Shown here: positions 1 to 40,136 of the stretch, piece after piece
Numbering within the stretch: position 1 is the stretch's first letter
How the letters are laid out: every line of letters starts with the position of its first letter
Origin: Nitrococcus sp.
Lineage (GTDB): Bacteria > Pseudomonadota > Gammaproteobacteria > Nitrococcales > Nitrococcaceae
DNA: 40,136 nucleotides
Direction of reading: 5' to 3'
Assembly: GCA_030452265.1 (NCBI GenBank)
Contig: JAKDMQ010000003.1
Span: 1 to 40,136 of the forward strand
The notes under the pieces: model-generated
What the model was told of the DNA's origin: nothing
Database searches by the model: none
Seen by the model: only the letters and a program-made list of their open reading frames with translations
Translations under genes and position numbers: made by a program

Positions 1-2
1 TG

Positions 3-158
3 ACCGATCGGCAATTGACGGGATGGTCGCGGGAAACCTTAGCGCCAACTTCGATAAACCTGTTGGACGGCGGCCATTTCTTTCTCCGCGAGAACGAGGC
101 GGACTTTCTCGCAGCCATCACCGCCGCGCTTGCTGCCGTAACGCAGGTGCCGGCATGA
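3..158 (+). CDS. Type II thioesterase, C-terminal end (partial)
   Basis: Frame 3 is open from the window edge to a TGA at 156-158, giving the last 51 residues of a protein that begins outside the window. It contains GGHFFLREN, which matches the catalytic-histidine motif (GGHFF) near the C-terminus of type II thioesterases of the GrsT/RifR family, with the usual closing amphipathic helix after it. These alpha/beta hydrolases free mis-primed carrier proteins in nonribosomal peptide and polyketide assembly lines. The neighbours, an iron-siderophore ABC transporter and a phosphopantetheinyl transferase, suggest a siderophore pathway. The stop overlaps a downstream ATG (ATGA at 155-158), a sign of operon coupling. 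Confidence 0.75.
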   Translation, partial: TDRQLTGWSRETLAPTSINLLDGGHFFLRENEADFLAAITAALAAVTQVPA

Positions 159-277
159 CGTTGGACGGACAACTTGCGCTAGTTTCGGGATGTCCTCTAC
201 GGTCGACTCGCCCGGGCGTGCCTGGCGTGGGCCTTTGGCTGGTCGATATTACACCCGCTGCTGCAGCGCGCACCTAA
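155..277 (+). pseudogene. Probable short-chain dehydrogenase, first codons only
   Basis: An ATG overlapping the thioesterase stop opens a frame beginning MTLDGQLALVSG. This is like the first beta strand of short-chain dehydrogenases (LDGxxALVTG, entering the nucleotide-binding glycine motif). The similarity ends at the glycine, and the frame stops after 40 codons at 275-277 with nothing recognisable. A different frame (183-326, after a TAG) encodes an uninterrupted hydrophobic stretch I do not recognise, possibly the far end of another gene. The simplest reading is a deletion that joined the start of a reductase to unrelated sequence. A dehydrogenase here would suit a siderophore locus, but the pathway cannot be told from 12 residues. 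Confidence 0.4.
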
Positions 278-385
278 ATGGGGTCGAACTCGATTGATCA
301 ACGCCCGCCCAGCGGCCGGGGCATAAATTGCGAGCCGGATAGATATCCGCACGCAAGTAAGGATCCATCGAGGCTGATCCGACTG

Positions 386-910
386 ATGCTCAGGCCCAGC
401 CGCCTTCTCCGCCCGGATCTATTCGTCGCAGCACTATTCTGCGCGCTCATGGTGCTCTCGTTGTCGCTCGGGCGCTACCCGGTCAGCGTATCCGAGATCA
501 TAAACATCATATTGACCACCGGCTGGAACGAGGCCCGCCCCTACACGGATGCCCCCTGCGTGGTGGTGGAAATCGTGCGCATGCCGCGCATCCTCGCCGT
601 GGTGCTCTGCGGCATGGGCCTGGCGATGGCCGGCGCGTCCATGCAGGGCGTGTTTCGCAACCCGCTGGTGGGCCCGGACATTATCGGAGTAACGGCTGGC
701 GCTTCACTCGGCGGCGTGCTGGCGATCATGCTCGGCTGGCCCATCGAGGGAATAGTCGCACTCGCGTTCCTATTCGGCATGTTTGCTTTGCTGGTCGCGT
801 TTGCGCTGGCCCAGGAGCTTCCAATCGGTCTCTTGACCGCGATGGTGGGTACGCCGGTATTCGCCGTCTTGCTTTGGAGATTCGGCAGCCGCGGTTGGGC
901 CAATGACTGA
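386..910 (+). pseudogene. FecCD-type siderophore permease with internal in-frame deletion
   Basis: The frame encodes 174 residues from the ATG at 386. Residues 1-142 match the N-terminal half of FecCD/BtuC permeases, including RMPRILAVVLCGMGLAMAGA and QGVFRNPLVGPDIIGV. After residue 142 the sequence jumps to ELPIGLLTAMVGTPVFAVLL, a typical last segment of this family. Full-length members are about 320-350 residues, so roughly 150 residues, including the loop that contacts the ATPase, are missing without loss of frame. The gene is probably non-functional as a permease. Its stop overlaps the ATPase start by 8 bases. An upstream in-frame codon at 278 would add 36 residues without family character. 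Confidence 0.8.
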
Positions 911-1709
911 AGTCGCCGTCACGATAAAGGATCTCGGCCATGCCTACCTGCCCGGCAAATGGGTCTTTCGCCATTATTCGGCCGGGGTCGAGCCTGGCCG
1001 CGTGTCCGCGCTGCTCGGCCCGAATGGCTGCGGCAAATCCACGCTCCTACGCCTGCTGCTAGGGGGCATAAAACCCGCTGAAGGGACGGTCGAAGTATCC
1101 GGTCGGATGGCTTTTGTCCCGCAGCTCTTCCACGCGAGCTTTGACTACACCGTGATCGATATGGTGCTCATGGGCCGTGCGCGACACATCGGCCTGTTCG
1201 GGCTACCCTCTCGCAAGGACAAGGCGGCCGTGCGCGCGGCGCTCAATCACTTCGGCCTGGCTCACTACGCGGAACGCCGCTTCCACGAGCTCTCCGGCGG
1301 TCAGCGCCAGATGGTCATCCTGGCGCGGGCGCTGGTAGCCGAGGCGGACATCCTGGTACTCGACGAGCCCACATCGGCGCTCGACCTCAAAAACCAGGCG
1401 CTCATTCTGGACTGGATCACGCGGCTCGCGCACGGCATGAATCTGACCGTGATCTTCACGACCCACCATCCGCACCATGTGCTTGCGGTCGCTGACCAGG
1501 CGCTGCTCATGTTGAGCGCGGAAACCTTCGTCTGCGGCGCAACCGCGACCGTGCTGACCGAGGACAATCTTGGCGCCCTATATGGCGTGCCGCTCAAACA
1601 CCTCTCGTTCGAGCACGCGGGCCAGCGGGTCGAAACCCTGGCACCGGTGTTCCCTCGCGCGCGGGCAGGTGACACTGCCATCAAGTCTAAGTTGATGAGT
1701 AAGGAATGA
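903..1709 (+). CDS. Iron-siderophore/cobalamin-type ABC transporter ATPase
   Basis: This 268-residue ATP-binding subunit is of the FepC/FecE/BtuD group. Walker A is GPNGCGKST (residues 39-47), the Q-loop lies in FVPQLFH, the ABC signature is LSGGQRQ (130-136), Walker B with the catalytic Glu is LVLDEPTSALD (151-161), and the H-loop is in FTTHHPHH. Length and motifs are complete, so the protein looks intact. It would drive uptake of an Fe(III)-chelate through a FecCD permease at the inner membrane, but the permease encoded just upstream has lost its middle. It may therefore be idle or serve another permease. Start and stop overlap both neighbours, consistent with one operon. Confidence 0.9.
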   Translation: MTEVAVTIKDLGHAYLPGKWVFRHYSAGVEPGRVSALLGPNGCGKSTLLRLLLGGIKPAEGTVEVSGRMAFVPQLFHASFDYTVIDMVLMGRARHIGLFGLPSRKDKAAVRAALNHFGLAHYAERRFHELSGGQRQMVILARALVAEADILVLDEPTSALDLKNQALILDWITRLAHGMNLTVIFTTHHPHHVLAVADQALLMLSAETFVCGATATVLTEDNLGALYGVPLKHLSFEHAGQRVETLAPVFPRARAGDTAIKSKLMSKE

Positions 1710-1846
1710 AACGAATTGGTCCGGCCTCGGCAGAAGAACCGATGACGCAATCCATGCGTACCGACGTTCGATGCCGGCGTAGTTTGCCTCTCCGGAATCA
1801 CATCCCTGTCCTGCAAACTCCGAGCACTCCAGAGTATCGACTATGA
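1706..1846 (+). CDS. Small 46-codon ORF coupled to both neighbours
   Basis: An ATG at 1706 overlaps the ATPase stop (ATGA), with AAGGA just upstream. The frame runs 46 codons and its TGA (1844-1846) overlaps the ATG of the SET-domain gene at 1843, again as ATGA. The peptide starts MKRIGPASAEEPMTQS and is basic. I recognise no family and see no clear signal peptide. In siderophore operons the next gene is often a substrate-binding protein, so this may be the stump of one, or a chance frame that keeps translational coupling. The exact fit at both ends is the only evidence that it is translated. Confidence 0.35.
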   Translation: MKRIGPASAEEPMTQSMRTDVRCRRSLPLRNHIPVLQTPSTPEYRL

Positions 1847-2409
1847 GACAGAGCCGCTCCCTTATCGTGGCCAAGAGCCAACAAATCGTCGGTGAACTCG
1901 GCGTGTTTGTGAAACGCCCACATCGCGCTGGCGAGATCCTGTGTATCGTGCGAGGCCCAGTGAGAGCTCGCCCATCGCGCTACTCCTTCTGTATCGGCCA
2001 GGGCCGTCACATTGAGCCAACGACAACGCCGTCACAACCAGACTTCGGCCGGTTCACCAATCATTCCTGTGATCCAACGGCATTCGCTCGTGTCGCAAAA
2101 GACACGCTCGGTGTGCCTTACGTGGAAGTTGTAGCGCGAAAAGATTTATTGGCGGGTGACGAAGTCACCTTTGACTATGCATCGCTTGAGTATGATGTCA
2201 CGGTATCGGGAATGAAGTGCCAATGCGGCAAAGCCTCATGCCGCAGTATAATTCATGGATTTAAGGATCTCCCAGCAACCATCGTCCGGCGGTACACCAT
2301 CGAGGGCATGATAGCGCAGCATCTTCTGGTGCGTCAGACCGACGCCAGTGGCAACAAGACCGCATCGTCAGCGAGAGACAGCCCAAGCACGAGCCGGCCC
2401 ATTCCTTAA
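1843..2409 (+). CDS. SET-domain protein (putative protein-lysine methyltransferase)
   Basis: This 188-residue protein carries the C-terminal half of a SET domain: FTNHSCDPT (71-79, the NHSCxPN-like knot motif that binds S-adenosylmethionine) and AGDEVTFDY (104-112, the ELxFDY-type motif with the catalytic Tyr). A post-SET zinc motif CxCGKxxC follows at 126-133. It is compact and has no extra domain, like other small bacterial SET proteins; about 40 residues after the post-SET motif look disordered. The substrate is unknown. Base composition is visibly lower in GC than the ATPase gene next to it, which suggests a different origin. There is no obvious ribosome-binding site, and its ATG overlaps the preceding short ORF, so coupled translation is likely. 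Confidence 0.8.
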   Translation: MRQSRSLIVAKSQQIVGELGVFVKRPHRAGEILCIVRGPVRARPSRYSFCIGQGRHIEPTTTPSQPDFGRFTNHSCDPTAFARVAKDTLGVPYVEVVARKDLLAGDEVTFDYASLEYDVTVSGMKCQCGKASCRSIIHGFKDLPATIVRRYTIEGMIAQHLLVRQTDASGNKTASSARDSPSTSRPIP

Positions 2410-2670
2410 CCATTGACCACTAACCCCGCTGCCGGCTGCTTTCTCGTCCTAATGTCGTGAGGGATCACCCGCAAGAGTGTCAGCGCAACAATGTATATCT
2501 ACACGATAGAGATTCGTATGCTACGTTGCGTATCGTCAAGACCACGGCATGGGGGCCCCCAGCGGAGCACAGAGACTGCCGCAGATGAGCCGACAGCCGG
2601 AGTCAGATTCCCAACGCCTGGGCGCGAAACCATATATAGGCTGGTCAGCCGATAAGAGCTGAATACTGTC

Positions 2671-3351
2671 ATGAGATTGGATGACCGAGAGATCCATGTG
2701 TGGCGGGTGAACCTGGACGATGACGGCTTGTGCGAGTCGCTCCTCAGTGCAGAAGAGCGCCGAAAAGCATCACGTTTCCACTTCGAGCAAAATCGCCGCG
2801 CCTACCGCGTTACGCACTCGGCGCTGCGCAGTATCCTCGGGTGCTACCTTGGCCGACCCGCTACTGCCATTTGCATTAAAACCAATCCCTATGGCAAGCC
2901 GATACTGCCCGCCACGAGGCGAGTCGAGTTCAATCTTTCTCACAGTGGTGCGGTGACATTGATCGCCCTGTCGCAACAGCCGGTAGGAATCGATTTGGAG
3001 CGCATCGATACCACGTTAGATTGGCAGTCGCTGGCCAACGTCTGCTGTCAACCATGGGAAAAAGTCTACATCGCACAAGGCGGTGCTGCGGGGGCAATTC
3101 GGCGTTTCTATGAGATCTGGACCCGAAAAGAGGCTTATCTAAAGGCCCTCGGCCTTGGCCTCACGCTGCCGCCCGAGTCGGTTGACGTTCGACCATATGG
3201 GACACCGATCAGGCAAATCGGCTCCGGGGACTATGCGCCCCTACTCCACGTGCATCCAGGCCCCGCAATCCCCGGCTACGTCACCGCGGTAGGCACCCCA
3301 CTCCAAGCGCCCGACTGGCGGCTGCAATGCTTCCCGCGCGATGTGTCTTGA
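2671..3351 (+). CDS. Sfp-type 4'-phosphopantetheinyl transferase
   Basis: The 226-residue protein has the Sfp/EntD-family motifs in order: FNLSHSG (87-93), VGIDLERID (105-113, Mg2+-binding Asp and Glu) and WTRKEAYLKALG (150-161, with the catalytic Glu/Lys set). It moves the phosphopantetheine arm of CoA onto carrier domains of nonribosomal peptide or polyketide synthases, which fits the thioesterase fragment at the window edge. Length is normal for the Sfp group and the gene appears intact. The 261-base gap upstream (2410-2670) holds no gene; it includes the 10-base palindrome GGGGGCCCCC near 2550, and the gene may have its own promoter there. Confidence 0.9.
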   Translation: MRLDDREIHVWRVNLDDDGLCESLLSAEERRKASRFHFEQNRRAYRVTHSALRSILGCYLGRPATAICIKTNPYGKPILPATRRVEFNLSHSGAVTLIALSQQPVGIDLERIDTTLDWQSLANVCCQPWEKVYIAQGGAAGAIRRFYEIWTRKEAYLKALGLGLTLPPESVDVRPYGTPIRQIGSGDYAPLLHVHPGPAIPGYVTAVGTPLQAPDWRLQCFPRDVS

Positions 3352-3549
3352 GGATCAGCGCAGTCGTATTCTACTCATGATGATTTAGAATTGGTCGCTG
3401 GAGGCCAGAAACTCTCGATCTACACGTATGAATGCGGCAGCGAATGTCCAGCGGATCAATGATTTGGATGAGAATTGCCCCACATGCCGAGGTATGGCGT
3501 CGTGGAACCCAGGCAGTCTACTATGGAGCGCACACGTTCAGGAGTGAGC

Positions 3550-3768
3550 ATGAAGCACATCATTAGACAAACGCTAAACATCGCCTCAACCGCCACTCGC
3601 GTTGGCTTCGATCTGCTGCGTAGTGGCGCCGCGCTACTCGCCGGAGCGCCAGATCCCACACCGCGGGAAGATGCCTTGAACAGCGCGATACGGGGTGGCG
3701 ATCTGAACCACCGTACGGGGCAATTCGACGACGGTACCGACCCAGCAGGCTGGTACGAGCGCGACTAA
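3550..3768 (+). CDS. Small ICE-associated protein, 72 residues
   Basis: The start at 3550 is chosen because AGGAG lies 5 bases upstream; the longer frame from 3475 lacks such a site. The protein begins MKHIIRQTLNIASTATRVGF and ends LNHRTGQFDDGTDPAGWYERD. I recall similar C-terminal sequences in small hypothetical proteins encoded beside traG in related ICEs, but no function is known to me. It may have one amphipathic or membrane-associated helix (residues 15-35). It is convergent with traG, the two stop codons being only one base apart. The 198 bases before it hold no recognisable gene. Confidence 0.6.
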   Translation: MKHIIRQTLNIASTATRVGFDLLRSGAALLAGAPDPTPREDALNSAIRGGDLNHRTGQFDDGTDPAGWYERD

Positions 3769-3769
3769 T

Positions 3770-5335
3770 TCACGTGCGCAGGCCTTTTGAGGCGATCGCT
3801 TTTGCGATGGAACCGCCGCGCTGACCGGCATCCTGCGCGGGGTTGCGGAGAGGATTCGTAGCCACCTCGATCGATCGCCCGATGTGCAAACCCGCCCACG
3901 CCATCATCCCGCTCCAGAGCAACGGCAGCCCCAGGTAGAGGCTGGTCGTGATCATGTTGAGCAGCATGCGCTTGGTATCGTGCTCGCCGGGGTTGGCGAA
4001 GATCTGCAGAAAGACGTTCACGTCCGGGTACATGGACAGGATCAAGTTCTGGTCCACCCACATGGCGAGATACCAGAGCACGCTCCAGAACTTGACCGTG
4101 AAGATCGCCATTGCGCCGACCACCATCATCGACAGCGAGTAGCGCGACAGCACGACGATCATCGGCAACAGCGCATAGATACCGAGCAACATCAGCGCCT
4201 GAACCATCGGCAGCGCCTGAAGCACGGCGGTCATGGTCACCGAGAAAAGCGCCGAGGCGGTGATCACGCCTCCCGTAGCAAGCCCACCCTTGATGAAGTT
4301 CTCGGCCGTGGCGAGCCAGCCGGTGTTGACAGTGTTACCGGCGACAAGCTCGTTGCTGGACCAGGACGGCGGCGCGTTGTTGAGCACGGTGCGGACCACT
4401 GCGTCTTGCTGCTGCTCGCTCGCAAGGGCCGGCGCCACCGCGACGACCAGGCCAGAGAAGCCGGCGGAGGTCGCATCCGCCTCGTTGATCAGCTTCTTGC
4501 GCAGGCCCTGGGCGCCGTCTTCCCACCACTCCTTACACGTGGGCTTGCCCCAGGTCGGCGGCGAGGCTGGGTCGTACTCGGTATCGCGCACCGGGTTGTA
4601 GGCCCAGCCCGGGATCTGCTTCGATGGCCGCAGAGTGTCGTAGTAGTCGGGCGTGTCGCGGTAGACGTGCGAGCCCATCCAGTCCGGGTCGTCCTCGCCG
4701 TAGGTCGCGAGGATCGCGCTGACCGCGGCCGTCGCTGGCCGCTGCGCCTGGTACTTCGAGCGCGCCGGCACGTAGCATTCGCTGAAGAAGTCGCTCGCCT
4801 CCTGGCGCAGGCGCGCATCGGCGATGGTGGCAAGCCGCGCCTGTTGCACGTAGGTCCGCAGGTCGCTCGCAGTGGGCAGCCCCTCGACCACTGCGTGATT
4901 GAAGCCGGAGCTCATCGCCATCACGGCGTACCACCACACTGGGATGTTCACGGTGGCGGGTGAGCCGGTGAACCCAACCGCGCCATAGGTGCTCTGCGGC
5001 GCCGCCACGGTGGCGGTCGCCGGAGTTGGGTCGGTGAGCGTTGGCTGAGGCTCGTAGCGCAGGGTCCCGGCGTTCAGTGGGGTCAGTGCCGCCGGCTGGC
5101 CGGCCAGTACGACGACGAGCAAGGCGAGGAACAGCTCGATCTCCATGCGTCGCAACGAGAGCCCGGTGACCGTACCGAATTCACCGCCTTGGGCAGGCTC
5201 GCGCCAGTTGTCGATCAGGATTCCGAGGAATGGCAGGTACACGATGCCGGTGGCGACCAGGACGTCCCACAGCACGCCGTAGAAGGCCCAGCCGTACAGC
5301 GTCGTGAAGAGTTCGAGGTAGCTGTCGACGCTCAT
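3770..5335 (-). CDS. traG: TraG-N family mating-pair stabilisation membrane protein
   Basis: This is a 521-residue inner-membrane protein. It has hydrophobic segments near the N-terminus (YGVLWDVLVATGIVYLPFLG and the LFLALLVVVLAG stretch), a long periplasmic middle region, and a cluster of membrane segments from about residue 360 on (ITASALFSVTMTAVLQALPM, LLGIYALLPMIVVLSRYSLS and following). It matches the TraG N-terminal family, which stabilises mating pairs in GI- and F-type type IV secretion. It is the last gene of the long minus-strand transfer operon and overlaps the preceding small membrane gene by 4 bases (ATGA). It lacks the long C-terminal entry-exclusion part of F-plasmid TraG, as is usual in this ICE family. 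Confidence 0.88.
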   Translation of the reverse strand: MSVDSYLELFTTLYGWAFYGVLWDVLVATGIVYLPFLGILIDNWREPAQGGEFGTVTGLSLRRMEIELFLALLVVVLAGQPAALTPLNAGTLRYEPQPTLTDPTPATATVAAPQSTYGAVGFTGSPATVNIPVWWYAVMAMSSGFNHAVVEGLPTASDLRTYVQQARLATIADARLRQEASDFFSECYVPARSKYQAQRPATAAVSAILATYGEDDPDWMGSHVYRDTPDYYDTLRPSKQIPGWAYNPVRDTEYDPASPPTWGKPTCKEWWEDGAQGLRKKLINEADATSAGFSGLVVAVAPALASEQQQDAVVRTVLNNAPPSWSSNELVAGNTVNTGWLATAENFIKGGLATGGVITASALFSVTMTAVLQALPMVQALMLLGIYALLPMIVVLSRYSLSMMVVGAMAIFTVKFWSVLWYLAMWVDQNLILSMYPDVNVFLQIFANPGEHDTKRMLLNMITTSLYLGLPLLWSGMMAWAGLHIGRSIEVATNPLRNPAQDAGQRGGSIAKAIASKGLRT

Positions 5336-5715
5336 GCGAGGGCTCCCACCATCGCATCCAGAAAGCGCCCGATGAGGTTCTGCCCGAGCACCAGCTCGAT
5401 CACGAGCAACCAGCCGACGACCCGCCAGCGCAGCGCCATCCAGCGCGCGGTGGCTTGGCCGTCGTCATCGGCGGCTGCGGTCCAGAGCACCGGTAACCGT
5501 GGCCAGGCAATCGCCAGCAGGCTGATCAGCGCGAAGCGCAGGATGCCAAGACATGGTTTCACCTCCGCGACTCGCTCGGAGACGATCGAGAGCGAGCTCA
5601 GCCCCACCGCCTGCCAGAGCAACGCGCCGAGGGTGACCACGCCGATCGCCGCCACCAGCGACAGCGTGAAAAACCAACGCCGGCGCAAAGCGGCCCCGTT
5701 ACTGAACGCGGCCAT
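5332..5715 (-). CDS. Small ICE membrane protein between PFL_4711-type gene and traG
   Basis: The frame is open further upstream, but the start at 5715 (MAAFSNGAALRRRWFFTLSL) gives a clean 127-residue membrane protein and overlaps the preceding gene by only 17 bases. Three hydrophobic segments are visible: about residues 14-42, 56-72 and 97-112. I know no assigned function; small membrane proteins at this position before traG are common in GI-type transfer operons. The stop overlaps the traG start by 4 bases, so translation is probably coupled and the product may assemble with TraG. Confidence 0.72.
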   Translation of the reverse strand: MAAFSNGAALRRRWFFTLSLVAAIGVVTLGALLWQAVGLSSLSIVSERVAEVKPCLGILRFALISLLAIAWPRLPVLWTAAADDDGQATARWMALRWRVVGWLLVIELVLGQNLIGRFLDAMVGALA

Positions 5716-7051
5716 TGCGCAGCGGCCTGGGATCGATCGGCTCGCCTTGCGGGACGTTAAGCGATGCCCGCCGGCGTGCCGCCGCGCGCTGGAGCAGCAC
5801 CGTAATCGTGTCGGAGACCACCTCGCGGCGCACACGTGTCTCGAACAGCAGGCTCTCGATCTCCTTGTCAAGCTCGGCGATCGCCGTATCGGCATGCTCG
5901 CGCGCGACCTCGGTGGCGTACACCTCCGGCACCTGGCGCCCCGAGAGTAGGAGCCGGCGAGCATAGAGCGCCTTCTCCACGGTGCGCGCGGTGCTGATCT
6001 CGGAGGCCAGCCGGCCGACGATGAGCCCTTGTTCGGTCGCCGGCATCTCGCGGATGGCCTCGATGACCTGGCGTGTGACGGCCACGCCTGGTGCGGTGAC
6101 GAGATCGAGGTTGGCGAGCGTCGGTGGCGTCGCACCGCTTACGAGGTTTGAAAGCTCGGCCGTCACCGTCGCCGACTCGCTGTAGAGCTTTGGCAGCAGA
6201 CCGGTGCCCGGGATGCTGTCCTTGCGGCAGGTATCGCAAGTGGTGACGATGTTCTCGCCAACCACGTCGACCACCCAAGCCCGTGCCGCGGCCGGGCTCG
6301 GCCAGATCTCGGAGAGTCGCGTGGCGGACGCCGCCGGCACCGGAGCCGACGAGGTGATCGGCCGGTTCATGTTGATGTTGTAGCCCGCCTGCACGAGGTC
6401 TCCGGTAAAGCGCAGCACGGGCTGCCCGGCGCCGCCGGCATGGCCGCCGATCCACGGCACGCCGTTGGCGCCGTTCGAGGCCTCGACCGATTGCTTCGCG
6501 GTCACCGCATCGTTGCCGCCTATCCCCATCTGCACCTTCCAATCGTTGCCCTTGGAGAGCGTGATGAGATCCGCGTACGGGTTCTTGCCCCTGGCAATCT
6601 CGGCCTCCATCTGCTCGCAGCTCTTGGTTGCAAGCTGCATGGTCTCTTCGGCTCTCAGCAGCGCGTTCTGAAAGAGATCGTAGAGGCCCGGGTTTGCCCG
6701 CTGCAGAATCAGCGCCGGCAGTGCGGCGATGGCCGAGGAGGCGGCGGCGGTCATCGCGTTCATCATGTTGTCGACGCCGGATTTGATGTCGTTCAAGGTG
6801 TGGGTGACCGCCAGCACCGGATCGAACTGGCCGCAGCTATAGCCGGCCCCGAGCTGGGCGGAACCGCCGAGGGTCACCGACACCACCGACGGGTTGGCCG
6901 GCGCTGAGACCGGCTTCGCGCCGCCGATCTCGTAGTACCAGAGACTGTCCTCGGTCGGCCCAACGGCTGCGTGCGCAGTAGGGACAGTCAGGAGCGCGAT
7001 CAAGATCGTGATCGCGGCATGCCGGGAGCTTCCGTGGCGCGGGTATGTCAT
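5699..7051 (-). CDS. ICE transfer protein, PFL_4711 family (TIGR03755)
   Basis: The start at 7051 (MTYPRHGSSRHAAITILIAL) overlaps the previous stop as ATGA and gives a signal peptide ending at TAHA; the longer frame from 7294 runs through the preceding gene. The mature protein of about 420 residues is periplasmic, with a Cys pair in VTTCDTCRKD and a C-terminal half rich in charged helices. It matches the PFL_4711 group of GI-type ICEs, thought to act like F-plasmid TraH in building the envelope-spanning channel. Order after the TraU-like gene and before traG is canonical. Confidence 0.88.
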   Translation of the reverse strand: MTYPRHGSSRHAAITILIALLTVPTAHAAVGPTEDSLWYYEIGGAKPVSAPANPSVVSVTLGGSAQLGAGYSCGQFDPVLAVTHTLNDIKSGVDNMMNAMTAAASSAIAALPALILQRANPGLYDLFQNALLRAEETMQLATKSCEQMEAEIARGKNPYADLITLSKGNDWKVQMGIGGNDAVTAKQSVEASNGANGVPWIGGHAGGAGQPVLRFTGDLVQAGYNINMNRPITSSAPVPAASATRLSEIWPSPAAARAWVVDVVGENIVTTCDTCRKDSIPGTGLLPKLYSESATVTAELSNLVSGATPPTLANLDLVTAPGVAVTRQVIEAIREMPATEQGLIVGRLASEISTARTVEKALYARRLLLSGRQVPEVYATEVAREHADTAIAELDKEIESLLFETRVRREVVSDTITVLLQRAAARRRASLNVPQGEPIDPRPLRNGRVQ

Positions 7052-8076
7052 GGCGGGTATGAGATCCAGTTGATGGCGAACAGAAACGACTGCCCGCGGC
7101 GGCGACAGCACTGGTAGGGCCGCCACAAGTTCCAGACATAGTCGCCGGCCGCATCGACCCGACCGCCGCCCCAGCCAGAGAGGCCCACCAGGTCGTTGGT
7201 GCCAAATACGTCGCAGCTCGCGTCCGGGTGCGGCGCCAGCATCTGCCAAATACCGGTACGGGCGTCCTTCTCGATCAGTGGGCCCGGCGGCCACACGCGT
7301 TGGCCGCCTGAGCCGGCTCCGGTGAGCGGCACGTAGACGTGCGGTTGCCCGCTACGGGTGACGATGTCACCGGCGCGCTGGGCGTTCACGGCGGCGGCCT
7401 TCGGCTCCTCCGCCTGGGTGGTCCACCCAGTGCGAGGATGCACACTGCCCCAGGTCTGCAGCGGCCAGGTGCCGATCTCACGCAGGCCCGGCACCCAGCT
7501 CGCGGGGTAGAAGATCTCCGGAACCTCCTGCCGCCACGAGAGCGCGTCGAGCCCCGACAGGAAGTACGGGAAGAAGGACGTCGCCTGGGATTCGCAGACG
7601 TAACCGACCCAGGCCATGAGACCGAACAAGCTGCTCAGCGGATGGCCGATGGCATCGGTCTCGCGGAAGACGAGGTTGCGATGGTCCTGTCGCTCGCCGC
7701 TCCCCTCGGTGCGGTTGCCGGAGCTCTCGATCGGGACCGGCAGCAGCGAGCCCAACAGTCCCGTCGCGGCCGCTCGCTGCGCGAGACCGAGTGTTGCTCG
7801 GATTGCCACCCACGGGTTACCGCCGAGCTCGTTGTAGACGCTCACGACCAGGTCCGGGTTGTAATGACCGACCTTGAGTGAGGTGCGCACGCTACAGCTG
7901 ACCCAGGAACAGCGCAACCAGAAGCACACGCCGACCGGCATCCAGCGCATGCAGGCGAACGTCGCCGCCATGGTCTGGGCGATGATGCCGGGCGTTGTTA
8001 CCGTTGCGGCTTGGCTCGCGGCCGATACGCGGAGCAGCGCAACCAGGACCACGCCCGCTAGGCAATAGCGTCTCAT
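7048..8076 (-). CDS. TraU-like ICE transfer protein, PFL_4710 family (TIGR03756)
   Basis: This 342-residue exported protein has an N-terminal signal sequence (MRRYCLAGVVLVALLRVSAA) and many Cys and Trp residues (FACMRWMPVGVCFWLRCSW, YVCESQATSFFPYFLSG). Both features are typical of the TraU family, in which disulfides shape a periplasmic protein needed for DNA transfer. It matches the PFL_4710 group. It overlaps both neighbours by 4 bases (8073-8076 and 7048-7051), so the three genes PFL_4709, 4710 and 4711 form a tightly coupled unit. Confidence 0.9.
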   Translation of the reverse strand: MRRYCLAGVVLVALLRVSAASQAATVTTPGIIAQTMAATFACMRWMPVGVCFWLRCSWVSCSVRTSLKVGHYNPDLVVSVYNELGGNPWVAIRATLGLAQRAAATGLLGSLLPVPIESSGNRTEGSGERQDHRNLVFRETDAIGHPLSSLFGLMAWVGYVCESQATSFFPYFLSGLDALSWRQEVPEIFYPASWVPGLREIGTWPLQTWGSVHPRTGWTTQAEEPKAAAVNAQRAGDIVTRSGQPHVYVPLTGAGSGGQRVWPPGPLIEKDARTGIWQMLAPHPDASCDVFGTNDLVGLSGWGGGRVDAAGDYVWNLWRPYQCCRRRGQSFLFAINWISYPP

Positions 8077-8525
8077 CGCGCCGACTCCCGTTGCCAGGTT
8101 TCGTAGCGCTCGAGCGCCTCGACCAGATCCGTCACGCCGTAAATCACTGCGCGTCCGTCGAAGACAATGGCCGGATAGCGATCGATGCCGTACTGAACCG
8201 CCTTGGCCAAGCCGATCGCCGCGTTCTTGGCCGGCGCCATACGCGCGTCATCGAGCTGCTCGATCCGATGCAGCGCCTCCGCCTTCGCGGCTTCTGGATC
8301 AGCCGGGAGCCCTTCGGACAGTCCCGCTTCGAATCGCTTGAGGCCGTCAACCGTGTATTTCGTGACAATCACTGATCGGAGTCGCTGCTGGTCCGCGCCG
8401 ATGATCGGGCGCTCGCCTGCGGTGAAGACCTCGACCTTGAGCGCCTCACCCGCCCAGACGGGGACGCCGAAGACCAGGGGCCCAAAGAGCGTCAGTCCAA
8501 CCAGCGCGTGGGATAAGGCAAGCAT
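8073..8525 (-). CDS. ICE transfer protein, PFL_4709 family (TIGR03757, DUF1525)
   Basis: The start at 8525 (MLALSHALVGLTLFGPLVFG) gives a 150-residue protein with a signal peptide ending near VWAGEA; the frame upstream to 8603 has no family character. Features seen are VEVFTAGERPI at the mature N-terminus and a C-terminal IDRYPAIVFDGRAVIYGVTD, a thioredoxin-like beta strand pair with a cis-proline (RYPAIVF), as in TrbC/TraW-like partners. Matches DUF1525. It is the first gene of the last transfer sub-operon and is separated from traC by the plus-strand cargo genes, so it probably needs a promoter within 8526-9118. Confidence 0.87.
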   Translation of the reverse strand: MLALSHALVGLTLFGPLVFGVPVWAGEALKVEVFTAGERPIIGADQQRLRSVIVTKYTVDGLKRFEAGLSEGLPADPEAAKAEALHRIEQLDDARMAPAKNAAIGLAKAVQYGIDRYPAIVFDGRAVIYGVTDLVEALERYETWQRESAR

Positions 8526-9118
8526 GTCTCTGTCGTAGGTCGCGGAACGATGAATGCCATCGTCGGGGTGGACAGAGCACCGGGAAAGGGAAAACCGGCT
8601 CAACTGCGGGCGCGGTTTTTACTCTGCTAAGGCACGCGATCGTCAGCGGTGGGTGGCTCCTTTTGCGTTGCGTTGCCCGGTTTTTCCCCGGGAGCAATTC
8701 GGATCCTCCTCACCCGCCATATTCCATAGGTGGGTAAGATACCCAGAGTCGTATACACAGAGTGGATACTCCCACGCACGATGCTTCGGGCTGCCCAGGC
8801 ACACAATATTGATCGAGGTTGGCCAGGCAGGAAACAAGGAAACAACCCCGAGTTGACGTTCCGCATTTGGGAATGATTGGGAATAGTGCGGAGCAGAAGC
8901 AAGACAGGAGGTGTAAAACAATCTTACACAGTCCCGCAGTGGAGCGCTTCGATGAGGGGCGCCGAGGCGTATCTCCTGGCGGTCACTGGCTTCTTCCGAC
9001 CCCTTTCGGCCATAGCTCAAAGGGCCAATTTTGATGTGGCGTCGATTCCACATGCTCTAGTTCGACTAGAGCAGGAGTCTAGAGAAATAGCGGTATCTGC
9101 AAATCGGTGGAGCTGAGA
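8526..9118. promoter_or_regulatory. 593-base divergent intergenic region with several palindromes
   Basis: No credible gene is seen here; the open frames lack family character and good start sites. It separates the minus-strand PFL_4709 operon from the plus-strand glutathione S-transferase gene, so it should hold two divergent promoters. Palindromes visible are TGGGTA-AGA-TACCCA (8731-8745), GTGTAA-N7-TTACAC (8911-8929), ATGTGG/CCACAT (about 9033-9052) and the strong 19-base one at 9054-9072. A further imperfect hairpin (CCGG-TTTTT-CCGG type) lies near 8680. Composition is lower in GC than the genes on either side. Confidence 0.55.
9054..9072. promoter_or_regulatory. Operator-like palindrome before the GST gene
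   Basis: GCTCTAGT and its exact reverse complement ACTAGAGC flank a central TCG, ending 46 bases before the GST start at 9119. A third CTAGAG lies at about 9080. The symmetry and position fit a dimeric repressor or activator site (MarR or TetR type would be usual for a detoxification gene), but no regulator gene lies beside it. Confidence 0.5.
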
Positions 9119-9739
9119 ATGATCAAATTATACGGAACACCCCCGACCCGCGCCCTGCGCGTTATCTGGTTGCTCAACGAACTAGGCATCGAGTACGAAA
9201 TGCTTCCAGTGGGCCTCTTGCAAGGTGAGAACAAACAACAAGCCTTTCTCACCCTCAACCCGGCAGCCAAGGTCCCAGTATTGGTAGACGGAAGCCTCGT
9301 GGTAACCGAATCGGCCGCGATCCAACTCTACCTGGCCGAAAAGCATCCCCAGGCGGGATTCATACCAGAGGCAGTGGAGGGTAGGGCCCAAATGTATCGT
9401 TGGATTTTCTTCCTGGTGACCGAGATCGAGCAGCCTCTATGGCGCATCGCGCGTCACACGTTCGTTTATCCGAAAGAGAAGCGGTTGCCTCAGGATATCG
9501 ACCTTGCACGGCAGGAGTGCCTGGACATGGTGGCCGTGCTCGATCGACACATGGAGGAACGTGAGTTTATGGTTGCCAACCGACTCAGCGTGGCCGACTT
9601 CACTGCCGCGTATACACTGGACTGGGCGAACGAAGAGAAGATGCTCGACGGCACGCCGAGGTTGAGAGAGTACCTGAGGTCGATGTACGCCCGCCCCACG
9701 GCTCCGCCAACGATCGCAGAGGCGCGCGCGGCGCTGTAA
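9119..9739 (+). CDS. Glutathione S-transferase (cargo gene)
   Basis: The start at 9119 is preferred over the GTG at 9107 because GGAG lies 6 bases upstream of it. The 206-residue protein has the N-terminal thioredoxin fold: MIKLYGTPPTRALRV, then KVPVL with the cis-proline (51-55) and ESAAI (64-68), which binds the gamma-glutamyl part of glutathione. An all-helical C-terminal domain follows, with RLSVADFTAAY as the N-capping box. Full length and apparently active; the class cannot be set with certainty. It would conjugate or reduce electrophiles with glutathione in the cytoplasm. It stands alone on the plus strand inside the minus-strand transfer operon, as cargo often does. Confidence 0.88.
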   Translation: MIKLYGTPPTRALRVIWLLNELGIEYEMLPVGLLQGENKQQAFLTLNPAAKVPVLVDGSLVVTESAAIQLYLAEKHPQAGFIPEAVEGRAQMYRWIFFLVTEIEQPLWRIARHTFVYPKEKRLPQDIDLARQECLDMVAVLDRHMEEREFMVANRLSVADFTAAYTLDWANEEKMLDGTPRLREYLRSMYARPTAPPTIAEARAAL

Positions 9740-9891
9740 AGCTAGGTCGTCCCGGTGATACGGTAGTGGCCGGGTAGATCAAGGGTTAGAGACGCTTGAC
9801 CGGCGCTGGCTGTAATGAGCCATTTACCACCAGGTCAAGATCCGCCCCGCGAAGACAACGTCAGGCCATCTGGACGCAGTTAGGTAAGTCG

Positions 9892-10506
9892 ATGAAGGAC
9901 CGCGGATCCTACAAACTGGAGTTCCACCCTGTCCTGGATGGCCGCCCTTGCCCTTACGTAGTTGTGGAAGGGCCACTGGCGAAGCAGGTGGCTGGACTTG
10001 CCCTGATTCGAGAAGATTTGCAGGCCGTAAAGGCGGTCCTCGCTCGCATCGATCCTCATACTGAGGATTTCGTGGGAAACAAGGCGCTCCTCTTCGGCGC
10101 CGTCTCGCTCTACGGAAAATGCTTTACCCAGGCCGACGGTAGAGGCGTCAAGCTGGACCCAAAGCACGTTTTTGCAAACAGCGATGAGCGCGAAAGCCAT
10201 GATCGGCTGATACAGTTGCGTCACGAGTACGTCTCTCACGGCGGCAAGGCCAGAGAAGAACAATTAAAGATTATCCTTCTCCTTGATCCGGACGACACGA
10301 ACAAGCGTTTCCGTGGCCTAGTTGGGCACGGAGCCTCAGCGCACGGTCTTGACCAGCAGGCGCGTGACGAGTGCCTTGCGACAGTGAGCCATGTAGAGGC
10401 ATATGTGGATCGAGCCTTGAAGAGGGCAACTGAAACTTTGTCGACCAAGTTGGTCGCTGCTGGCGAAAACTGGGCGTATGAGCATGCAATCTGGCCAGGT
10501 GCCTGA
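9892..10506 (+). CDS. Unrecognised cargo protein with HEPN-like R-x5-H motif
   Basis: The frame opens at a TTG (9796), but ATG 9892 (MKDRGSYKLEFHPVLDGRPC) with AGG upstream is the more natural start, giving 204 residues. I do not recognise the whole protein. From about residue 68 it is helical, and LIQLRHEYVSHGG (106-118) resembles the R-x4-6-H catalytic motif with nearby basic residues in HEPN-fold nucleases, in particular the AbiU2-like pattern of an LR-x(n)-AH helix after an aromatic-rich helix (LYGKCFTQ). HEPN proteins often act as RNases in toxin or antiphage systems. That is inference from one motif. It follows the GST gene after 152 bases; the two may share a transcript. The 170 bases after it hold nothing recognisable. 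Confidence 0.6.
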   Translation: MKDRGSYKLEFHPVLDGRPCPYVVVEGPLAKQVAGLALIREDLQAVKAVLARIDPHTEDFVGNKALLFGAVSLYGKCFTQADGRGVKLDPKHVFANSDERESHDRLIQLRHEYVSHGGKAREEQLKIILLLDPDDTNKRFRGLVGHGASAHGLDQQARDECLATVSHVEAYVDRALKRATETLSTKLVAAGENWAYEHAIWPGA

Positions 10507-10676
10507 CTGGCCGCCCCGTTTCCTGCCGTTGCGCGGCCGCGGTGCAGCGGTGACCCCGGCGCCGTCCGCCACGGGCAATGGTCCGCTTCAGATCGCCGCA
10601 GAACATTACCCCCTTCGAGCCCGAATGATCTCTCAATGTTTGCAGGTAACCGGATCGTCCTACAGACCGGACCCGT

Positions 10677-13433
10677 TCACTCGCTCGGCCCGGCCGCGAT
10701 CCGCTGCGCCACGATGTGAACCGCGTCGAGCTCCGTGCAGCCGCGCTCGCGCATGATCTCGGCGCGTTCGGCCTTCTCGTGCTTCTCGGTCATCGCCAGG
10801 GCCAGTGACAGGGGCGGCGGGACGCTGCGGAACAACGCTTCGATGTTATCTGCGAGCACGACTCCCTCGACGTACTTGCCGGGCTCTTTCCGGGCCGAGA
10901 GCAGGAGGCTTCGCTGCTCTTCGTTCAGATCCTTGAAGCGGGCGATTTGCTCGACCTCTTCCTTCGGCATGACGAGGCAGAGCCACCACTCCATCATGTT
11001 GAGCATCTTACGGCTCGCGTCCGGGAAGTCTTCGAGGTTCTGCGTCGCGATCCAGAACCAGGCGCCGAGCTTGCGCCACATCTTGGTGATCTTGACGACG
11101 TAGCGCGCGAGCAGCGGATTGGTCGTGATGATGTGCCCCTCGTCGGTGACGACGAGCGTTGGGCGCGCATCGCTCTGATGGCGCTCCACCAGATCGTTGA
11201 TGTGGCTCATCATAGAGATGTAGGCCACGGTCAACTGATCCTCGTAGCCTTCGCGGGCGAGCAGGCCCATCTCGAGTATGGTCACGTCGGCGGCTGGCCA
11301 GGGCTTGCCGGGCCGGTCGAAGAACTCTCCCGCCAGTCCCGAACAGAAAAGCGCCATGGCGTCACCCATCTCGAGTGCGCGGTTGCGCCGATGCTCCGGC
11401 AGACCCATGTCACGGCCGATGCTGTTGAGCGCCGCGACGACGTCCCGGGTGAGCACCTGGTCACGCGCTTGGTCAGCGACGCTCTTCGCGGCGAGCAGAA
11501 TGGCGTTTCGGATCAGCAAGCGGTCGGCGCGGGTCATGCGAGCGTCCTCGCGCTCATCACCGCCGGTGATCATGATGCGCGCGGCGATCTCCATCTCGCC
11601 GAGGATGTCGCGCCCTCGGCCCTCGGCGTCTTCGTCCTCATCCTCGTTCTGCCCCAGTGCTTCGGGATCGGTGACGAGCTTCACCTGCCGGTCTTTGTCC
11701 CGCAGCCGCAGCGCATCGGCAAACGGCGGCAGGCTCACGTCGGCGCACGGATTGAGCGTGACCTGGTTGACCTCGAGCCCATGGCTTGCGAAGTGCTGTC
11801 CGAGCAGCGAGAAGGAACCGCCGGCCTCGATGATGAAGATCCGTGGCCGATGGATCGCCGCCATCTGCTGCAGCAGGTAGACCAGCAACGCCGATTTGCC
11901 GGCGCCGGTCGGGCCGAGGATCAGCATGTGCGCGTTCTTCTTGCGATCTGCCCGGTGCAAGGGGTCGAATACCAGAGGCTCCGCGCCCCGGTTGAAGAAC
12001 ACCAACCCCGGATTGCCGGTGCCGCGTGAGCGGCCATAGAGCGGCAAGAGGTTTGCGATGTGCCGTGAGAACACCAAGCGCGAGCGGCGACTCACCCGAT
12101 CGAGGCGCGCATCGTAGGCCATCGGCAGATTGCGCAGATAGCTGTCGAGCGCGAGCAAGTCCGCCTCGCGGGCGATCGGCTGCAGGCCATTGGGCAGCAG
12201 CAAGGCGTTCAACTGGTTGACGTTGGTTCGCAGCGCCGCGAGGTCATCGCCGCGGACGTAGAAGGCCAGTTGTAAGGGATAGAGCTTGTTGCCGCTCGCC
12301 ATCTCGCGTTCTACTGCTGTGGCGTCCTCGCGCGTCAGTTCGGCTTGCGCGGAGTCGCCCACCGCGGCCCGTTTGATCAGGCCGATGTGATTGCGCACGA
12401 GGTCCTGGGGCTTCACGGTAAGGGTGAGCACCATCACGGTATGCTCGGGCAGCCGATCGAAGAGCGAGAACACGTGATCGCCCGACGCCCGTTCCGCAGT
12501 CATGTGACCGATATCGGGTGCGCGTCGCAGGCCCTGTACCGTGACGAGCGTGTGCGGAAGGCCATCGAGCCACCAGGTGGCTGATCCGTTATCGGAGCGA
12601 GGCATCGAGAGTGTGAGCGCCTCCCCGAGGTCCGCGCCGAACGGCAGATCCTTATCGCCCGGGTACGGTGCGGCAGTGAGGAGTTGCTCGACATCGCCCT
12701 GCGCGCAACCGGGACGTGGGTTGAACCAAGGCAGCAGCCAGCGGTAGAGATCTTCTCCCGAACCGCGCCGGCAGCGGATGCCGGCCGCGGCAAGCGCCGC
12801 CGTGCACTTGGTGGCGACGTCGTTGAGATCGGCTTCCACCTCGAGCGCGCTCGGCAGACGGCCTCGCGCGTTCAGCCGCCGATAGAGCGCCGCTCGGACG
12901 CGCCTCACCTGGCCGCGCCAGAGCGTGCCAGTCAGGGCGGAGTCCTCGAACAGACCGCCTGGCCGGCTGATGCGCTCGCAATGCGCCTTAAGCAACGACA
13001 AGTAATGGCGCGTGTACGCACTCGCTTTTGCTTGCACCGGCACATAGGCCTCGACCTCACGCAGCAGGTCAGAGAGGCTCGGCTCGTCCTGCACATAGAG
13101 CTGTAGGATCCAGGGTGCATCGTCGAGCTCGGGGATCGCTTCGGTGATCGCGGTCTCAATCGCATCGCGCAGCTCCGCCATAAAGGCCGGCGTGCGTGCC
13201 TCGGTGCCGGCCGGTGTCAGCTCGAACAGCGCGCCTGCGCTCACGCCGTCCTCGAGCAGGAAGCAACGGCTATCCGGCAGATACTCGACCCAGGGCAGGA
13301 AGTCGGTGAACGACGGCGGCCGGGCGTACAGCGCCTTCACCTCACGCGTCGTGAGTGGGCGCGCCTCAGTCGTGGACGCCGTTGATGCCGGCATCGCGGC
13401 TGGCTTCGACGCGGTGATGGAGTACCAGGCCAT
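10677..13433 (-). CDS. traC: Conjugative transfer ATPase TraC/VirB4, PFL_4706 family
   Basis: This 918-residue cytoplasmic ATPase energises pilus assembly and substrate transfer. Walker A is GPTGAGKS (about residues 507-514) and Walker B is TLVVTDEGH (about 759-767). The N-terminal 450 residues match the TraC/VirB4 N-terminal domain. A short acidic stretch (NEDEDEDAEGRG, about 596-607) breaks the ATPase domain and is probably a loop. Size and motifs fit the PFL_4706 group (TIGR03744). It begins 2 bases after the TIGR03751 lipoprotein stop and is the last gene before the plus-strand cargo. Confidence 0.93.
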   Translation of the reverse strand: MAWYSITASKPAAMPASTASTTEARPLTTREVKALYARPPSFTDFLPWVEYLPDSRCFLLEDGVSAGALFELTPAGTEARTPAFMAELRDAIETAITEAIPELDDAPWILQLYVQDEPSLSDLLREVEAYVPVQAKASAYTRHYLSLLKAHCERISRPGGLFEDSALTGTLWRGQVRRVRAALYRRLNARGRLPSALEVEADLNDVATKCTAALAAAGIRCRRGSGEDLYRWLLPWFNPRPGCAQGDVEQLLTAAPYPGDKDLPFGADLGEALTLSMPRSDNGSATWWLDGLPHTLVTVQGLRRAPDIGHMTAERASGDHVFSLFDRLPEHTVMVLTLTVKPQDLVRNHIGLIKRAAVGDSAQAELTREDATAVEREMASGNKLYPLQLAFYVRGDDLAALRTNVNQLNALLLPNGLQPIAREADLLALDSYLRNLPMAYDARLDRVSRRSRLVFSRHIANLLPLYGRSRGTGNPGLVFFNRGAEPLVFDPLHRADRKKNAHMLILGPTGAGKSALLVYLLQQMAAIHRPRIFIIEAGGSFSLLGQHFASHGLEVNQVTLNPCADVSLPPFADALRLRDKDRQVKLVTDPEALGQNEDEDEDAEGRGRDILGEMEIAARIMITGGDEREDARMTRADRLLIRNAILLAAKSVADQARDQVLTRDVVAALNSIGRDMGLPEHRRNRALEMGDAMALFCSGLAGEFFDRPGKPWPAADVTILEMGLLAREGYEDQLTVAYISMMSHINDLVERHQSDARPTLVVTDEGHIITTNPLLARYVVKITKMWRKLGAWFWIATQNLEDFPDASRKMLNMMEWWLCLVMPKEEVEQIARFKDLNEEQRSLLLSARKEPGKYVEGVVLADNIEALFRSVPPPLSLALAMTEKHEKAERAEIMRERGCTELDAVHIVAQRIAAGPSE

Positions 13434-13435
13434 AC

Positions 13436-13846
13436 TCAGCGCCGCCCGCTTGGGACTTCGCCCGGCAACGCGTACTCGACCCGTTCGTAGAGCGTGAAGG
13501 TCGTGGCATAGCCCGGCACCGGCACGCGCTCGGTTCCGGCAAGGTGCGGGAAGACGTACATCACCAATGTCGGATTGGGAAGCCGCGGGAAGATGGTCTC
13601 GATCTCGGTGTACGCGCTACGTGAGTAGCCAGCGAGGTCCGCATCGCCATGGCGGAGTGGCCGCACCCCGAGTTCCCGGCGCACGGCCAGTGGATCGTCA
13701 GCGCCCATGCCCGCAAAGTGCGCCTCATAGATCGCTTTCATGGACGGACCGTCCTGCGGCAGCACGGACTCCTTGGTGCTGGCGCAGCCGCCGAGCACGA
13801 GGCTAATCCAGACGATGATGGCGATCGGGCGCAGATGAGCGTGCAT
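13436..13846 (-). CDS. Conjugative transfer lipoprotein, TIGR03751 family
   Basis: This 136-residue protein has a type II signal peptide: positive N-terminus, hydrophobic IAIIVWISLVLGG and a lipobox LGGC with the modified Cys at 21. The mature part has the sequence AIYEAHFAGMGADDPLAVRR, and it ends with a proline-rich basic tail. It matches the TIGR03751 lipoproteins of GI-type ICEs, thought to act like TraV in the outer-membrane core complex. It overlaps the TIGR03752 gene by 44 bases and almost touches traC. Confidence 0.88.
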   Translation of the reverse strand: MHAHLRPIAIIVWISLVLGGCASTKESVLPQDGPSMKAIYEAHFAGMGADDPLAVRRELGVRPLRHGDADLAGYSRSAYTEIETIFPRLPNPTLVMYVFPHLAGTERVPVPGYATTFTLYERVEYALPGEVPSGRR

Positions 13847-15215
13847 GGTTTAATTTCCTGCCTTGGGGATCGTAGTCGATGGCGAGCTCGCGATCGACGT
13901 GGATGGCCACTTCGGTGCCGGCCGGCACGAACACCGCATCGAAGCTCTGGGCCTGGCGTTCGAGCAGCCAACTGGCGAGCTCCTCGCTGCCACCGGCCAC
14001 GGTCTTGCCGAGTACGTAGTTGCCGATATTGCCGGTGACGCGGCCCGTCACGTTACCGAGGCTGCCCACCACCGAGGTGGTCTGGGCGGCCGCTGCCGCA
14101 TCCGCCGCGGCCTGGATGGCCTGCACGCCGATACGCTGGGTGAGGAACGAAGCGGCATTGGTCTTGCGCTCGCCGCTGATGCACGGAATGCCCTGGGCAT
14201 CGGAGATCCAGCCAAGCGGTTCGTCACGACCGCCCTGCCCGCTGGCCCCGGCGCTGCGATCATCGCTTGAGATCGTGCGGATGGTGCCATCATCGAAGAC
14301 GAACGTGACGGACTCGAGTCGGCCTGTGACGCAGGAGAGCGTCCAGTCGCCGACCGCGGTGCCGCTCCAGATCATGCCCTGCACGCCGGGAATCGTCAGG
14401 CCGTTGGCGGCGAGGTTATCCGCACCGGTAATCACTTTGAACGGCATTGGGTCACGCACCTGACCCTGGATCGGGACGCGGCCGACCAGTGCAGTCATCG
14501 CCGTCGAGTCAATGAGCGTCGCATTGCGCGGCACGGTGTAGGCCGGGCGGCTCTTGAACGCCTCGACTTGATCCTGCACGTCGCTCACGGCCTGACCGGC
14601 GCGCGTGCGGGCCCCGTCGAGATAGCCGCCCGCGGTCTGCCCCGCCCGATCTAGCAGACCCGGCTCTGATCGGGCCGCGCTCAGCGCATCGAGCGGCTCC
14701 ACCCAGATCAGGCTGGGTGTCGCGCCTGCGGGGCCGCCGACACCGTCGAGACCGAGGCCGACCGGGATGTCGCTGCCGCTGCCGGTCTCAACCCGAGCCA
14801 GCGACTGCGCCAGGCGATCGACCCGATCGGACAGCGAGGCGAGCAGTGCCGAGTCGATGCGATCCTGGTTCTCCGCGCCGTGCTCGCTGGAGAGGAGCTC
14901 CCGGCGCAGCCGTGTAGCGACGTTCTTCTCGATCTGCGTGCGGTTGGTGATGAGGGTCTTATTCTCGCTCGCAATTGTCGCATTTTCCCGGCGCAGCGCC
15001 TCGACCTGCGCCCTCATCGCGGCGACATTGGCGGTGAGCGTCCTGATGGTGTCGGCCGGTGTATCGGCGTCCGGAGAAGGCGCCTTGGGGACGCTCTCCA
15101 AGACGACGGCTCCGTCCTCGTCTTCTGAGCAGGATTTGAGCGTCACGAACACCAGCATCAGCACCACGGCGCCAGCGAGGATGGGCAACAGAGGGTTGGA
15201 CTTCGCGGCGGGCAT
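13803..15215 (-). CDS. TraB-like ICE transfer protein, PFL_4705 family (TIGR03752)
   Basis: The 470-residue protein has one N-terminal membrane segment (LLPILAGAVVLMLVFVTL), then a coiled coil of about 60 residues (TLTANVAAMRAQVEALRREN and on), a Pro/Gly-rich linker and a C-terminal beta-rich domain with VFVPAGTEVAIHVDRELAID. This is the layout of TraB/VirB10-type proteins that span the envelope and join the inner-membrane complex to the outer-membrane core. Matches the PFL_4705 group. The last 20 residues differ from the usual end and overlap the start of the lipoprotein gene. Confidence 0.9.
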   Translation of the reverse strand: MPAAKSNPLLPILAGAVVLMLVFVTLKSCSEDEDGAVVLESVPKAPSPDADTPADTIRTLTANVAAMRAQVEALRRENATIASENKTLITNRTQIEKNVATRLRRELLSSEHGAENQDRIDSALLASLSDRVDRLAQSLARVETGSGSDIPVGLGLDGVGGPAGATPSLIWVEPLDALSAARSEPGLLDRAGQTAGGYLDGARTRAGQAVSDVQDQVEAFKSRPAYTVPRNATLIDSTAMTALVGRVPIQGQVRDPMPFKVITGADNLAANGLTIPGVQGMIWSGTAVGDWTLSCVTGRLESVTFVFDDGTIRTISSDDRSAGASGQGGRDEPLGWISDAQGIPCISGERKTNAASFLTQRIGVQAIQAAADAAAAAQTTSVVGSLGNVTGRVTGNIGNYVLGKTVAGGSEELASWLLERQAQSFDAVFVPAGTEVAIHVDRELAIDYDPQGRKLNHARSSAPDRHHRLD

Positions 15216-15221
15216 GATCGG

Positions 15222-16037
15222 TTAACGCAGCGAGGCCGCAAACGGCCGCTCGGAAATCAGGTAGACCACCGTGCGATCGGCCTCACTGCCCGCCGCGTGC
15301 AGGCGGTTGTGCTGGAACGTCGCGGCGAGCCAGCGCCCGCGCAGGGTGCGCGGATCAAGAGTCTGTGGCTGATCTGTCTTGTTCGTGAGCTTGGCTGCGG
15401 TGACATAGAGATCACCCGCGCGCCAGGCGATGAGCGGCAGCGCTTCGACGGCGTCCCCACGCAGGAGCGCCACCGGTTTACGCTTGATCGGCACGCGCAC
15501 GATGCCAGGAAGGTCTTTGAGCAGCCGCGCCGGTGCGTAGAGCTGCTGAGCGGCAAAGCGCGTCAATGTCACATAACTGTATTCTGGTAGGGCTGATGCT
15601 TCTGCCGCCGACTTAGTGCCATCCGCAGGACCCTCGTCCGGAAGATGGATTTCCAGCGGAGTATTCCCACCGCCCTCGGCCACCGCGGAGAGGTCGAGCA
15701 GGTAGACCTGAGCGTTGTCGATACCGCGCACGATCACGCGCGTCGCGGCGAACGGTTGGTGGGCGAGCAGATAGAGCGTGCCGGCGATGCTCTGCACGCG
15801 AAGCGATCCCTGAAGCTGCGGCGGCATACCGAGCTTGACCGGTTCCGGAAAGTGGACGAGCCGCTCAGTACCGACCGGCAGCTCGACGGCGATCGGCGTC
15901 TTGCGCCAGACGATACGCTCAGGAGAGTCGGAAGCTGCGTATGCCCCCACCGCCTGGAGCAGAAGGAGAACGGCAAGGAAGCCGAAGCGCCATCCCTGGG
16001 TGTTCTGCGTGCCGGCCTCAAACGCGCTATGCGCCAC
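15222..16037 (-). CDS. TraK-like ICE transfer protein, PFL_4704 family (TIGR03749)
   Basis: This 271-residue secreted protein has a signal peptide (GFLAVLLLLQAVGAYA) followed by SDSPERIVWRKTPIAVELPV, the usual mature N-terminus of PFL_4704 proteins. The family is thought to play the TraK/VirB9 role, forming the outer-membrane ring with the TraB-like protein and the lipoprotein encoded next. The gene lies between the TraE-like and TraB-like genes as in F-like systems (E, K, B order), overlaps the former by 11 bases and is 6 bases from the latter. Confidence 0.9.
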   Translation of the reverse strand: MAHSAFEAGTQNTQGWRFGFLAVLLLLQAVGAYAASDSPERIVWRKTPIAVELPVGTERLVHFPEPVKLGMPPQLQGSLRVQSIAGTLYLLAHQPFAATRVIVRGIDNAQVYLLDLSAVAEGGGNTPLEIHLPDEGPADGTKSAAEASALPEYSYVTLTRFAAQQLYAPARLLKDLPGIVRVPIKRKPVALLRGDAVEALPLIAWRAGDLYVTAAKLTNKTDQPQTLDPRTLRGRWLAATFQHNRLHAAGSEADRTVVYLISERPFAASLR

Positions 16038-16686
16038 TATCGCTATCTCCGCTCTGCTCGAGCTCGACCGCGCTCAGCCGCCGCGGCCCCTTGGCACCGA
16101 ATCCGTCCAGAGCCAGGCCCCAGGGGTTGGCCTCGAGGTCTACGGCGTAGCGCACCACGCGCAGCGGATATCGGATGGCGGTGCGCTTGACGGTCATGCC
16201 CTTCACCGACTCCACGAGATCAAGGTCCAGCCAGACAATCCAGGCATCCTCACTCAGCAGGTCGACACGGCGTTCCTCATAGCCGTGGCCGGGTATCTCC
16301 TGGATACCGCGTACGCGATAGGCGAGCTCGCCGCGGCGACCTTTCTGCTCGAGCTCGGCAATCAGAGCGGCGCGATAGCGCGGCGTCAGGTAGGCCGAGA
16401 CGCGAAAGATCGCGCGGCCGTAGTCCTTGGCGCCGTCTTGCGGCCAGCGATTGAGCTGCTGAAAGATATAGAGCGCGAACGCATAGACGTTGGGCGGCGA
16501 TACTTCGCCCACCGCCAGCACGGCGCCGGAGCGCAGATCCGGCGGGATATGCACAGTGAGCCGCTCGGGTGCTCGGCTCCAACCGAACCAGAGCGCGGCG
16601 ATGATGGCCACCTGGATCGCGATCACGGCCCACAGCGAGCGCAGATGCGCGCGCACGTTATCGATTTCGTGCCGATAACGCCGCAT
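16027..16686 (-). CDS. TraE-like ICE transfer protein, PFL_4703 family (TIGR03746)
   Basis: The start at 16686 (MRRYRHEIDNVRAHLRSLW) gives 219 residues with the short cytoplasmic end, one membrane segment (AVIAIQVAIIAALWFGWS) and periplasmic domain expected for TraE/VirB8-like proteins; the longer frame to 16755 is only overlap with the gene before it. Matches the PFL_4703 group. It would seed the inner-membrane part of the channel. It overlaps the TIGR03750 gene by 29 bases and the TraK-like gene by 11. Confidence 0.9.
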   Translation of the reverse strand: MRRYRHEIDNVRAHLRSLWAVIAIQVAIIAALWFGWSRAPERLTVHIPPDLRSGAVLAVGEVSPPNVYAFALYIFQQLNRWPQDGAKDYGRAIFRVSAYLTPRYRAALIAELEQKGRRGELAYRVRGIQEIPGHGYEERRVDLLSEDAWIVWLDLDLVESVKGMTVKRTAIRYPLRVVRYAVDLEANPWGLALDGFGAKGPRRLSAVELEQSGDSDSGA

Positions 16687-17038
16687 GCGCCGTCCTGCCG
16701 ATGTCCCATGCACCGCTTCGACGAACGAAGGGCGAGCGCCGCAAACCGCGCTCATCGAGCCAGAGCACGATGCGCTGTTGGTAATAGCCGTCCGGGCGGT
16801 TCCTCTTCAGCCGCTGGAAGAGGCTCGCCGTCACCAGCACGGTGGCGACGATGCCCACACCCGCGATCCCGAAGCCCATCGTGACCGCACCGGCAAGCCC
16901 CGCCAGAATCAGACTGACGGGTAGCCAGATGAGCGCGGCGACGCCGACGATGACCCCAAGCTCGCTCGACGAGCAGCCCTTGAAGATCGCGGGCTCGGCG
17001 TTTAGCCGATCGGCGAGGATGTCGTGGCGCTGCGCCAT
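16658..17038 (-). CDS. Conjugative transfer membrane protein, TIGR03750 family
   Basis: This 126-residue protein begins MAQRHDILADRLNAEPAIFK, followed by GCSSSELGVIVG and two membrane segments forming a hairpin (VGVAALIWLPVSLILAGLA and GFGIAGVGIVATVLVTAS), then a basic tail with YYQQRIVLWLDE. This is the pattern of TIGR03750, which is equivalent to TraL/VirB3-type proteins of other systems. It probably anchors the TraC ATPase at the inner membrane. Confidence 0.9.
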   Translation of the reverse strand: MAQRHDILADRLNAEPAIFKGCSSSELGVIVGVAALIWLPVSLILAGLAGAVTMGFGIAGVGIVATVLVTASLFQRLKRNRPDGYYQQRIVLWLDERGLRRSPFVRRSGAWDIGRTAHAALSARNR

Positions 17039-17044
17039 AACCGA

Positions 17045-17398
17045 TCAGATGACGCCGGCCGCTTCGGTGAGCAGGTAGCTTGCGAAGATCAGCACCACCG
17101 CGCCGACGATGCCGAGCACGCCGACTTCGGCCCACTCCGCCTTGCCCAGGCGTGCCTCGTTGAACTTCGCGAACGCCAGATACGCCACCCAGAGGAAGCC
17201 CAGCACCGCGATCGCAAGCCCCAGCACCAGGCCGCCGTCCTTGATGTAGCCCTGGATCAACCCGATCCAGTCGCCGGCCGCCGGTGCCGTGCTCGGCGCG
17301 ACGGGGGTCGGAAGTGCCGCCCAGACAGGCGGGTTCAGCGCGAGACCGAGGAGGCCCAGCAGGGCCAACGGCCGTTTCTTCAAATGTGCGTACATCAT
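17045..17398 (-). CDS. Conjugative transfer membrane protein / pilin-like, TIGR03745 family
   Basis: The start at 17398 has GGAG 5 bases upstream; the frame extends to 17437 without such a site. The 117-residue product has a signal peptide (RPLALLGLLGLALNPPVWA) and a mature protein with two hydrophobic segments (GLVLGLAIAVLGFLWVAYLA and VGVLGIVGAVVLIFASYLL). This is the size and layout of a processed pilin of the TraA/VirB2 kind, and it matches TIGR03745. A pilin role is generally assumed for this family, not shown here. Confidence 0.88.
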   Translation of the reverse strand: MMYAHLKKRPLALLGLLGLALNPPVWAALPTPVAPSTAPAAGDWIGLIQGYIKDGGLVLGLAIAVLGFLWVAYLAFAKFNEARLGKAEWAEVGVLGIVGAVVLIFASYLLTEAAGVI

Positions 17399-17481
17399 CG
17401 TTTCTCCGAAGTTGCGGGGCGGACCCCTGGTCACCACACGCCGGACTGAGCACCCGGACCAACACGGCTGCGGTTACCCTG

Positions 17482-17712
17482 TCACCGCAGATAGAAACCG
17501 AGCACGAGCACCACGATGCTCGCCCGAAGCGCTGCCCACACGAGGTCGAGCAGCGCAACCTGCCCGTCCTGCCAGGCCCGAAATGTCCCCACGGTCACCC
17601 ACATCACCCAGACGAGGGCCAGCACGAGCACCACGCTCGCGATGGCCGTGAGCAGCGTCCCGGGTGTGGCGCCCGAACCGGCCTGGAAGGCAGCGTTCTG
17701 TGCGGGGGTCAT
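17482..17712 (-). CDS. Small ICE membrane protein, PFL_4701 family (TIGR03758)
   Basis: This 76-residue protein begins MTPAQNAAFQAGSGATPGTL and has two hydrophobic segments (IASVVLVLALVWVMWVTVG and ALRASIVVLVLGFYLR). Size, start and order match TIGR03758. It could be a second pilin-like subunit or an inner-membrane scaffold. It is 83 bases before the TIGR03745 gene and 9 bases after the RAQPRD gene. Confidence 0.9.
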   Translation of the reverse strand: MTPAQNAAFQAGSGATPGTLLTAIASVVLVLALVWVMWVTVGTFRAWQDGQVALLDLVWAALRASIVVLVLGFYLR

Positions 17713-17721
17713 GGTTGGATT

Positions 17722-18048
17722 TCATCGCCGGTAGTCGCCACGCAGCGGCGGAAACGTCCGCGGCTCGGTGCGGGGCGCCTCGATGTGTGCTTTGATGCCG
17801 GTGCGGATCCGCGCGAGGTCCTGGCGCAGCCAGTCGTAGCGAAAGCGGATGCGGGCATCGGGGCTCGCCTGGGACTGAGCCTTGGCGATGAGCGGCTCGA
17901 GGGCCTCGATCTCGTGGATCAGATGCGCGAGCGCTTCGCGTTCGGCGTCGGGGTCGGCGAGCGCTGTGTTGCCCAGGAGTATGACGACCACAAGCGATGC
18001 CAGCACTTTGGCGTGCCGGAGGTAGGGTTTGCACTGTGCGCGTTCCAT
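17722..18048 (-). CDS. RAQPRD-family ICE protein (TIGR03764-type)
   Basis: The start at 18048 (MERAQCKPYLRHAKVLASLV) gives 108 residues with a signal peptide cleaved near NTALA. The mature part, DAEREALAHLIHEIEALEPLIAKA followed by RIRFRYDWLRQDLARIRTGI, matches the RAQPRD family of GI-type ICEs. The RAQPRD signature itself is seen here in diverged form. The protein is helical and periplasmic, function unknown. It opens the transfer sub-operon that lies after the toxin-antitoxin insertion. Confidence 0.85.
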   Translation of the reverse strand: MERAQCKPYLRHAKVLASLVVVILLGNTALADPDAEREALAHLIHEIEALEPLIAKAQSQASPDARIRFRYDWLRQDLARIRTGIKAHIEAPRTEPRTFPPLRGDYRR

Positions 18049-18172
18049 GCGGCACATCGTGCGCAGCCGGCGCGCTCCGCAATAGCGGAAACGGCATCTA
18101 GGGATGTCGCGGTTTGCGGCCCGCAATCACGACGGCTTGGCGCGGATCGCCCGCAAGCCGATCGCCGGGTGC

Positions 18173-18598
18173 TCAGTCCGCGCTGGAAAGGCCGAGGAGA
18201 TCCGCGAAGGCACGCGCCGTAACAATTTGCACGCTCTCGACCTTTCCCAGAAACAGCAGGCCACGTCTATCGCCTGTCACCAGATAGGCGGCTCCGCCGG
18301 CAATCGCGGTGGCCAAAATGGGGTTGTCGTCAGGATCCGGAGACAGCTCCAGCTTCGGTAATTCCTGCAGTAGGGTTGCCTGGTGTCGCAATCCGTTTAC
18401 CAGCGCACCCGCCTCAGCGGGTTTCAGGTACTTACGCAGTTTCGGATATCGAGAGACACGGCGGAACTCCTCGAGCTGCCACTCGGAGGTGACCAGTTCG
18501 AAGGCCTTCTTGCGCCAAGCGCGATAGATCAAATCGGGCGGTGTACCAGACGTGATCAACGCGCCGAGCAGGATCCCGGTGTCAAGAACAACCCGCAA
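18173..18598 (-). CDS. PIN-domain toxin (putative toxin of a TA pair)
   Basis: The 141-residue protein is a complete PIN domain: VLDTGIL with Asp6, the acidic pair in EEF (43-44), the cluster DPDDN (88-92) and VTGDRR (Asp110). These acidic residues bind the metal ions used to cut RNA. It matches the putative PIN-family toxins of the COG1569 type. The partner gene ends 5 bases upstream. In an ICE such a pair usually favours retention of the element. It lies within the transfer operon between the PFL_4697 and RAQPRD genes and could also receive transcripts from that operon. Confidence 0.87.
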   Translation of the reverse strand: MRVVLDTGILLGALITSGTPPDLIYRAWRKKAFELVTSEWQLEEFRRVSRYPKLRKYLKPAEAGALVNGLRHQATLLQELPKLELSPDPDDNPILATAIAGGAAYLVTGDRRGLLFLGKVESVQIVTARAFADLLGLSSAD

Positions 18599-18603
18599 GG
18601 TCG

Positions 18604-18831
18604 TTATTCCCGGGTCAACGCATCATCGATCGCTTCAAGGATCTCCTCTTGAGAGCAATCCCGGTTGCGCTGCTTGACGTCCTGCACCATCAGTTCGAAC
18701 AGGCGCGTCTGGACCGCCTCTTCCACGAACTGGGAGAGGTCGCCCTTTTTGGTGCCACGCCGACCCAAGTAGGCCCGCAGAGCCTTGTCCACGTCATCCC
18801 GCACCACGATAGACCATCGCACGTTGCTCAT
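18604..18831 (-). CDS. Ribbon-helix-helix type antitoxin
   Basis: The start at 18831 (MSNVRWSIVVRDDVDKALRA) is preferred to 18837. The 75-residue protein has an N-terminal beta strand (WSIVVRDDV) followed by two helices (KALRAYLGRR and SQFVEEAVQTRLFELM), as in MetJ/Arc-type DNA-binding proteins, and an acidic C-terminal tail (QEEILEAIDDAL) of the kind that covers the toxin. It would neutralise the PIN toxin and repress the pair by binding the palindrome at 18867-18884. Confidence 0.8.
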   Translation of the reverse strand: MSNVRWSIVVRDDVDKALRAYLGRRGTKKGDLSQFVEEAVQTRLFELMVQDVKQRNRDCSQEEILEAIDDALTRE

Positions 18832-18855
18832 CGGCATACCCCAGTGAGGTAATTT

Positions 18856-18884
18856 TCGATTTTATACGCTTATACCCATAAGCG
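18856..18884 (-). promoter_or_regulatory. Promoter and operator of the TA pair
   Basis: An 18-base inverted repeat, CGCTTAT-ACCC-ATAAGCG (18867-18884 on the plus strand), ends 35 bases before the antitoxin start. On the minus strand it is followed directly by TATAAAAT, a good -10 box. A ribbon-helix-helix antitoxin bound to the repeat would cover the region between -10 and -35, the usual autoregulation of such pairs. Confidence 0.6.
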
Positions 18885-18924
18885 CACAACGCCCGCCTCG
18901 GAAACAGTCGAGACATCGGTTCGT

Positions 18925-19662
18925 TTAGAGGTACTTCTTGAACGTACTCGCCGTGACCGCCACGCTGAGCGCAAACAGCGCCGCAAACGGCAGCACGACA
19001 AAGCTCGGGTGCAGGCTAATCGGCAGCGCCAGATAGATCACCCAGGTGAGCACCAGTAGCGGCAACGCCGAGCGCTTCGCCCAGTGGTAGACGAAAGAGC
19101 TCTCGCGTCCCCCGCCCCATCGGCGAAGATCCCGCTTTACCAGGCCGTCGACGATGGCGACCAGAGTGAACATCACAAACACCGGCATGGCGAGTACCAG
19201 CACAGCGAGCCGCACCGAGAAGACCTGCGTCACCTGCACCGCGGCCAGCACGTATTCGGCAACGGGCTTAAATACGGCATAAAGTCGCGGGCGCAGCCCC
19301 GACTCGCCGGCGGCCGGCGCCCGGCCGACCCATTCGATGAAATCGGCGATCCGGGTGAGTTCGAACAGGACGTAGTAGGTTCGATCGACGACGGTCTTGG
19401 TGAACCGGGCGGGATCCGAACTGACCAGGCTGCGACCGAAGTCGGCCTGCAGATAGCCGAGCTCGGCGGCGAGCATCTCCCGGCTGTGGTCAAGCCCCTG
19501 ATCCGGCCACCAGAAGGTCATTCCCACCCATTCGGTGAGCACCGAGAACACCAGCGAGAGCAGGAGCCACTTGATCCCATGGGCGAGCGTCGTGAGAGAC
19601 CATGAGATGAGTCCTTGCCGGAAATCCCGGCGTCTGGGGTCGGTGCTTGCCTCAGCCACCAT
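18925..19662 (-). CDS. ICE membrane protein, PFL_4697 family (TIGR03747)
   Basis: The start at 19662 (MVAEASTDPRRRDFRQGLIS) overlaps the traD stop by 11 bases; the frame upstream to 19818 only shadows traD. The 245-residue protein has an N-terminal membrane segment (HGIKWLLLSLVFSVLTEW) and further segments towards the C-terminus (LAVLVLAMPVFVMFTLVAIV, LLVLTWVIYLALPISL, VVLPFAALFALSVAV). Matches TIGR03747, which resembles the TraQ/TraF-like partners of TraD in GI systems. It ends before the TA promoter, so the TA pair is inserted immediately after it. Confidence 0.9.
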   Translation of the reverse strand: MVAEASTDPRRRDFRQGLISWSLTTLAHGIKWLLLSLVFSVLTEWVGMTFWWPDQGLDHSREMLAAELGYLQADFGRSLVSSDPARFTKTVVDRTYYVLFELTRIADFIEWVGRAPAAGESGLRPRLYAVFKPVAEYVLAAVQVTQVFSVRLAVLVLAMPVFVMFTLVAIVDGLVKRDLRRWGGGRESSFVYHWAKRSALPLLVLTWVIYLALPISLHPSFVVLPFAALFALSVAVTASTFKKYL

Positions 19663-21778
19663 GGTCGGGCTCGCGCGGCACCGGAATATCCGTATCGGCG
19701 ATGGCCTGCCACCAGGTCTCCCGGGCCCGGTACCAGTGGTCGTTGGTGATGTAGCTGCGCTCCATCTCGTTGGCGATGGCCGCGAGGTCTGCCGGCATCG
19801 CCCGGTCGGCGCTGTCATCGGGTAGCGGCATGCGCACTTTCCACAGACGCCCGCCCTCGAGCAGGGCGAAGGCCTGACCCTTGGGCAACCGCACGAGCTC
19901 CGCTGGTGTCAACATCGCCACCTCGGAGACGCTGATGCGATCCTCGTTGCGCGATTGGAAGTCGACGCCCGATAGGGGTTCCGATGAGTCATTGACACCA
20001 GAAACGTTCATGAGCGTGAACACCTCGACGCGTGGCAACTGGTCGGTCAGCATCTCCGCCGTCGCAAGCTCTTTCACCCGCAGCATGATCAGGGTGTTGA
20101 AGTTGCCGGCCACTTGGCCTGCCTTGGCACGGCTGCCGATCCTCGCCTCCACGTCCGACCAGGTCTGAGTGTAGGCGGTCACTTGAAAGCCCGCGCCGCC
20201 GGCCTTGTTCAGGAGCGGCACGAACTCCTCGCCGATCAGCTCGTTGAACTCATCGGCGTGCATCGAGATCGTCGGCACGCGGTTCGGCCTCGGTGCCGAT
20301 GCGTCATCCGTCGGGTCGGCGACCCCGTGCTTGTAGATGTGGCCGGCCACGGAGACCAGGTCCGCGAACATGGAGTTGCCCACCGCGCTCGCCACGGTCG
20401 TGTCGGTCAGGGCATCGAGCCCGACATAGACGATGGCGTTGCGGCGGATCACCTCCAGCCACTCGAAGATCGGGCGGTTGTCGTCAGCGTTGAGATAATC
20501 CGGTGAGATGAGCTCGGCGATCTTGCCGGTGGTGAGCTTTTCCATCAGCGGGCCGACCGAGCTTACGATCTTGTCGAAGTAGGTCTTGTCGTACCGGAAC
20601 GCGGAGACGAGCCCGTCAAGCACCGGGTCGTAGAGGTCCTGCGCCTGCAGGTAGCGCATCAGGGCGATCGCCGCGCGATCTCGGCCCTTGAGCGCCGAGG
20701 AGAGATTGCGCTCGCTGACCTTGCCGGCGATGGCCTCGACCTCGGTTTTCCAGTTTGCCTCACCGAAGCGGCGCAGGTGCGCACGCGCGTACTCGACGAA
20801 CAGCGGTTCGATGTCGTTGATGTAGCGGCGGATCTGCTGATAGTCCGGCCGGCGCTCCAACGCCACCAGCGCCCGGGCGATGATGTTCACGAAGCGCCAG
20901 GCGAACTCCTTGAAGGCGGCCGAGTTGCCCTCGCTCGGCAACTGATTGGCGATACGGGTCGCGACTTCGGTGATGCGGGAGAAGCGGCCGATGGCGTTGT
21001 AGCGGGCCGACACCTCGGGGAAGCCGAGATGGAAGAGATAAAAGTCCTCGGCGCGGCCCGAGCGCTTCGCCTCGGCGTAGACGCGGCGAAGGAGGTCGGC
21101 ATCGCCCTTGGGATCGAAGACGATGACGACATCGCCACGGCGAATGTCTTGGGTAATGAGAATCTCGGCGAGCCGGGTCTTGCCGACCCGGGTGGTACCG
21201 AGCACCAGGGTGTGGCCGACGCGCTCGCCAAGATCCATCCAGACGTCCTGCTCGTTGGGTTCGACGGCATGCAGCGCCGGCGTGCCGCCGAGCGCCGGCA
21301 GGGGCTTCAGTGGATTCCACCAGCGGGGTTGGCGCAGCAGCCAGGCGAGGACACTGAGCCCCGCTACCGATTCCCAGGCGAGCTCTTTGCGCCGCGCCCA
21401 CCGATAGAGCGGACCCGGCTGCACATAGTGCTGCACTTCGGGGCGGAGTGTGTCGCGCAGGCGTTGGGTGTGGCGCTGAGTCCAGCGAAAGCCGCGCCCG
21501 AGAAAGAGCTTGTGACGGCTGAGCGGAATACGGTCCGCGCGCAGCTTATAAGTTGACAGGTGGCGCAGGTTGCGCTGGTAGCACAGCACTCGCAGGGCCT
21601 GCCGCGCGCGCACGAGCGCGACCGCAAACAACGCTCCCGCAGCCGCATTGGCGATGCCGGGGGGCATCATCAGCGCCCAGGGCGCAAGCAGCGCCATCGT
21701 GCCCGTCGCGGCCGCGACCAGCGCCGAGTAGAGTTCCACCGGCGGGCGCAGCAGCGCCTCGATGGGATGCGGGCTCAT
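19652..21778 (-). CDS. traD: Type IV coupling protein TraD (PFGI-1/SXT-type)
   Basis: This 708-residue hexameric DNA-translocating ATPase links the relaxosome to the secretion channel. It has two N-terminal membrane segments (about residues 17-40 and 45-58), Walker A GTTRVGKT (194-201) and Walker B VVIVFDPKGD (217-226), with the HADEFNELIG motif further on. GTTRVGKT in place of the GxxGxGKT consensus is usual in this TraD group. It overlaps PFL_4695 by 4 bases at its start. A coupling protein without a visible relaxase means that the relaxase gene, if present, lies left of the window or elsewhere. Confidence 0.93.
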   Translation of the reverse strand: MSPHPIEALLRPPVELYSALVAAATGTMALLAPWALMMPPGIANAAAGALFAVALVRARQALRVLCYQRNLRHLSTYKLRADRIPLSRHKLFLGRGFRWTQRHTQRLRDTLRPEVQHYVQPGPLYRWARRKELAWESVAGLSVLAWLLRQPRWWNPLKPLPALGGTPALHAVEPNEQDVWMDLGERVGHTLVLGTTRVGKTRLAEILITQDIRRGDVVIVFDPKGDADLLRRVYAEAKRSGRAEDFYLFHLGFPEVSARYNAIGRFSRITEVATRIANQLPSEGNSAAFKEFAWRFVNIIARALVALERRPDYQQIRRYINDIEPLFVEYARAHLRRFGEANWKTEVEAIAGKVSERNLSSALKGRDRAAIALMRYLQAQDLYDPVLDGLVSAFRYDKTYFDKIVSSVGPLMEKLTTGKIAELISPDYLNADDNRPIFEWLEVIRRNAIVYVGLDALTDTTVASAVGNSMFADLVSVAGHIYKHGVADPTDDASAPRPNRVPTISMHADEFNELIGEEFVPLLNKAGGAGFQVTAYTQTWSDVEARIGSRAKAGQVAGNFNTLIMLRVKELATAEMLTDQLPRVEVFTLMNVSGVNDSSEPLSGVDFQSRNEDRISVSEVAMLTPAELVRLPKGQAFALLEGGRLWKVRMPLPDDSADRAMPADLAAIANEMERSYITNDHWYRARETWWQAIADTDIPVPREPDHGG

Positions 21779-22308
21779 TGCTCAATACCGCGCCGGGAGA
21801 TCAAGACCGGAAGGTGCTCAAGACCCAGAGCCTGCGCGATGTCGGTGGCGCAGGCCGGCAGTATGGGCAGGCCGCGCGCGATCGCGGCGATCGCCTCGAT
21901 GTCCGCCACCGACTGCGCGTTGACCAACATGCCGACGGCGTGGATCTGCGCGAGACGCTCCCGGTGCGTCTTGAGCCATTGTCGTGACTTGGGGTCGGCG
22001 CCAACCAGGAAGAACGCTCGCGAGAGCACCGCCCCATTCGGTAAATTCAGAGGACGGGATGAGACCGTCCCCGGTGTCAGCGCCGGTGTGCGGATCGGCA
22101 ACAGCTGGGTCAGATCGGCAGCGCCAAGGCGGTTGCCGGGCTGTGGCTCGATCGGAGCTGCCGGCGGGAGCTCCCCGAAGGCCTCGAGATACGGTGCCAG
22201 GGGCTCGGTGGCGCCGCTGTCAAAGATGAGGGCGACCTGCCCGAATGCCACACCGGAGCACAGGCCGAGGGTCGCGAGGAGGAACCTTGCAGATCGCGGC
22301 AAACGCAT
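21775..22308 (-). CDS. ICE protein, PFL_4695 family (TIGR03765)
   Basis: The start at 22308 (MRLPRSARFLLATLGLCSGV) gives a signal peptide ending near AFG and a mature protein of about 155 residues. The seen features are the long Pro-rich segment, SRAFFLVGADPKSRQWLKTH and the end LEHLPVLISRRGIEQ. The frame before 22308 overlaps the transglycosylase gene and lacks family character. Matches TIGR03765; function unknown, probably periplasmic. Ends in an ATGA overlap with traD. Confidence 0.87.
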   Translation of the reverse strand: MRLPRSARFLLATLGLCSGVAFGQVALIFDSGATEPLAPYLEAFGELPPAAPIEPQPGNRLGAADLTQLLPIRTPALTPGTVSSRPLNLPNGAVLSRAFFLVGADPKSRQWLKTHRERLAQIHAVGMLVNAQSVADIEAIAAIARGLPILPACATDIAQALGLEHLPVLISRRGIEQ

Positions 22309-22315
22309 GCGGGCG

Positions 22316-22873
22316 CTACCCGATCGCCGTGATTCGGGACCAGATGCGCTGCACCCGGTCGCGATAGCGCGCCGCCCGATCGGCATCGCCCGGGGCGTGA
22401 TAGCAACCGACGGCCGCCCACCAGTCGCCTCGCGAGCTGTAGCACTCGGCCAGGATCTCCGCCGCTACATCGAGGTTGTGATACGGATCGATGGCCGAGT
22501 CGACCGTGCGTAGTGCGGCTGCGTGGTACTGCCAGTTGACCTGCATGAGCCCGATATCGACGGACAGGCGCCCGTTCCCGAGCGCCCGATGCACGGCTTC
22601 GAGCGCCTTCTCGCGGCTCGGGTAGTAGCGGCCCTCACCGTGGATATTGAGCGTCCAGGGCCAAGGCCGCGCGGCGTGCAGGCGCTCGATGTGCTTACCG
22701 GACTCGGCGAGCGCAATGGCGTAGAAGAGCGCGCTCGGTATCCCATGCGCGGCGGCGACGCGGCGATAGCCGTAAGGTACGCCTGCAACCGGGACCGGGC
22801 AGGCGGCGTGGGCCGGGGGCAGAGTGATCATTACCGCCACCAGCGCGAGCAGGCCACGCTGTAACCGCCTCAT
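22316..22873 (-). CDS. Lytic transglycosylase of the transfer apparatus
   Basis: The 185-residue protein has a signal peptide (GLLALVAVMITLPPAHA), the catalytic Glu in IALAESGKH and the family motif SVDIGLMQVNWQYH, with a late WWAAVGCYH segment. This is the SLT/goose-lysozyme fold of VirB1-type enzymes, which locally open peptidoglycan so that the secretion channel can be built. The position between PFL_4693 and PFL_4695 genes is canonical in GI-type ICEs. Overlaps the preceding gene by 4 bases. Confidence 0.92.
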   Translation of the reverse strand: MRRLQRGLLALVAVMITLPPAHAACPVPVAGVPYGYRRVAAAHGIPSALFYAIALAESGKHIERLHAARPWPWTLNIHGEGRYYPSREKALEAVHRALGNGRLSVDIGLMQVNWQYHAAALRTVDSAIDPYHNLDVAAEILAECYSSRGDWWAAVGCYHAPGDADRAARYRDRVQRIWSRITAIG

Positions 22874-23649
22874 AGCGCGGATCCCGACAACGGCGTTACC
22901 GAATCACCCCGGCGCCGCATGAGCACGGGGAGATCCTCTCGTCCTGGGGCCAGGCGCTCGAGCGTGCCGGCGTCGAAGTTCAATGTCACGCGGCGCGACT
23001 GGACCCACTCGGGGCGGATGCCGCGTTCGCGCGCCCAGTCCCGAATGGCGCCTTCGTCTCCCGCGGCAATGCCGGTGAAAAAGACATCGACACCGTCGAG
23101 GCGATCGAGGCTTGCCAGCACGCGCGCGAGCAGCGCATCGCAGACGGCACAGTCCGGACGCGCAAACAGCAGCAGCCGATCAGTGCGCCTTAACGCCTCA
23201 TCAGCGGCTCTGCGACTCAGCAGGCGGGAGACGTCTATCAGCGGCTCGTTCGGATAGAGCAGTCGATGCGCTTGGTCGTAGGCGCGCTGGAAGGCGAGGA
23301 TGCGCTCAGCGTCCTTGCGCATCATCCCAGCCCAGCGCTTGGCGTACTTGCGCCGCTCGGCCTCGCTACGGGCATGGATGCCTAACACCTCGATCGGAGA
23401 AATGCTCGCGGGGCTGATGCTGCCTCGGATCCCTTCCATGAGCGTGCGGTAGCGCCCCCACTCCTCTTCGGAGAGACCCCAGAGCCCGGCGCGGGCGCGC
23501 TCATGCTCGGTAAGCGGGCTGCGTTGCAAGACACTGGCGCTTGTCGTCGTGTGCTCCGATTGGACGTCGAGCGGATCGGCGGCCCAGCTTGTGCTCGTGA
23601 ACAGCAATAGCACCGTTGCGGTAGCGCCAACGACTAAGGACTTAATCAT
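22870..23649 (-). CDS. ICE protein, PFL_4693 family (TIGR03759)
   Basis: The start at 23649 (MIKSLVVGATATVLLLFTST) is chosen because it gives a signal peptide at once and an 8-base overlap with the preceding gene. The 259-residue protein has the conserved block WGLSEEEWGRYRTLMEG in its first third. A C-terminal thioredoxin-like domain follows, with RPDCAVCDALL (a CxxC pair) and a late VTLNFDAGTLERL. It matches TIGR03759. The CxxC suggests a role in disulfide handling of Cys-rich partners such as the TraU-like protein; that is inference. Confidence 0.88.
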   Translation of the reverse strand: MIKSLVVGATATVLLLFTSTSWAADPLDVQSEHTTTSASVLQRSPLTEHERARAGLWGLSEEEWGRYRTLMEGIRGSISPASISPIEVLGIHARSEAERRKYAKRWAGMMRKDAERILAFQRAYDQAHRLLYPNEPLIDVSRLLSRRAADEALRRTDRLLLFARPDCAVCDALLARVLASLDRLDGVDVFFTGIAAGDEGAIRDWARERGIRPEWVQSRRVTLNFDAGTLERLAPGREDLPVLMRRRGDSVTPLSGSAL

Positions 23650-23884
23650 CGCAGCGGCCCTCAGTGTTCGCCGCCGCATCCAGGCTTATCAGGTTCTGGT
23701 AGGGAGCGGTGAGATCGCGATATACCGGCTCGCGGGGACCACAACCCAGGCGGACTTTGGGCCTTGAAATCGCAAGCGGTTGCGCTTGGACCTTCTCGAC
23801 GGCGCTCGGCTGCGACTTCTCGGGCAGTACGCCGGTTACGGATAACACGCCGATCAGAACGAGAATGGCGATCACGGCTTCCAT
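23642..23884 (-). CDS. Small single-pass ICE protein, 80 residues
   Basis: The ATG at 23884 has GGAGG 9 bases upstream and lies 2 bases after the PilL-like stop. The product begins MEAVIAILVLIGVLSVTGVL, a membrane anchor or signal, followed by a polar part with two Cys residues. I do not recognise a family. Small anchored proteins between PilL and PFL_4693 genes are common in related elements. Overlap with the next gene supports its expression as part of the operon. Confidence 0.7.
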   Translation of the reverse strand: MEAVIAILVLIGVLSVTGVLPEKSQPSAVEKVQAQPLAISRPKVRLGCGPREPVYRDLTAPYQNLISLDAAANTEGRCDD

Positions 23885-23886
23885 AC

Positions 23887-24333
23887 CTACCGTCCTCCCG
23901 CGGACTGCACGCAGCGCTCGAACGAGATCAGCCGATGCACGGGGTCCTCGACCAGCGTGAACGCCGGCCCGGCGAGGGTCTTCAATGCCATCCGCAGCGG
24001 CAGCGGAGCGAGCGCGCGCTGGGTCTGCGGCAGCGGCAGATTCAGGAGCTCGGCTTGCTCGGGAGCGGCCACAAGCGATGGCGCGAGGCGATATCCGGAT
24101 GGCGCCAACAGCGTCTCGATCGCCTCTCCGATGCGAGTCACGGAAGCCGGCAGTACCGTGACCACCGCCGCCGCGAGGGGGTCGCGTTGCGAGAGACTCG
24201 GTGCAGGTTGCACCGTCGAGTAGCGCGTGACGGTGATCTCGGCCGCATCCGCCTCGAGGAAGATGAGAAAAACCCCCAGTGCGCAGGCGGCAGCGGCAGT
24301 GAGGTGACGATGGTAGGAGTGCGTTCGTTTCAT
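23887..24333 (-). CDS. pilL: PilL-like ICE protein, PFGI-1 class (TIGR03748-type)
   Basis: The start at 24333 (MKRTHSYHRHLTAAAACALG) gives 148 residues with a signal peptide; the frame continues to 24468 without family character. The mature protein has TVQPAPSLSQRDPLAAAVVT, then IGEAIETLLAPSGYRLAPSL and LPLPQTQRALAPLPLRMALK, the STN-like secretin short domain typical of the PilL proteins of PFGI-1-type ICEs. It is the first gene of the transfer operon. The 135 bases before it (24334-24468) hold no gene and should contain a promoter, though I could not assign one. Confidence 0.85.
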   Translation of the reverse strand: MKRTHSYHRHLTAAAACALGVFLIFLEADAAEITVTRYSTVQPAPSLSQRDPLAAAVVTVLPASVTRIGEAIETLLAPSGYRLAPSLVAAPEQAELLNLPLPQTQRALAPLPLRMALKTLAGPAFTLVEDPVHRLISFERCVQSAGGR

Positions 24334-24468
24334 GGGCGCCCGGAGCAATGTAGAGCCTGCGCAGAGGTCTGCTGAGCGCACGATCGTCGCGGAAGGCGAA
24401 ACTCTCGCAGAGCGCGCGCTTCTTTTCAACGGACGAGATAGACCAAATGTGCAGCTGCGCATAACCAC

Positions 24469-25425
24469 TTACTTTCCTAAATAAACCGTAGTGATCTGCT
24501 CGCGCTCATGACCGAGATCGCGGCTTATGAGAAGCCGTGCCTCACGATCGATAGCGCGCTGGTCTCGGCTCAACGAGGCCGAGGCCGGTCCGCCGGCGGC
24601 CGGCGCCTTCCAGCCCGTGAGCTCCTCGTAGCGTCCCTGTGCATAGGCGTGGCGCAGCCCGTGCAATTTCGAGAGCCCGGCGTTCGCCGTGTGTCGCTCG
24701 TAGACGCGCAGCTGCTGTCGGTAGTTGCGCTCGGCCGGGATCAGCGATCCGCGCCCTGCGAGACTATGGGCGCGATCGAGGATGGCGCGCTGCGCCGGGG
24801 TGCGAACGGGGATCTCGCGCGCCTTGCCGCCCTTGGTCCAGCTCTCCTTCAGCACCAGGTGATCGCCCCGGTCGGCATAGCTCGGCTGGAACTTGATGGC
24901 CTCCTCCCGTCTGAGCCCAAAGGCCTGCTGCAGCTCGAGACTCATCCGAACATGCACGTCCTTGATGCGATCGAGCGCCGCGCCATCGACCCGCCTTGCC
25001 TTCGACTGCGTACCGACGAAGCTCCGCTCGGGGATACCGTAGTGGTCATTCTGCCGGGCGATGACATTCGACCGGCCCACCTTCTGTGCCCACCAGCGCA
25101 ACGCCGCCATGCGGTTTTTGATGGTCCCAACGGAAAGCGCCTCGACCTGCCAGCGCTTCACCAGAGCCTCCACGTGTTTGGGCTTCAGCGACTGTGCGCC
25201 CATGCTCCGAAAGCCCAATCTGTGGAGTTGGTCCGCGATCAGTGAGAGCAGACGCTCGCGGTTGCGCTGGGTCGCGTAGCCGCCGTCGCGGTTGCGACGA
25301 GAAAGCTGCTTGAGTTGGTAGTTCAGGTCTCGCACGGTGTCAGGATGCTCTGGTAAGTGTTTCTGACCACCCGGCAGGCCGTAGCCGACCAGGTCCGGAA
25401 TCCGGCACGGGTCACGGGACACCAC
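24469..25425 (-). CDS. Second tyrosine recombinase-like protein (integrase domain)
   Basis: The frame opens at GTG 25425 and encodes 318 residues. An N-terminal SAM-like core-binding part (VRDLNYQLKQLSRRNRDGGY to IKNRMAALRWWAQKVGR) is followed by a catalytic domain with the full set: Arg in GLRREEAI, Lys in WTKGGKAREI, the HxxR box as LHGLRHAYAQ, His in LGHERE and Tyr in TTVYLGK. The Tyr is only four residues from the C-terminus. It is unrelated in layout to the P4-type integrase near guaA. Related ICEs carry such a protein near this spot; its job is not known to me and could be dimer resolution or cassette movement. Start codon choice is uncertain. Confidence 0.82.
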   Translation of the reverse strand: MVSRDPCRIPDLVGYGLPGGQKHLPEHPDTVRDLNYQLKQLSRRNRDGGYATQRNRERLLSLIADQLHRLGFRSMGAQSLKPKHVEALVKRWQVEALSVGTIKNRMAALRWWAQKVGRSNVIARQNDHYGIPERSFVGTQSKARRVDGAALDRIKDVHVRMSLELQQAFGLRREEAIKFQPSYADRGDHLVLKESWTKGGKAREIPVRTPAQRAILDRAHSLAGRGSLIPAERNYRQQLRVYERHTANAGLSKLHGLRHAYAQGRYEELTGWKAPAAGGPASASLSRDQRAIDREARLLISRDLGHEREQITTVYLGK

Positions 25426-25824
25426 TCCCGATCAACCTGAAGATGCCTGATTGCAGGCAACACCGGTTTTCCCCTGTGGAGGATAGGTCCGGTGCGAACC
25501 AACGGGCCCGTTGCGGGCCGAGCTTTGAGTACGCATCACCTCCTATTCGATGTGCTTGGGTTGAAGAAATGGATTGGCTTGACTCAGCAACACCTCGGTT
25601 GAGTGGGGCGAAAGGGACTTTCGCGGGGTTGTAAGAACGCTCGCCGCTGCCTTGCGGCAGTCGGTTCGAGCGGATCTGAAACGACGGGCAAAAGCCTGTC
25701 GATCGAGTCGACCGAACGGTCGATGACTTGGACGATGGACCGACGGCCGCTCGGCCGGCGCGCTGGATCCGGTCCTTGGCGCGCATGCCCGATTCGACGA
25801 GACGTCGAGGGTGGGCGACCCTTT

Positions 25825-25857
25825 GCCACTGAGCCGCAGTGGCCACGGATAAATCGG
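25825..25857. repeat. Repeated hairpin with conserved flank, copy 1
   Basis: GCCACTG-AGCCG-CAGTGGC forms a perfect 7-base-pair stem, followed directly by CACGGATAAATCGG. A second copy lies at 28057-28090. In that copy one base pair of the stem is changed on both sides (C-G to T-A), so pairing is kept. The flank CACGGATAAA is identical. Function unknown. Confidence 0.65.
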
Positions 25858-26218
25858 TCGTGGGCGGCAGTCTACGAACGCGTCATTCGCGCGTCATCGG
25901 GAAAGTCGGCTCTGGCGAGGCGTCGATTACGGCAGCGCCACCCGCGTCACTACCCCGCTGCGCTCGCTAGTGACACGGGCGGCGTCGCGGCGTGGCAGCC
26001 CTGGCGCCAGGCGTTCGCCTGTCACGGGGCTGCAGCAAGACAATCTCGCGGGTCATTGGCGCGGCTTCACCTGCCCACAGGGGTCCACAGGCCGCGCGCA
26101 GCGCGCGCCCGCCCTTGGCTGCGCGAGTGAGAGGACTCGCTTTGCCGTGGCAGGCAGGGCCTGTGGACTCTGTGGACAGCTGATTTGCAAGTGCGTGCCG
26201 GCTTCGAGCGGCCCATGG

Positions 26219-26243
26219 GCGATTATTACAGTGTAATAATCGC
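26219..26243. promoter_or_regulatory. 25-base perfect AT-rich palindrome, copy 1
   Basis: The 12-base arm GCGATTATTACA and its exact reverse complement flank one central G. It lies 110 bases after the DUF6573 stop, at the edge of the gene-free region. A near-identical copy lies at 30508-30529. The AT-rich symmetrical core in GC-rich DNA suggests a binding site for a dimeric regulator or partition protein encoded by the element. Confidence 0.6.
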
Positions 26244-26352
26244 CCGCGGCTGGATCTCAGTGGATCACCCGACAGATTCGGGGCGCTTGAAAAGATGGGC
26301 GCCACTTTTACCCAAGTGGCCAGGGAGAAGATGCCGGTACCGGCCGAGGTGG

Positions 26353-26775
26353 TCAGTCCTCGTTCGGCAGCAGGATGGTCATGACCGACTCGCCGCCATC
26401 GCCGGGGCCAATCACCAGCTTCAACGTGGTGAGCTCAGCCTCGGTTGAGCGGCCGTCGCGGGGCACGCGGTAGAGCTCGAACAGAAGCTCGTAGCCCGCC
26501 TTGGCATTCGCCCGTGCAGCGTAGGCGGCCATGAAGAGCACGTCCCACAAGCGACCCGACTGATCCTGATGGGTCTGCTGTCGGTCGCTGTCGGCATCGC
26601 ACCAGGCCACGCAGTCTGCCCAGGCGTGCTCCGTGATGGCTACCGGCAAGCGGAAACCGGCCTCCCGAGCCATGGCTCCTGCATCGATCAAGACGCCCTC
26701 GGCCAAAGCCTGGGCGCGAGTGTAGATGCATATGACCCTCCCGAATATCGGGTGATCATTGGGTTGATCGCTCAT
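26353..26775 (-). CDS. DUF6573 family protein
   Basis: The start at 26775 has AAGGAG well placed upstream; the longer frame to 27063 only shadows radC. The 140-residue protein begins MSDQPNDHPIFGRVICIYTR and continues AQALAEGVLIDAGAMAREAG, then FRLPVAITEHAWADCVAW. This is the conserved N-terminal block of a family found on plasmids and ICEs next to radC and antirestriction genes. Function is unknown. It is the last gene of the maintenance block before the gene-free region. Confidence 0.8.
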   Translation of the reverse strand: MSDQPNDHPIFGRVICIYTRAQALAEGVLIDAGAMAREAGFRLPVAITEHAWADCVAWCDADSDRQQTHQDQSGRLWDVLFMAAYAARANAKAGYELLFELYRVPRDGRSTEAELTTLKLVIGPGDGGESVMTILLPNED

Positions 26776-26818
26776 CGTGATTCTCCTTGGGATTGCGACC
26801 TCGGAGACGTACCTCCTG

Positions 26819-26849
26819 CCTGCCGGGAGGCGCACGCCTTCCCGGCAGG
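26819..26849 (-). repeat. Intergenic hairpin between radC and the DUF6573 gene
   Basis: CCTGCCGGGA and its exact reverse complement TCCCGGCAGG are separated by 11 bases. There is no run of T after it on the transcribed strand, so it is unlike a simple intrinsic terminator. It could stabilise or attenuate the message between radC and the DUF6573 gene. Confidence 0.55.
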
Positions 26850-26872
26850 TCGGTGGGTGATGACAAATGGGC

Positions 26873-27382
26873 TCAGAGGAGCCCGCGTTCGGAAAAGGAC
26901 ACGCTCTCGCCGGCGGCAACGACGAAGTGATCGAGCACTCGTATATCCACCAGCGCCAACGCATCCCGCAACCGCCGGGTGATCGCCTCGTCGGCATGGC
27001 TTGGCTCGGCGACCCCCGAGGGGTGGTTATGGAAGAAGACGACCGCGGCCGCATTGGCCTCAAGGGCCCGCTGCACCACGGGCCGCGGATAAACCGAGGC
27101 GCCGTCGATGGTGCCTTGGAACATCTCCGCCAGCTGGATGACCCGGTGGCGGTTGTCGAGGAAGATCGTGCCGAAGACTTCGTGCTTGCGATCGGCGAGC
27201 TTCAATCGAAGAAAAGCCCGCGTCTGCTCCGGACTGCCGAGTGTGCGACCCGCACGATGGCGATCCGTAAGAACGGACAGCGCCAGGTTGATCACGGAGT
27301 CCTTCTCCTTGCGGTTGAGCGCGCTCGGCTGCAACGTATCGAATCGATTTGCGTGCAGCGACGCTGTGGTCTCGATGTTCAT
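26873..27382 (-). CDS. radC: RadC-like JAB/MPN-domain protein
   Basis: The 169-residue protein has the C-terminal JAB1/MPN+ core of Rad[16 protein letters not shown], the metal-binding HNHPSG motif and a following Asp in a helix ([11 protein letters not shown]), ending [10 protein letters not shown]. The helix-hairpin-helix found in chromosomal RadC is missing, as is usual for mobile-element copies. GAGGAG lies upstream of the ATG at 27382. The catalytic role is unsettled; the family is very frequent on ICEs and plasmids and may act as a metalloprotease or DNA-processing factor. Confidence 0.92.
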
Positions 27383-27404
27383 TGGGGTCTCCTCAGGTAA
27401 AGCT

Positions 27405-27472
27405 GGGGAGCCCGATCCCGCGGGGATGGCTCCCCGAGGGGTTGAAGGTGGCCGGGCGATGAAATCACCCGG
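27405..27472 (-). repeat. Two intergenic hairpins between the DUF3577 gene and radC
   Basis: The first hairpin (27405-27435) has GGGGAGCC, a 2-base bulge and ATCCC on one arm, and GGGAT followed by GGCTCCCC on the other: 13 paired bases around a 3-base loop. The second (27452-27472) pairs CCGGGCGAT with ATCACCCGG, with one G-T wobble. Neither has a T-run on the minus strand. They lie between the STY4534 stop and the radC ribosome-binding site. Confidence 0.6.
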
Positions 27473-27486
27473 TCGTTGGTGGCGGA

Positions 27487-27882
27487 TTAGGCGGCCTGCT
27501 CGCTCTCGAACGGTTGGCCGTCGACCTTGGCCCAGCCGACTCGCAACAGGCGAGCCTTCAGGCTGACCCCGGTCTCACCGGCCTTGTCACCGTTTTTGTA
27601 GGTGTAGGCTGCAGCGAGGAGATCGCTGAGCGTGAACCCAACGAGCACCTTGAGCTTGCCCTCGACGGCCGGCTTGAGCTGACGCACGATCTGCTGCGCC
27701 TGCTTGCCGGAGACGCGACACTCGAAATAGGTGTACTGGGCGTCATCGACGCTGCCCCTAAGAGCGGCGATGGTGACACTGAAGAAGGGCGAGCCTTCCT
27801 TCGGCGTCACCTCCCGGATACGGTTGAGATAACCGATACCGGTGGTGTAGAGGTCGAAATACTTCGTAGCGTCGTTGGACAT
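27487..27882 (-). CDS. STY4534-family ICE replication-associated protein (DUF3577)
   Basis: The start at 27882 has AGGAG upstream and gives 131 residues beginning [20 protein letters not shown]. Further features are [20 protein letters not shown] and [17 protein letters not shown], the conserved block of the STY4534/DUF3577 family. These proteins have an OB-fold-like pattern similar to single-strand-binding proteins and are encoded in the replication part of GI-type ICEs. A role in binding single-stranded DNA is probable but not shown. No separate ssb gene is seen in the window. Confidence 0.85.
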
Positions 27883-27885
27883 GGC

Positions 27886-27920
27886 CGTTCTCCTGCAAAC
27901 GCAGTGGAATCCGGAGAACG
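27886..27920 (-). promoter_or_regulatory. Hairpin that can hide the ribosome-binding site of the DUF3577 gene
   Basis: On the minus strand CGTTCTCC is followed after 19 bases by GGAGAACG, an exact 8-base partner that contains the GGAG ribosome-binding site just before the ATG at 27882. Folding would block ribosome access, so translation could be controlled by protein binding or RNA changes upstream. Confidence 0.45.
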
Positions 27921-28056
27921 CGCCAACCCTCTCGGGCGCACATCCCCGGCAGGGTGGGAGTAGAGGCGAGATCGCAAACGAACTCTGCTGGGCTGGCACC
28001 GTTGCCTCGCGGCGCAGGTGTGCGCATCGGTTTCACAGCCCGACGATGCATCGGCT

Positions 28057-28090
28057 GTCACTGAGACCGCAGTGACCACGGATAAAACCG
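28057..28090. repeat. Repeated hairpin with conserved flank, copy 2
   Basis: GTCACTG-AGACCG-CAGTGAC is followed directly by CACGGATAAAACCG. It matches the copy at 25825-25857 apart from one compensated base pair, one extra loop base and two flank changes. It lies just after the parM stop, between parM and the DUF3577 gene. A separate 10-base palindrome, CGATGCATCG, lies at 28044-28053. Confidence 0.65.
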
Positions 28091-28093
28091 CTC

Positions 28094-29110
28094 TCAGGCC
28101 GGCTCCTGACAGACATAGCGCAGGTACTTGAGCATGCCGCGCGCGTTGGCGAAGGCGGGATGGGGCGCGATGGCCTGATTGGAAAACCAGTCCTGGATGT
28201 CGTCGGCGAGCGCGAGGGCGCCGCCACCGACGAACAGGATCCGCTCGAGCTCGGCGCCACGCCCGAGCTGGCGCTCCGTCTCGGCATGCAGGCGCTCTAC
28301 GAGCTCTCGGCGCGCAGCGCGGACTTGATCCGCCACATCGTGGCTCTTGCCGAACAGGCGGACCACGCCGGTACGCACGGCCTCCTCGGTCGCCTGTTCG
28401 GAGAGCTCCTCGAGGTCGAACCTTGCGCGGATTGCGGCCGCCACCTGGCGCTTGAGATCGAGCAACCCACAGCGAAGCGATCCGGAACTGTCGTGGCGCA
28501 CGGCCTCCCCGGCGACCACGACGAAATCCGTGGTCCGGCCACCGATATCGATCACCGCGACGGGCGCGCCGAGTCGCTCGGCCTCGAGCTGCACGCCGCC
28601 ATTCGCCTCGCAGATGACGTGGTCGTACCAGGCCGCAAGCGCTTCGGGGATGACCTCGTGGAAGGCGATCGCGGCCGGCAGGCGGCCGTCGCTGGGCTGC
28701 ACGGTCTGCTTGAGACTCGCCCGCTTGCGCTCAATGAGCTCCAATCGCTGAGCGCCGTCCTCGAGGTAGTAGCTGCTCACGGGCAAGCCGGAGACTGCAT
28801 GAACCGATTGGCCGGCGAGGCCAGCCTCATGCAGGGCGTGCTGGACGATGGCGCGATTGAGGCCGGAGAAGGGATAGCCGTCGAAGTGCGTCGGCTCGCC
28901 GTCCACCTCGCCGACCGCAAAGCGCGTGTCATCCGTCTCGTACTCGAACACCCGCGGCGCGCTGGCGTTCAGCCAGGTGATGTTCGAGCGACCGATCCGT
29001 GCCCACGATGGGATCGCGATCAATCGTCCATCGGGCAAAGCGATCTTGGTGAACGCATAGCCATCATCGAGGCCGATGCTGATGGGATTCAGGGTCTCGT
29101 TGTCGGCCAC
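28094..29110 (-). CDS. parM: ParM/StbA-like actin-family ATPase
   Basis: GTG 29110 is preferred to GTG 29116, because GGAGG lies 5 bases before 29110 and overlaps 29116. The 338-residue protein has the actin-fold pattern: phosphate-1 loop ISIGLDDGYAFTKIAL, phosphate-2 loop VAVIDIGGRTTDFVVV, and adenosine motif ILFVGGGALALADDI. Such proteins form filaments that push plasmid copies apart. Presence in an ICE beside a ParB homologue, with no ParA seen, suggests that partition of the excised, replicating form relies on a ParM-type system. A ParR-like gene precedes it by 28 bases. Confidence 0.88.
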   Translation of the reverse strand: MADNETLNPISIGLDDGYAFTKIALPDGRLIAIPSWARIGRSNITWLNASAPRVFEYETDDTRFAVGEVDGEPTHFDGYPFSGLNRAIVQHALHEAGLAGQSVHAVSGLPVSSYYLEDGAQRLELIERKRASLKQTVQPSDGRLPAAIAFHEVIPEALAAWYDHVICEANGGVQLEAERLGAPVAVIDIGGRTTDFVVVAGEAVRHDSSGSLRCGLLDLKRQVAAAIRARFDLEELSEQATEEAVRTGVVRLFGKSHDVADQVRAARRELVERLHAETERQLGRGAELERILFVGGGALALADDIQDWFSNQAIAPHPAFANARGMLKYLRYVCQEPA

Positions 29111-29138
29111 GTTCACCTCCGGCTGTTCAACATGGGGT

Positions 29139-29519
29139 TCAGCCGATCACCTTGCGCAGATGGGCAAAGGGCTTGGAGCCGGCGCTTGTTTGCAGAGCGG
29201 CCATCGGCGCCTCAGCGGGTTGCGAGCGCAGTTCATGGTCGGTCCGGTCATTCGCGCGCGAGCCTTCCAGCCAACCGGCGTAAGGCGTCTTCGGAATCGC
29301 CGGCACGTGAGGCTCACGGCTTTTTCCGCCGTCGGACTCAGCGCTGCGAAGCCAGCGGCCCTCGGCCAGAAAGCCCTGCACCAGCAGCGAGCGCAGCCAG
29401 TCCTGGCCGCGCTTGCGCTGGAGCACAGCGAGCCGCTTCAAGATCAGTCGCTCGAGCACCAACCCCGGGTCGAGGGTGACGCTGAGACGTTTCGGGGAAC
29501 TGATTTCAGATACCGACAT
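29139..29519 (-). CDS. ParR-like partner of ParM (putative)
   Basis: ATG 29519 gives 126 residues; a GTG at 29531 is possible. The N-terminal part, SVTLDPGLVLERLILKRLAV followed by RKRGQDWLRSLLVQGFLAEG, reads as a strand then two helices, as in ribbon-helix-helix ParR/StbB adaptors. The long polar C-terminal tail would contact ParM filaments. No known family is recognised with certainty; the call rests on the fold pattern, size and place directly before parM. The centromere it would bind is not assigned; the inverted repeats at 29577, 28057 or 30508 are candidates. Confidence 0.6.
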   Translation of the reverse strand: MSVSEISSPKRLSVTLDPGLVLERLILKRLAVLQRKRGQDWLRSLLVQGFLAEGRWLRSAESDGGKSREPHVPAIPKTPYAGWLEGSRANDRTDHELRSQPAEAPMAALQTSAGSKPFAHLRKVIG

Positions 29520-29576
29520 GGCGGTGCTCACGTGAATGATCGCTGCCGTGATTATTCGCTGTGGGGAGGCACAGGT

Positions 29577-29594
29577 CAGAACAAACGTGTTCTG
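29577..29594. repeat. Intergenic hairpin before the ParR-like gene
   Basis: CAGAACA-AACG-TGTTCTG is a perfect 7-base-pair stem, extended by AGG/CCT beyond a one-base bulge. It lies 58 bases before the ParR-like start, in the 98-base gap after the PFL_4669 gene. It could be a ParR site or an RNA structure. Confidence 0.5.
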
Positions 29595-29629
29595 CCTGCG
29601 TGGGGGTTACGCTCCGCCAAGCTCGGGGT

Positions 29630-30400
29630 TCAGGCGCTATTCGGTAGCGCCCGGAGACGGATCGGATCGGTGACGGGGTTCGCGCGCGGCTCATTCACGA
29701 TTGCGGGGGCATGAGCTGCCCGGCGGGTACCGGCAAGAACCTCGCCCGGCACTTCGCCCATAGACTCCATGGCCTGCACCGCCTTCGCCGTAGCCTGTTC
29801 GAGATCACGGCGCGTCACACCCATGAATCGATAGCCGATGGGGCTCTGCAAGGCGCGCCGCAGGACCCGACCGCCTTGTTGCAAGCTGCGCTCGGCCTCC
29901 TCGCGCGTGAGAAGCCCGACATGACGCGCGCTCAGGACCTTGCAGGCCAGAGCGTCGAACACGCCGACCAAGCGGGCCGCGCGGAAGGCATAGGGGTTGC
30001 TGAAGTTGAGGGTCACGCGTACCGGCTTGACCGATACCGGTGAGGCGACCTCGAGTGCGCCCATGGCTTCGTAGCGGGGCGCGAGCGCTCGCTCCATGCT
30101 CGAGAGTTCCTGCTCAGCGTGGTCCAGCGCATCATGGATCCTCAGCATCCACCAGTCGGCGTATGGATCGTCGGCGCGGGCGCCGTGCCAGACGGAGCGA
30201 ACCAGATTGGCGAAGCCGATGAGTCCGATGATGGCGGGCTTCTCGGCGCTGTAGCCGCGGCCCTTCACCAGCCGCTGCGCCAGATGGGTCTGCAAGGTGA
30301 GCACCGCGCCACCGCGCAGTACCCCAGGGCGATCTTCGGGTTGCGCCGGGTTCGTCCCGGATGACGGCGATGCGGATTCGGTGGACAGTGACTGGATCAT
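29630..30400 (-). CDS. ICE protein, PFL_4669 family (TIGR03761)
   Basis: ATG 30400 is taken as start (256 residues); GTG 30412 is possible. The protein contains GAVLTLQTHLAQRLVKGRGY, IGLIGFANLVRSVWHGARAD, DDPYADWWMLRIHDAL and a late VTLNFSNPYAFRAARLVGVF. These are the conserved blocks of the PFL_4669 family, which always lies in the replication part of PFGI-1-type ICEs. The biochemical role is unknown; it is helical and probably cytoplasmic. A copy of the AT-rich palindrome lies about 110 bases before the start. Confidence 0.9.
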   Translation of the reverse strand: MIQSLSTESASPSSGTNPAQPEDRPGVLRGGAVLTLQTHLAQRLVKGRGYSAEKPAIIGLIGFANLVRSVWHGARADDPYADWWMLRIHDALDHAEQELSSMERALAPRYEAMGALEVASPVSVKPVRVTLNFSNPYAFRAARLVGVFDALACKVLSARHVGLLTREEAERSLQQGGRVLRRALQSPIGYRFMGVTRRDLEQATAKAVQAMESMGEVPGEVLAGTRRAAHAPAIVNEPRANPVTDPIRLRALPNSA

Positions 30401-30507
30401 GGCAATGCGCACTCGCTGTCCGCTGAACTTGGGCCACCATCAACGCATGGATGGGAGACGAGTTGGAGCGGGAATGCCCGCACGCGGCGTCGTGCTTCCG
30501 GGGGAGA

Positions 30508-30529
30508 ATTATTACAGTGTAATAATCGC
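30508..30529. promoter_or_regulatory. AT-rich palindrome, copy 2
   Basis: The 9-base arms ATTATTACA and TGTAATAAT flank a central G, and the CGC that follows is the same as in copy 1 (26219-26243). The two copies share 22 consecutive positions. It lies 17 bases beyond the STY4528 stop, in the gap before the PFL_4669 gene. It is probably a binding site of an element-encoded regulator or partition protein. Confidence 0.6.
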
Positions 30530-30546
30530 AACGCGGGTCAGCGGGA

Positions 30547-31776
30547 CTATCGCTGCGGCGCCTTCGGCATGCCAAGGCGCTTGCGGATCTCGGCGAGCGG
30601 GCTCTCGCCGGGTGCTCGTGCCGCGCGCTCCTTGCGCTCACGCTGCGCCGCCTCCTCGCGCAGGCGCTCCGCCTCACGCCGGCGCCGATCACGTTCGGCC
30701 TGGATCTTGAGGCCAAGATTCGGCACGAAACCGCCACGGTTCACCTGCACGCACAGGTGGTGGAGATAGCGGAGCTCGTCGTAGACCGGCTTGGCACCGC
30801 GTTGTTCGGCCAGAAGGCGACCAGCGAGCTCATCCAGCACCGGTTGCCGATCTTCCACTGGGATCGTCGCGAGATACCGCGCCGCGAGTGCGCGCTGGTT
30901 GTCCTTGAGGCGCGCTGGAACGATCAACGTCTCGATCGAGACGGCCTCGCGCGCGGATTCTGAGTAATTCTTCGGGGTTGTTGTTGTTGTAGTTGTATTT
31001 ATATATTTACTACTACTACGGAGCACCGCCTTTGAATTTTGAGGGTCCGGCTTCACCACCTTCGATTTTTGGTCCTGGTCGGCCCGATCCCGTCGCGCGC
31101 CCGAGCTCGACAGCCTCGCGAGTACCTCGGCGTTGAAGCTGAAGTAGCGCCGGTCACCTCCGCGCTCAATGGCATGAATCGCATCCAGACGCCGCTCGAT
31201 CGGGTTCACCGGCGCCAGCACATCCTTACCGGAGCGAATGTCATCATCCAGTGTCGCGGATACAGCCGCCACCACGCAGCGCACTCTGGCATGATGGTGG
31301 TTTGCGGCATCCTGTAGGAACGCCATGTATCCGGGATCCAGGTGCAGCGCATCGGCCAGAGGCAGCGGTTCGTCGTGCAGCGCATAGACGTTGCCACCGA
31401 ATCGCCCGTTTGCTTCGCGGCTTCGTGCACACAGCGACAGCCACCGCGTCGCGCGCAGGATGGCGATGGCACGGGAGACGGTGGAGGTCGATGAGATGTT
31501 CGCAAGCCGCGCGATATCGGCGTAGCTCGGGAACTCGGCCTTGGCGCCGGTGCCCCGGCCGCTCTGGCAGATGACCATCCAGACCAGCTTGTCGACGGGT
31601 TCCAGGATCGGGTCCTGCACGACGACCACGGGGAAGGCGTGGTGGGAGTTGCCGAGAAAGAGCAGCGCGTCCGCGTTGGCAGCGTGGCCTGCGCGGCGCC
31701 CGCGCGCGAGCGTCTCGCGAATCAGGGCATCGAGGGCGTAGGTCTGCGGTCGGATTTCCGGGTCATCTTGCGCCAT
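30547..31776 (-). CDS. STY4528-family ICE replication protein
   Basis: The 409-residue protein has a winged-helix DNA-binding part in its first half (DKLVWMVICQ, FPSYADIARLANISSTSTVS, RAIAILRATRWLSLCARSRE) and a charged coiled-coil C-terminus. It matches the STY4528 pathogenicity-island replication proteins. A linker carries a Ser run, KYIN and seven Thr residues (about 252-265). In the DNA this linker is a trinucleotide-repeat and AT-rich island (30977-31019), perhaps a site of strand opening. It would start replication of the excised circle. Upstream neighbour DUF2857 ends 21 bases before it. Confidence 0.86.
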   Translation of the reverse strand: MAQDDPEIRPQTYALDALIRETLARGRRAGHAANADALLFLGNSHHAFPVVVVQDPILEPVDKLVWMVICQSGRGTGAKAEFPSYADIARLANISSTSTVSRAIAILRATRWLSLCARSREANGRFGGNVYALHDEPLPLADALHLDPGYMAFLQDAANHHHARVRCVVAAVSATLDDDIRSGKDVLAPVNPIERRLDAIHAIERGGDRRYFSFNAEVLARLSSSGARRDRADQDQKSKVVKPDPQNSKAVLRSSSKYINTTTTTTTPKNYSESAREAVSIETLIVPARLKDNQRALAARYLATIPVEDRQPVLDELAGRLLAEQRGAKPVYDELRYLHHLCVQVNRGGFVPNLGLKIQAERDRRRREAERLREEAAQRERKERAARAPGESPLAEIRKRLGMPKAPQR

Positions 31777-31797
31777 GCCGTCGTTCGCTCACCAGTC

Positions 31798-32430
31798 TCA
31801 CCTGCTGGCGGCGCGTCGTTCTTGGCTCGGTGCTGCTTGTGATCCTGTTACAGGCTGGTCAGCGGGTGCGTAGACGTCACCGTACTCAAGCCAACGCTGC
31901 ACCAGGTTCCAGATCGCACGCATCGATGCGCCCGATTCTTGCTGAATCGCGAGGTACTCTCTGGGGTCCAGTTCCTCGTTCGCGGCCGATTCGAGACGCG
32001 TGGAAAGCGCCCGCCAAAGCCGGTGACCGGTTTCCTCGTCCGGCTCCGGCGGTCGACCGACGGCGGGCTCCAGCGCGAGCATGCGACGCAGCCGGGTGTA
32101 CTCTCTGGAGCCGACACCGAAGAGACTGCGCATCATCTCAAGCGGTGCGTCGGCCTGGAGCAGATCGCGCTGCAGCTCCTCGGTCTCTCGGCTGGCACGC
32201 AGGTTCGCGATCATCGGCCAGAACACTCCGCGATCGAGCGCGATCTTAAGACAGTGCGCTTGCAGCGCGCCCACTCGATAGAGGTCTGCAAGGTTCAGCT
32301 CGCGCAAGGCTTCGATCTCCCTTGGCCCGAACTGCATCGCACGCAGTGCGTGCTGATCACCCTCGGCGAGGCTGCGCATCGCGTAGAGCAACACGGCGGT
32401 GACGAGATCGGCTTCCTTGGTGCCGATCAT
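31798..32430 (-). CDS. DUF2857 family protein
   Basis: The 210-residue protein is helical and contains FGPREIEALRELNLADLYRV, MMRSLFGVGSREYTRLRRML and a C-terminal SGASMRAIWNLVQRWLEYGD. These are conserved blocks of DUF2857, found next to parB in GI-type ICEs. The GVGSREYTRLRRML segment resembles the second half of a helix-turn-helix. Related proteins in some elements are linked with transcription control; no role is shown here. It overlaps parB by 4 bases. Confidence 0.88.
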   Translation of the reverse strand: MIGTKEADLVTAVLLYAMRSLAEGDQHALRAMQFGPREIEALRELNLADLYRVGALQAHCLKIALDRGVFWPMIANLRASRETEELQRDLLQADAPLEMMRSLFGVGSREYTRLRRMLALEPAVGRPPEPDEETGHRLWRALSTRLESAANEELDPREYLAIQQESGASMRAIWNLVQRWLEYGDVYAPADQPVTGSQAAPSQERRAASR

Positions 32431-33986
32431 GCGCGACTCCAGAGGTTCTTATCGTCGGCCGCCGCGTTCCGACGCAGTGCCCGATAGGTGTCCATGAGGC
32501 CCAGAAGATCCTGCCAGTCGCGGTCATCCAGCCGGCACCAGAGTCGGTAGCCCATGTGCCCGGGATCGAGCGTCCAGACGCTGGCGAAGAGCAACCCGGC
32601 GTCCTGGTCGACCAGTGCGCGGCGCAGAACGGATTCCTCCGGCAGGCAGGGTAGCAGTGCTTCGAGCGGCGCAACGGTGAGCTCGGCACACGCGGCAAGG
32701 TGCCACCAGACCATTGACACTTGCGCCAGGGCATCCTCGTCGAGCTGCTCGATTAGCGCCGGATCGGGAACGTCGTGCAGCACGAAGCCGAGACCGTGAC
32801 CGGAGAGTGGGTGTACGAGATCACCGAGGCCGTTGCGCTGGGCGAGTCGGCTCGCGAGGACCCAAAGGCGTGCACGCAGCGACTTCACGTCTGCTTGGGC
32901 TCGCGAACCGATGGAGACGAGTGGTTTTTCGCCTGCGCTATCGTTCTCAGGTTCCTGGTCGCCAACAGGCTCCTGATGTCCAGCGCCAGTCGTGGCCTCG
33001 GCAACCAATCTGCCTGCGTCGGCAGCGGGCGACCCGGTTCCAACGCTTGGCACGGGAGACGCTTGGGTATTCCCAGCGGAGCCTTCTTGCCCGGGCTCTG
33101 TAGATTCCTCGATTGGCGAGTCAACTTGGGCGATCGCCTCTCGCGCAGGGGGCTCGAACTCGCGTCCTGACAACCGCGCCTCGATCTCAAGGCTGACCGC
33201 ATGGATGTTGATGTCCGCCCGCTCGGCAATCTCCGCCTCGAGCGCCCGGCGCAGGTTCGCGATGTCCCATTCCGGCGTGTCGTAGCGCCGGCACAAGGTC
33301 TCGAATGCCTGGTCGTATTCCTCTTGCGTAGCGACGGTACGCTTCAGCCAGATGGTTCGGGCCGCGCGATCGAGCGAGCGGATCTTGGCCACTTGCGGGC
33401 GGCCGAGACCGCCCTCCAAGGCCTGCGAGAGAGCAGGATGAAGCCGCTCCACCGCGTACGCCATCTGTGAGATGAGACCCTGGCTCAGAGCGTAGCCGCA
33501 TCGGCGCAGCGCTTCGGCGAGCTGCGCCTGCGTGAAGGATTCTCCCGCAGCCTCCTCGAGAAACCGCTTGGCATCTGCAACGGCCCGCGCCTTGTCGAGA
33601 AAGGTGAGCTCAGCGCGCAGGTCGTTCTCTTTGAGGTGGGCGAGCAGGACGTCGGCCTCGCGGGTCCATGGCCGAATCACACAGGGGATGGCGGCAAAAC
33701 GCTTCTCGCCGGTTTCTTCGAACAGTTCCTTCAGAATCCGCAGCCGGGTATTTCCGCCGGCATGGACGATGTAGTGGGCTTCGCCGGGTCGCTGGGTGAC
33801 CACGAGCGGCTGGGTGAGGCCGTCAACCCGAATCGAGTCCTTGATGCGGTGGTATTCCACATTGGGCACACGCCGGGGATCGTGCTCGTACGGGTTGATT
33901 CGGGCGACATCGAGCGTCATGAGCTCCAGGGGCGCGCCGCACGCCTCTCCGGCGCCGGCATCACGTCGGTCCGCCTTGTTGGTCAT
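32427..33986 (-). CDS. parB: ParB-family protein of the ICE
   Basis: The 519-residue protein has the ParB/Srx N-terminal domain: RINPYEHDPRRVPNVEYHRI, IKDSIRVDGLTQPLVVTQRP and YIVHAGGNTRLRIL, the ICE-type form of the CTP-binding box II. The central helix-turn-helix is AQLAEALRRCGYALSQGLIS. The last 250 residues are a Pro/Ser/Glu-rich linker and a C-terminal domain with many Leu and Trp. It matches PFGI-1/PRTRC-type ParB. No parA lies beside it, unusual for the family. Its start overlaps the Cro-like stop by 4 bases, so it is under the same promoter. Confidence 0.9.
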   Translation of the reverse strand: MTNKADRRDAGAGEACGAPLELMTLDVARINPYEHDPRRVPNVEYHRIKDSIRVDGLTQPLVVTQRPGEAHYIVHAGGNTRLRILKELFEETGEKRFAAIPCVIRPWTREADVLLAHLKENDLRAELTFLDKARAVADAKRFLEEAAGESFTQAQLAEALRRCGYALSQGLISQMAYAVERLHPALSQALEGGLGRPQVAKIRSLDRAARTIWLKRTVATQEEYDQAFETLCRRYDTPEWDIANLRRALEAEIAERADINIHAVSLEIEARLSGREFEPPAREAIAQVDSPIEESTEPGQEGSAGNTQASPVPSVGTGSPAADAGRLVAEATTGAGHQEPVGDQEPENDSAGEKPLVSIGSRAQADVKSLRARLWVLASRLAQRNGLGDLVHPLSGHGLGFVLHDVPDPALIEQLDEDALAQVSMVWWHLAACAELTVAPLEALLPCLPEESVLRRALVDQDAGLLFASVWTLDPGHMGYRLWCRLDDRDWQDLLGLMDTYRALRRNAAADDKNLWSRA

Positions 33987-34258
33987 GGCCGATCTTCCGC
34001 GACCATGAGGTAGGGCTCGGCGCGCTCGTAGATTTCCGGGTAGCGCACCAGGCTCTCGCTGGGCACGGTTTCGAGCCGGCCGCCGGAGCGTGCCGCGACT
34101 TCCCGGGTTTGCGCCTCGATACGCGCCGCCATCAGGGCGCTGGCGTAGCGATGCTTGCCGGCCAACTGGTAGAGGTAGGACACCGAGTCATTGCAGACGA
34201 CCGCAACGTCTGCACGCTCCCGCTTACTCGCTTCCCTGAGAAATTGTATTAGCTCCAT
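33983..34258 (-). CDS. Cro/YdaS-like small DNA-binding protein
   Basis: ATG 34258 (MELIQFLREASKRERADVAV) gives 91 residues; the frame upstream runs through the repressor promoter and has no family character. The helices ELIQFLREASKRERADVAVVC and DSVSYLYQLAGKHRYASALM look like a Cro or YdaS-type helix-turn-helix, and the rest is like small regulators at the head of ICE operons. It is divergent from the repressor gene and heads the operon running into parB. The -10 box (TAATGT, plus 34266-34271) is 7 bases from the ATG, so the message may be leaderless. Confidence 0.7.
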   Translation of the reverse strand: MELIQFLREASKRERADVAVVCNDSVSYLYQLAGKHRYASALMAARIEAQTREVAARSGGRLETVPSESLVRYPEIYERAEPYLMVAEDRP

Positions 34259-34352
34259 GCGCAAGACATTAGCGCTATGCCGATCCTCTTGCCAAGACGC
34301 AGTTAGCAGATTTATCTTTACCACTGTGCTAAACACGAACCCGGCGTATGCG
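34259..34352. promoter_or_regulatory. Divergent promoters and operators of the repressor/Cro-like switch
   Basis: For the repressor (plus): -35 TTGCCA (34289-34294), 17 bases, -10 TTATCT (34312-34317), with TTAGCA (34303-34308) in the spacer and TGCTAA (34327-34332) near the start of transcription. For the Cro-like gene (minus): -35 TTGGCA (34290-34295), 18 bases, -10 TAATGT (34266-34271), overlapped by the palindrome TAGCGCTA (34270-34277). The two -35 boxes overlap. The TGCTAA motif recurs before alpA. A repressor bound here could control both directions. Confidence 0.7.
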
Positions 34353-35030
34353 ATGAAGCGAAGGCATGAGGCGATGCGGCTGAGCAATCTCGAGCTCCTG
34401 GTTGCCGAGGCCGGATCGGCTGCCGCGCTTGCCCGCCTCGCCAATACGAGCGAGTCCTACTTGAGTCAGATTCGCAACCAGCTCACCACGCCGAAGGGAA
34501 CGCCACGCGGCGTCGGTGACGATCTGGCGACGAAGCTCGAGCGGGCCATGAGCAAGCCAAACGGATGGATGGATGAATCTCATGAACTGGTCACGGAAGA
34601 TCAGGCCATATTCAACGCCGAACCCGGTCCTGAGGTCCGCGGCTTGCACCCGCTGATCTCATGGGTGCAGGCCGGAGGATGGGTGGAAATCGCGGGCAAC
34701 TTCGAACTTGGTGATGCCGAGGACCTGTTGCCGTGTCCGGTCCGGTGTAGCCGCGAAACGTTCGTGCTAAGGGTGCGCGGGGAAAGCATGGAGCCGAAAT
34801 TCCACGATGGCGACCTGATCTTCGTTGATCCCCAGGTCACCACGGTCAGCGGCCGCTACGTCGTGGTTCGCTTAGAGGACTCCCACGAGGCGACCTTCAA
34901 GCAGTTGATCATCGAAGAAGGGCGTCAGTACCTGAAAGCCCTTAACCCCGACTGGCCTCACCGCATCATCGAGGTGAACACCGATGCCACGATATGCGGC
35001 GTCGTCGTGTTCAAGGGCGAGGTGGTGTGA
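34353..35030 (+). CDS. CI/LexA-type repressor with S24 peptidase domain
   Basis: From ATG 34353 the protein has 225 residues. The N-terminal helix-turn-helix covers NLELLVAEAGSAAALARLAN and SESYLSQIRNQ. A cleavable hinge VQAGGW (Ala107-Gly108) follows, then the S24 domain with catalytic Ser145 in RGESMEPKF and Lys183 in TFKQL. This is the full set for RecA-stimulated self-cleavage, so DNA damage should lift repression of the divergent parB operon and of alpA, leading to excision and transfer. A later ATG at 34377 is possible. Confidence 0.9.
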   Translation: MKRRHEAMRLSNLELLVAEAGSAAALARLANTSESYLSQIRNQLTTPKGTPRGVGDDLATKLERAMSKPNGWMDESHELVTEDQAIFNAEPGPEVRGLHPLISWVQAGGWVEIAGNFELGDAEDLLPCPVRCSRETFVLRVRGESMEPKFHDGDLIFVDPQVTTVSGRYVVVRLEDSHEATFKQLIIEEGRQYLKALNPDWPHRIIEVNTDATICGVVVFKGEVV

Positions 35031-35138
35031 ACGTACTCGCTTACTGCGTGAACCGAGGTAGGAAGACCTTAGGCGGGTACCGGTGTCGTGAATGCATCGC
35101 TCACGGCGCGTCTCGCTAATCAAGTCCGGCAATCCTGA

Positions 35139-35221
35139 TTGACATTTGCTGGCCCAGCAAAGTGCTTATCATTTTGCTAAACATTCCACCTTTGTCAAAA
35201 AAGTTCGCACCGTGCTAATGT
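35139..35221 (+). promoter_or_regulatory. alpA promoter region with operator motifs
   Basis: A promoter TTGTCA (35192-35197), 18 bases, TAATGT (35216-35221) is overlapped by TGCTAA (35213-35218), just as in the Cro-like promoter (both read GCTAATGTC). A second TGCTAA lies at 35175-35180. Upstream, a consensus TTGACA (35139-35144) is followed by the palindrome TTTGCTGG-C-CCAGCAAA (35145-35161). The region is AT-rich compared with its surroundings. The shared motif suggests control by the S24 repressor. Confidence 0.6.
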
Positions 35222-35281
35222 CGATGGCATTGCACAGTCTGAACCCCGGGGTCTGCATTGTGCAGGGACAGGAGAGAATCG

Positions 35282-35527
35282 ATGGACGAAGGATACCGAA
35301 CCCTGGCGAGAAAGACACTCATCAATCGGAAGACTCTGCTGGCTATGATCCCGCTGTCGGAACGCTCCATTTTCAACATGGAGAAGCGCGGAGACTTTCC
35401 ATGCCGCATCGCACTCACAAGCCGTAACGTCGCCTGGGACCTGGCCGAAGTGGAGGAATGGATCGAGTCGAGAAAGGAATCCGGAGCACAGGCGGCGCGG
35501 CCTGGCGCTAGTGACGTCGCCCGATAG
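35282..35527 (+). CDS. alpA: AlpA-family regulator (putative excision/integrase control)
   Basis: ATG 35282 has AGGAG 7 bases upstream. The 81-residue protein has the AlpA/MerR-like winged helix: TLINRKTLLAMIPLSERSIF followed by NMEKRGDFPCRIAL and NVAWDLAEVEEWIESRK. AlpA-type proteins activate integrase genes or act as excisionases in P4-like elements. Here it is convergent with the integrase gene, overlapping it by 20 bases at the 3' ends, so direct promoter activation is less simple; an excisionase role at the AATACCATG boxes is possible. Confidence 0.82.
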   Translation: MDEGYRTLARKTLINRKTLLAMIPLSERSIFNMEKRGDFPCRIALTSRNVAWDLAEVEEWIESRKESGAQAARPGASDVAR

Positions 35528-36707
35528 TCCACTCGTCGATCATGTCAGCCCAGTCCTGCAACATCGCCGTACGCTGTTCCCGGTACTCGGCCTTATTGTA
35601 GACAGCTCTCACGCCCCTCTGCTCATGGGCAAGGCACTTCTCAATCCAATCTGTATTGTAGCCTGCCTCGTGCAGCAGTGTGCTGGCCGTGCGGCGAAGA
35701 TCGTGAGGACCGAACTTGCCGAGCGGCTCACCAGCCTTCTGGGCAGCTTGGTACACCAGACTCAGGACCCGATTCAAGGTTGCGCTGCTCAGGGGCAGAT
35801 CCGTGTCATACCGCGATGGGAGTACATATTCAGAGCCGCCGGCAAAAGTTTTGAGTGCAATGAAGATATCGAGCGCCTGACGAGACAGGAATACTAGATG
35901 CGGGTTCCTCCGTTTCATCCGCTCTTTTGGGATAGTCCAAAGTGCCTCGCTGAAATTTACCTCCGACCATGTGGCATTGGACAGCTCCGATTTTCGAACC
36001 ATCGTTAGCAATAGCAGCTTGACCGCCGCCCTAAACTGCAGTGACGTCCCCACCCGCTCCACGTACCGATACATCAAACCAATCTCGGCTGGTGTCAACG
36101 CGCGGTCGCGCGGCTCGAATCTGGCGATGCTTGTCGGGCGCACCATCTCGGCCGGGTTCTCTACCTTCTGCCCGCGTTCGATCGCCCAACGATAGACCTG
36201 CAACACCACTTCACGGGCATGCACCGCCGTGGCTGGGGCTCCCCTGTCAACGATGGCATCGGTCAATGCCCGCAAATCCTCATGCGTGACTTCGCTTAAC
36301 TTTTGATTACCAAACCGCGTCTTCAGCTCGCGTATATACACCGACTTGCGCATATCGCGCGTCGAGTCAGCCATTTGATAGCCACGCAGCCACTTTTCGG
36401 CCCATGCGCCGAAGGTCTTGGCATCCTTCACGCGCGTCTTGTCACGTGACTTTTCCCTTGCCGGTGATTTGCCGGCAGAAACCATCTTCTTCGCCTCGTT
36501 CAGTCGTTCTCGCGCTTCCGACAATGTGATGCCACCTGATCCATACAGGCCTATGGTCAGCGTCTCCTGTCGGCCGCTGATCGCATAGTTGTACCGGAAG
36601 GAGATGGACCCTGCTGGCGTCACCGCTACGTAGAGTCCGTCCCGGTCGTTCACCTTGTAGAGCTTGTCTCTAGGCTTCAGGTTTCGCAGTTTGGTATCGG
36701 TCAGCAT
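35508..36707 (-). CDS. int: P4-type tyrosine integrase of the ICE
   Basis: The 399-residue protein has the N-terminal arm-binding DUF4102 domain (MLTDTKLRNLKPRDKLYKVN, DGLYVAVTPAGSISFRYNY), a SAM-like core-binding domain and a catalytic domain. Catalytic residues seen are Arg in LTMVRKSELSNATW, the HxxR box as HDLRRTAST, His in LAHEQRG and Tyr in AVYNKAEY. It lies beside the 3' end of guaA, a known target of genomic-island integrases. Intact. The AT-rich region in front of it carries repeats that could be arm-type sites. Confidence 0.95.
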   Translation of the reverse strand: MLTDTKLRNLKPRDKLYKVNDRDGLYVAVTPAGSISFRYNYAISGRQETLTIGLYGSGGITLSEARERLNEAKKMVSAGKSPAREKSRDKTRVKDAKTFGAWAEKWLRGYQMADSTRDMRKSVYIRELKTRFGNQKLSEVTHEDLRALTDAIVDRGAPATAVHAREVVLQVYRWAIERGQKVENPAEMVRPTSIARFEPRDRALTPAEIGLMYRYVERVGTSLQFRAAVKLLLLTMVRKSELSNATWSEVNFSEALWTIPKERMKRRNPHLVFLSRQALDIFIALKTFAGGSEYVLPSRYDTDLPLSSATLNRVLSLVYQAAQKAGEPLGKFGPHDLRRTASTLLHEAGYNTDWIEKCLAHEQRGVRAVYNKAEYREQRTAMLQDWADMIDEWTIGRRH

Positions 36708-36730
36708 GACTACTTCTTCTTTCTTGCGGC

Positions 36731-36885
36731 AATACCATGACTCAAATCATAGCTATTATTACTATTTTATATGTACTAATCAATATGTTATGTAATTATA
36801 ATACCATGTTTACCCGATCCAAACTGTTATGGTATTCAGTCGCGATTGAGGCAGCGAGTCTGATGATACCATCAACAATACCATG
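36731..36885. repeat. AATACCATG repeats between int and guaA (arm-type sites)
   Basis: AATACCATG occurs exactly at 36731-36739, 36800-36808 and 36877-36885. A variant GATACCATC lies at 36865-36873, and an inverted ATGGTATT lies at 36829-36836. All are in the 306-base AT-rich gap 36708-37013, which holds no credible gene. The place next to the insertion site fits arm-type binding sites for the integrase, or AlpA/excisionase sites. Confidence 0.65.
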
Positions 36886-37013
36886 GAAAAAAGCTGCTTG
36901 GGCGTGCGTGTCGTTGCTAGTCAGTGCCCGACAAAAACGACGCGAATGCAGCTATGATGCGGGATTACGGTTGATTTGATGCTTGGTGGTGCCGGTGGGT
37001 GCCAGACGGGGGA

Positions 37014-38588
37014 TCATTCCCACTCGATCGTGGCTGGTGGTTTGCCGGATATGTCATAGACAACCCGGGATATTCCCTCGGTTTCGTTGATGATCCGGCG
37101 CGAGACCTTTCCCAGTAGCTCATAAGGCAGATGGGCCCATTTCGCGGTCATATAATCGGTAGTCTCCACCGCTCGCAGCGCGATTACGTATTCATAGCGC
37201 CGCCCGTCTCCGGTGACACCCACGGACTTCACTGGCAGAAAGACCGCAAACGCCTGGCTGACTCGATCGTAGAGCTCGCAACGGCGCAACTCCTCGATAA
37301 AGATGGCATCCGCTTGGCGCAGCGCCTGCGCGTGTTCCTTGCGCACCTCACCCAGAATCCGCACGCCGAGACCCGGCCCTGGAAACGGATGGCGATAAAC
37401 TACGTCGGCGGGTAATCCGAGCTCCAGCCCGATGCTGCGGACCTCGTCTTTGAACAGTGTCTGCAGCGGCTCTAGCAATCGCAGGTTCATTTGCTCTGGG
37501 AGGCCACCGACATTGTGGTGCGACTTGATGAGCTGTGCCTTGCCAGTCTTAGCGCCGGCGGATTCGATCACATCGGGATAAATAGTGCCCTGGGCGAGCC
37601 AGGTAACGTCAAGCTTACTGGCTTCTTCCTCGAAGACCTCAATGAAGGTACGCCCGATGAGCTTGCGCTTATCCTCAGGGTCAACCACCCCCGCCAAGCG
37701 CGCGAGGAAGCGATCCTCGGCATTGACGTAGATCACCCGCGCGCCCATATGACGGACGAACGTCGCCATGACCTGCTTGCCCTCGTCGAGCCGCAGCAAG
37801 CCATTGTCCACGAAGACACATGTGAGCTGATCGCCGATCGCCTGCTGCAGCAAGGCGGCCAGCACCGAGGAATCAACGCCGCCAGATAGACCAAGCAGCA
37901 CGCTATCTCGACCCACCTGCTCCCGGATACGGCGGATACTGTGCTCGATGATGTTGCCGGCGGTCCATCGCCCCGAGCAGCCACAAATCTCACCAACGAA
38001 GCGCTGCAGTATTCGCTGTCCCTGGGGCGTGTGGGTCACCTCCGGATGAAACTGCAACCCATAAAAACGCCGCTCATCATCCCCAATGCCGGCAATGGGA
38101 GTGCTCTCGGTGCCGGCAATCACCTTGAAGCCGTCGGGCAGCACGCTGACCCGGTCGCCGTGGCTCATCCAGACATCCAGCAGGCCGTGCCCTTCGGCAT
38201 TAGTGTGGTCCTCGATACCGAGCAGCAGCCAAGAATGACCGCGCGCACGCACCTGCGCATAGCCAAATTCCTTTTGCGTGCTGGGCTCGACTCGTCCGCC
38301 AAGCTGCGTTGCCATCGCCTGCATGCCGTAACAAATACCAAGCACCGGCACCCCCAGTCGAAAGACGCTATCGGGGATGCGCGGCGCATTATCGATGTGC
38401 ACCGATTCCGGGCCGCCGGTGAGGATGATTCCCATGGGGGCAAACGCCTCGATCTCGCGCGCCGGCCAGTCGCAGGGGTGAATCTCGCAGTAGACGTTGG
38501 CTTGGCGAATGCGCCGGGCGATGAGCTGCGTGTACTGGGAGCCGAAGTCGAGGATGAGGATGCGATGGGCGTGGATGTCCTGGGGCAT
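37014..38588 (-). CDS. guaA: GMP synthase (glutamine-hydrolysing)
   Basis: The 524-residue enzyme converts XMP to GMP with ATP and glutamine. The N-terminal class I glutaminase domain has [16 protein letters not shown] and the nucleophile Cys in GICYGMQ, with the His-Glu pair in [10 protein letters not shown]. The ATP-pyrophosphatase domain has the P-loop [16 protein letters not shown], and the dimerisation domain ends PPATIEWE, the normal family end. So the ICE insertion at its 3' end left the coding sequence whole. The start follows guaB after 111 bases, as in a gammaproteobacterial guaBA operon. Confidence 0.97.
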
Positions 38589-38611
38589 GGGGTTCCTGAT
38601 GTGTAATGGAG

Positions 38612-38690
38612 CGCCGCGGGAGCTCGCGGCGGTGGCGCCGCTCTCGCGCTTCCGTGGACTATTGTGTGGGAGCGGCGCCCTCGCCGCGAA
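38612..38690. repeat. REP-like inverted repeat pair between guaB and guaA
   Basis: One unit pairs CGCCGCG (38612-38618) with CGCGGCG (38625-38631). The other has TGTGGGAGCGGCG, a CCCT loop and CGCCGCGAA (38665-38690). The second reads like the TGGGAGCGGC-type REP elements common in Pseudomonas, Stenotrophomonas and relatives, and the two are in opposite orientation. Such pairs sit between genes and can tune message stability. They point to the host chromosome, not the ICE. Confidence 0.6.
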
Positions 38691-38699
38691 TGCGTGCGC

Positions 38700-40136
<1,437 letters not shown>

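Follow-up and report, generated by a model that had tools for sequence, protein, structure and literature searches.

A candidate oriT-RNA-relaxase module with a tyrosine recombinase gene in an ICE of Nitrococcus

Which part of an ICE could start its transfer when no match to the usual relaxases is found in the genome? This question is raised by a 40,136-nt stretch of Nitrococcus sp. DNA (hereafter the window), in which an ICE of the PFGI-1/TOL-TraD class adjoins guaA (37014-38588). Markers of the PFGI-1/TOL class were present, namely genes for TraD (TIGR03754), TraC (TIGR03744), the PFGI-1 ParB, STY4528 and PFL_4669. Read from right to left, the ICE comprises the integrase, ParB, DUF2857, STY4528, PFL_4669, a ParM-like gene, STY4534, radC and DUF6573, then a gene-free stretch, and then tyrR, PilL2, TIGR03759, a transglycosylase, DUF2859, TraD and the T4SS genes. 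A direct repeat of the guaA 3' end, as a sign of the other ICE end, was not found within the first 12 kb. Across the 419 contigs of the genome, no match was obtained to TraI_2 (PF07514), TIGR03760, Relaxase (PF03432), TrwC (PF08751) or MobA_MobL (PF03389), these negatives assuming a complete assembly (completeness 95.66%, tool estimate).

The original prediction had taken the gene-free stretch at 25426-26352 for an origin, either oriT or oriV. The oriT guess is well supported by our comparison; no evidence for oriV emerged from it. We consider it probable that the stretch is an oriT-RNA-relaxase mobilization module of the ICE, replacing TraI. The present analysis contributes protein homology, conserved catalytic residues, a conserved inverted repeat, RNA covariation and exclusivity toward TraI; oriT function, relaxase activity of TyrR and a requirement for the RNA are predicted by analogy with SGI1. 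The features concerned are collected in Table 1.

Table 1. Positions in the window of the module, its parts and related features of the same ICE.
Feature	Position	Strand	Basis or remark
TraD coupling protein (conj_TOL_TraD), same ICE	19652-21778	-	TIGR03754, 1041 bits
tyrR, candidate MpsA-type tyrosine recombinase relaxase, 288 aa	24469-25335	-	PF12834 and PF12835
Noncoding block between DUF6573 gene and tyrR	25336-26352	-	conserved part ~25336-26188
3' RNA domain, six helices, ending in AACACTTACC (25361-25352)	25349-25483	-	alignment and covariation
RNA element copy 1, hairpin GGCCACUG..CAGUGGC	25805-25856	-	model R2, E 1.3e-6; A5
-10-like hexamer TAGACT, consensus CTATACTG	25869-25874	-	alignment A1; between inverted repeat and RNA part
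Candidate oriT core, GCCGCCCGTGTCACTA - 15 nt - TAGTGACGCGGGTGGC on - strand	25936-25984		inverted repeat
~105-nt stem	26078-26182	-	arms ~26078-26093 and 26158-26182; three TGTGGA/TCCACA copies (26084, 26162, 26171)
29-bp palindrome GGGCGATTATTACAGTGTAATAATCGCCC, operator- or parS-like, copy 1	26217-26245		arms 26217-26230/26232-26245, 14 bp perfect
RNA element copy 2, between parM-like and STY4534 genes	27982-28089	-	model R2, E 3.7e-9
Palindrome copy 2, upstream of PFL_4669	30507-30527		1-mismatch copy of 21-bp core

The noncoding block and the tyrR gene

The gene adjoining the stretch was delimited anew. An alignment of relatives sets the start of tyrR at residue 31 of the annotated ORF, where nearly all loci aligned have an ATG, GTG or TTG ahead of an R-D-L-N-like stretch, so that the start was moved from 25425 to the GTG at 25335-25333 and a 288-aa protein was retained, about equal in length to its relatives. 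The gene-free stretch is therefore longer than had been noted, and it indeed holds no recognised gene. A longer tyrR, read from a strong SD near 25540, was rejected, as this SD lies in another frame and is not kept in all relatives, whereas the GTG at 25335 is conserved. Overlapping ORFs within the block (e.g., 25412-25846) were likewise discounted in view of its RNA-like folding and covariation.

The product of tyrR is related to MpsA of SGI1 (BLASTP 33% over 214 aa, E 4e-24; hhalign 99.4%), and PF12835 is matched by both proteins. Six catalytic residues (R142, K168, H225, R228, H276 and Y285) do not vary among 29 relatives, nor in an alignment of eight sequences including MpsA and plasmid relatives. 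For an AlphaFold model (pLDDT 88), the Foldseek hits were integron IntI, XerH and lambda integrase (14-16% identity). In the ICE, tyrR opens the run of transfer genes; the gene that follows it is pilL2, and mpsB is absent from the position directly after tyrR in the ICE. In more distant loci (L017, L020, L021, L023, L024 and L027), a weak tyrR-like match and a stronger one were observed in tandem, which may reflect duplication or splitting of the enzyme.

The genome scan yielded 80 relatives, those of the cultured Haliea salexigens and Sedimenticola selenatireducens among them, and the order ParB ... DUF6573, gap, tyrR, PilL2 ... TraD is repeated in many of them, TraD being present in 42 of these loci. 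A profile made from 36 DUF6573-tyrR gaps among them found the block upstream of tyrR in 74 of the 80; the loci with no match were L051, L076, L082, L108, L113 and L116, and in two of these, L051 and L076, hardly any upstream sequence is available. On the window, itself in the profile, the nhmmer match runs from 26188 to 25356 (E 1.5e-157), and E-values as low as 1e-187 were reached in relatives that built the profile. The block is still present at 20 of the 24 genome loci where tyrR is the sole ICE gene detected, and therefore belongs to tyrR. Between DUF6573 and the block, many relatives (L041, L045, L046, L064, L069 and others) have ~1-3 kb of additional DNA, so that this gap may be a cargo insertion point. 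In the window, a hairpin (26287-26333) directly follows the DUF6573 stop codon, and two genomes, from the same genus and the same order respectively, hold sequence matching the overlapping segment 26298-26352 at 87-90%.

The structural richness of the stretch, said in the original prediction to be unmatched, proved less exceptional than its conservation. Only two perfect inverted repeats with arms of at least 8 were counted, against 0-4 in the 927-bp tiles of the window (mean 1.3) and a shuffle mean of 1.25; with arms of at least 7, 11 were counted against a shuffle mean of 4.3 and a maximum of 10 (60 shuffles). The stretch is not the largest gene-free one either, since 34445-35507 covers 1063 bp against 1017 bp here. 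The reported TGTGGA repeat was recovered, as TGTGGA/TCCACA at 25475, 26084, 26162 and 26171; the last three positions lie in the ~105-nt stem that forms the 5' end of the conserved block and is weakly conserved beyond close relatives. The hairpin count alone is thus modestly above chance, while conservation, covariation and RNA folding energy are far above it, the folding energy having a z of -3.4 with none of 100 shuffles as good.

Inverted repeat, structured RNA and paired palindromes

Inverted repeats of the oriT kind are present a few hundred nt upstream of tyrR, where an oriT is predicted. In the plasmid relatives, the upstream DNA has in common an inverted repeat centred on GTCACT/AGTGAC, whose outer arms differ between loci yet remain complementary. 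Among the 103 loci with a tyrR match, six had less than 400 nt upstream, and the other 97 (75 genome loci, 21 plasmid or SGI1 loci and the window) were used to count this repeat. A perfect GTCACT/AGTGAC repeat of at least 9 bp was found in 64 of the 97 (51 genome, 13 plasmid), against 0.1 expected from dinucleotide shuffles. The window is not among these 64 because its own repeat is perfect over 7 bp, extending to 16 bp with two G.U pairs. The longest arms were those of Psychrobacter L132 (24 bp) and Acinetobacter L126 (23 bp), and alphaproteobacterial plasmids (L128, L135) carry the repeat too. In the Pasteurellaceae plasmids L119, L120 and L129-L131, the repeat test did not find the GTCACT core; L119 has a related repeat on CTGTCATTC. 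Elsewhere in the 1.29 Mb of compared sequence the repeat occurs twice, both times upstream of a family member. The first case is the own repeat of pA53P3, which lies upstream of tyrR via the circular junction, and the second, in a Salmonella plasmid (India; L124), lies ~330 nt before a second integrase-domain gene (10108-10992, minus strand), which thus has a GTCACT/AGTGAC repeat of its own.

Most of the stretch looks like structured RNA read toward the transfer genes, a feature overlooked in the earlier reading. The motif AACACTTACC sits 16 nt before the tyrR start codon in the window and 16-20 nt before it across relatives, and it precedes the start codon in 83 of the 97 loci against 0.3 expected. 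In the 3' domain that it closes (alignment A2, 50 sequences), 20 pairs were recognised, 15 of them with double changes, and 94.9% of cells were paired; none of 500 shuffles did as well, and sliding the structure gave at most 49.2%. This alignment excludes L047, L050, L074, L077, L113 and L116, near-identical rows, and loci that have little upstream sequence or no such motif; in one sequence selection, 55 of 60 were kept. Searched against 22 sources other than the window, the model of this domain (R1) matched L139 (E 2e-4), L122 (0.0064, two copies) and L121 (0.05), in each case directly upstream of tyrR, and more weakly (E 0.86-2.9) L124, L127, L128, L135 and another place in L121. UNCG-type loops in a 3'-domain hairpin likewise suggest RNA rather than DNA. 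The conserved -10-like hexamer, aligned in 44 sequences (A1), is a possible internal promoter.

A second RNA motif occurs twice per ICE, inside the block and before STY4534, the ICE replication protein gene. Its hairpin was found in all 32 parM-STY4534 gaps. The alignment of this element (A5) retained 27 of the 33 found, with the window, L039, L040, L091, L103 and the second copy of L041 excluded on length; it supports a four-helix structure with a crossing helix (94.1% paired, 0 of 500 shuffles as good), the crossing helix being the weakest (83%). The model R2 had no match in the plasmids or in SGI1. The copy before STY4534 could serve as a further binding site or have a regulatory function. 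No Rfam 15 family was found for any of these RNAs, either at gathering score or at relaxed E-values.

The palindrome reported with 25 bases exists, but it is 29 bp long. Its 21-bp core (around TTACASTGTAA) has two copies in the window, one ahead of the block and one ahead of PFL_4669 (zero expected), and in L045 and L046 both sites are present with different arms that are alike within one element. A role as part of oriT was rejected as the main reading, given the further copy ahead of PFL_4669 and arms that vary in concert inside an element. That the palindrome belongs to a pair of element-specific sites had been overlooked, and it is not obviously a part of the origin; the pair fits sites of an element-specific DNA-binding protein. 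In NAH7, ParB at a parS site is reported to activate conjugation genes (PMC12421886), and the ICE ParB may be the palindrome binder here.

Comparison with SGI1 and related systems

The closest described counterpart is the SGI1 module (mpsA-mpsB, oriT and sgm-sRNA). According to the published accounts, MpsA is essential for SGI1 transfer and proposed to be an atypical relaxase, and oriT spans 125 bp of GC-rich DNA containing inverted repeats (PMC6414798); a self-encoded RNA, sgm-sRNA, is genetically essential for transfer (PMC9299015) and is also named in PMC12217951 and PMC10954446; SGI1-like IMEs of Vibrio have MpsA and a conserved oriT structure (PMC8409611). In our data set, a 20-kb Salmonella contig (L123) encodes a 321-aa protein with R162, H247, R250, H251 and Y319, identified as MpsA of SGI1 because these residues match PMC6414798 exactly; one codon later stands a 98-aa ORF, as published for mpsB. 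With mob position 1 placed at the mpsB stop, we infer that the mapped oriT (mob 1570-1694) lies at ~5938-6062 of this contig and the sRNA core (1295-1572) at ~6060-6337. The CCCCGTCTCTGT/ACAGAGACGGGG repeat (5948-5985) falls within the mapped oriT. This SGI1 repeat, which resembles that of the window, is probably IR3 of PMC6414798; in that paper, deletion of an IR3 arm lowered transfer 40-fold and deletion of IR1 abolished it. The sequence TTTCACTTACCA (6297-6308) stands where the functional SGI1 sRNA was mapped to end on its 3' side, CACTTACC coinciding with this end.

The two modules have in common (for SGI1, PMC6414798 and PMC9299015) an MpsA-family tyrosine recombinase, a noncoding block, several hundred nt long, ahead of the enzyme gene with an RNA read toward it, inverted repeats of the oriT kind on the far side, and CACTTACC at the RNA 3' end. 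They differ in that SGI1 is an IME needing an IncC helper, whereas the module of the window belongs to an ICE that has no TraI and encodes a T4SS itself. SGI1 has mpsB, whereas the ICE does not and its TyrR has an N-terminal SAM-like domain of its own. The SGI1 sRNA was not matched by R1, R2 or the block nhmmer profile, and the two RNA sequences are not detectably homologous, only the CACTTACC motif being common; the link between them would lie in position and short motifs. Given the missing mpsB and the lack of detectable RNA homology, the module was not classed as an SGI1-type member. By analogy, we nevertheless take it to work like the SGI1 module.

Other tyrosine recombinase-like relaxases acting at an oriT are MobK of pIGRK and TcpM of pCW3 (MOBM) (PMC8152469, PMC12857230). 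PMC8152469 gives no significant mutual similarity between TcpM, MobK and MpsA, and MOBM is listed as the tyrosine-recombinase relaxase family in PMC12857230 and PMC11389934. ICEs of the PFGI-1/ICEclc/SPI-7 class with a MOBH TraI share with that of the window the genes for T4SS, TraD (TIGR03754), STY4528, STY4534, PFL_4669, PilL2 and ParB; they have TraI (TIGR03760), in place of which the window has tyrR and the noncoding block. Within the literature searched, subscription papers and preprints lying outside it, no description was found of the module in ICEs, of the shared repeat or of the RNA.

Competing readings and implications

The neighbourhood of TraD bears directly on the choice between readings. 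In 369 class genomes, 36 TraD loci were above cut-off; tyrR hits of about 106 bits or more were used, TraI hits include some below cut-off, and weaker hits were omitted. Counting loci that share one genome separately, although these are non-independent, tyrR only, TraI only, both and neither were found within 30 kb at 12, 12, 0 and 12 loci (Fisher p 0.0025), within 10 kb at 11, 9, 0 and 16 (p 0.034) and within 60 kb at 13, 10, 2 and 11 (p 0.040). A TIGR03760 match was absent from 20 of 23 genomes with a tyrR relative and present in three. The mapped origins of MOBH-type ICEs, proposed earlier as a yardstick, are thus unfit for this locus, its genome having no TraI_2/TIGR03760 relaxase and the tyrosine-recombinase and MOBH modules being mutually exclusive near TraD.

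Such mutual exclusion of tyrR and TraI speaks against the strongest alternative, which we regard as unlikely, namely that TyrR is a true site-specific recombinase serving multimer resolution or cassette exchange, with the repeat as a dif-like core; the noncoding block would then be a regulated recombination site and transfer would start elsewhere. The complete catalytic set of TyrR, its fold nearest to integron IntI, XerH and lambda Int, and the additional DNA between DUF6573 and the block in many relatives would suit such an enzyme, but transfer of SGI1 needs MpsA (PMC6414798) and four other relaxase families were not found in the genome. Plasmids bear on both sides. In PLSDB, 216 records encode a tyrR relative (E 1e-5), and in six plasmids (pSIO1, pA53P3, pA36P2, pAhaem5227a, pO237-3 and a Pleionea plasmid) tyrR stands directly before a gene for a VirD4-like coupling protein, three of these six proteins having been checked; a small ORF lies between the two genes in five of the six, and all six plasmids are typed non-mobilizable. 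This arrangement argues for a role in transfer, whereas a recombinase would be expected to fit the many other retrieved tyrR plasmids that have no coupling protein adjoining tyrR, as well as the plasmid inverted arms with a 4-8 bp spacer, which resemble recombination cores. Some tyrR plasmids additionally carry a MobA-type relaxase gene.

Less probable still is that the block serves the transfer operon only, as its long leader or riboregulator, with oriT elsewhere. A covarying RNA on the coding strand, the related RNA element ahead of STY4534 and the RNA folding z would agree with a leader, but the inverted repeat goes with tyrR onto plasmids and the block goes with tyrR to 20 of the 24 loci where no other ICE gene was detected, so that its partner is the enzyme and not the operon. 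That the block is the vegetative origin of the ICE we hold for very improbable, since, despite its hairpins and its position between STY4534/STY4528-type replication genes and transfer genes, no iteron-like direct repeats were found, and block and tyrR stand together in loci where no STY4528 gene was detected.

According to the mobilization module that we favour, TyrR, as a member of the MpsA family, would bind the GTCACT/AGTGAC repeat and nick there via Tyr285 (corrected numbering). The structured RNA, running from ~25860 to 25349 on the same strand toward tyrR, would assist assembly of the complex or its coupling, and the complex would be passed on to the TraD and T4SS that the ICE itself encodes. 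The module would in this way substitute for the MOBH relaxase TraI of related ICEs.

The presence of an enzyme and an RNA around the candidate oriT makes this finding more interesting than the original prediction stated. More tentatively, and with slightly less than even confidence, we suggest that MpsA-type relaxases, with a GTCACT/AGTGAC origin and a dedicated relaxosome RNA, are widespread, unrecognised conjugation starters that drive TraI-less ICEs, IMEs and many small "non-mobilizable" plasmids. If this is true, plasmid typing overlooks such modules, 140 of the 216 PLSDB plasmids with a tyrR relative being typed non-mobilizable. The conserved repeat and motif offer direct handles on the nick site and on the role of the RNA, both left open by the SGI1 papers. 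The ICE described here would then represent a self-contained class that starts conjugation by means of a recombinase-like enzyme and an RNA, with no classical relaxase.

Follow-up and report, generated by a model that had tools for sequence, protein, structure and literature searches.

Integrative and conjugative elements (ICEs) of the BisDC type are widespread and carry adaptive genes; to our knowledge, the only input to BisDC that has been worked out, that of ICEclc, is linked to growth phase and metabolites. In ICEclc, BisC carries a DUF2857 domain and BisD a ParB domain, and BisDC is sufficient to activate the integrase promoter and drive transfer; the alpA promoter is started there by TciR and BisR, and alpA-parA-shi-bisDC form one transcript (PMC7423338). 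For a switch in which an S24-type repressor stands over a transfer activator, the precedent is SetR of SXT (PMC4542580). Our search of the open-access literature turned up no BisDC element described as carrying an S24/Cro switch; the components themselves are known, and their wiring in BisDC-type elements seems to be undescribed.

The DNA analysed here (the window) is a 40-kb stretch at the start of its contig, in a draft genome of 419 contigs. Judged by its genes, it holds much of an ICE of the ICEclc/PFGI-1 kind: conjugation genes of that type were recognised through profile matches to TraC (TIGR03744, PFL_4706 type; 1325 bits), TOL-type TraD (TIGR03754; 1041 bits) and a TIGR03752 protein (483 bits), and further profile matches show that the element also encodes an STY4528-family and an AcaB-family protein. 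Four genomes of the same genus align with the window only from 37014-37018 onward, starting at the guaA stop codon, and by this comparison the element is inserted at guaA, with one of its ends at the 3’ end of that gene. A second copy of the guaA core is absent from the assembly and the other element end was not found in it, the contig starting at window base 1. The integrase type of the window is also found at guaA in two relatives (L005 and L012). Between the integrase start and guaA (36707-37014) lie several AATACCATG-like and GGTGCC/CCAGTGCCAGAC repeats, which recur in the same two relatives (L005, 4740-5050; L012, 2188-2500) and are possibly integrase arm or AlpA sites. Elsewhere inside the element, a ParM/actin-like segregation gene (28094-29116; StbA_N, MreB-like_C) suggests active segregation of the excised form.

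The reading that we favour, and consider probable, is that a lysogeny-type S24/Cro switch controls both BisDC transfer and alpA excision on this element and is released by the SOS response. A dimer of the self-cleaving S24 repressor would bind a 15-bp dyad, TTAGCA-N3-TGCTAA, and in doing so hold down the cro-bisD-bisC and alpA promoters and regulate its own promoter. On DNA damage, RecA would be activated and the repressor would cleave itself between Ala107 and Gly108; the freed cro-bisDC promoter would then allow BisDC to be made and transfer to be turned on, AlpA would be made and, with the integrase, excise the element, and the Cro-like protein would occupy the same sites and keep the repressor off. 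The cro message would probably be leaderless, with bisD and bisC translated by coupling at overlapping stop and start codons. Repressor binding, cleavage, the role of Cro, the start sites and induction are modelled here on CI/Cro and on SetR. The initial annotation had already proposed that DNA damage could start excision, and the operators before alpA support this excision branch; the proposal was incomplete in that it missed the transfer branch through cro-bisDC.

Table 1. Features of the control region and the guaA end of the element (window coordinates; operator scores are matches to the 12 arm positions of the dyad).
Feature	Position	Strand	Details
BisC-type protein (DUF2857)	31798..32430	-	PF11198, 151 bits
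BisD-type ParB-domain protein	32427..33986	-	TIGR03764 ICE_PFGI_1_parB, 269 bits versus cut-off 143.75
Cro-like protein	33983..34258	-	91 aa; first gene of predicted cro-bisD-bisC operon; divergent from repressor
Candidate cro promoter	34266..34295	-	TTGGCA-18-TAATGT; -35 at 34295-34290, -10 at 34271-34266; 7 bp to ATG
Predicted operator TTAGCGCTATGCCGA	34269..34283		Over cro -10/spacer; 9/12; in most relatives 10/12 at same place
Candidate repressor promoter	34289..34318	+	TTGCCA-18-TATCTT; -35 at 34289-34294, -10 at 34313-34318; 9/12
Predicted operator TTACCACTGTGCTAA	34318..34332		At repressor promoter; 11/12
Repressor, Peptidase_S24 domain	34353..35030	+	225 aa; PF00717, 96 bits, E 1.1e-27; ATG at 34353
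Predicted upstream alpA operator TTATCATTTTGCTAA	35166..35180		11/12
Candidate alpA promoter	35192..35221	+	TTGTCA-18-TAATGT; -35 at 35192-35197, -10 at 35216-35221; extended TGC before -10
Predicted operator TTCGCACCGTGCTAA	35204..35218		Over alpA -10/spacer; 11/12; 38 bp past 35166 site
AlpA-family excision regulator/excisionase	35282..35527	+	PF05930, 45.5 bits; normal ribosome site AGGAG, anti-SD energy -7.4
Tyrosine integrase	35508..36707	-	PF00589, 76 bits; convergent with alpA; adjoins guaA
Attachment core, ICE end	37014..37031		3’ end of guaA; where four same-genus genomes start matching

A scan of relatives gave the 15-bp dyad as the operator candidate, TGCTAA and TTAGCA being its two arms. 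That these motifs occur in both promoter regions had been noticed before and is confirmed, with three of the five TGCTAA in the window lying in the two intergenic stretches. The initial annotation had taken GCTAATGTC, found at the cro and alpA promoters, for the operator itself; a search of the 40 kb does return exactly two copies (minus strand, 34265-34273; plus strand, 35214-35222), but only the longer dyad is present at every site, and it replaced this string as the operator candidate. Across the whole 40 kb there is no site of at least 10/12 besides the three 11/12 sites (34318, 35166 and 35204), and all three fall within 345 bp of intergenic DNA, where 0.001 would be expected per 345 bp at that composition; 60 simulated windows held on average 0.23 sites scoring 10/12 or more and zero at 11/12, the dyad consensus having been drawn partly from the window’s own sites, which leaves the independent weight with the relatives. 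Near-perfect dyads, those with no more than one mismatch in 12, number 17 at a spacer of 3 in the window plus relatives, and zero at all other spacers from 0 to 11; inverted pairs at spacers of 12-13 were set aside, as they are few and most of them represent an extra half-site before the same operators. All 12 aligned loci have an identical right arm, TGCTAA, on the repressor side. Judged from the sequence, shared dyad operators lie on both the cro and the repressor promoters. A further partial dyad, TTAGCTCCATGCGCA (34249-34263; 9/12), runs across the cro start codon, and all but one of the compared loci retain the CTAA at cro codons 3-4 (CTA for Leu), a pattern as if it were kept for binding and not for coding.

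The scan of genome contigs yielded 16 further repressor loci (L018, a very short match, was left aside), and another three came from genome searches. Wherever a locus is long enough to include both genes, the Cro-like gene and the repressor occur together, and the operator sites are at the same places in loci of several lineages. In L021, which was found after the motif had been defined, the cro-repressor sites score 10/12 and 11/12, and two 11/12 sites precede alpA. As a control, a sample of 26 BisD-type ParB loci was drawn from 369 genomes of the class: the three that have the repressor (the window included) each contain three or four sites scoring 10/12 or better, and the 23 lacking the repressor contain no such site. 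The annotated arrangement of one operator common to three promoters together with a cleavable repressor is supported, including by independent relatives. In a tree of BisD plus BisC, the repressor cassette is confined to one clade of 16 rows (11 with the cassette, 5 without) and requires a minimum of three changes, which may represent one gain and two losses. ParA lies upstream of bisD in most distant BisD loci of the sample, like in ICEclc. Three close BisDC elements that lack repressor and operator (L033, L035 and L050, at about 790-1060) encode, upstream of bisD, an AlpA protein and an HTH-like protein of 88 aa (KEIAAYLKRSEAVVRDRI), and these may be another BisDC input.

The repressor has an S24 self-cleavage domain with the catalytic Ser and Lys, as seen from both the domain match and the residues: the Ala-Gly cleavage site read earlier is present as A107-G108, together with S145 and K183. 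Across the relatives, Gly108, Ser145 and Lys183 are invariant and their spacing fits self-cleavage of the LexA/CI/UmuD type, which argues against relief by something other than SOS (an antirepressor, or a cell-density or metabolic signal) with the S24 domain serving mainly for dimerisation. We regard such relief as unlikely; in its favour, the cleavage site, A107-G108 in all other loci, reads Val-Gly in L009. The structure model of the repressor (pLDDT 54) is too poor to use for the DNA-binding fold. Directly behind the repressor in L007 (5763-10685) and L011 (3174-8098), in place of excision genes, sit similar large proteins of at least 1641 aa, cut by the locus end, with only a weak AAA_16 match.

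On the other side of the divergent region, the cro stop codon overlaps the bisD start codon via ATGA (33983-33986), and bisD and bisC overlap by 4 bases (32427-32430); cro, bisD and bisC are very likely on a common message. The order of a ParB-domain BisD followed by a DUF2857 BisC is the same as in ICEclc (PMC7423338), and the pair is presumed, by domains and gene order, to be the transfer activator, which would most likely place the activator of the entire element under the cro promoter. Because cro heads an operon encoding a BisD/BisC-type activator, the proposed switch would govern both transfer and excision. The Cro-like protein has no match among the Pfam and NCBIfam models. The best folds for its AlphaFold model (pLDDT 81) are YdaS of the E. 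coli prophage CP-933P and, next, the N-terminal domains of lambda CI; Foldseek assigned the YdaS match a probability of 0.97-0.99 but weak E-values of 0.09-0.4, and a fold like that of YdaS and the lambda CI N-terminal domain is likely and no more. It is by this fold match, with its weak E-values, that we identify a divergent small HTH gene of the Cro kind. When the profiles of Cro and the repressor were compared (P 0.014, probability 3%), the outcome was suggestive at the SYLxQ helix only, and it is not taken as evidence. Plasmid and viral contig collections contained no Cro relatives, and these collections therefore show no recent loan from phage.

Members of the AlpA family are required for the excision of other elements or take part in it (PMC11773190). 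The two operators before the excision genes are 37-38 bp apart in 12 loci including the window (38 bp there), and 48 bp apart in L009, and this pair precedes about five unrelated excision cassettes: AlpA with the guaA integrase (an Arm3-integrase) in the window, L005, L012, L014 and L021; another AlpA with another integrase (a second AlpA/Arm3-integrase kind) in L004, L013 and L015; an Arm-DNA-bind_2 integrase in L002 and L009, with a DUF1233 excisionase in L009; an HTH_17 protein with an integrase in L008; and, in L016, a small protein and an integrase with a lambda-type arm domain (Arm1). The carrier of L004, Sedimenticola selenatireducens, is a cultured organism. In L014, about 2.5 kb is inserted between the repressor and the operator pair, and the pair remains with alpA. 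Five loci (L003, L006, L007, L011 and L017) have no excision gene behind the repressor and no site of at least 10/12 nearby on that side, and this absence of the pair where no excision gene follows is as predicted for a repressor-controlled excision promoter. At the same time, the cro-repressor operators persist in loci without an excision gene beside the repressor, and almost every locus has a conserved operator and -10 at 7-8 bp ahead of cro. Together with the 4-base overlaps that make a single cro-bisD-bisC message very likely, these observations leave it quite improbable that the repressor gates alpA alone and that cro and BisDC have other, unseen promoters or inputs (as with BisR in ICEclc), even though more distant ICEclc-type elements use a ParA/alpA layout and other regulators upstream of bisD (PMC7423338).

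The letters and coordinates of the annotated promoters were checked and borne out: the cro and alpA promoters have a common -10 (TAATGT) and 18-bp spacers, and the -35 boxes of cro and the repressor overlap by five bases. Such overlapping boxes were found only in the window’s own subgroup, and the cro spacer of 18 bp is 17 bp in most relatives. TAATGT agrees with the -10 consensus at three of six positions (first T, A and last T), making it a weak -10, and a plain consensus scan misses both promoters, so that their support comes from conservation. TTGCCA-18-TATCTT is one of two promoter matches of at least 9/12 in 1.2 kb, where 0.3 would be expected, and the repressor promoter varies between subgroups. 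A minus-strand promoter at 35198-35171 (10/12) was rejected: it is not conserved in the L005 alignment and was taken as a chance product of the palindromic TTTGTCAAA. That the TGCTAA boxes, which overlap the -10 at the cro and alpA promoters, are merely extended -10 elements kept for RNA polymerase is highly unlikely, given that the left half TTAnCA is retained at a fixed 3-bp spacing, that the 35166 site is not at any -10 fitting its gene, and that all 23 BisD loci without the repressor are also without sites.

The cro -10 was correctly placed seven bases before the ATG, and the distance is 7 or 8 bases in nearly all relatives. There is no ribosome site at the cro start in the window, and anti-SD energies in the relatives are just average. 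A short or absent leader is supported by these independent relatives, and a leaderless cro message is plausible. The exception is L008 (299-345), which has the same TGCTAATGT followed by about 20 extra bases, with AAGGA ahead of the cro ATG, suggesting that a leader can be acquired; with its cro -10 unchanged and a ribosome site added, it offers a natural comparison for leaderless translation. L003 keeps the usual cro spacing, but its -10 is decayed (GCTACCGTC). An extended -10 of the repressor (TGCTATATT or TGCTATAGT) lies 6-7 bases from the ATG in the Sedimenticola/Thiodiazotropha group, L008, L010 and L021, and the repressor message looks leaderless in many relatives too, though not in the window; a leaderless message of the repressor gene setR is known in SXT (PMC4542580). 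The window and two near relatives are without the repressor-proximal extended -10 and have a promoter further upstream instead, which makes the predicted repressor promoter and start of the window the least certain element of the switch.

We give roughly even chances to a broader proposal, in which a family of BisDC-type elements swapped metabolic or bistable control for a phage-type SOS switch, with a portable operator pair before at least five unrelated excision cassettes and a leaderless early message (in some relatives the repressor message too). If this is true, transfer and excision would fire together whichever integrase is acquired. A cleavable repressor would make BisDC elements move upon DNA damage, the damage caused by some antibiotics included, and one operator standing in front of different excision cassettes would illustrate how elements built of modules keep excision coordinated with transfer. 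The predicted sites, being short and exact, open the model to direct tests.

Among known systems, the locus resembles the SetR module of SXT/R391 (PMC4542580) in its S24 repressor of the self-cleaving type with Ala-Gly cleavage site, its adjacent divergent early promoter, its several partly dyadic operators and the predicted repression of a master activator (FlhCD-like in SXT). It differs from SXT/R391 in several ways: ParB-domain BisD plus DUF2857 BisC take the place of SetC/SetD as activator, the excision-gene promoter has an operator pair of its own, the message that may be leaderless is that of cro where in SXT it is that of setR, the Cro is YdaS-like, and a guaA integrase is present with AlpA. 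SetC/SetD and the SXT backbone were not found in the window, where the activators match TIGR03764 and DUF2857 and the backbone is of PFL_4706/TOL type; by these genes, the module would work like the SetR switch of SXT, yet it is not an SXT member. With ICEclc (PMC7423338) the element shares the bisD-bisC pair, here the presumed master activator, alpA in the control region and related conjugation genes. Unlike ICEclc, it has no ParA in the control stretch, the S24 repressor/Cro pair would be the input, and alpA lies next to the integrase on the other strand; in place of an ICEclc-style alpA-parA upstream of bisD we find cro and the S24 repressor. By gene content, the element belongs with the BisDC-type elements but without their known input. 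Finally, divergent repressor and Cro genes with common dyad operators are as in lambda CI/Cro; unlike lambda and CP-933P, this is a conjugative element, in which an early operon of transfer regulators replaces the lytic genes and the predicted operators also stand on the excision promoter.
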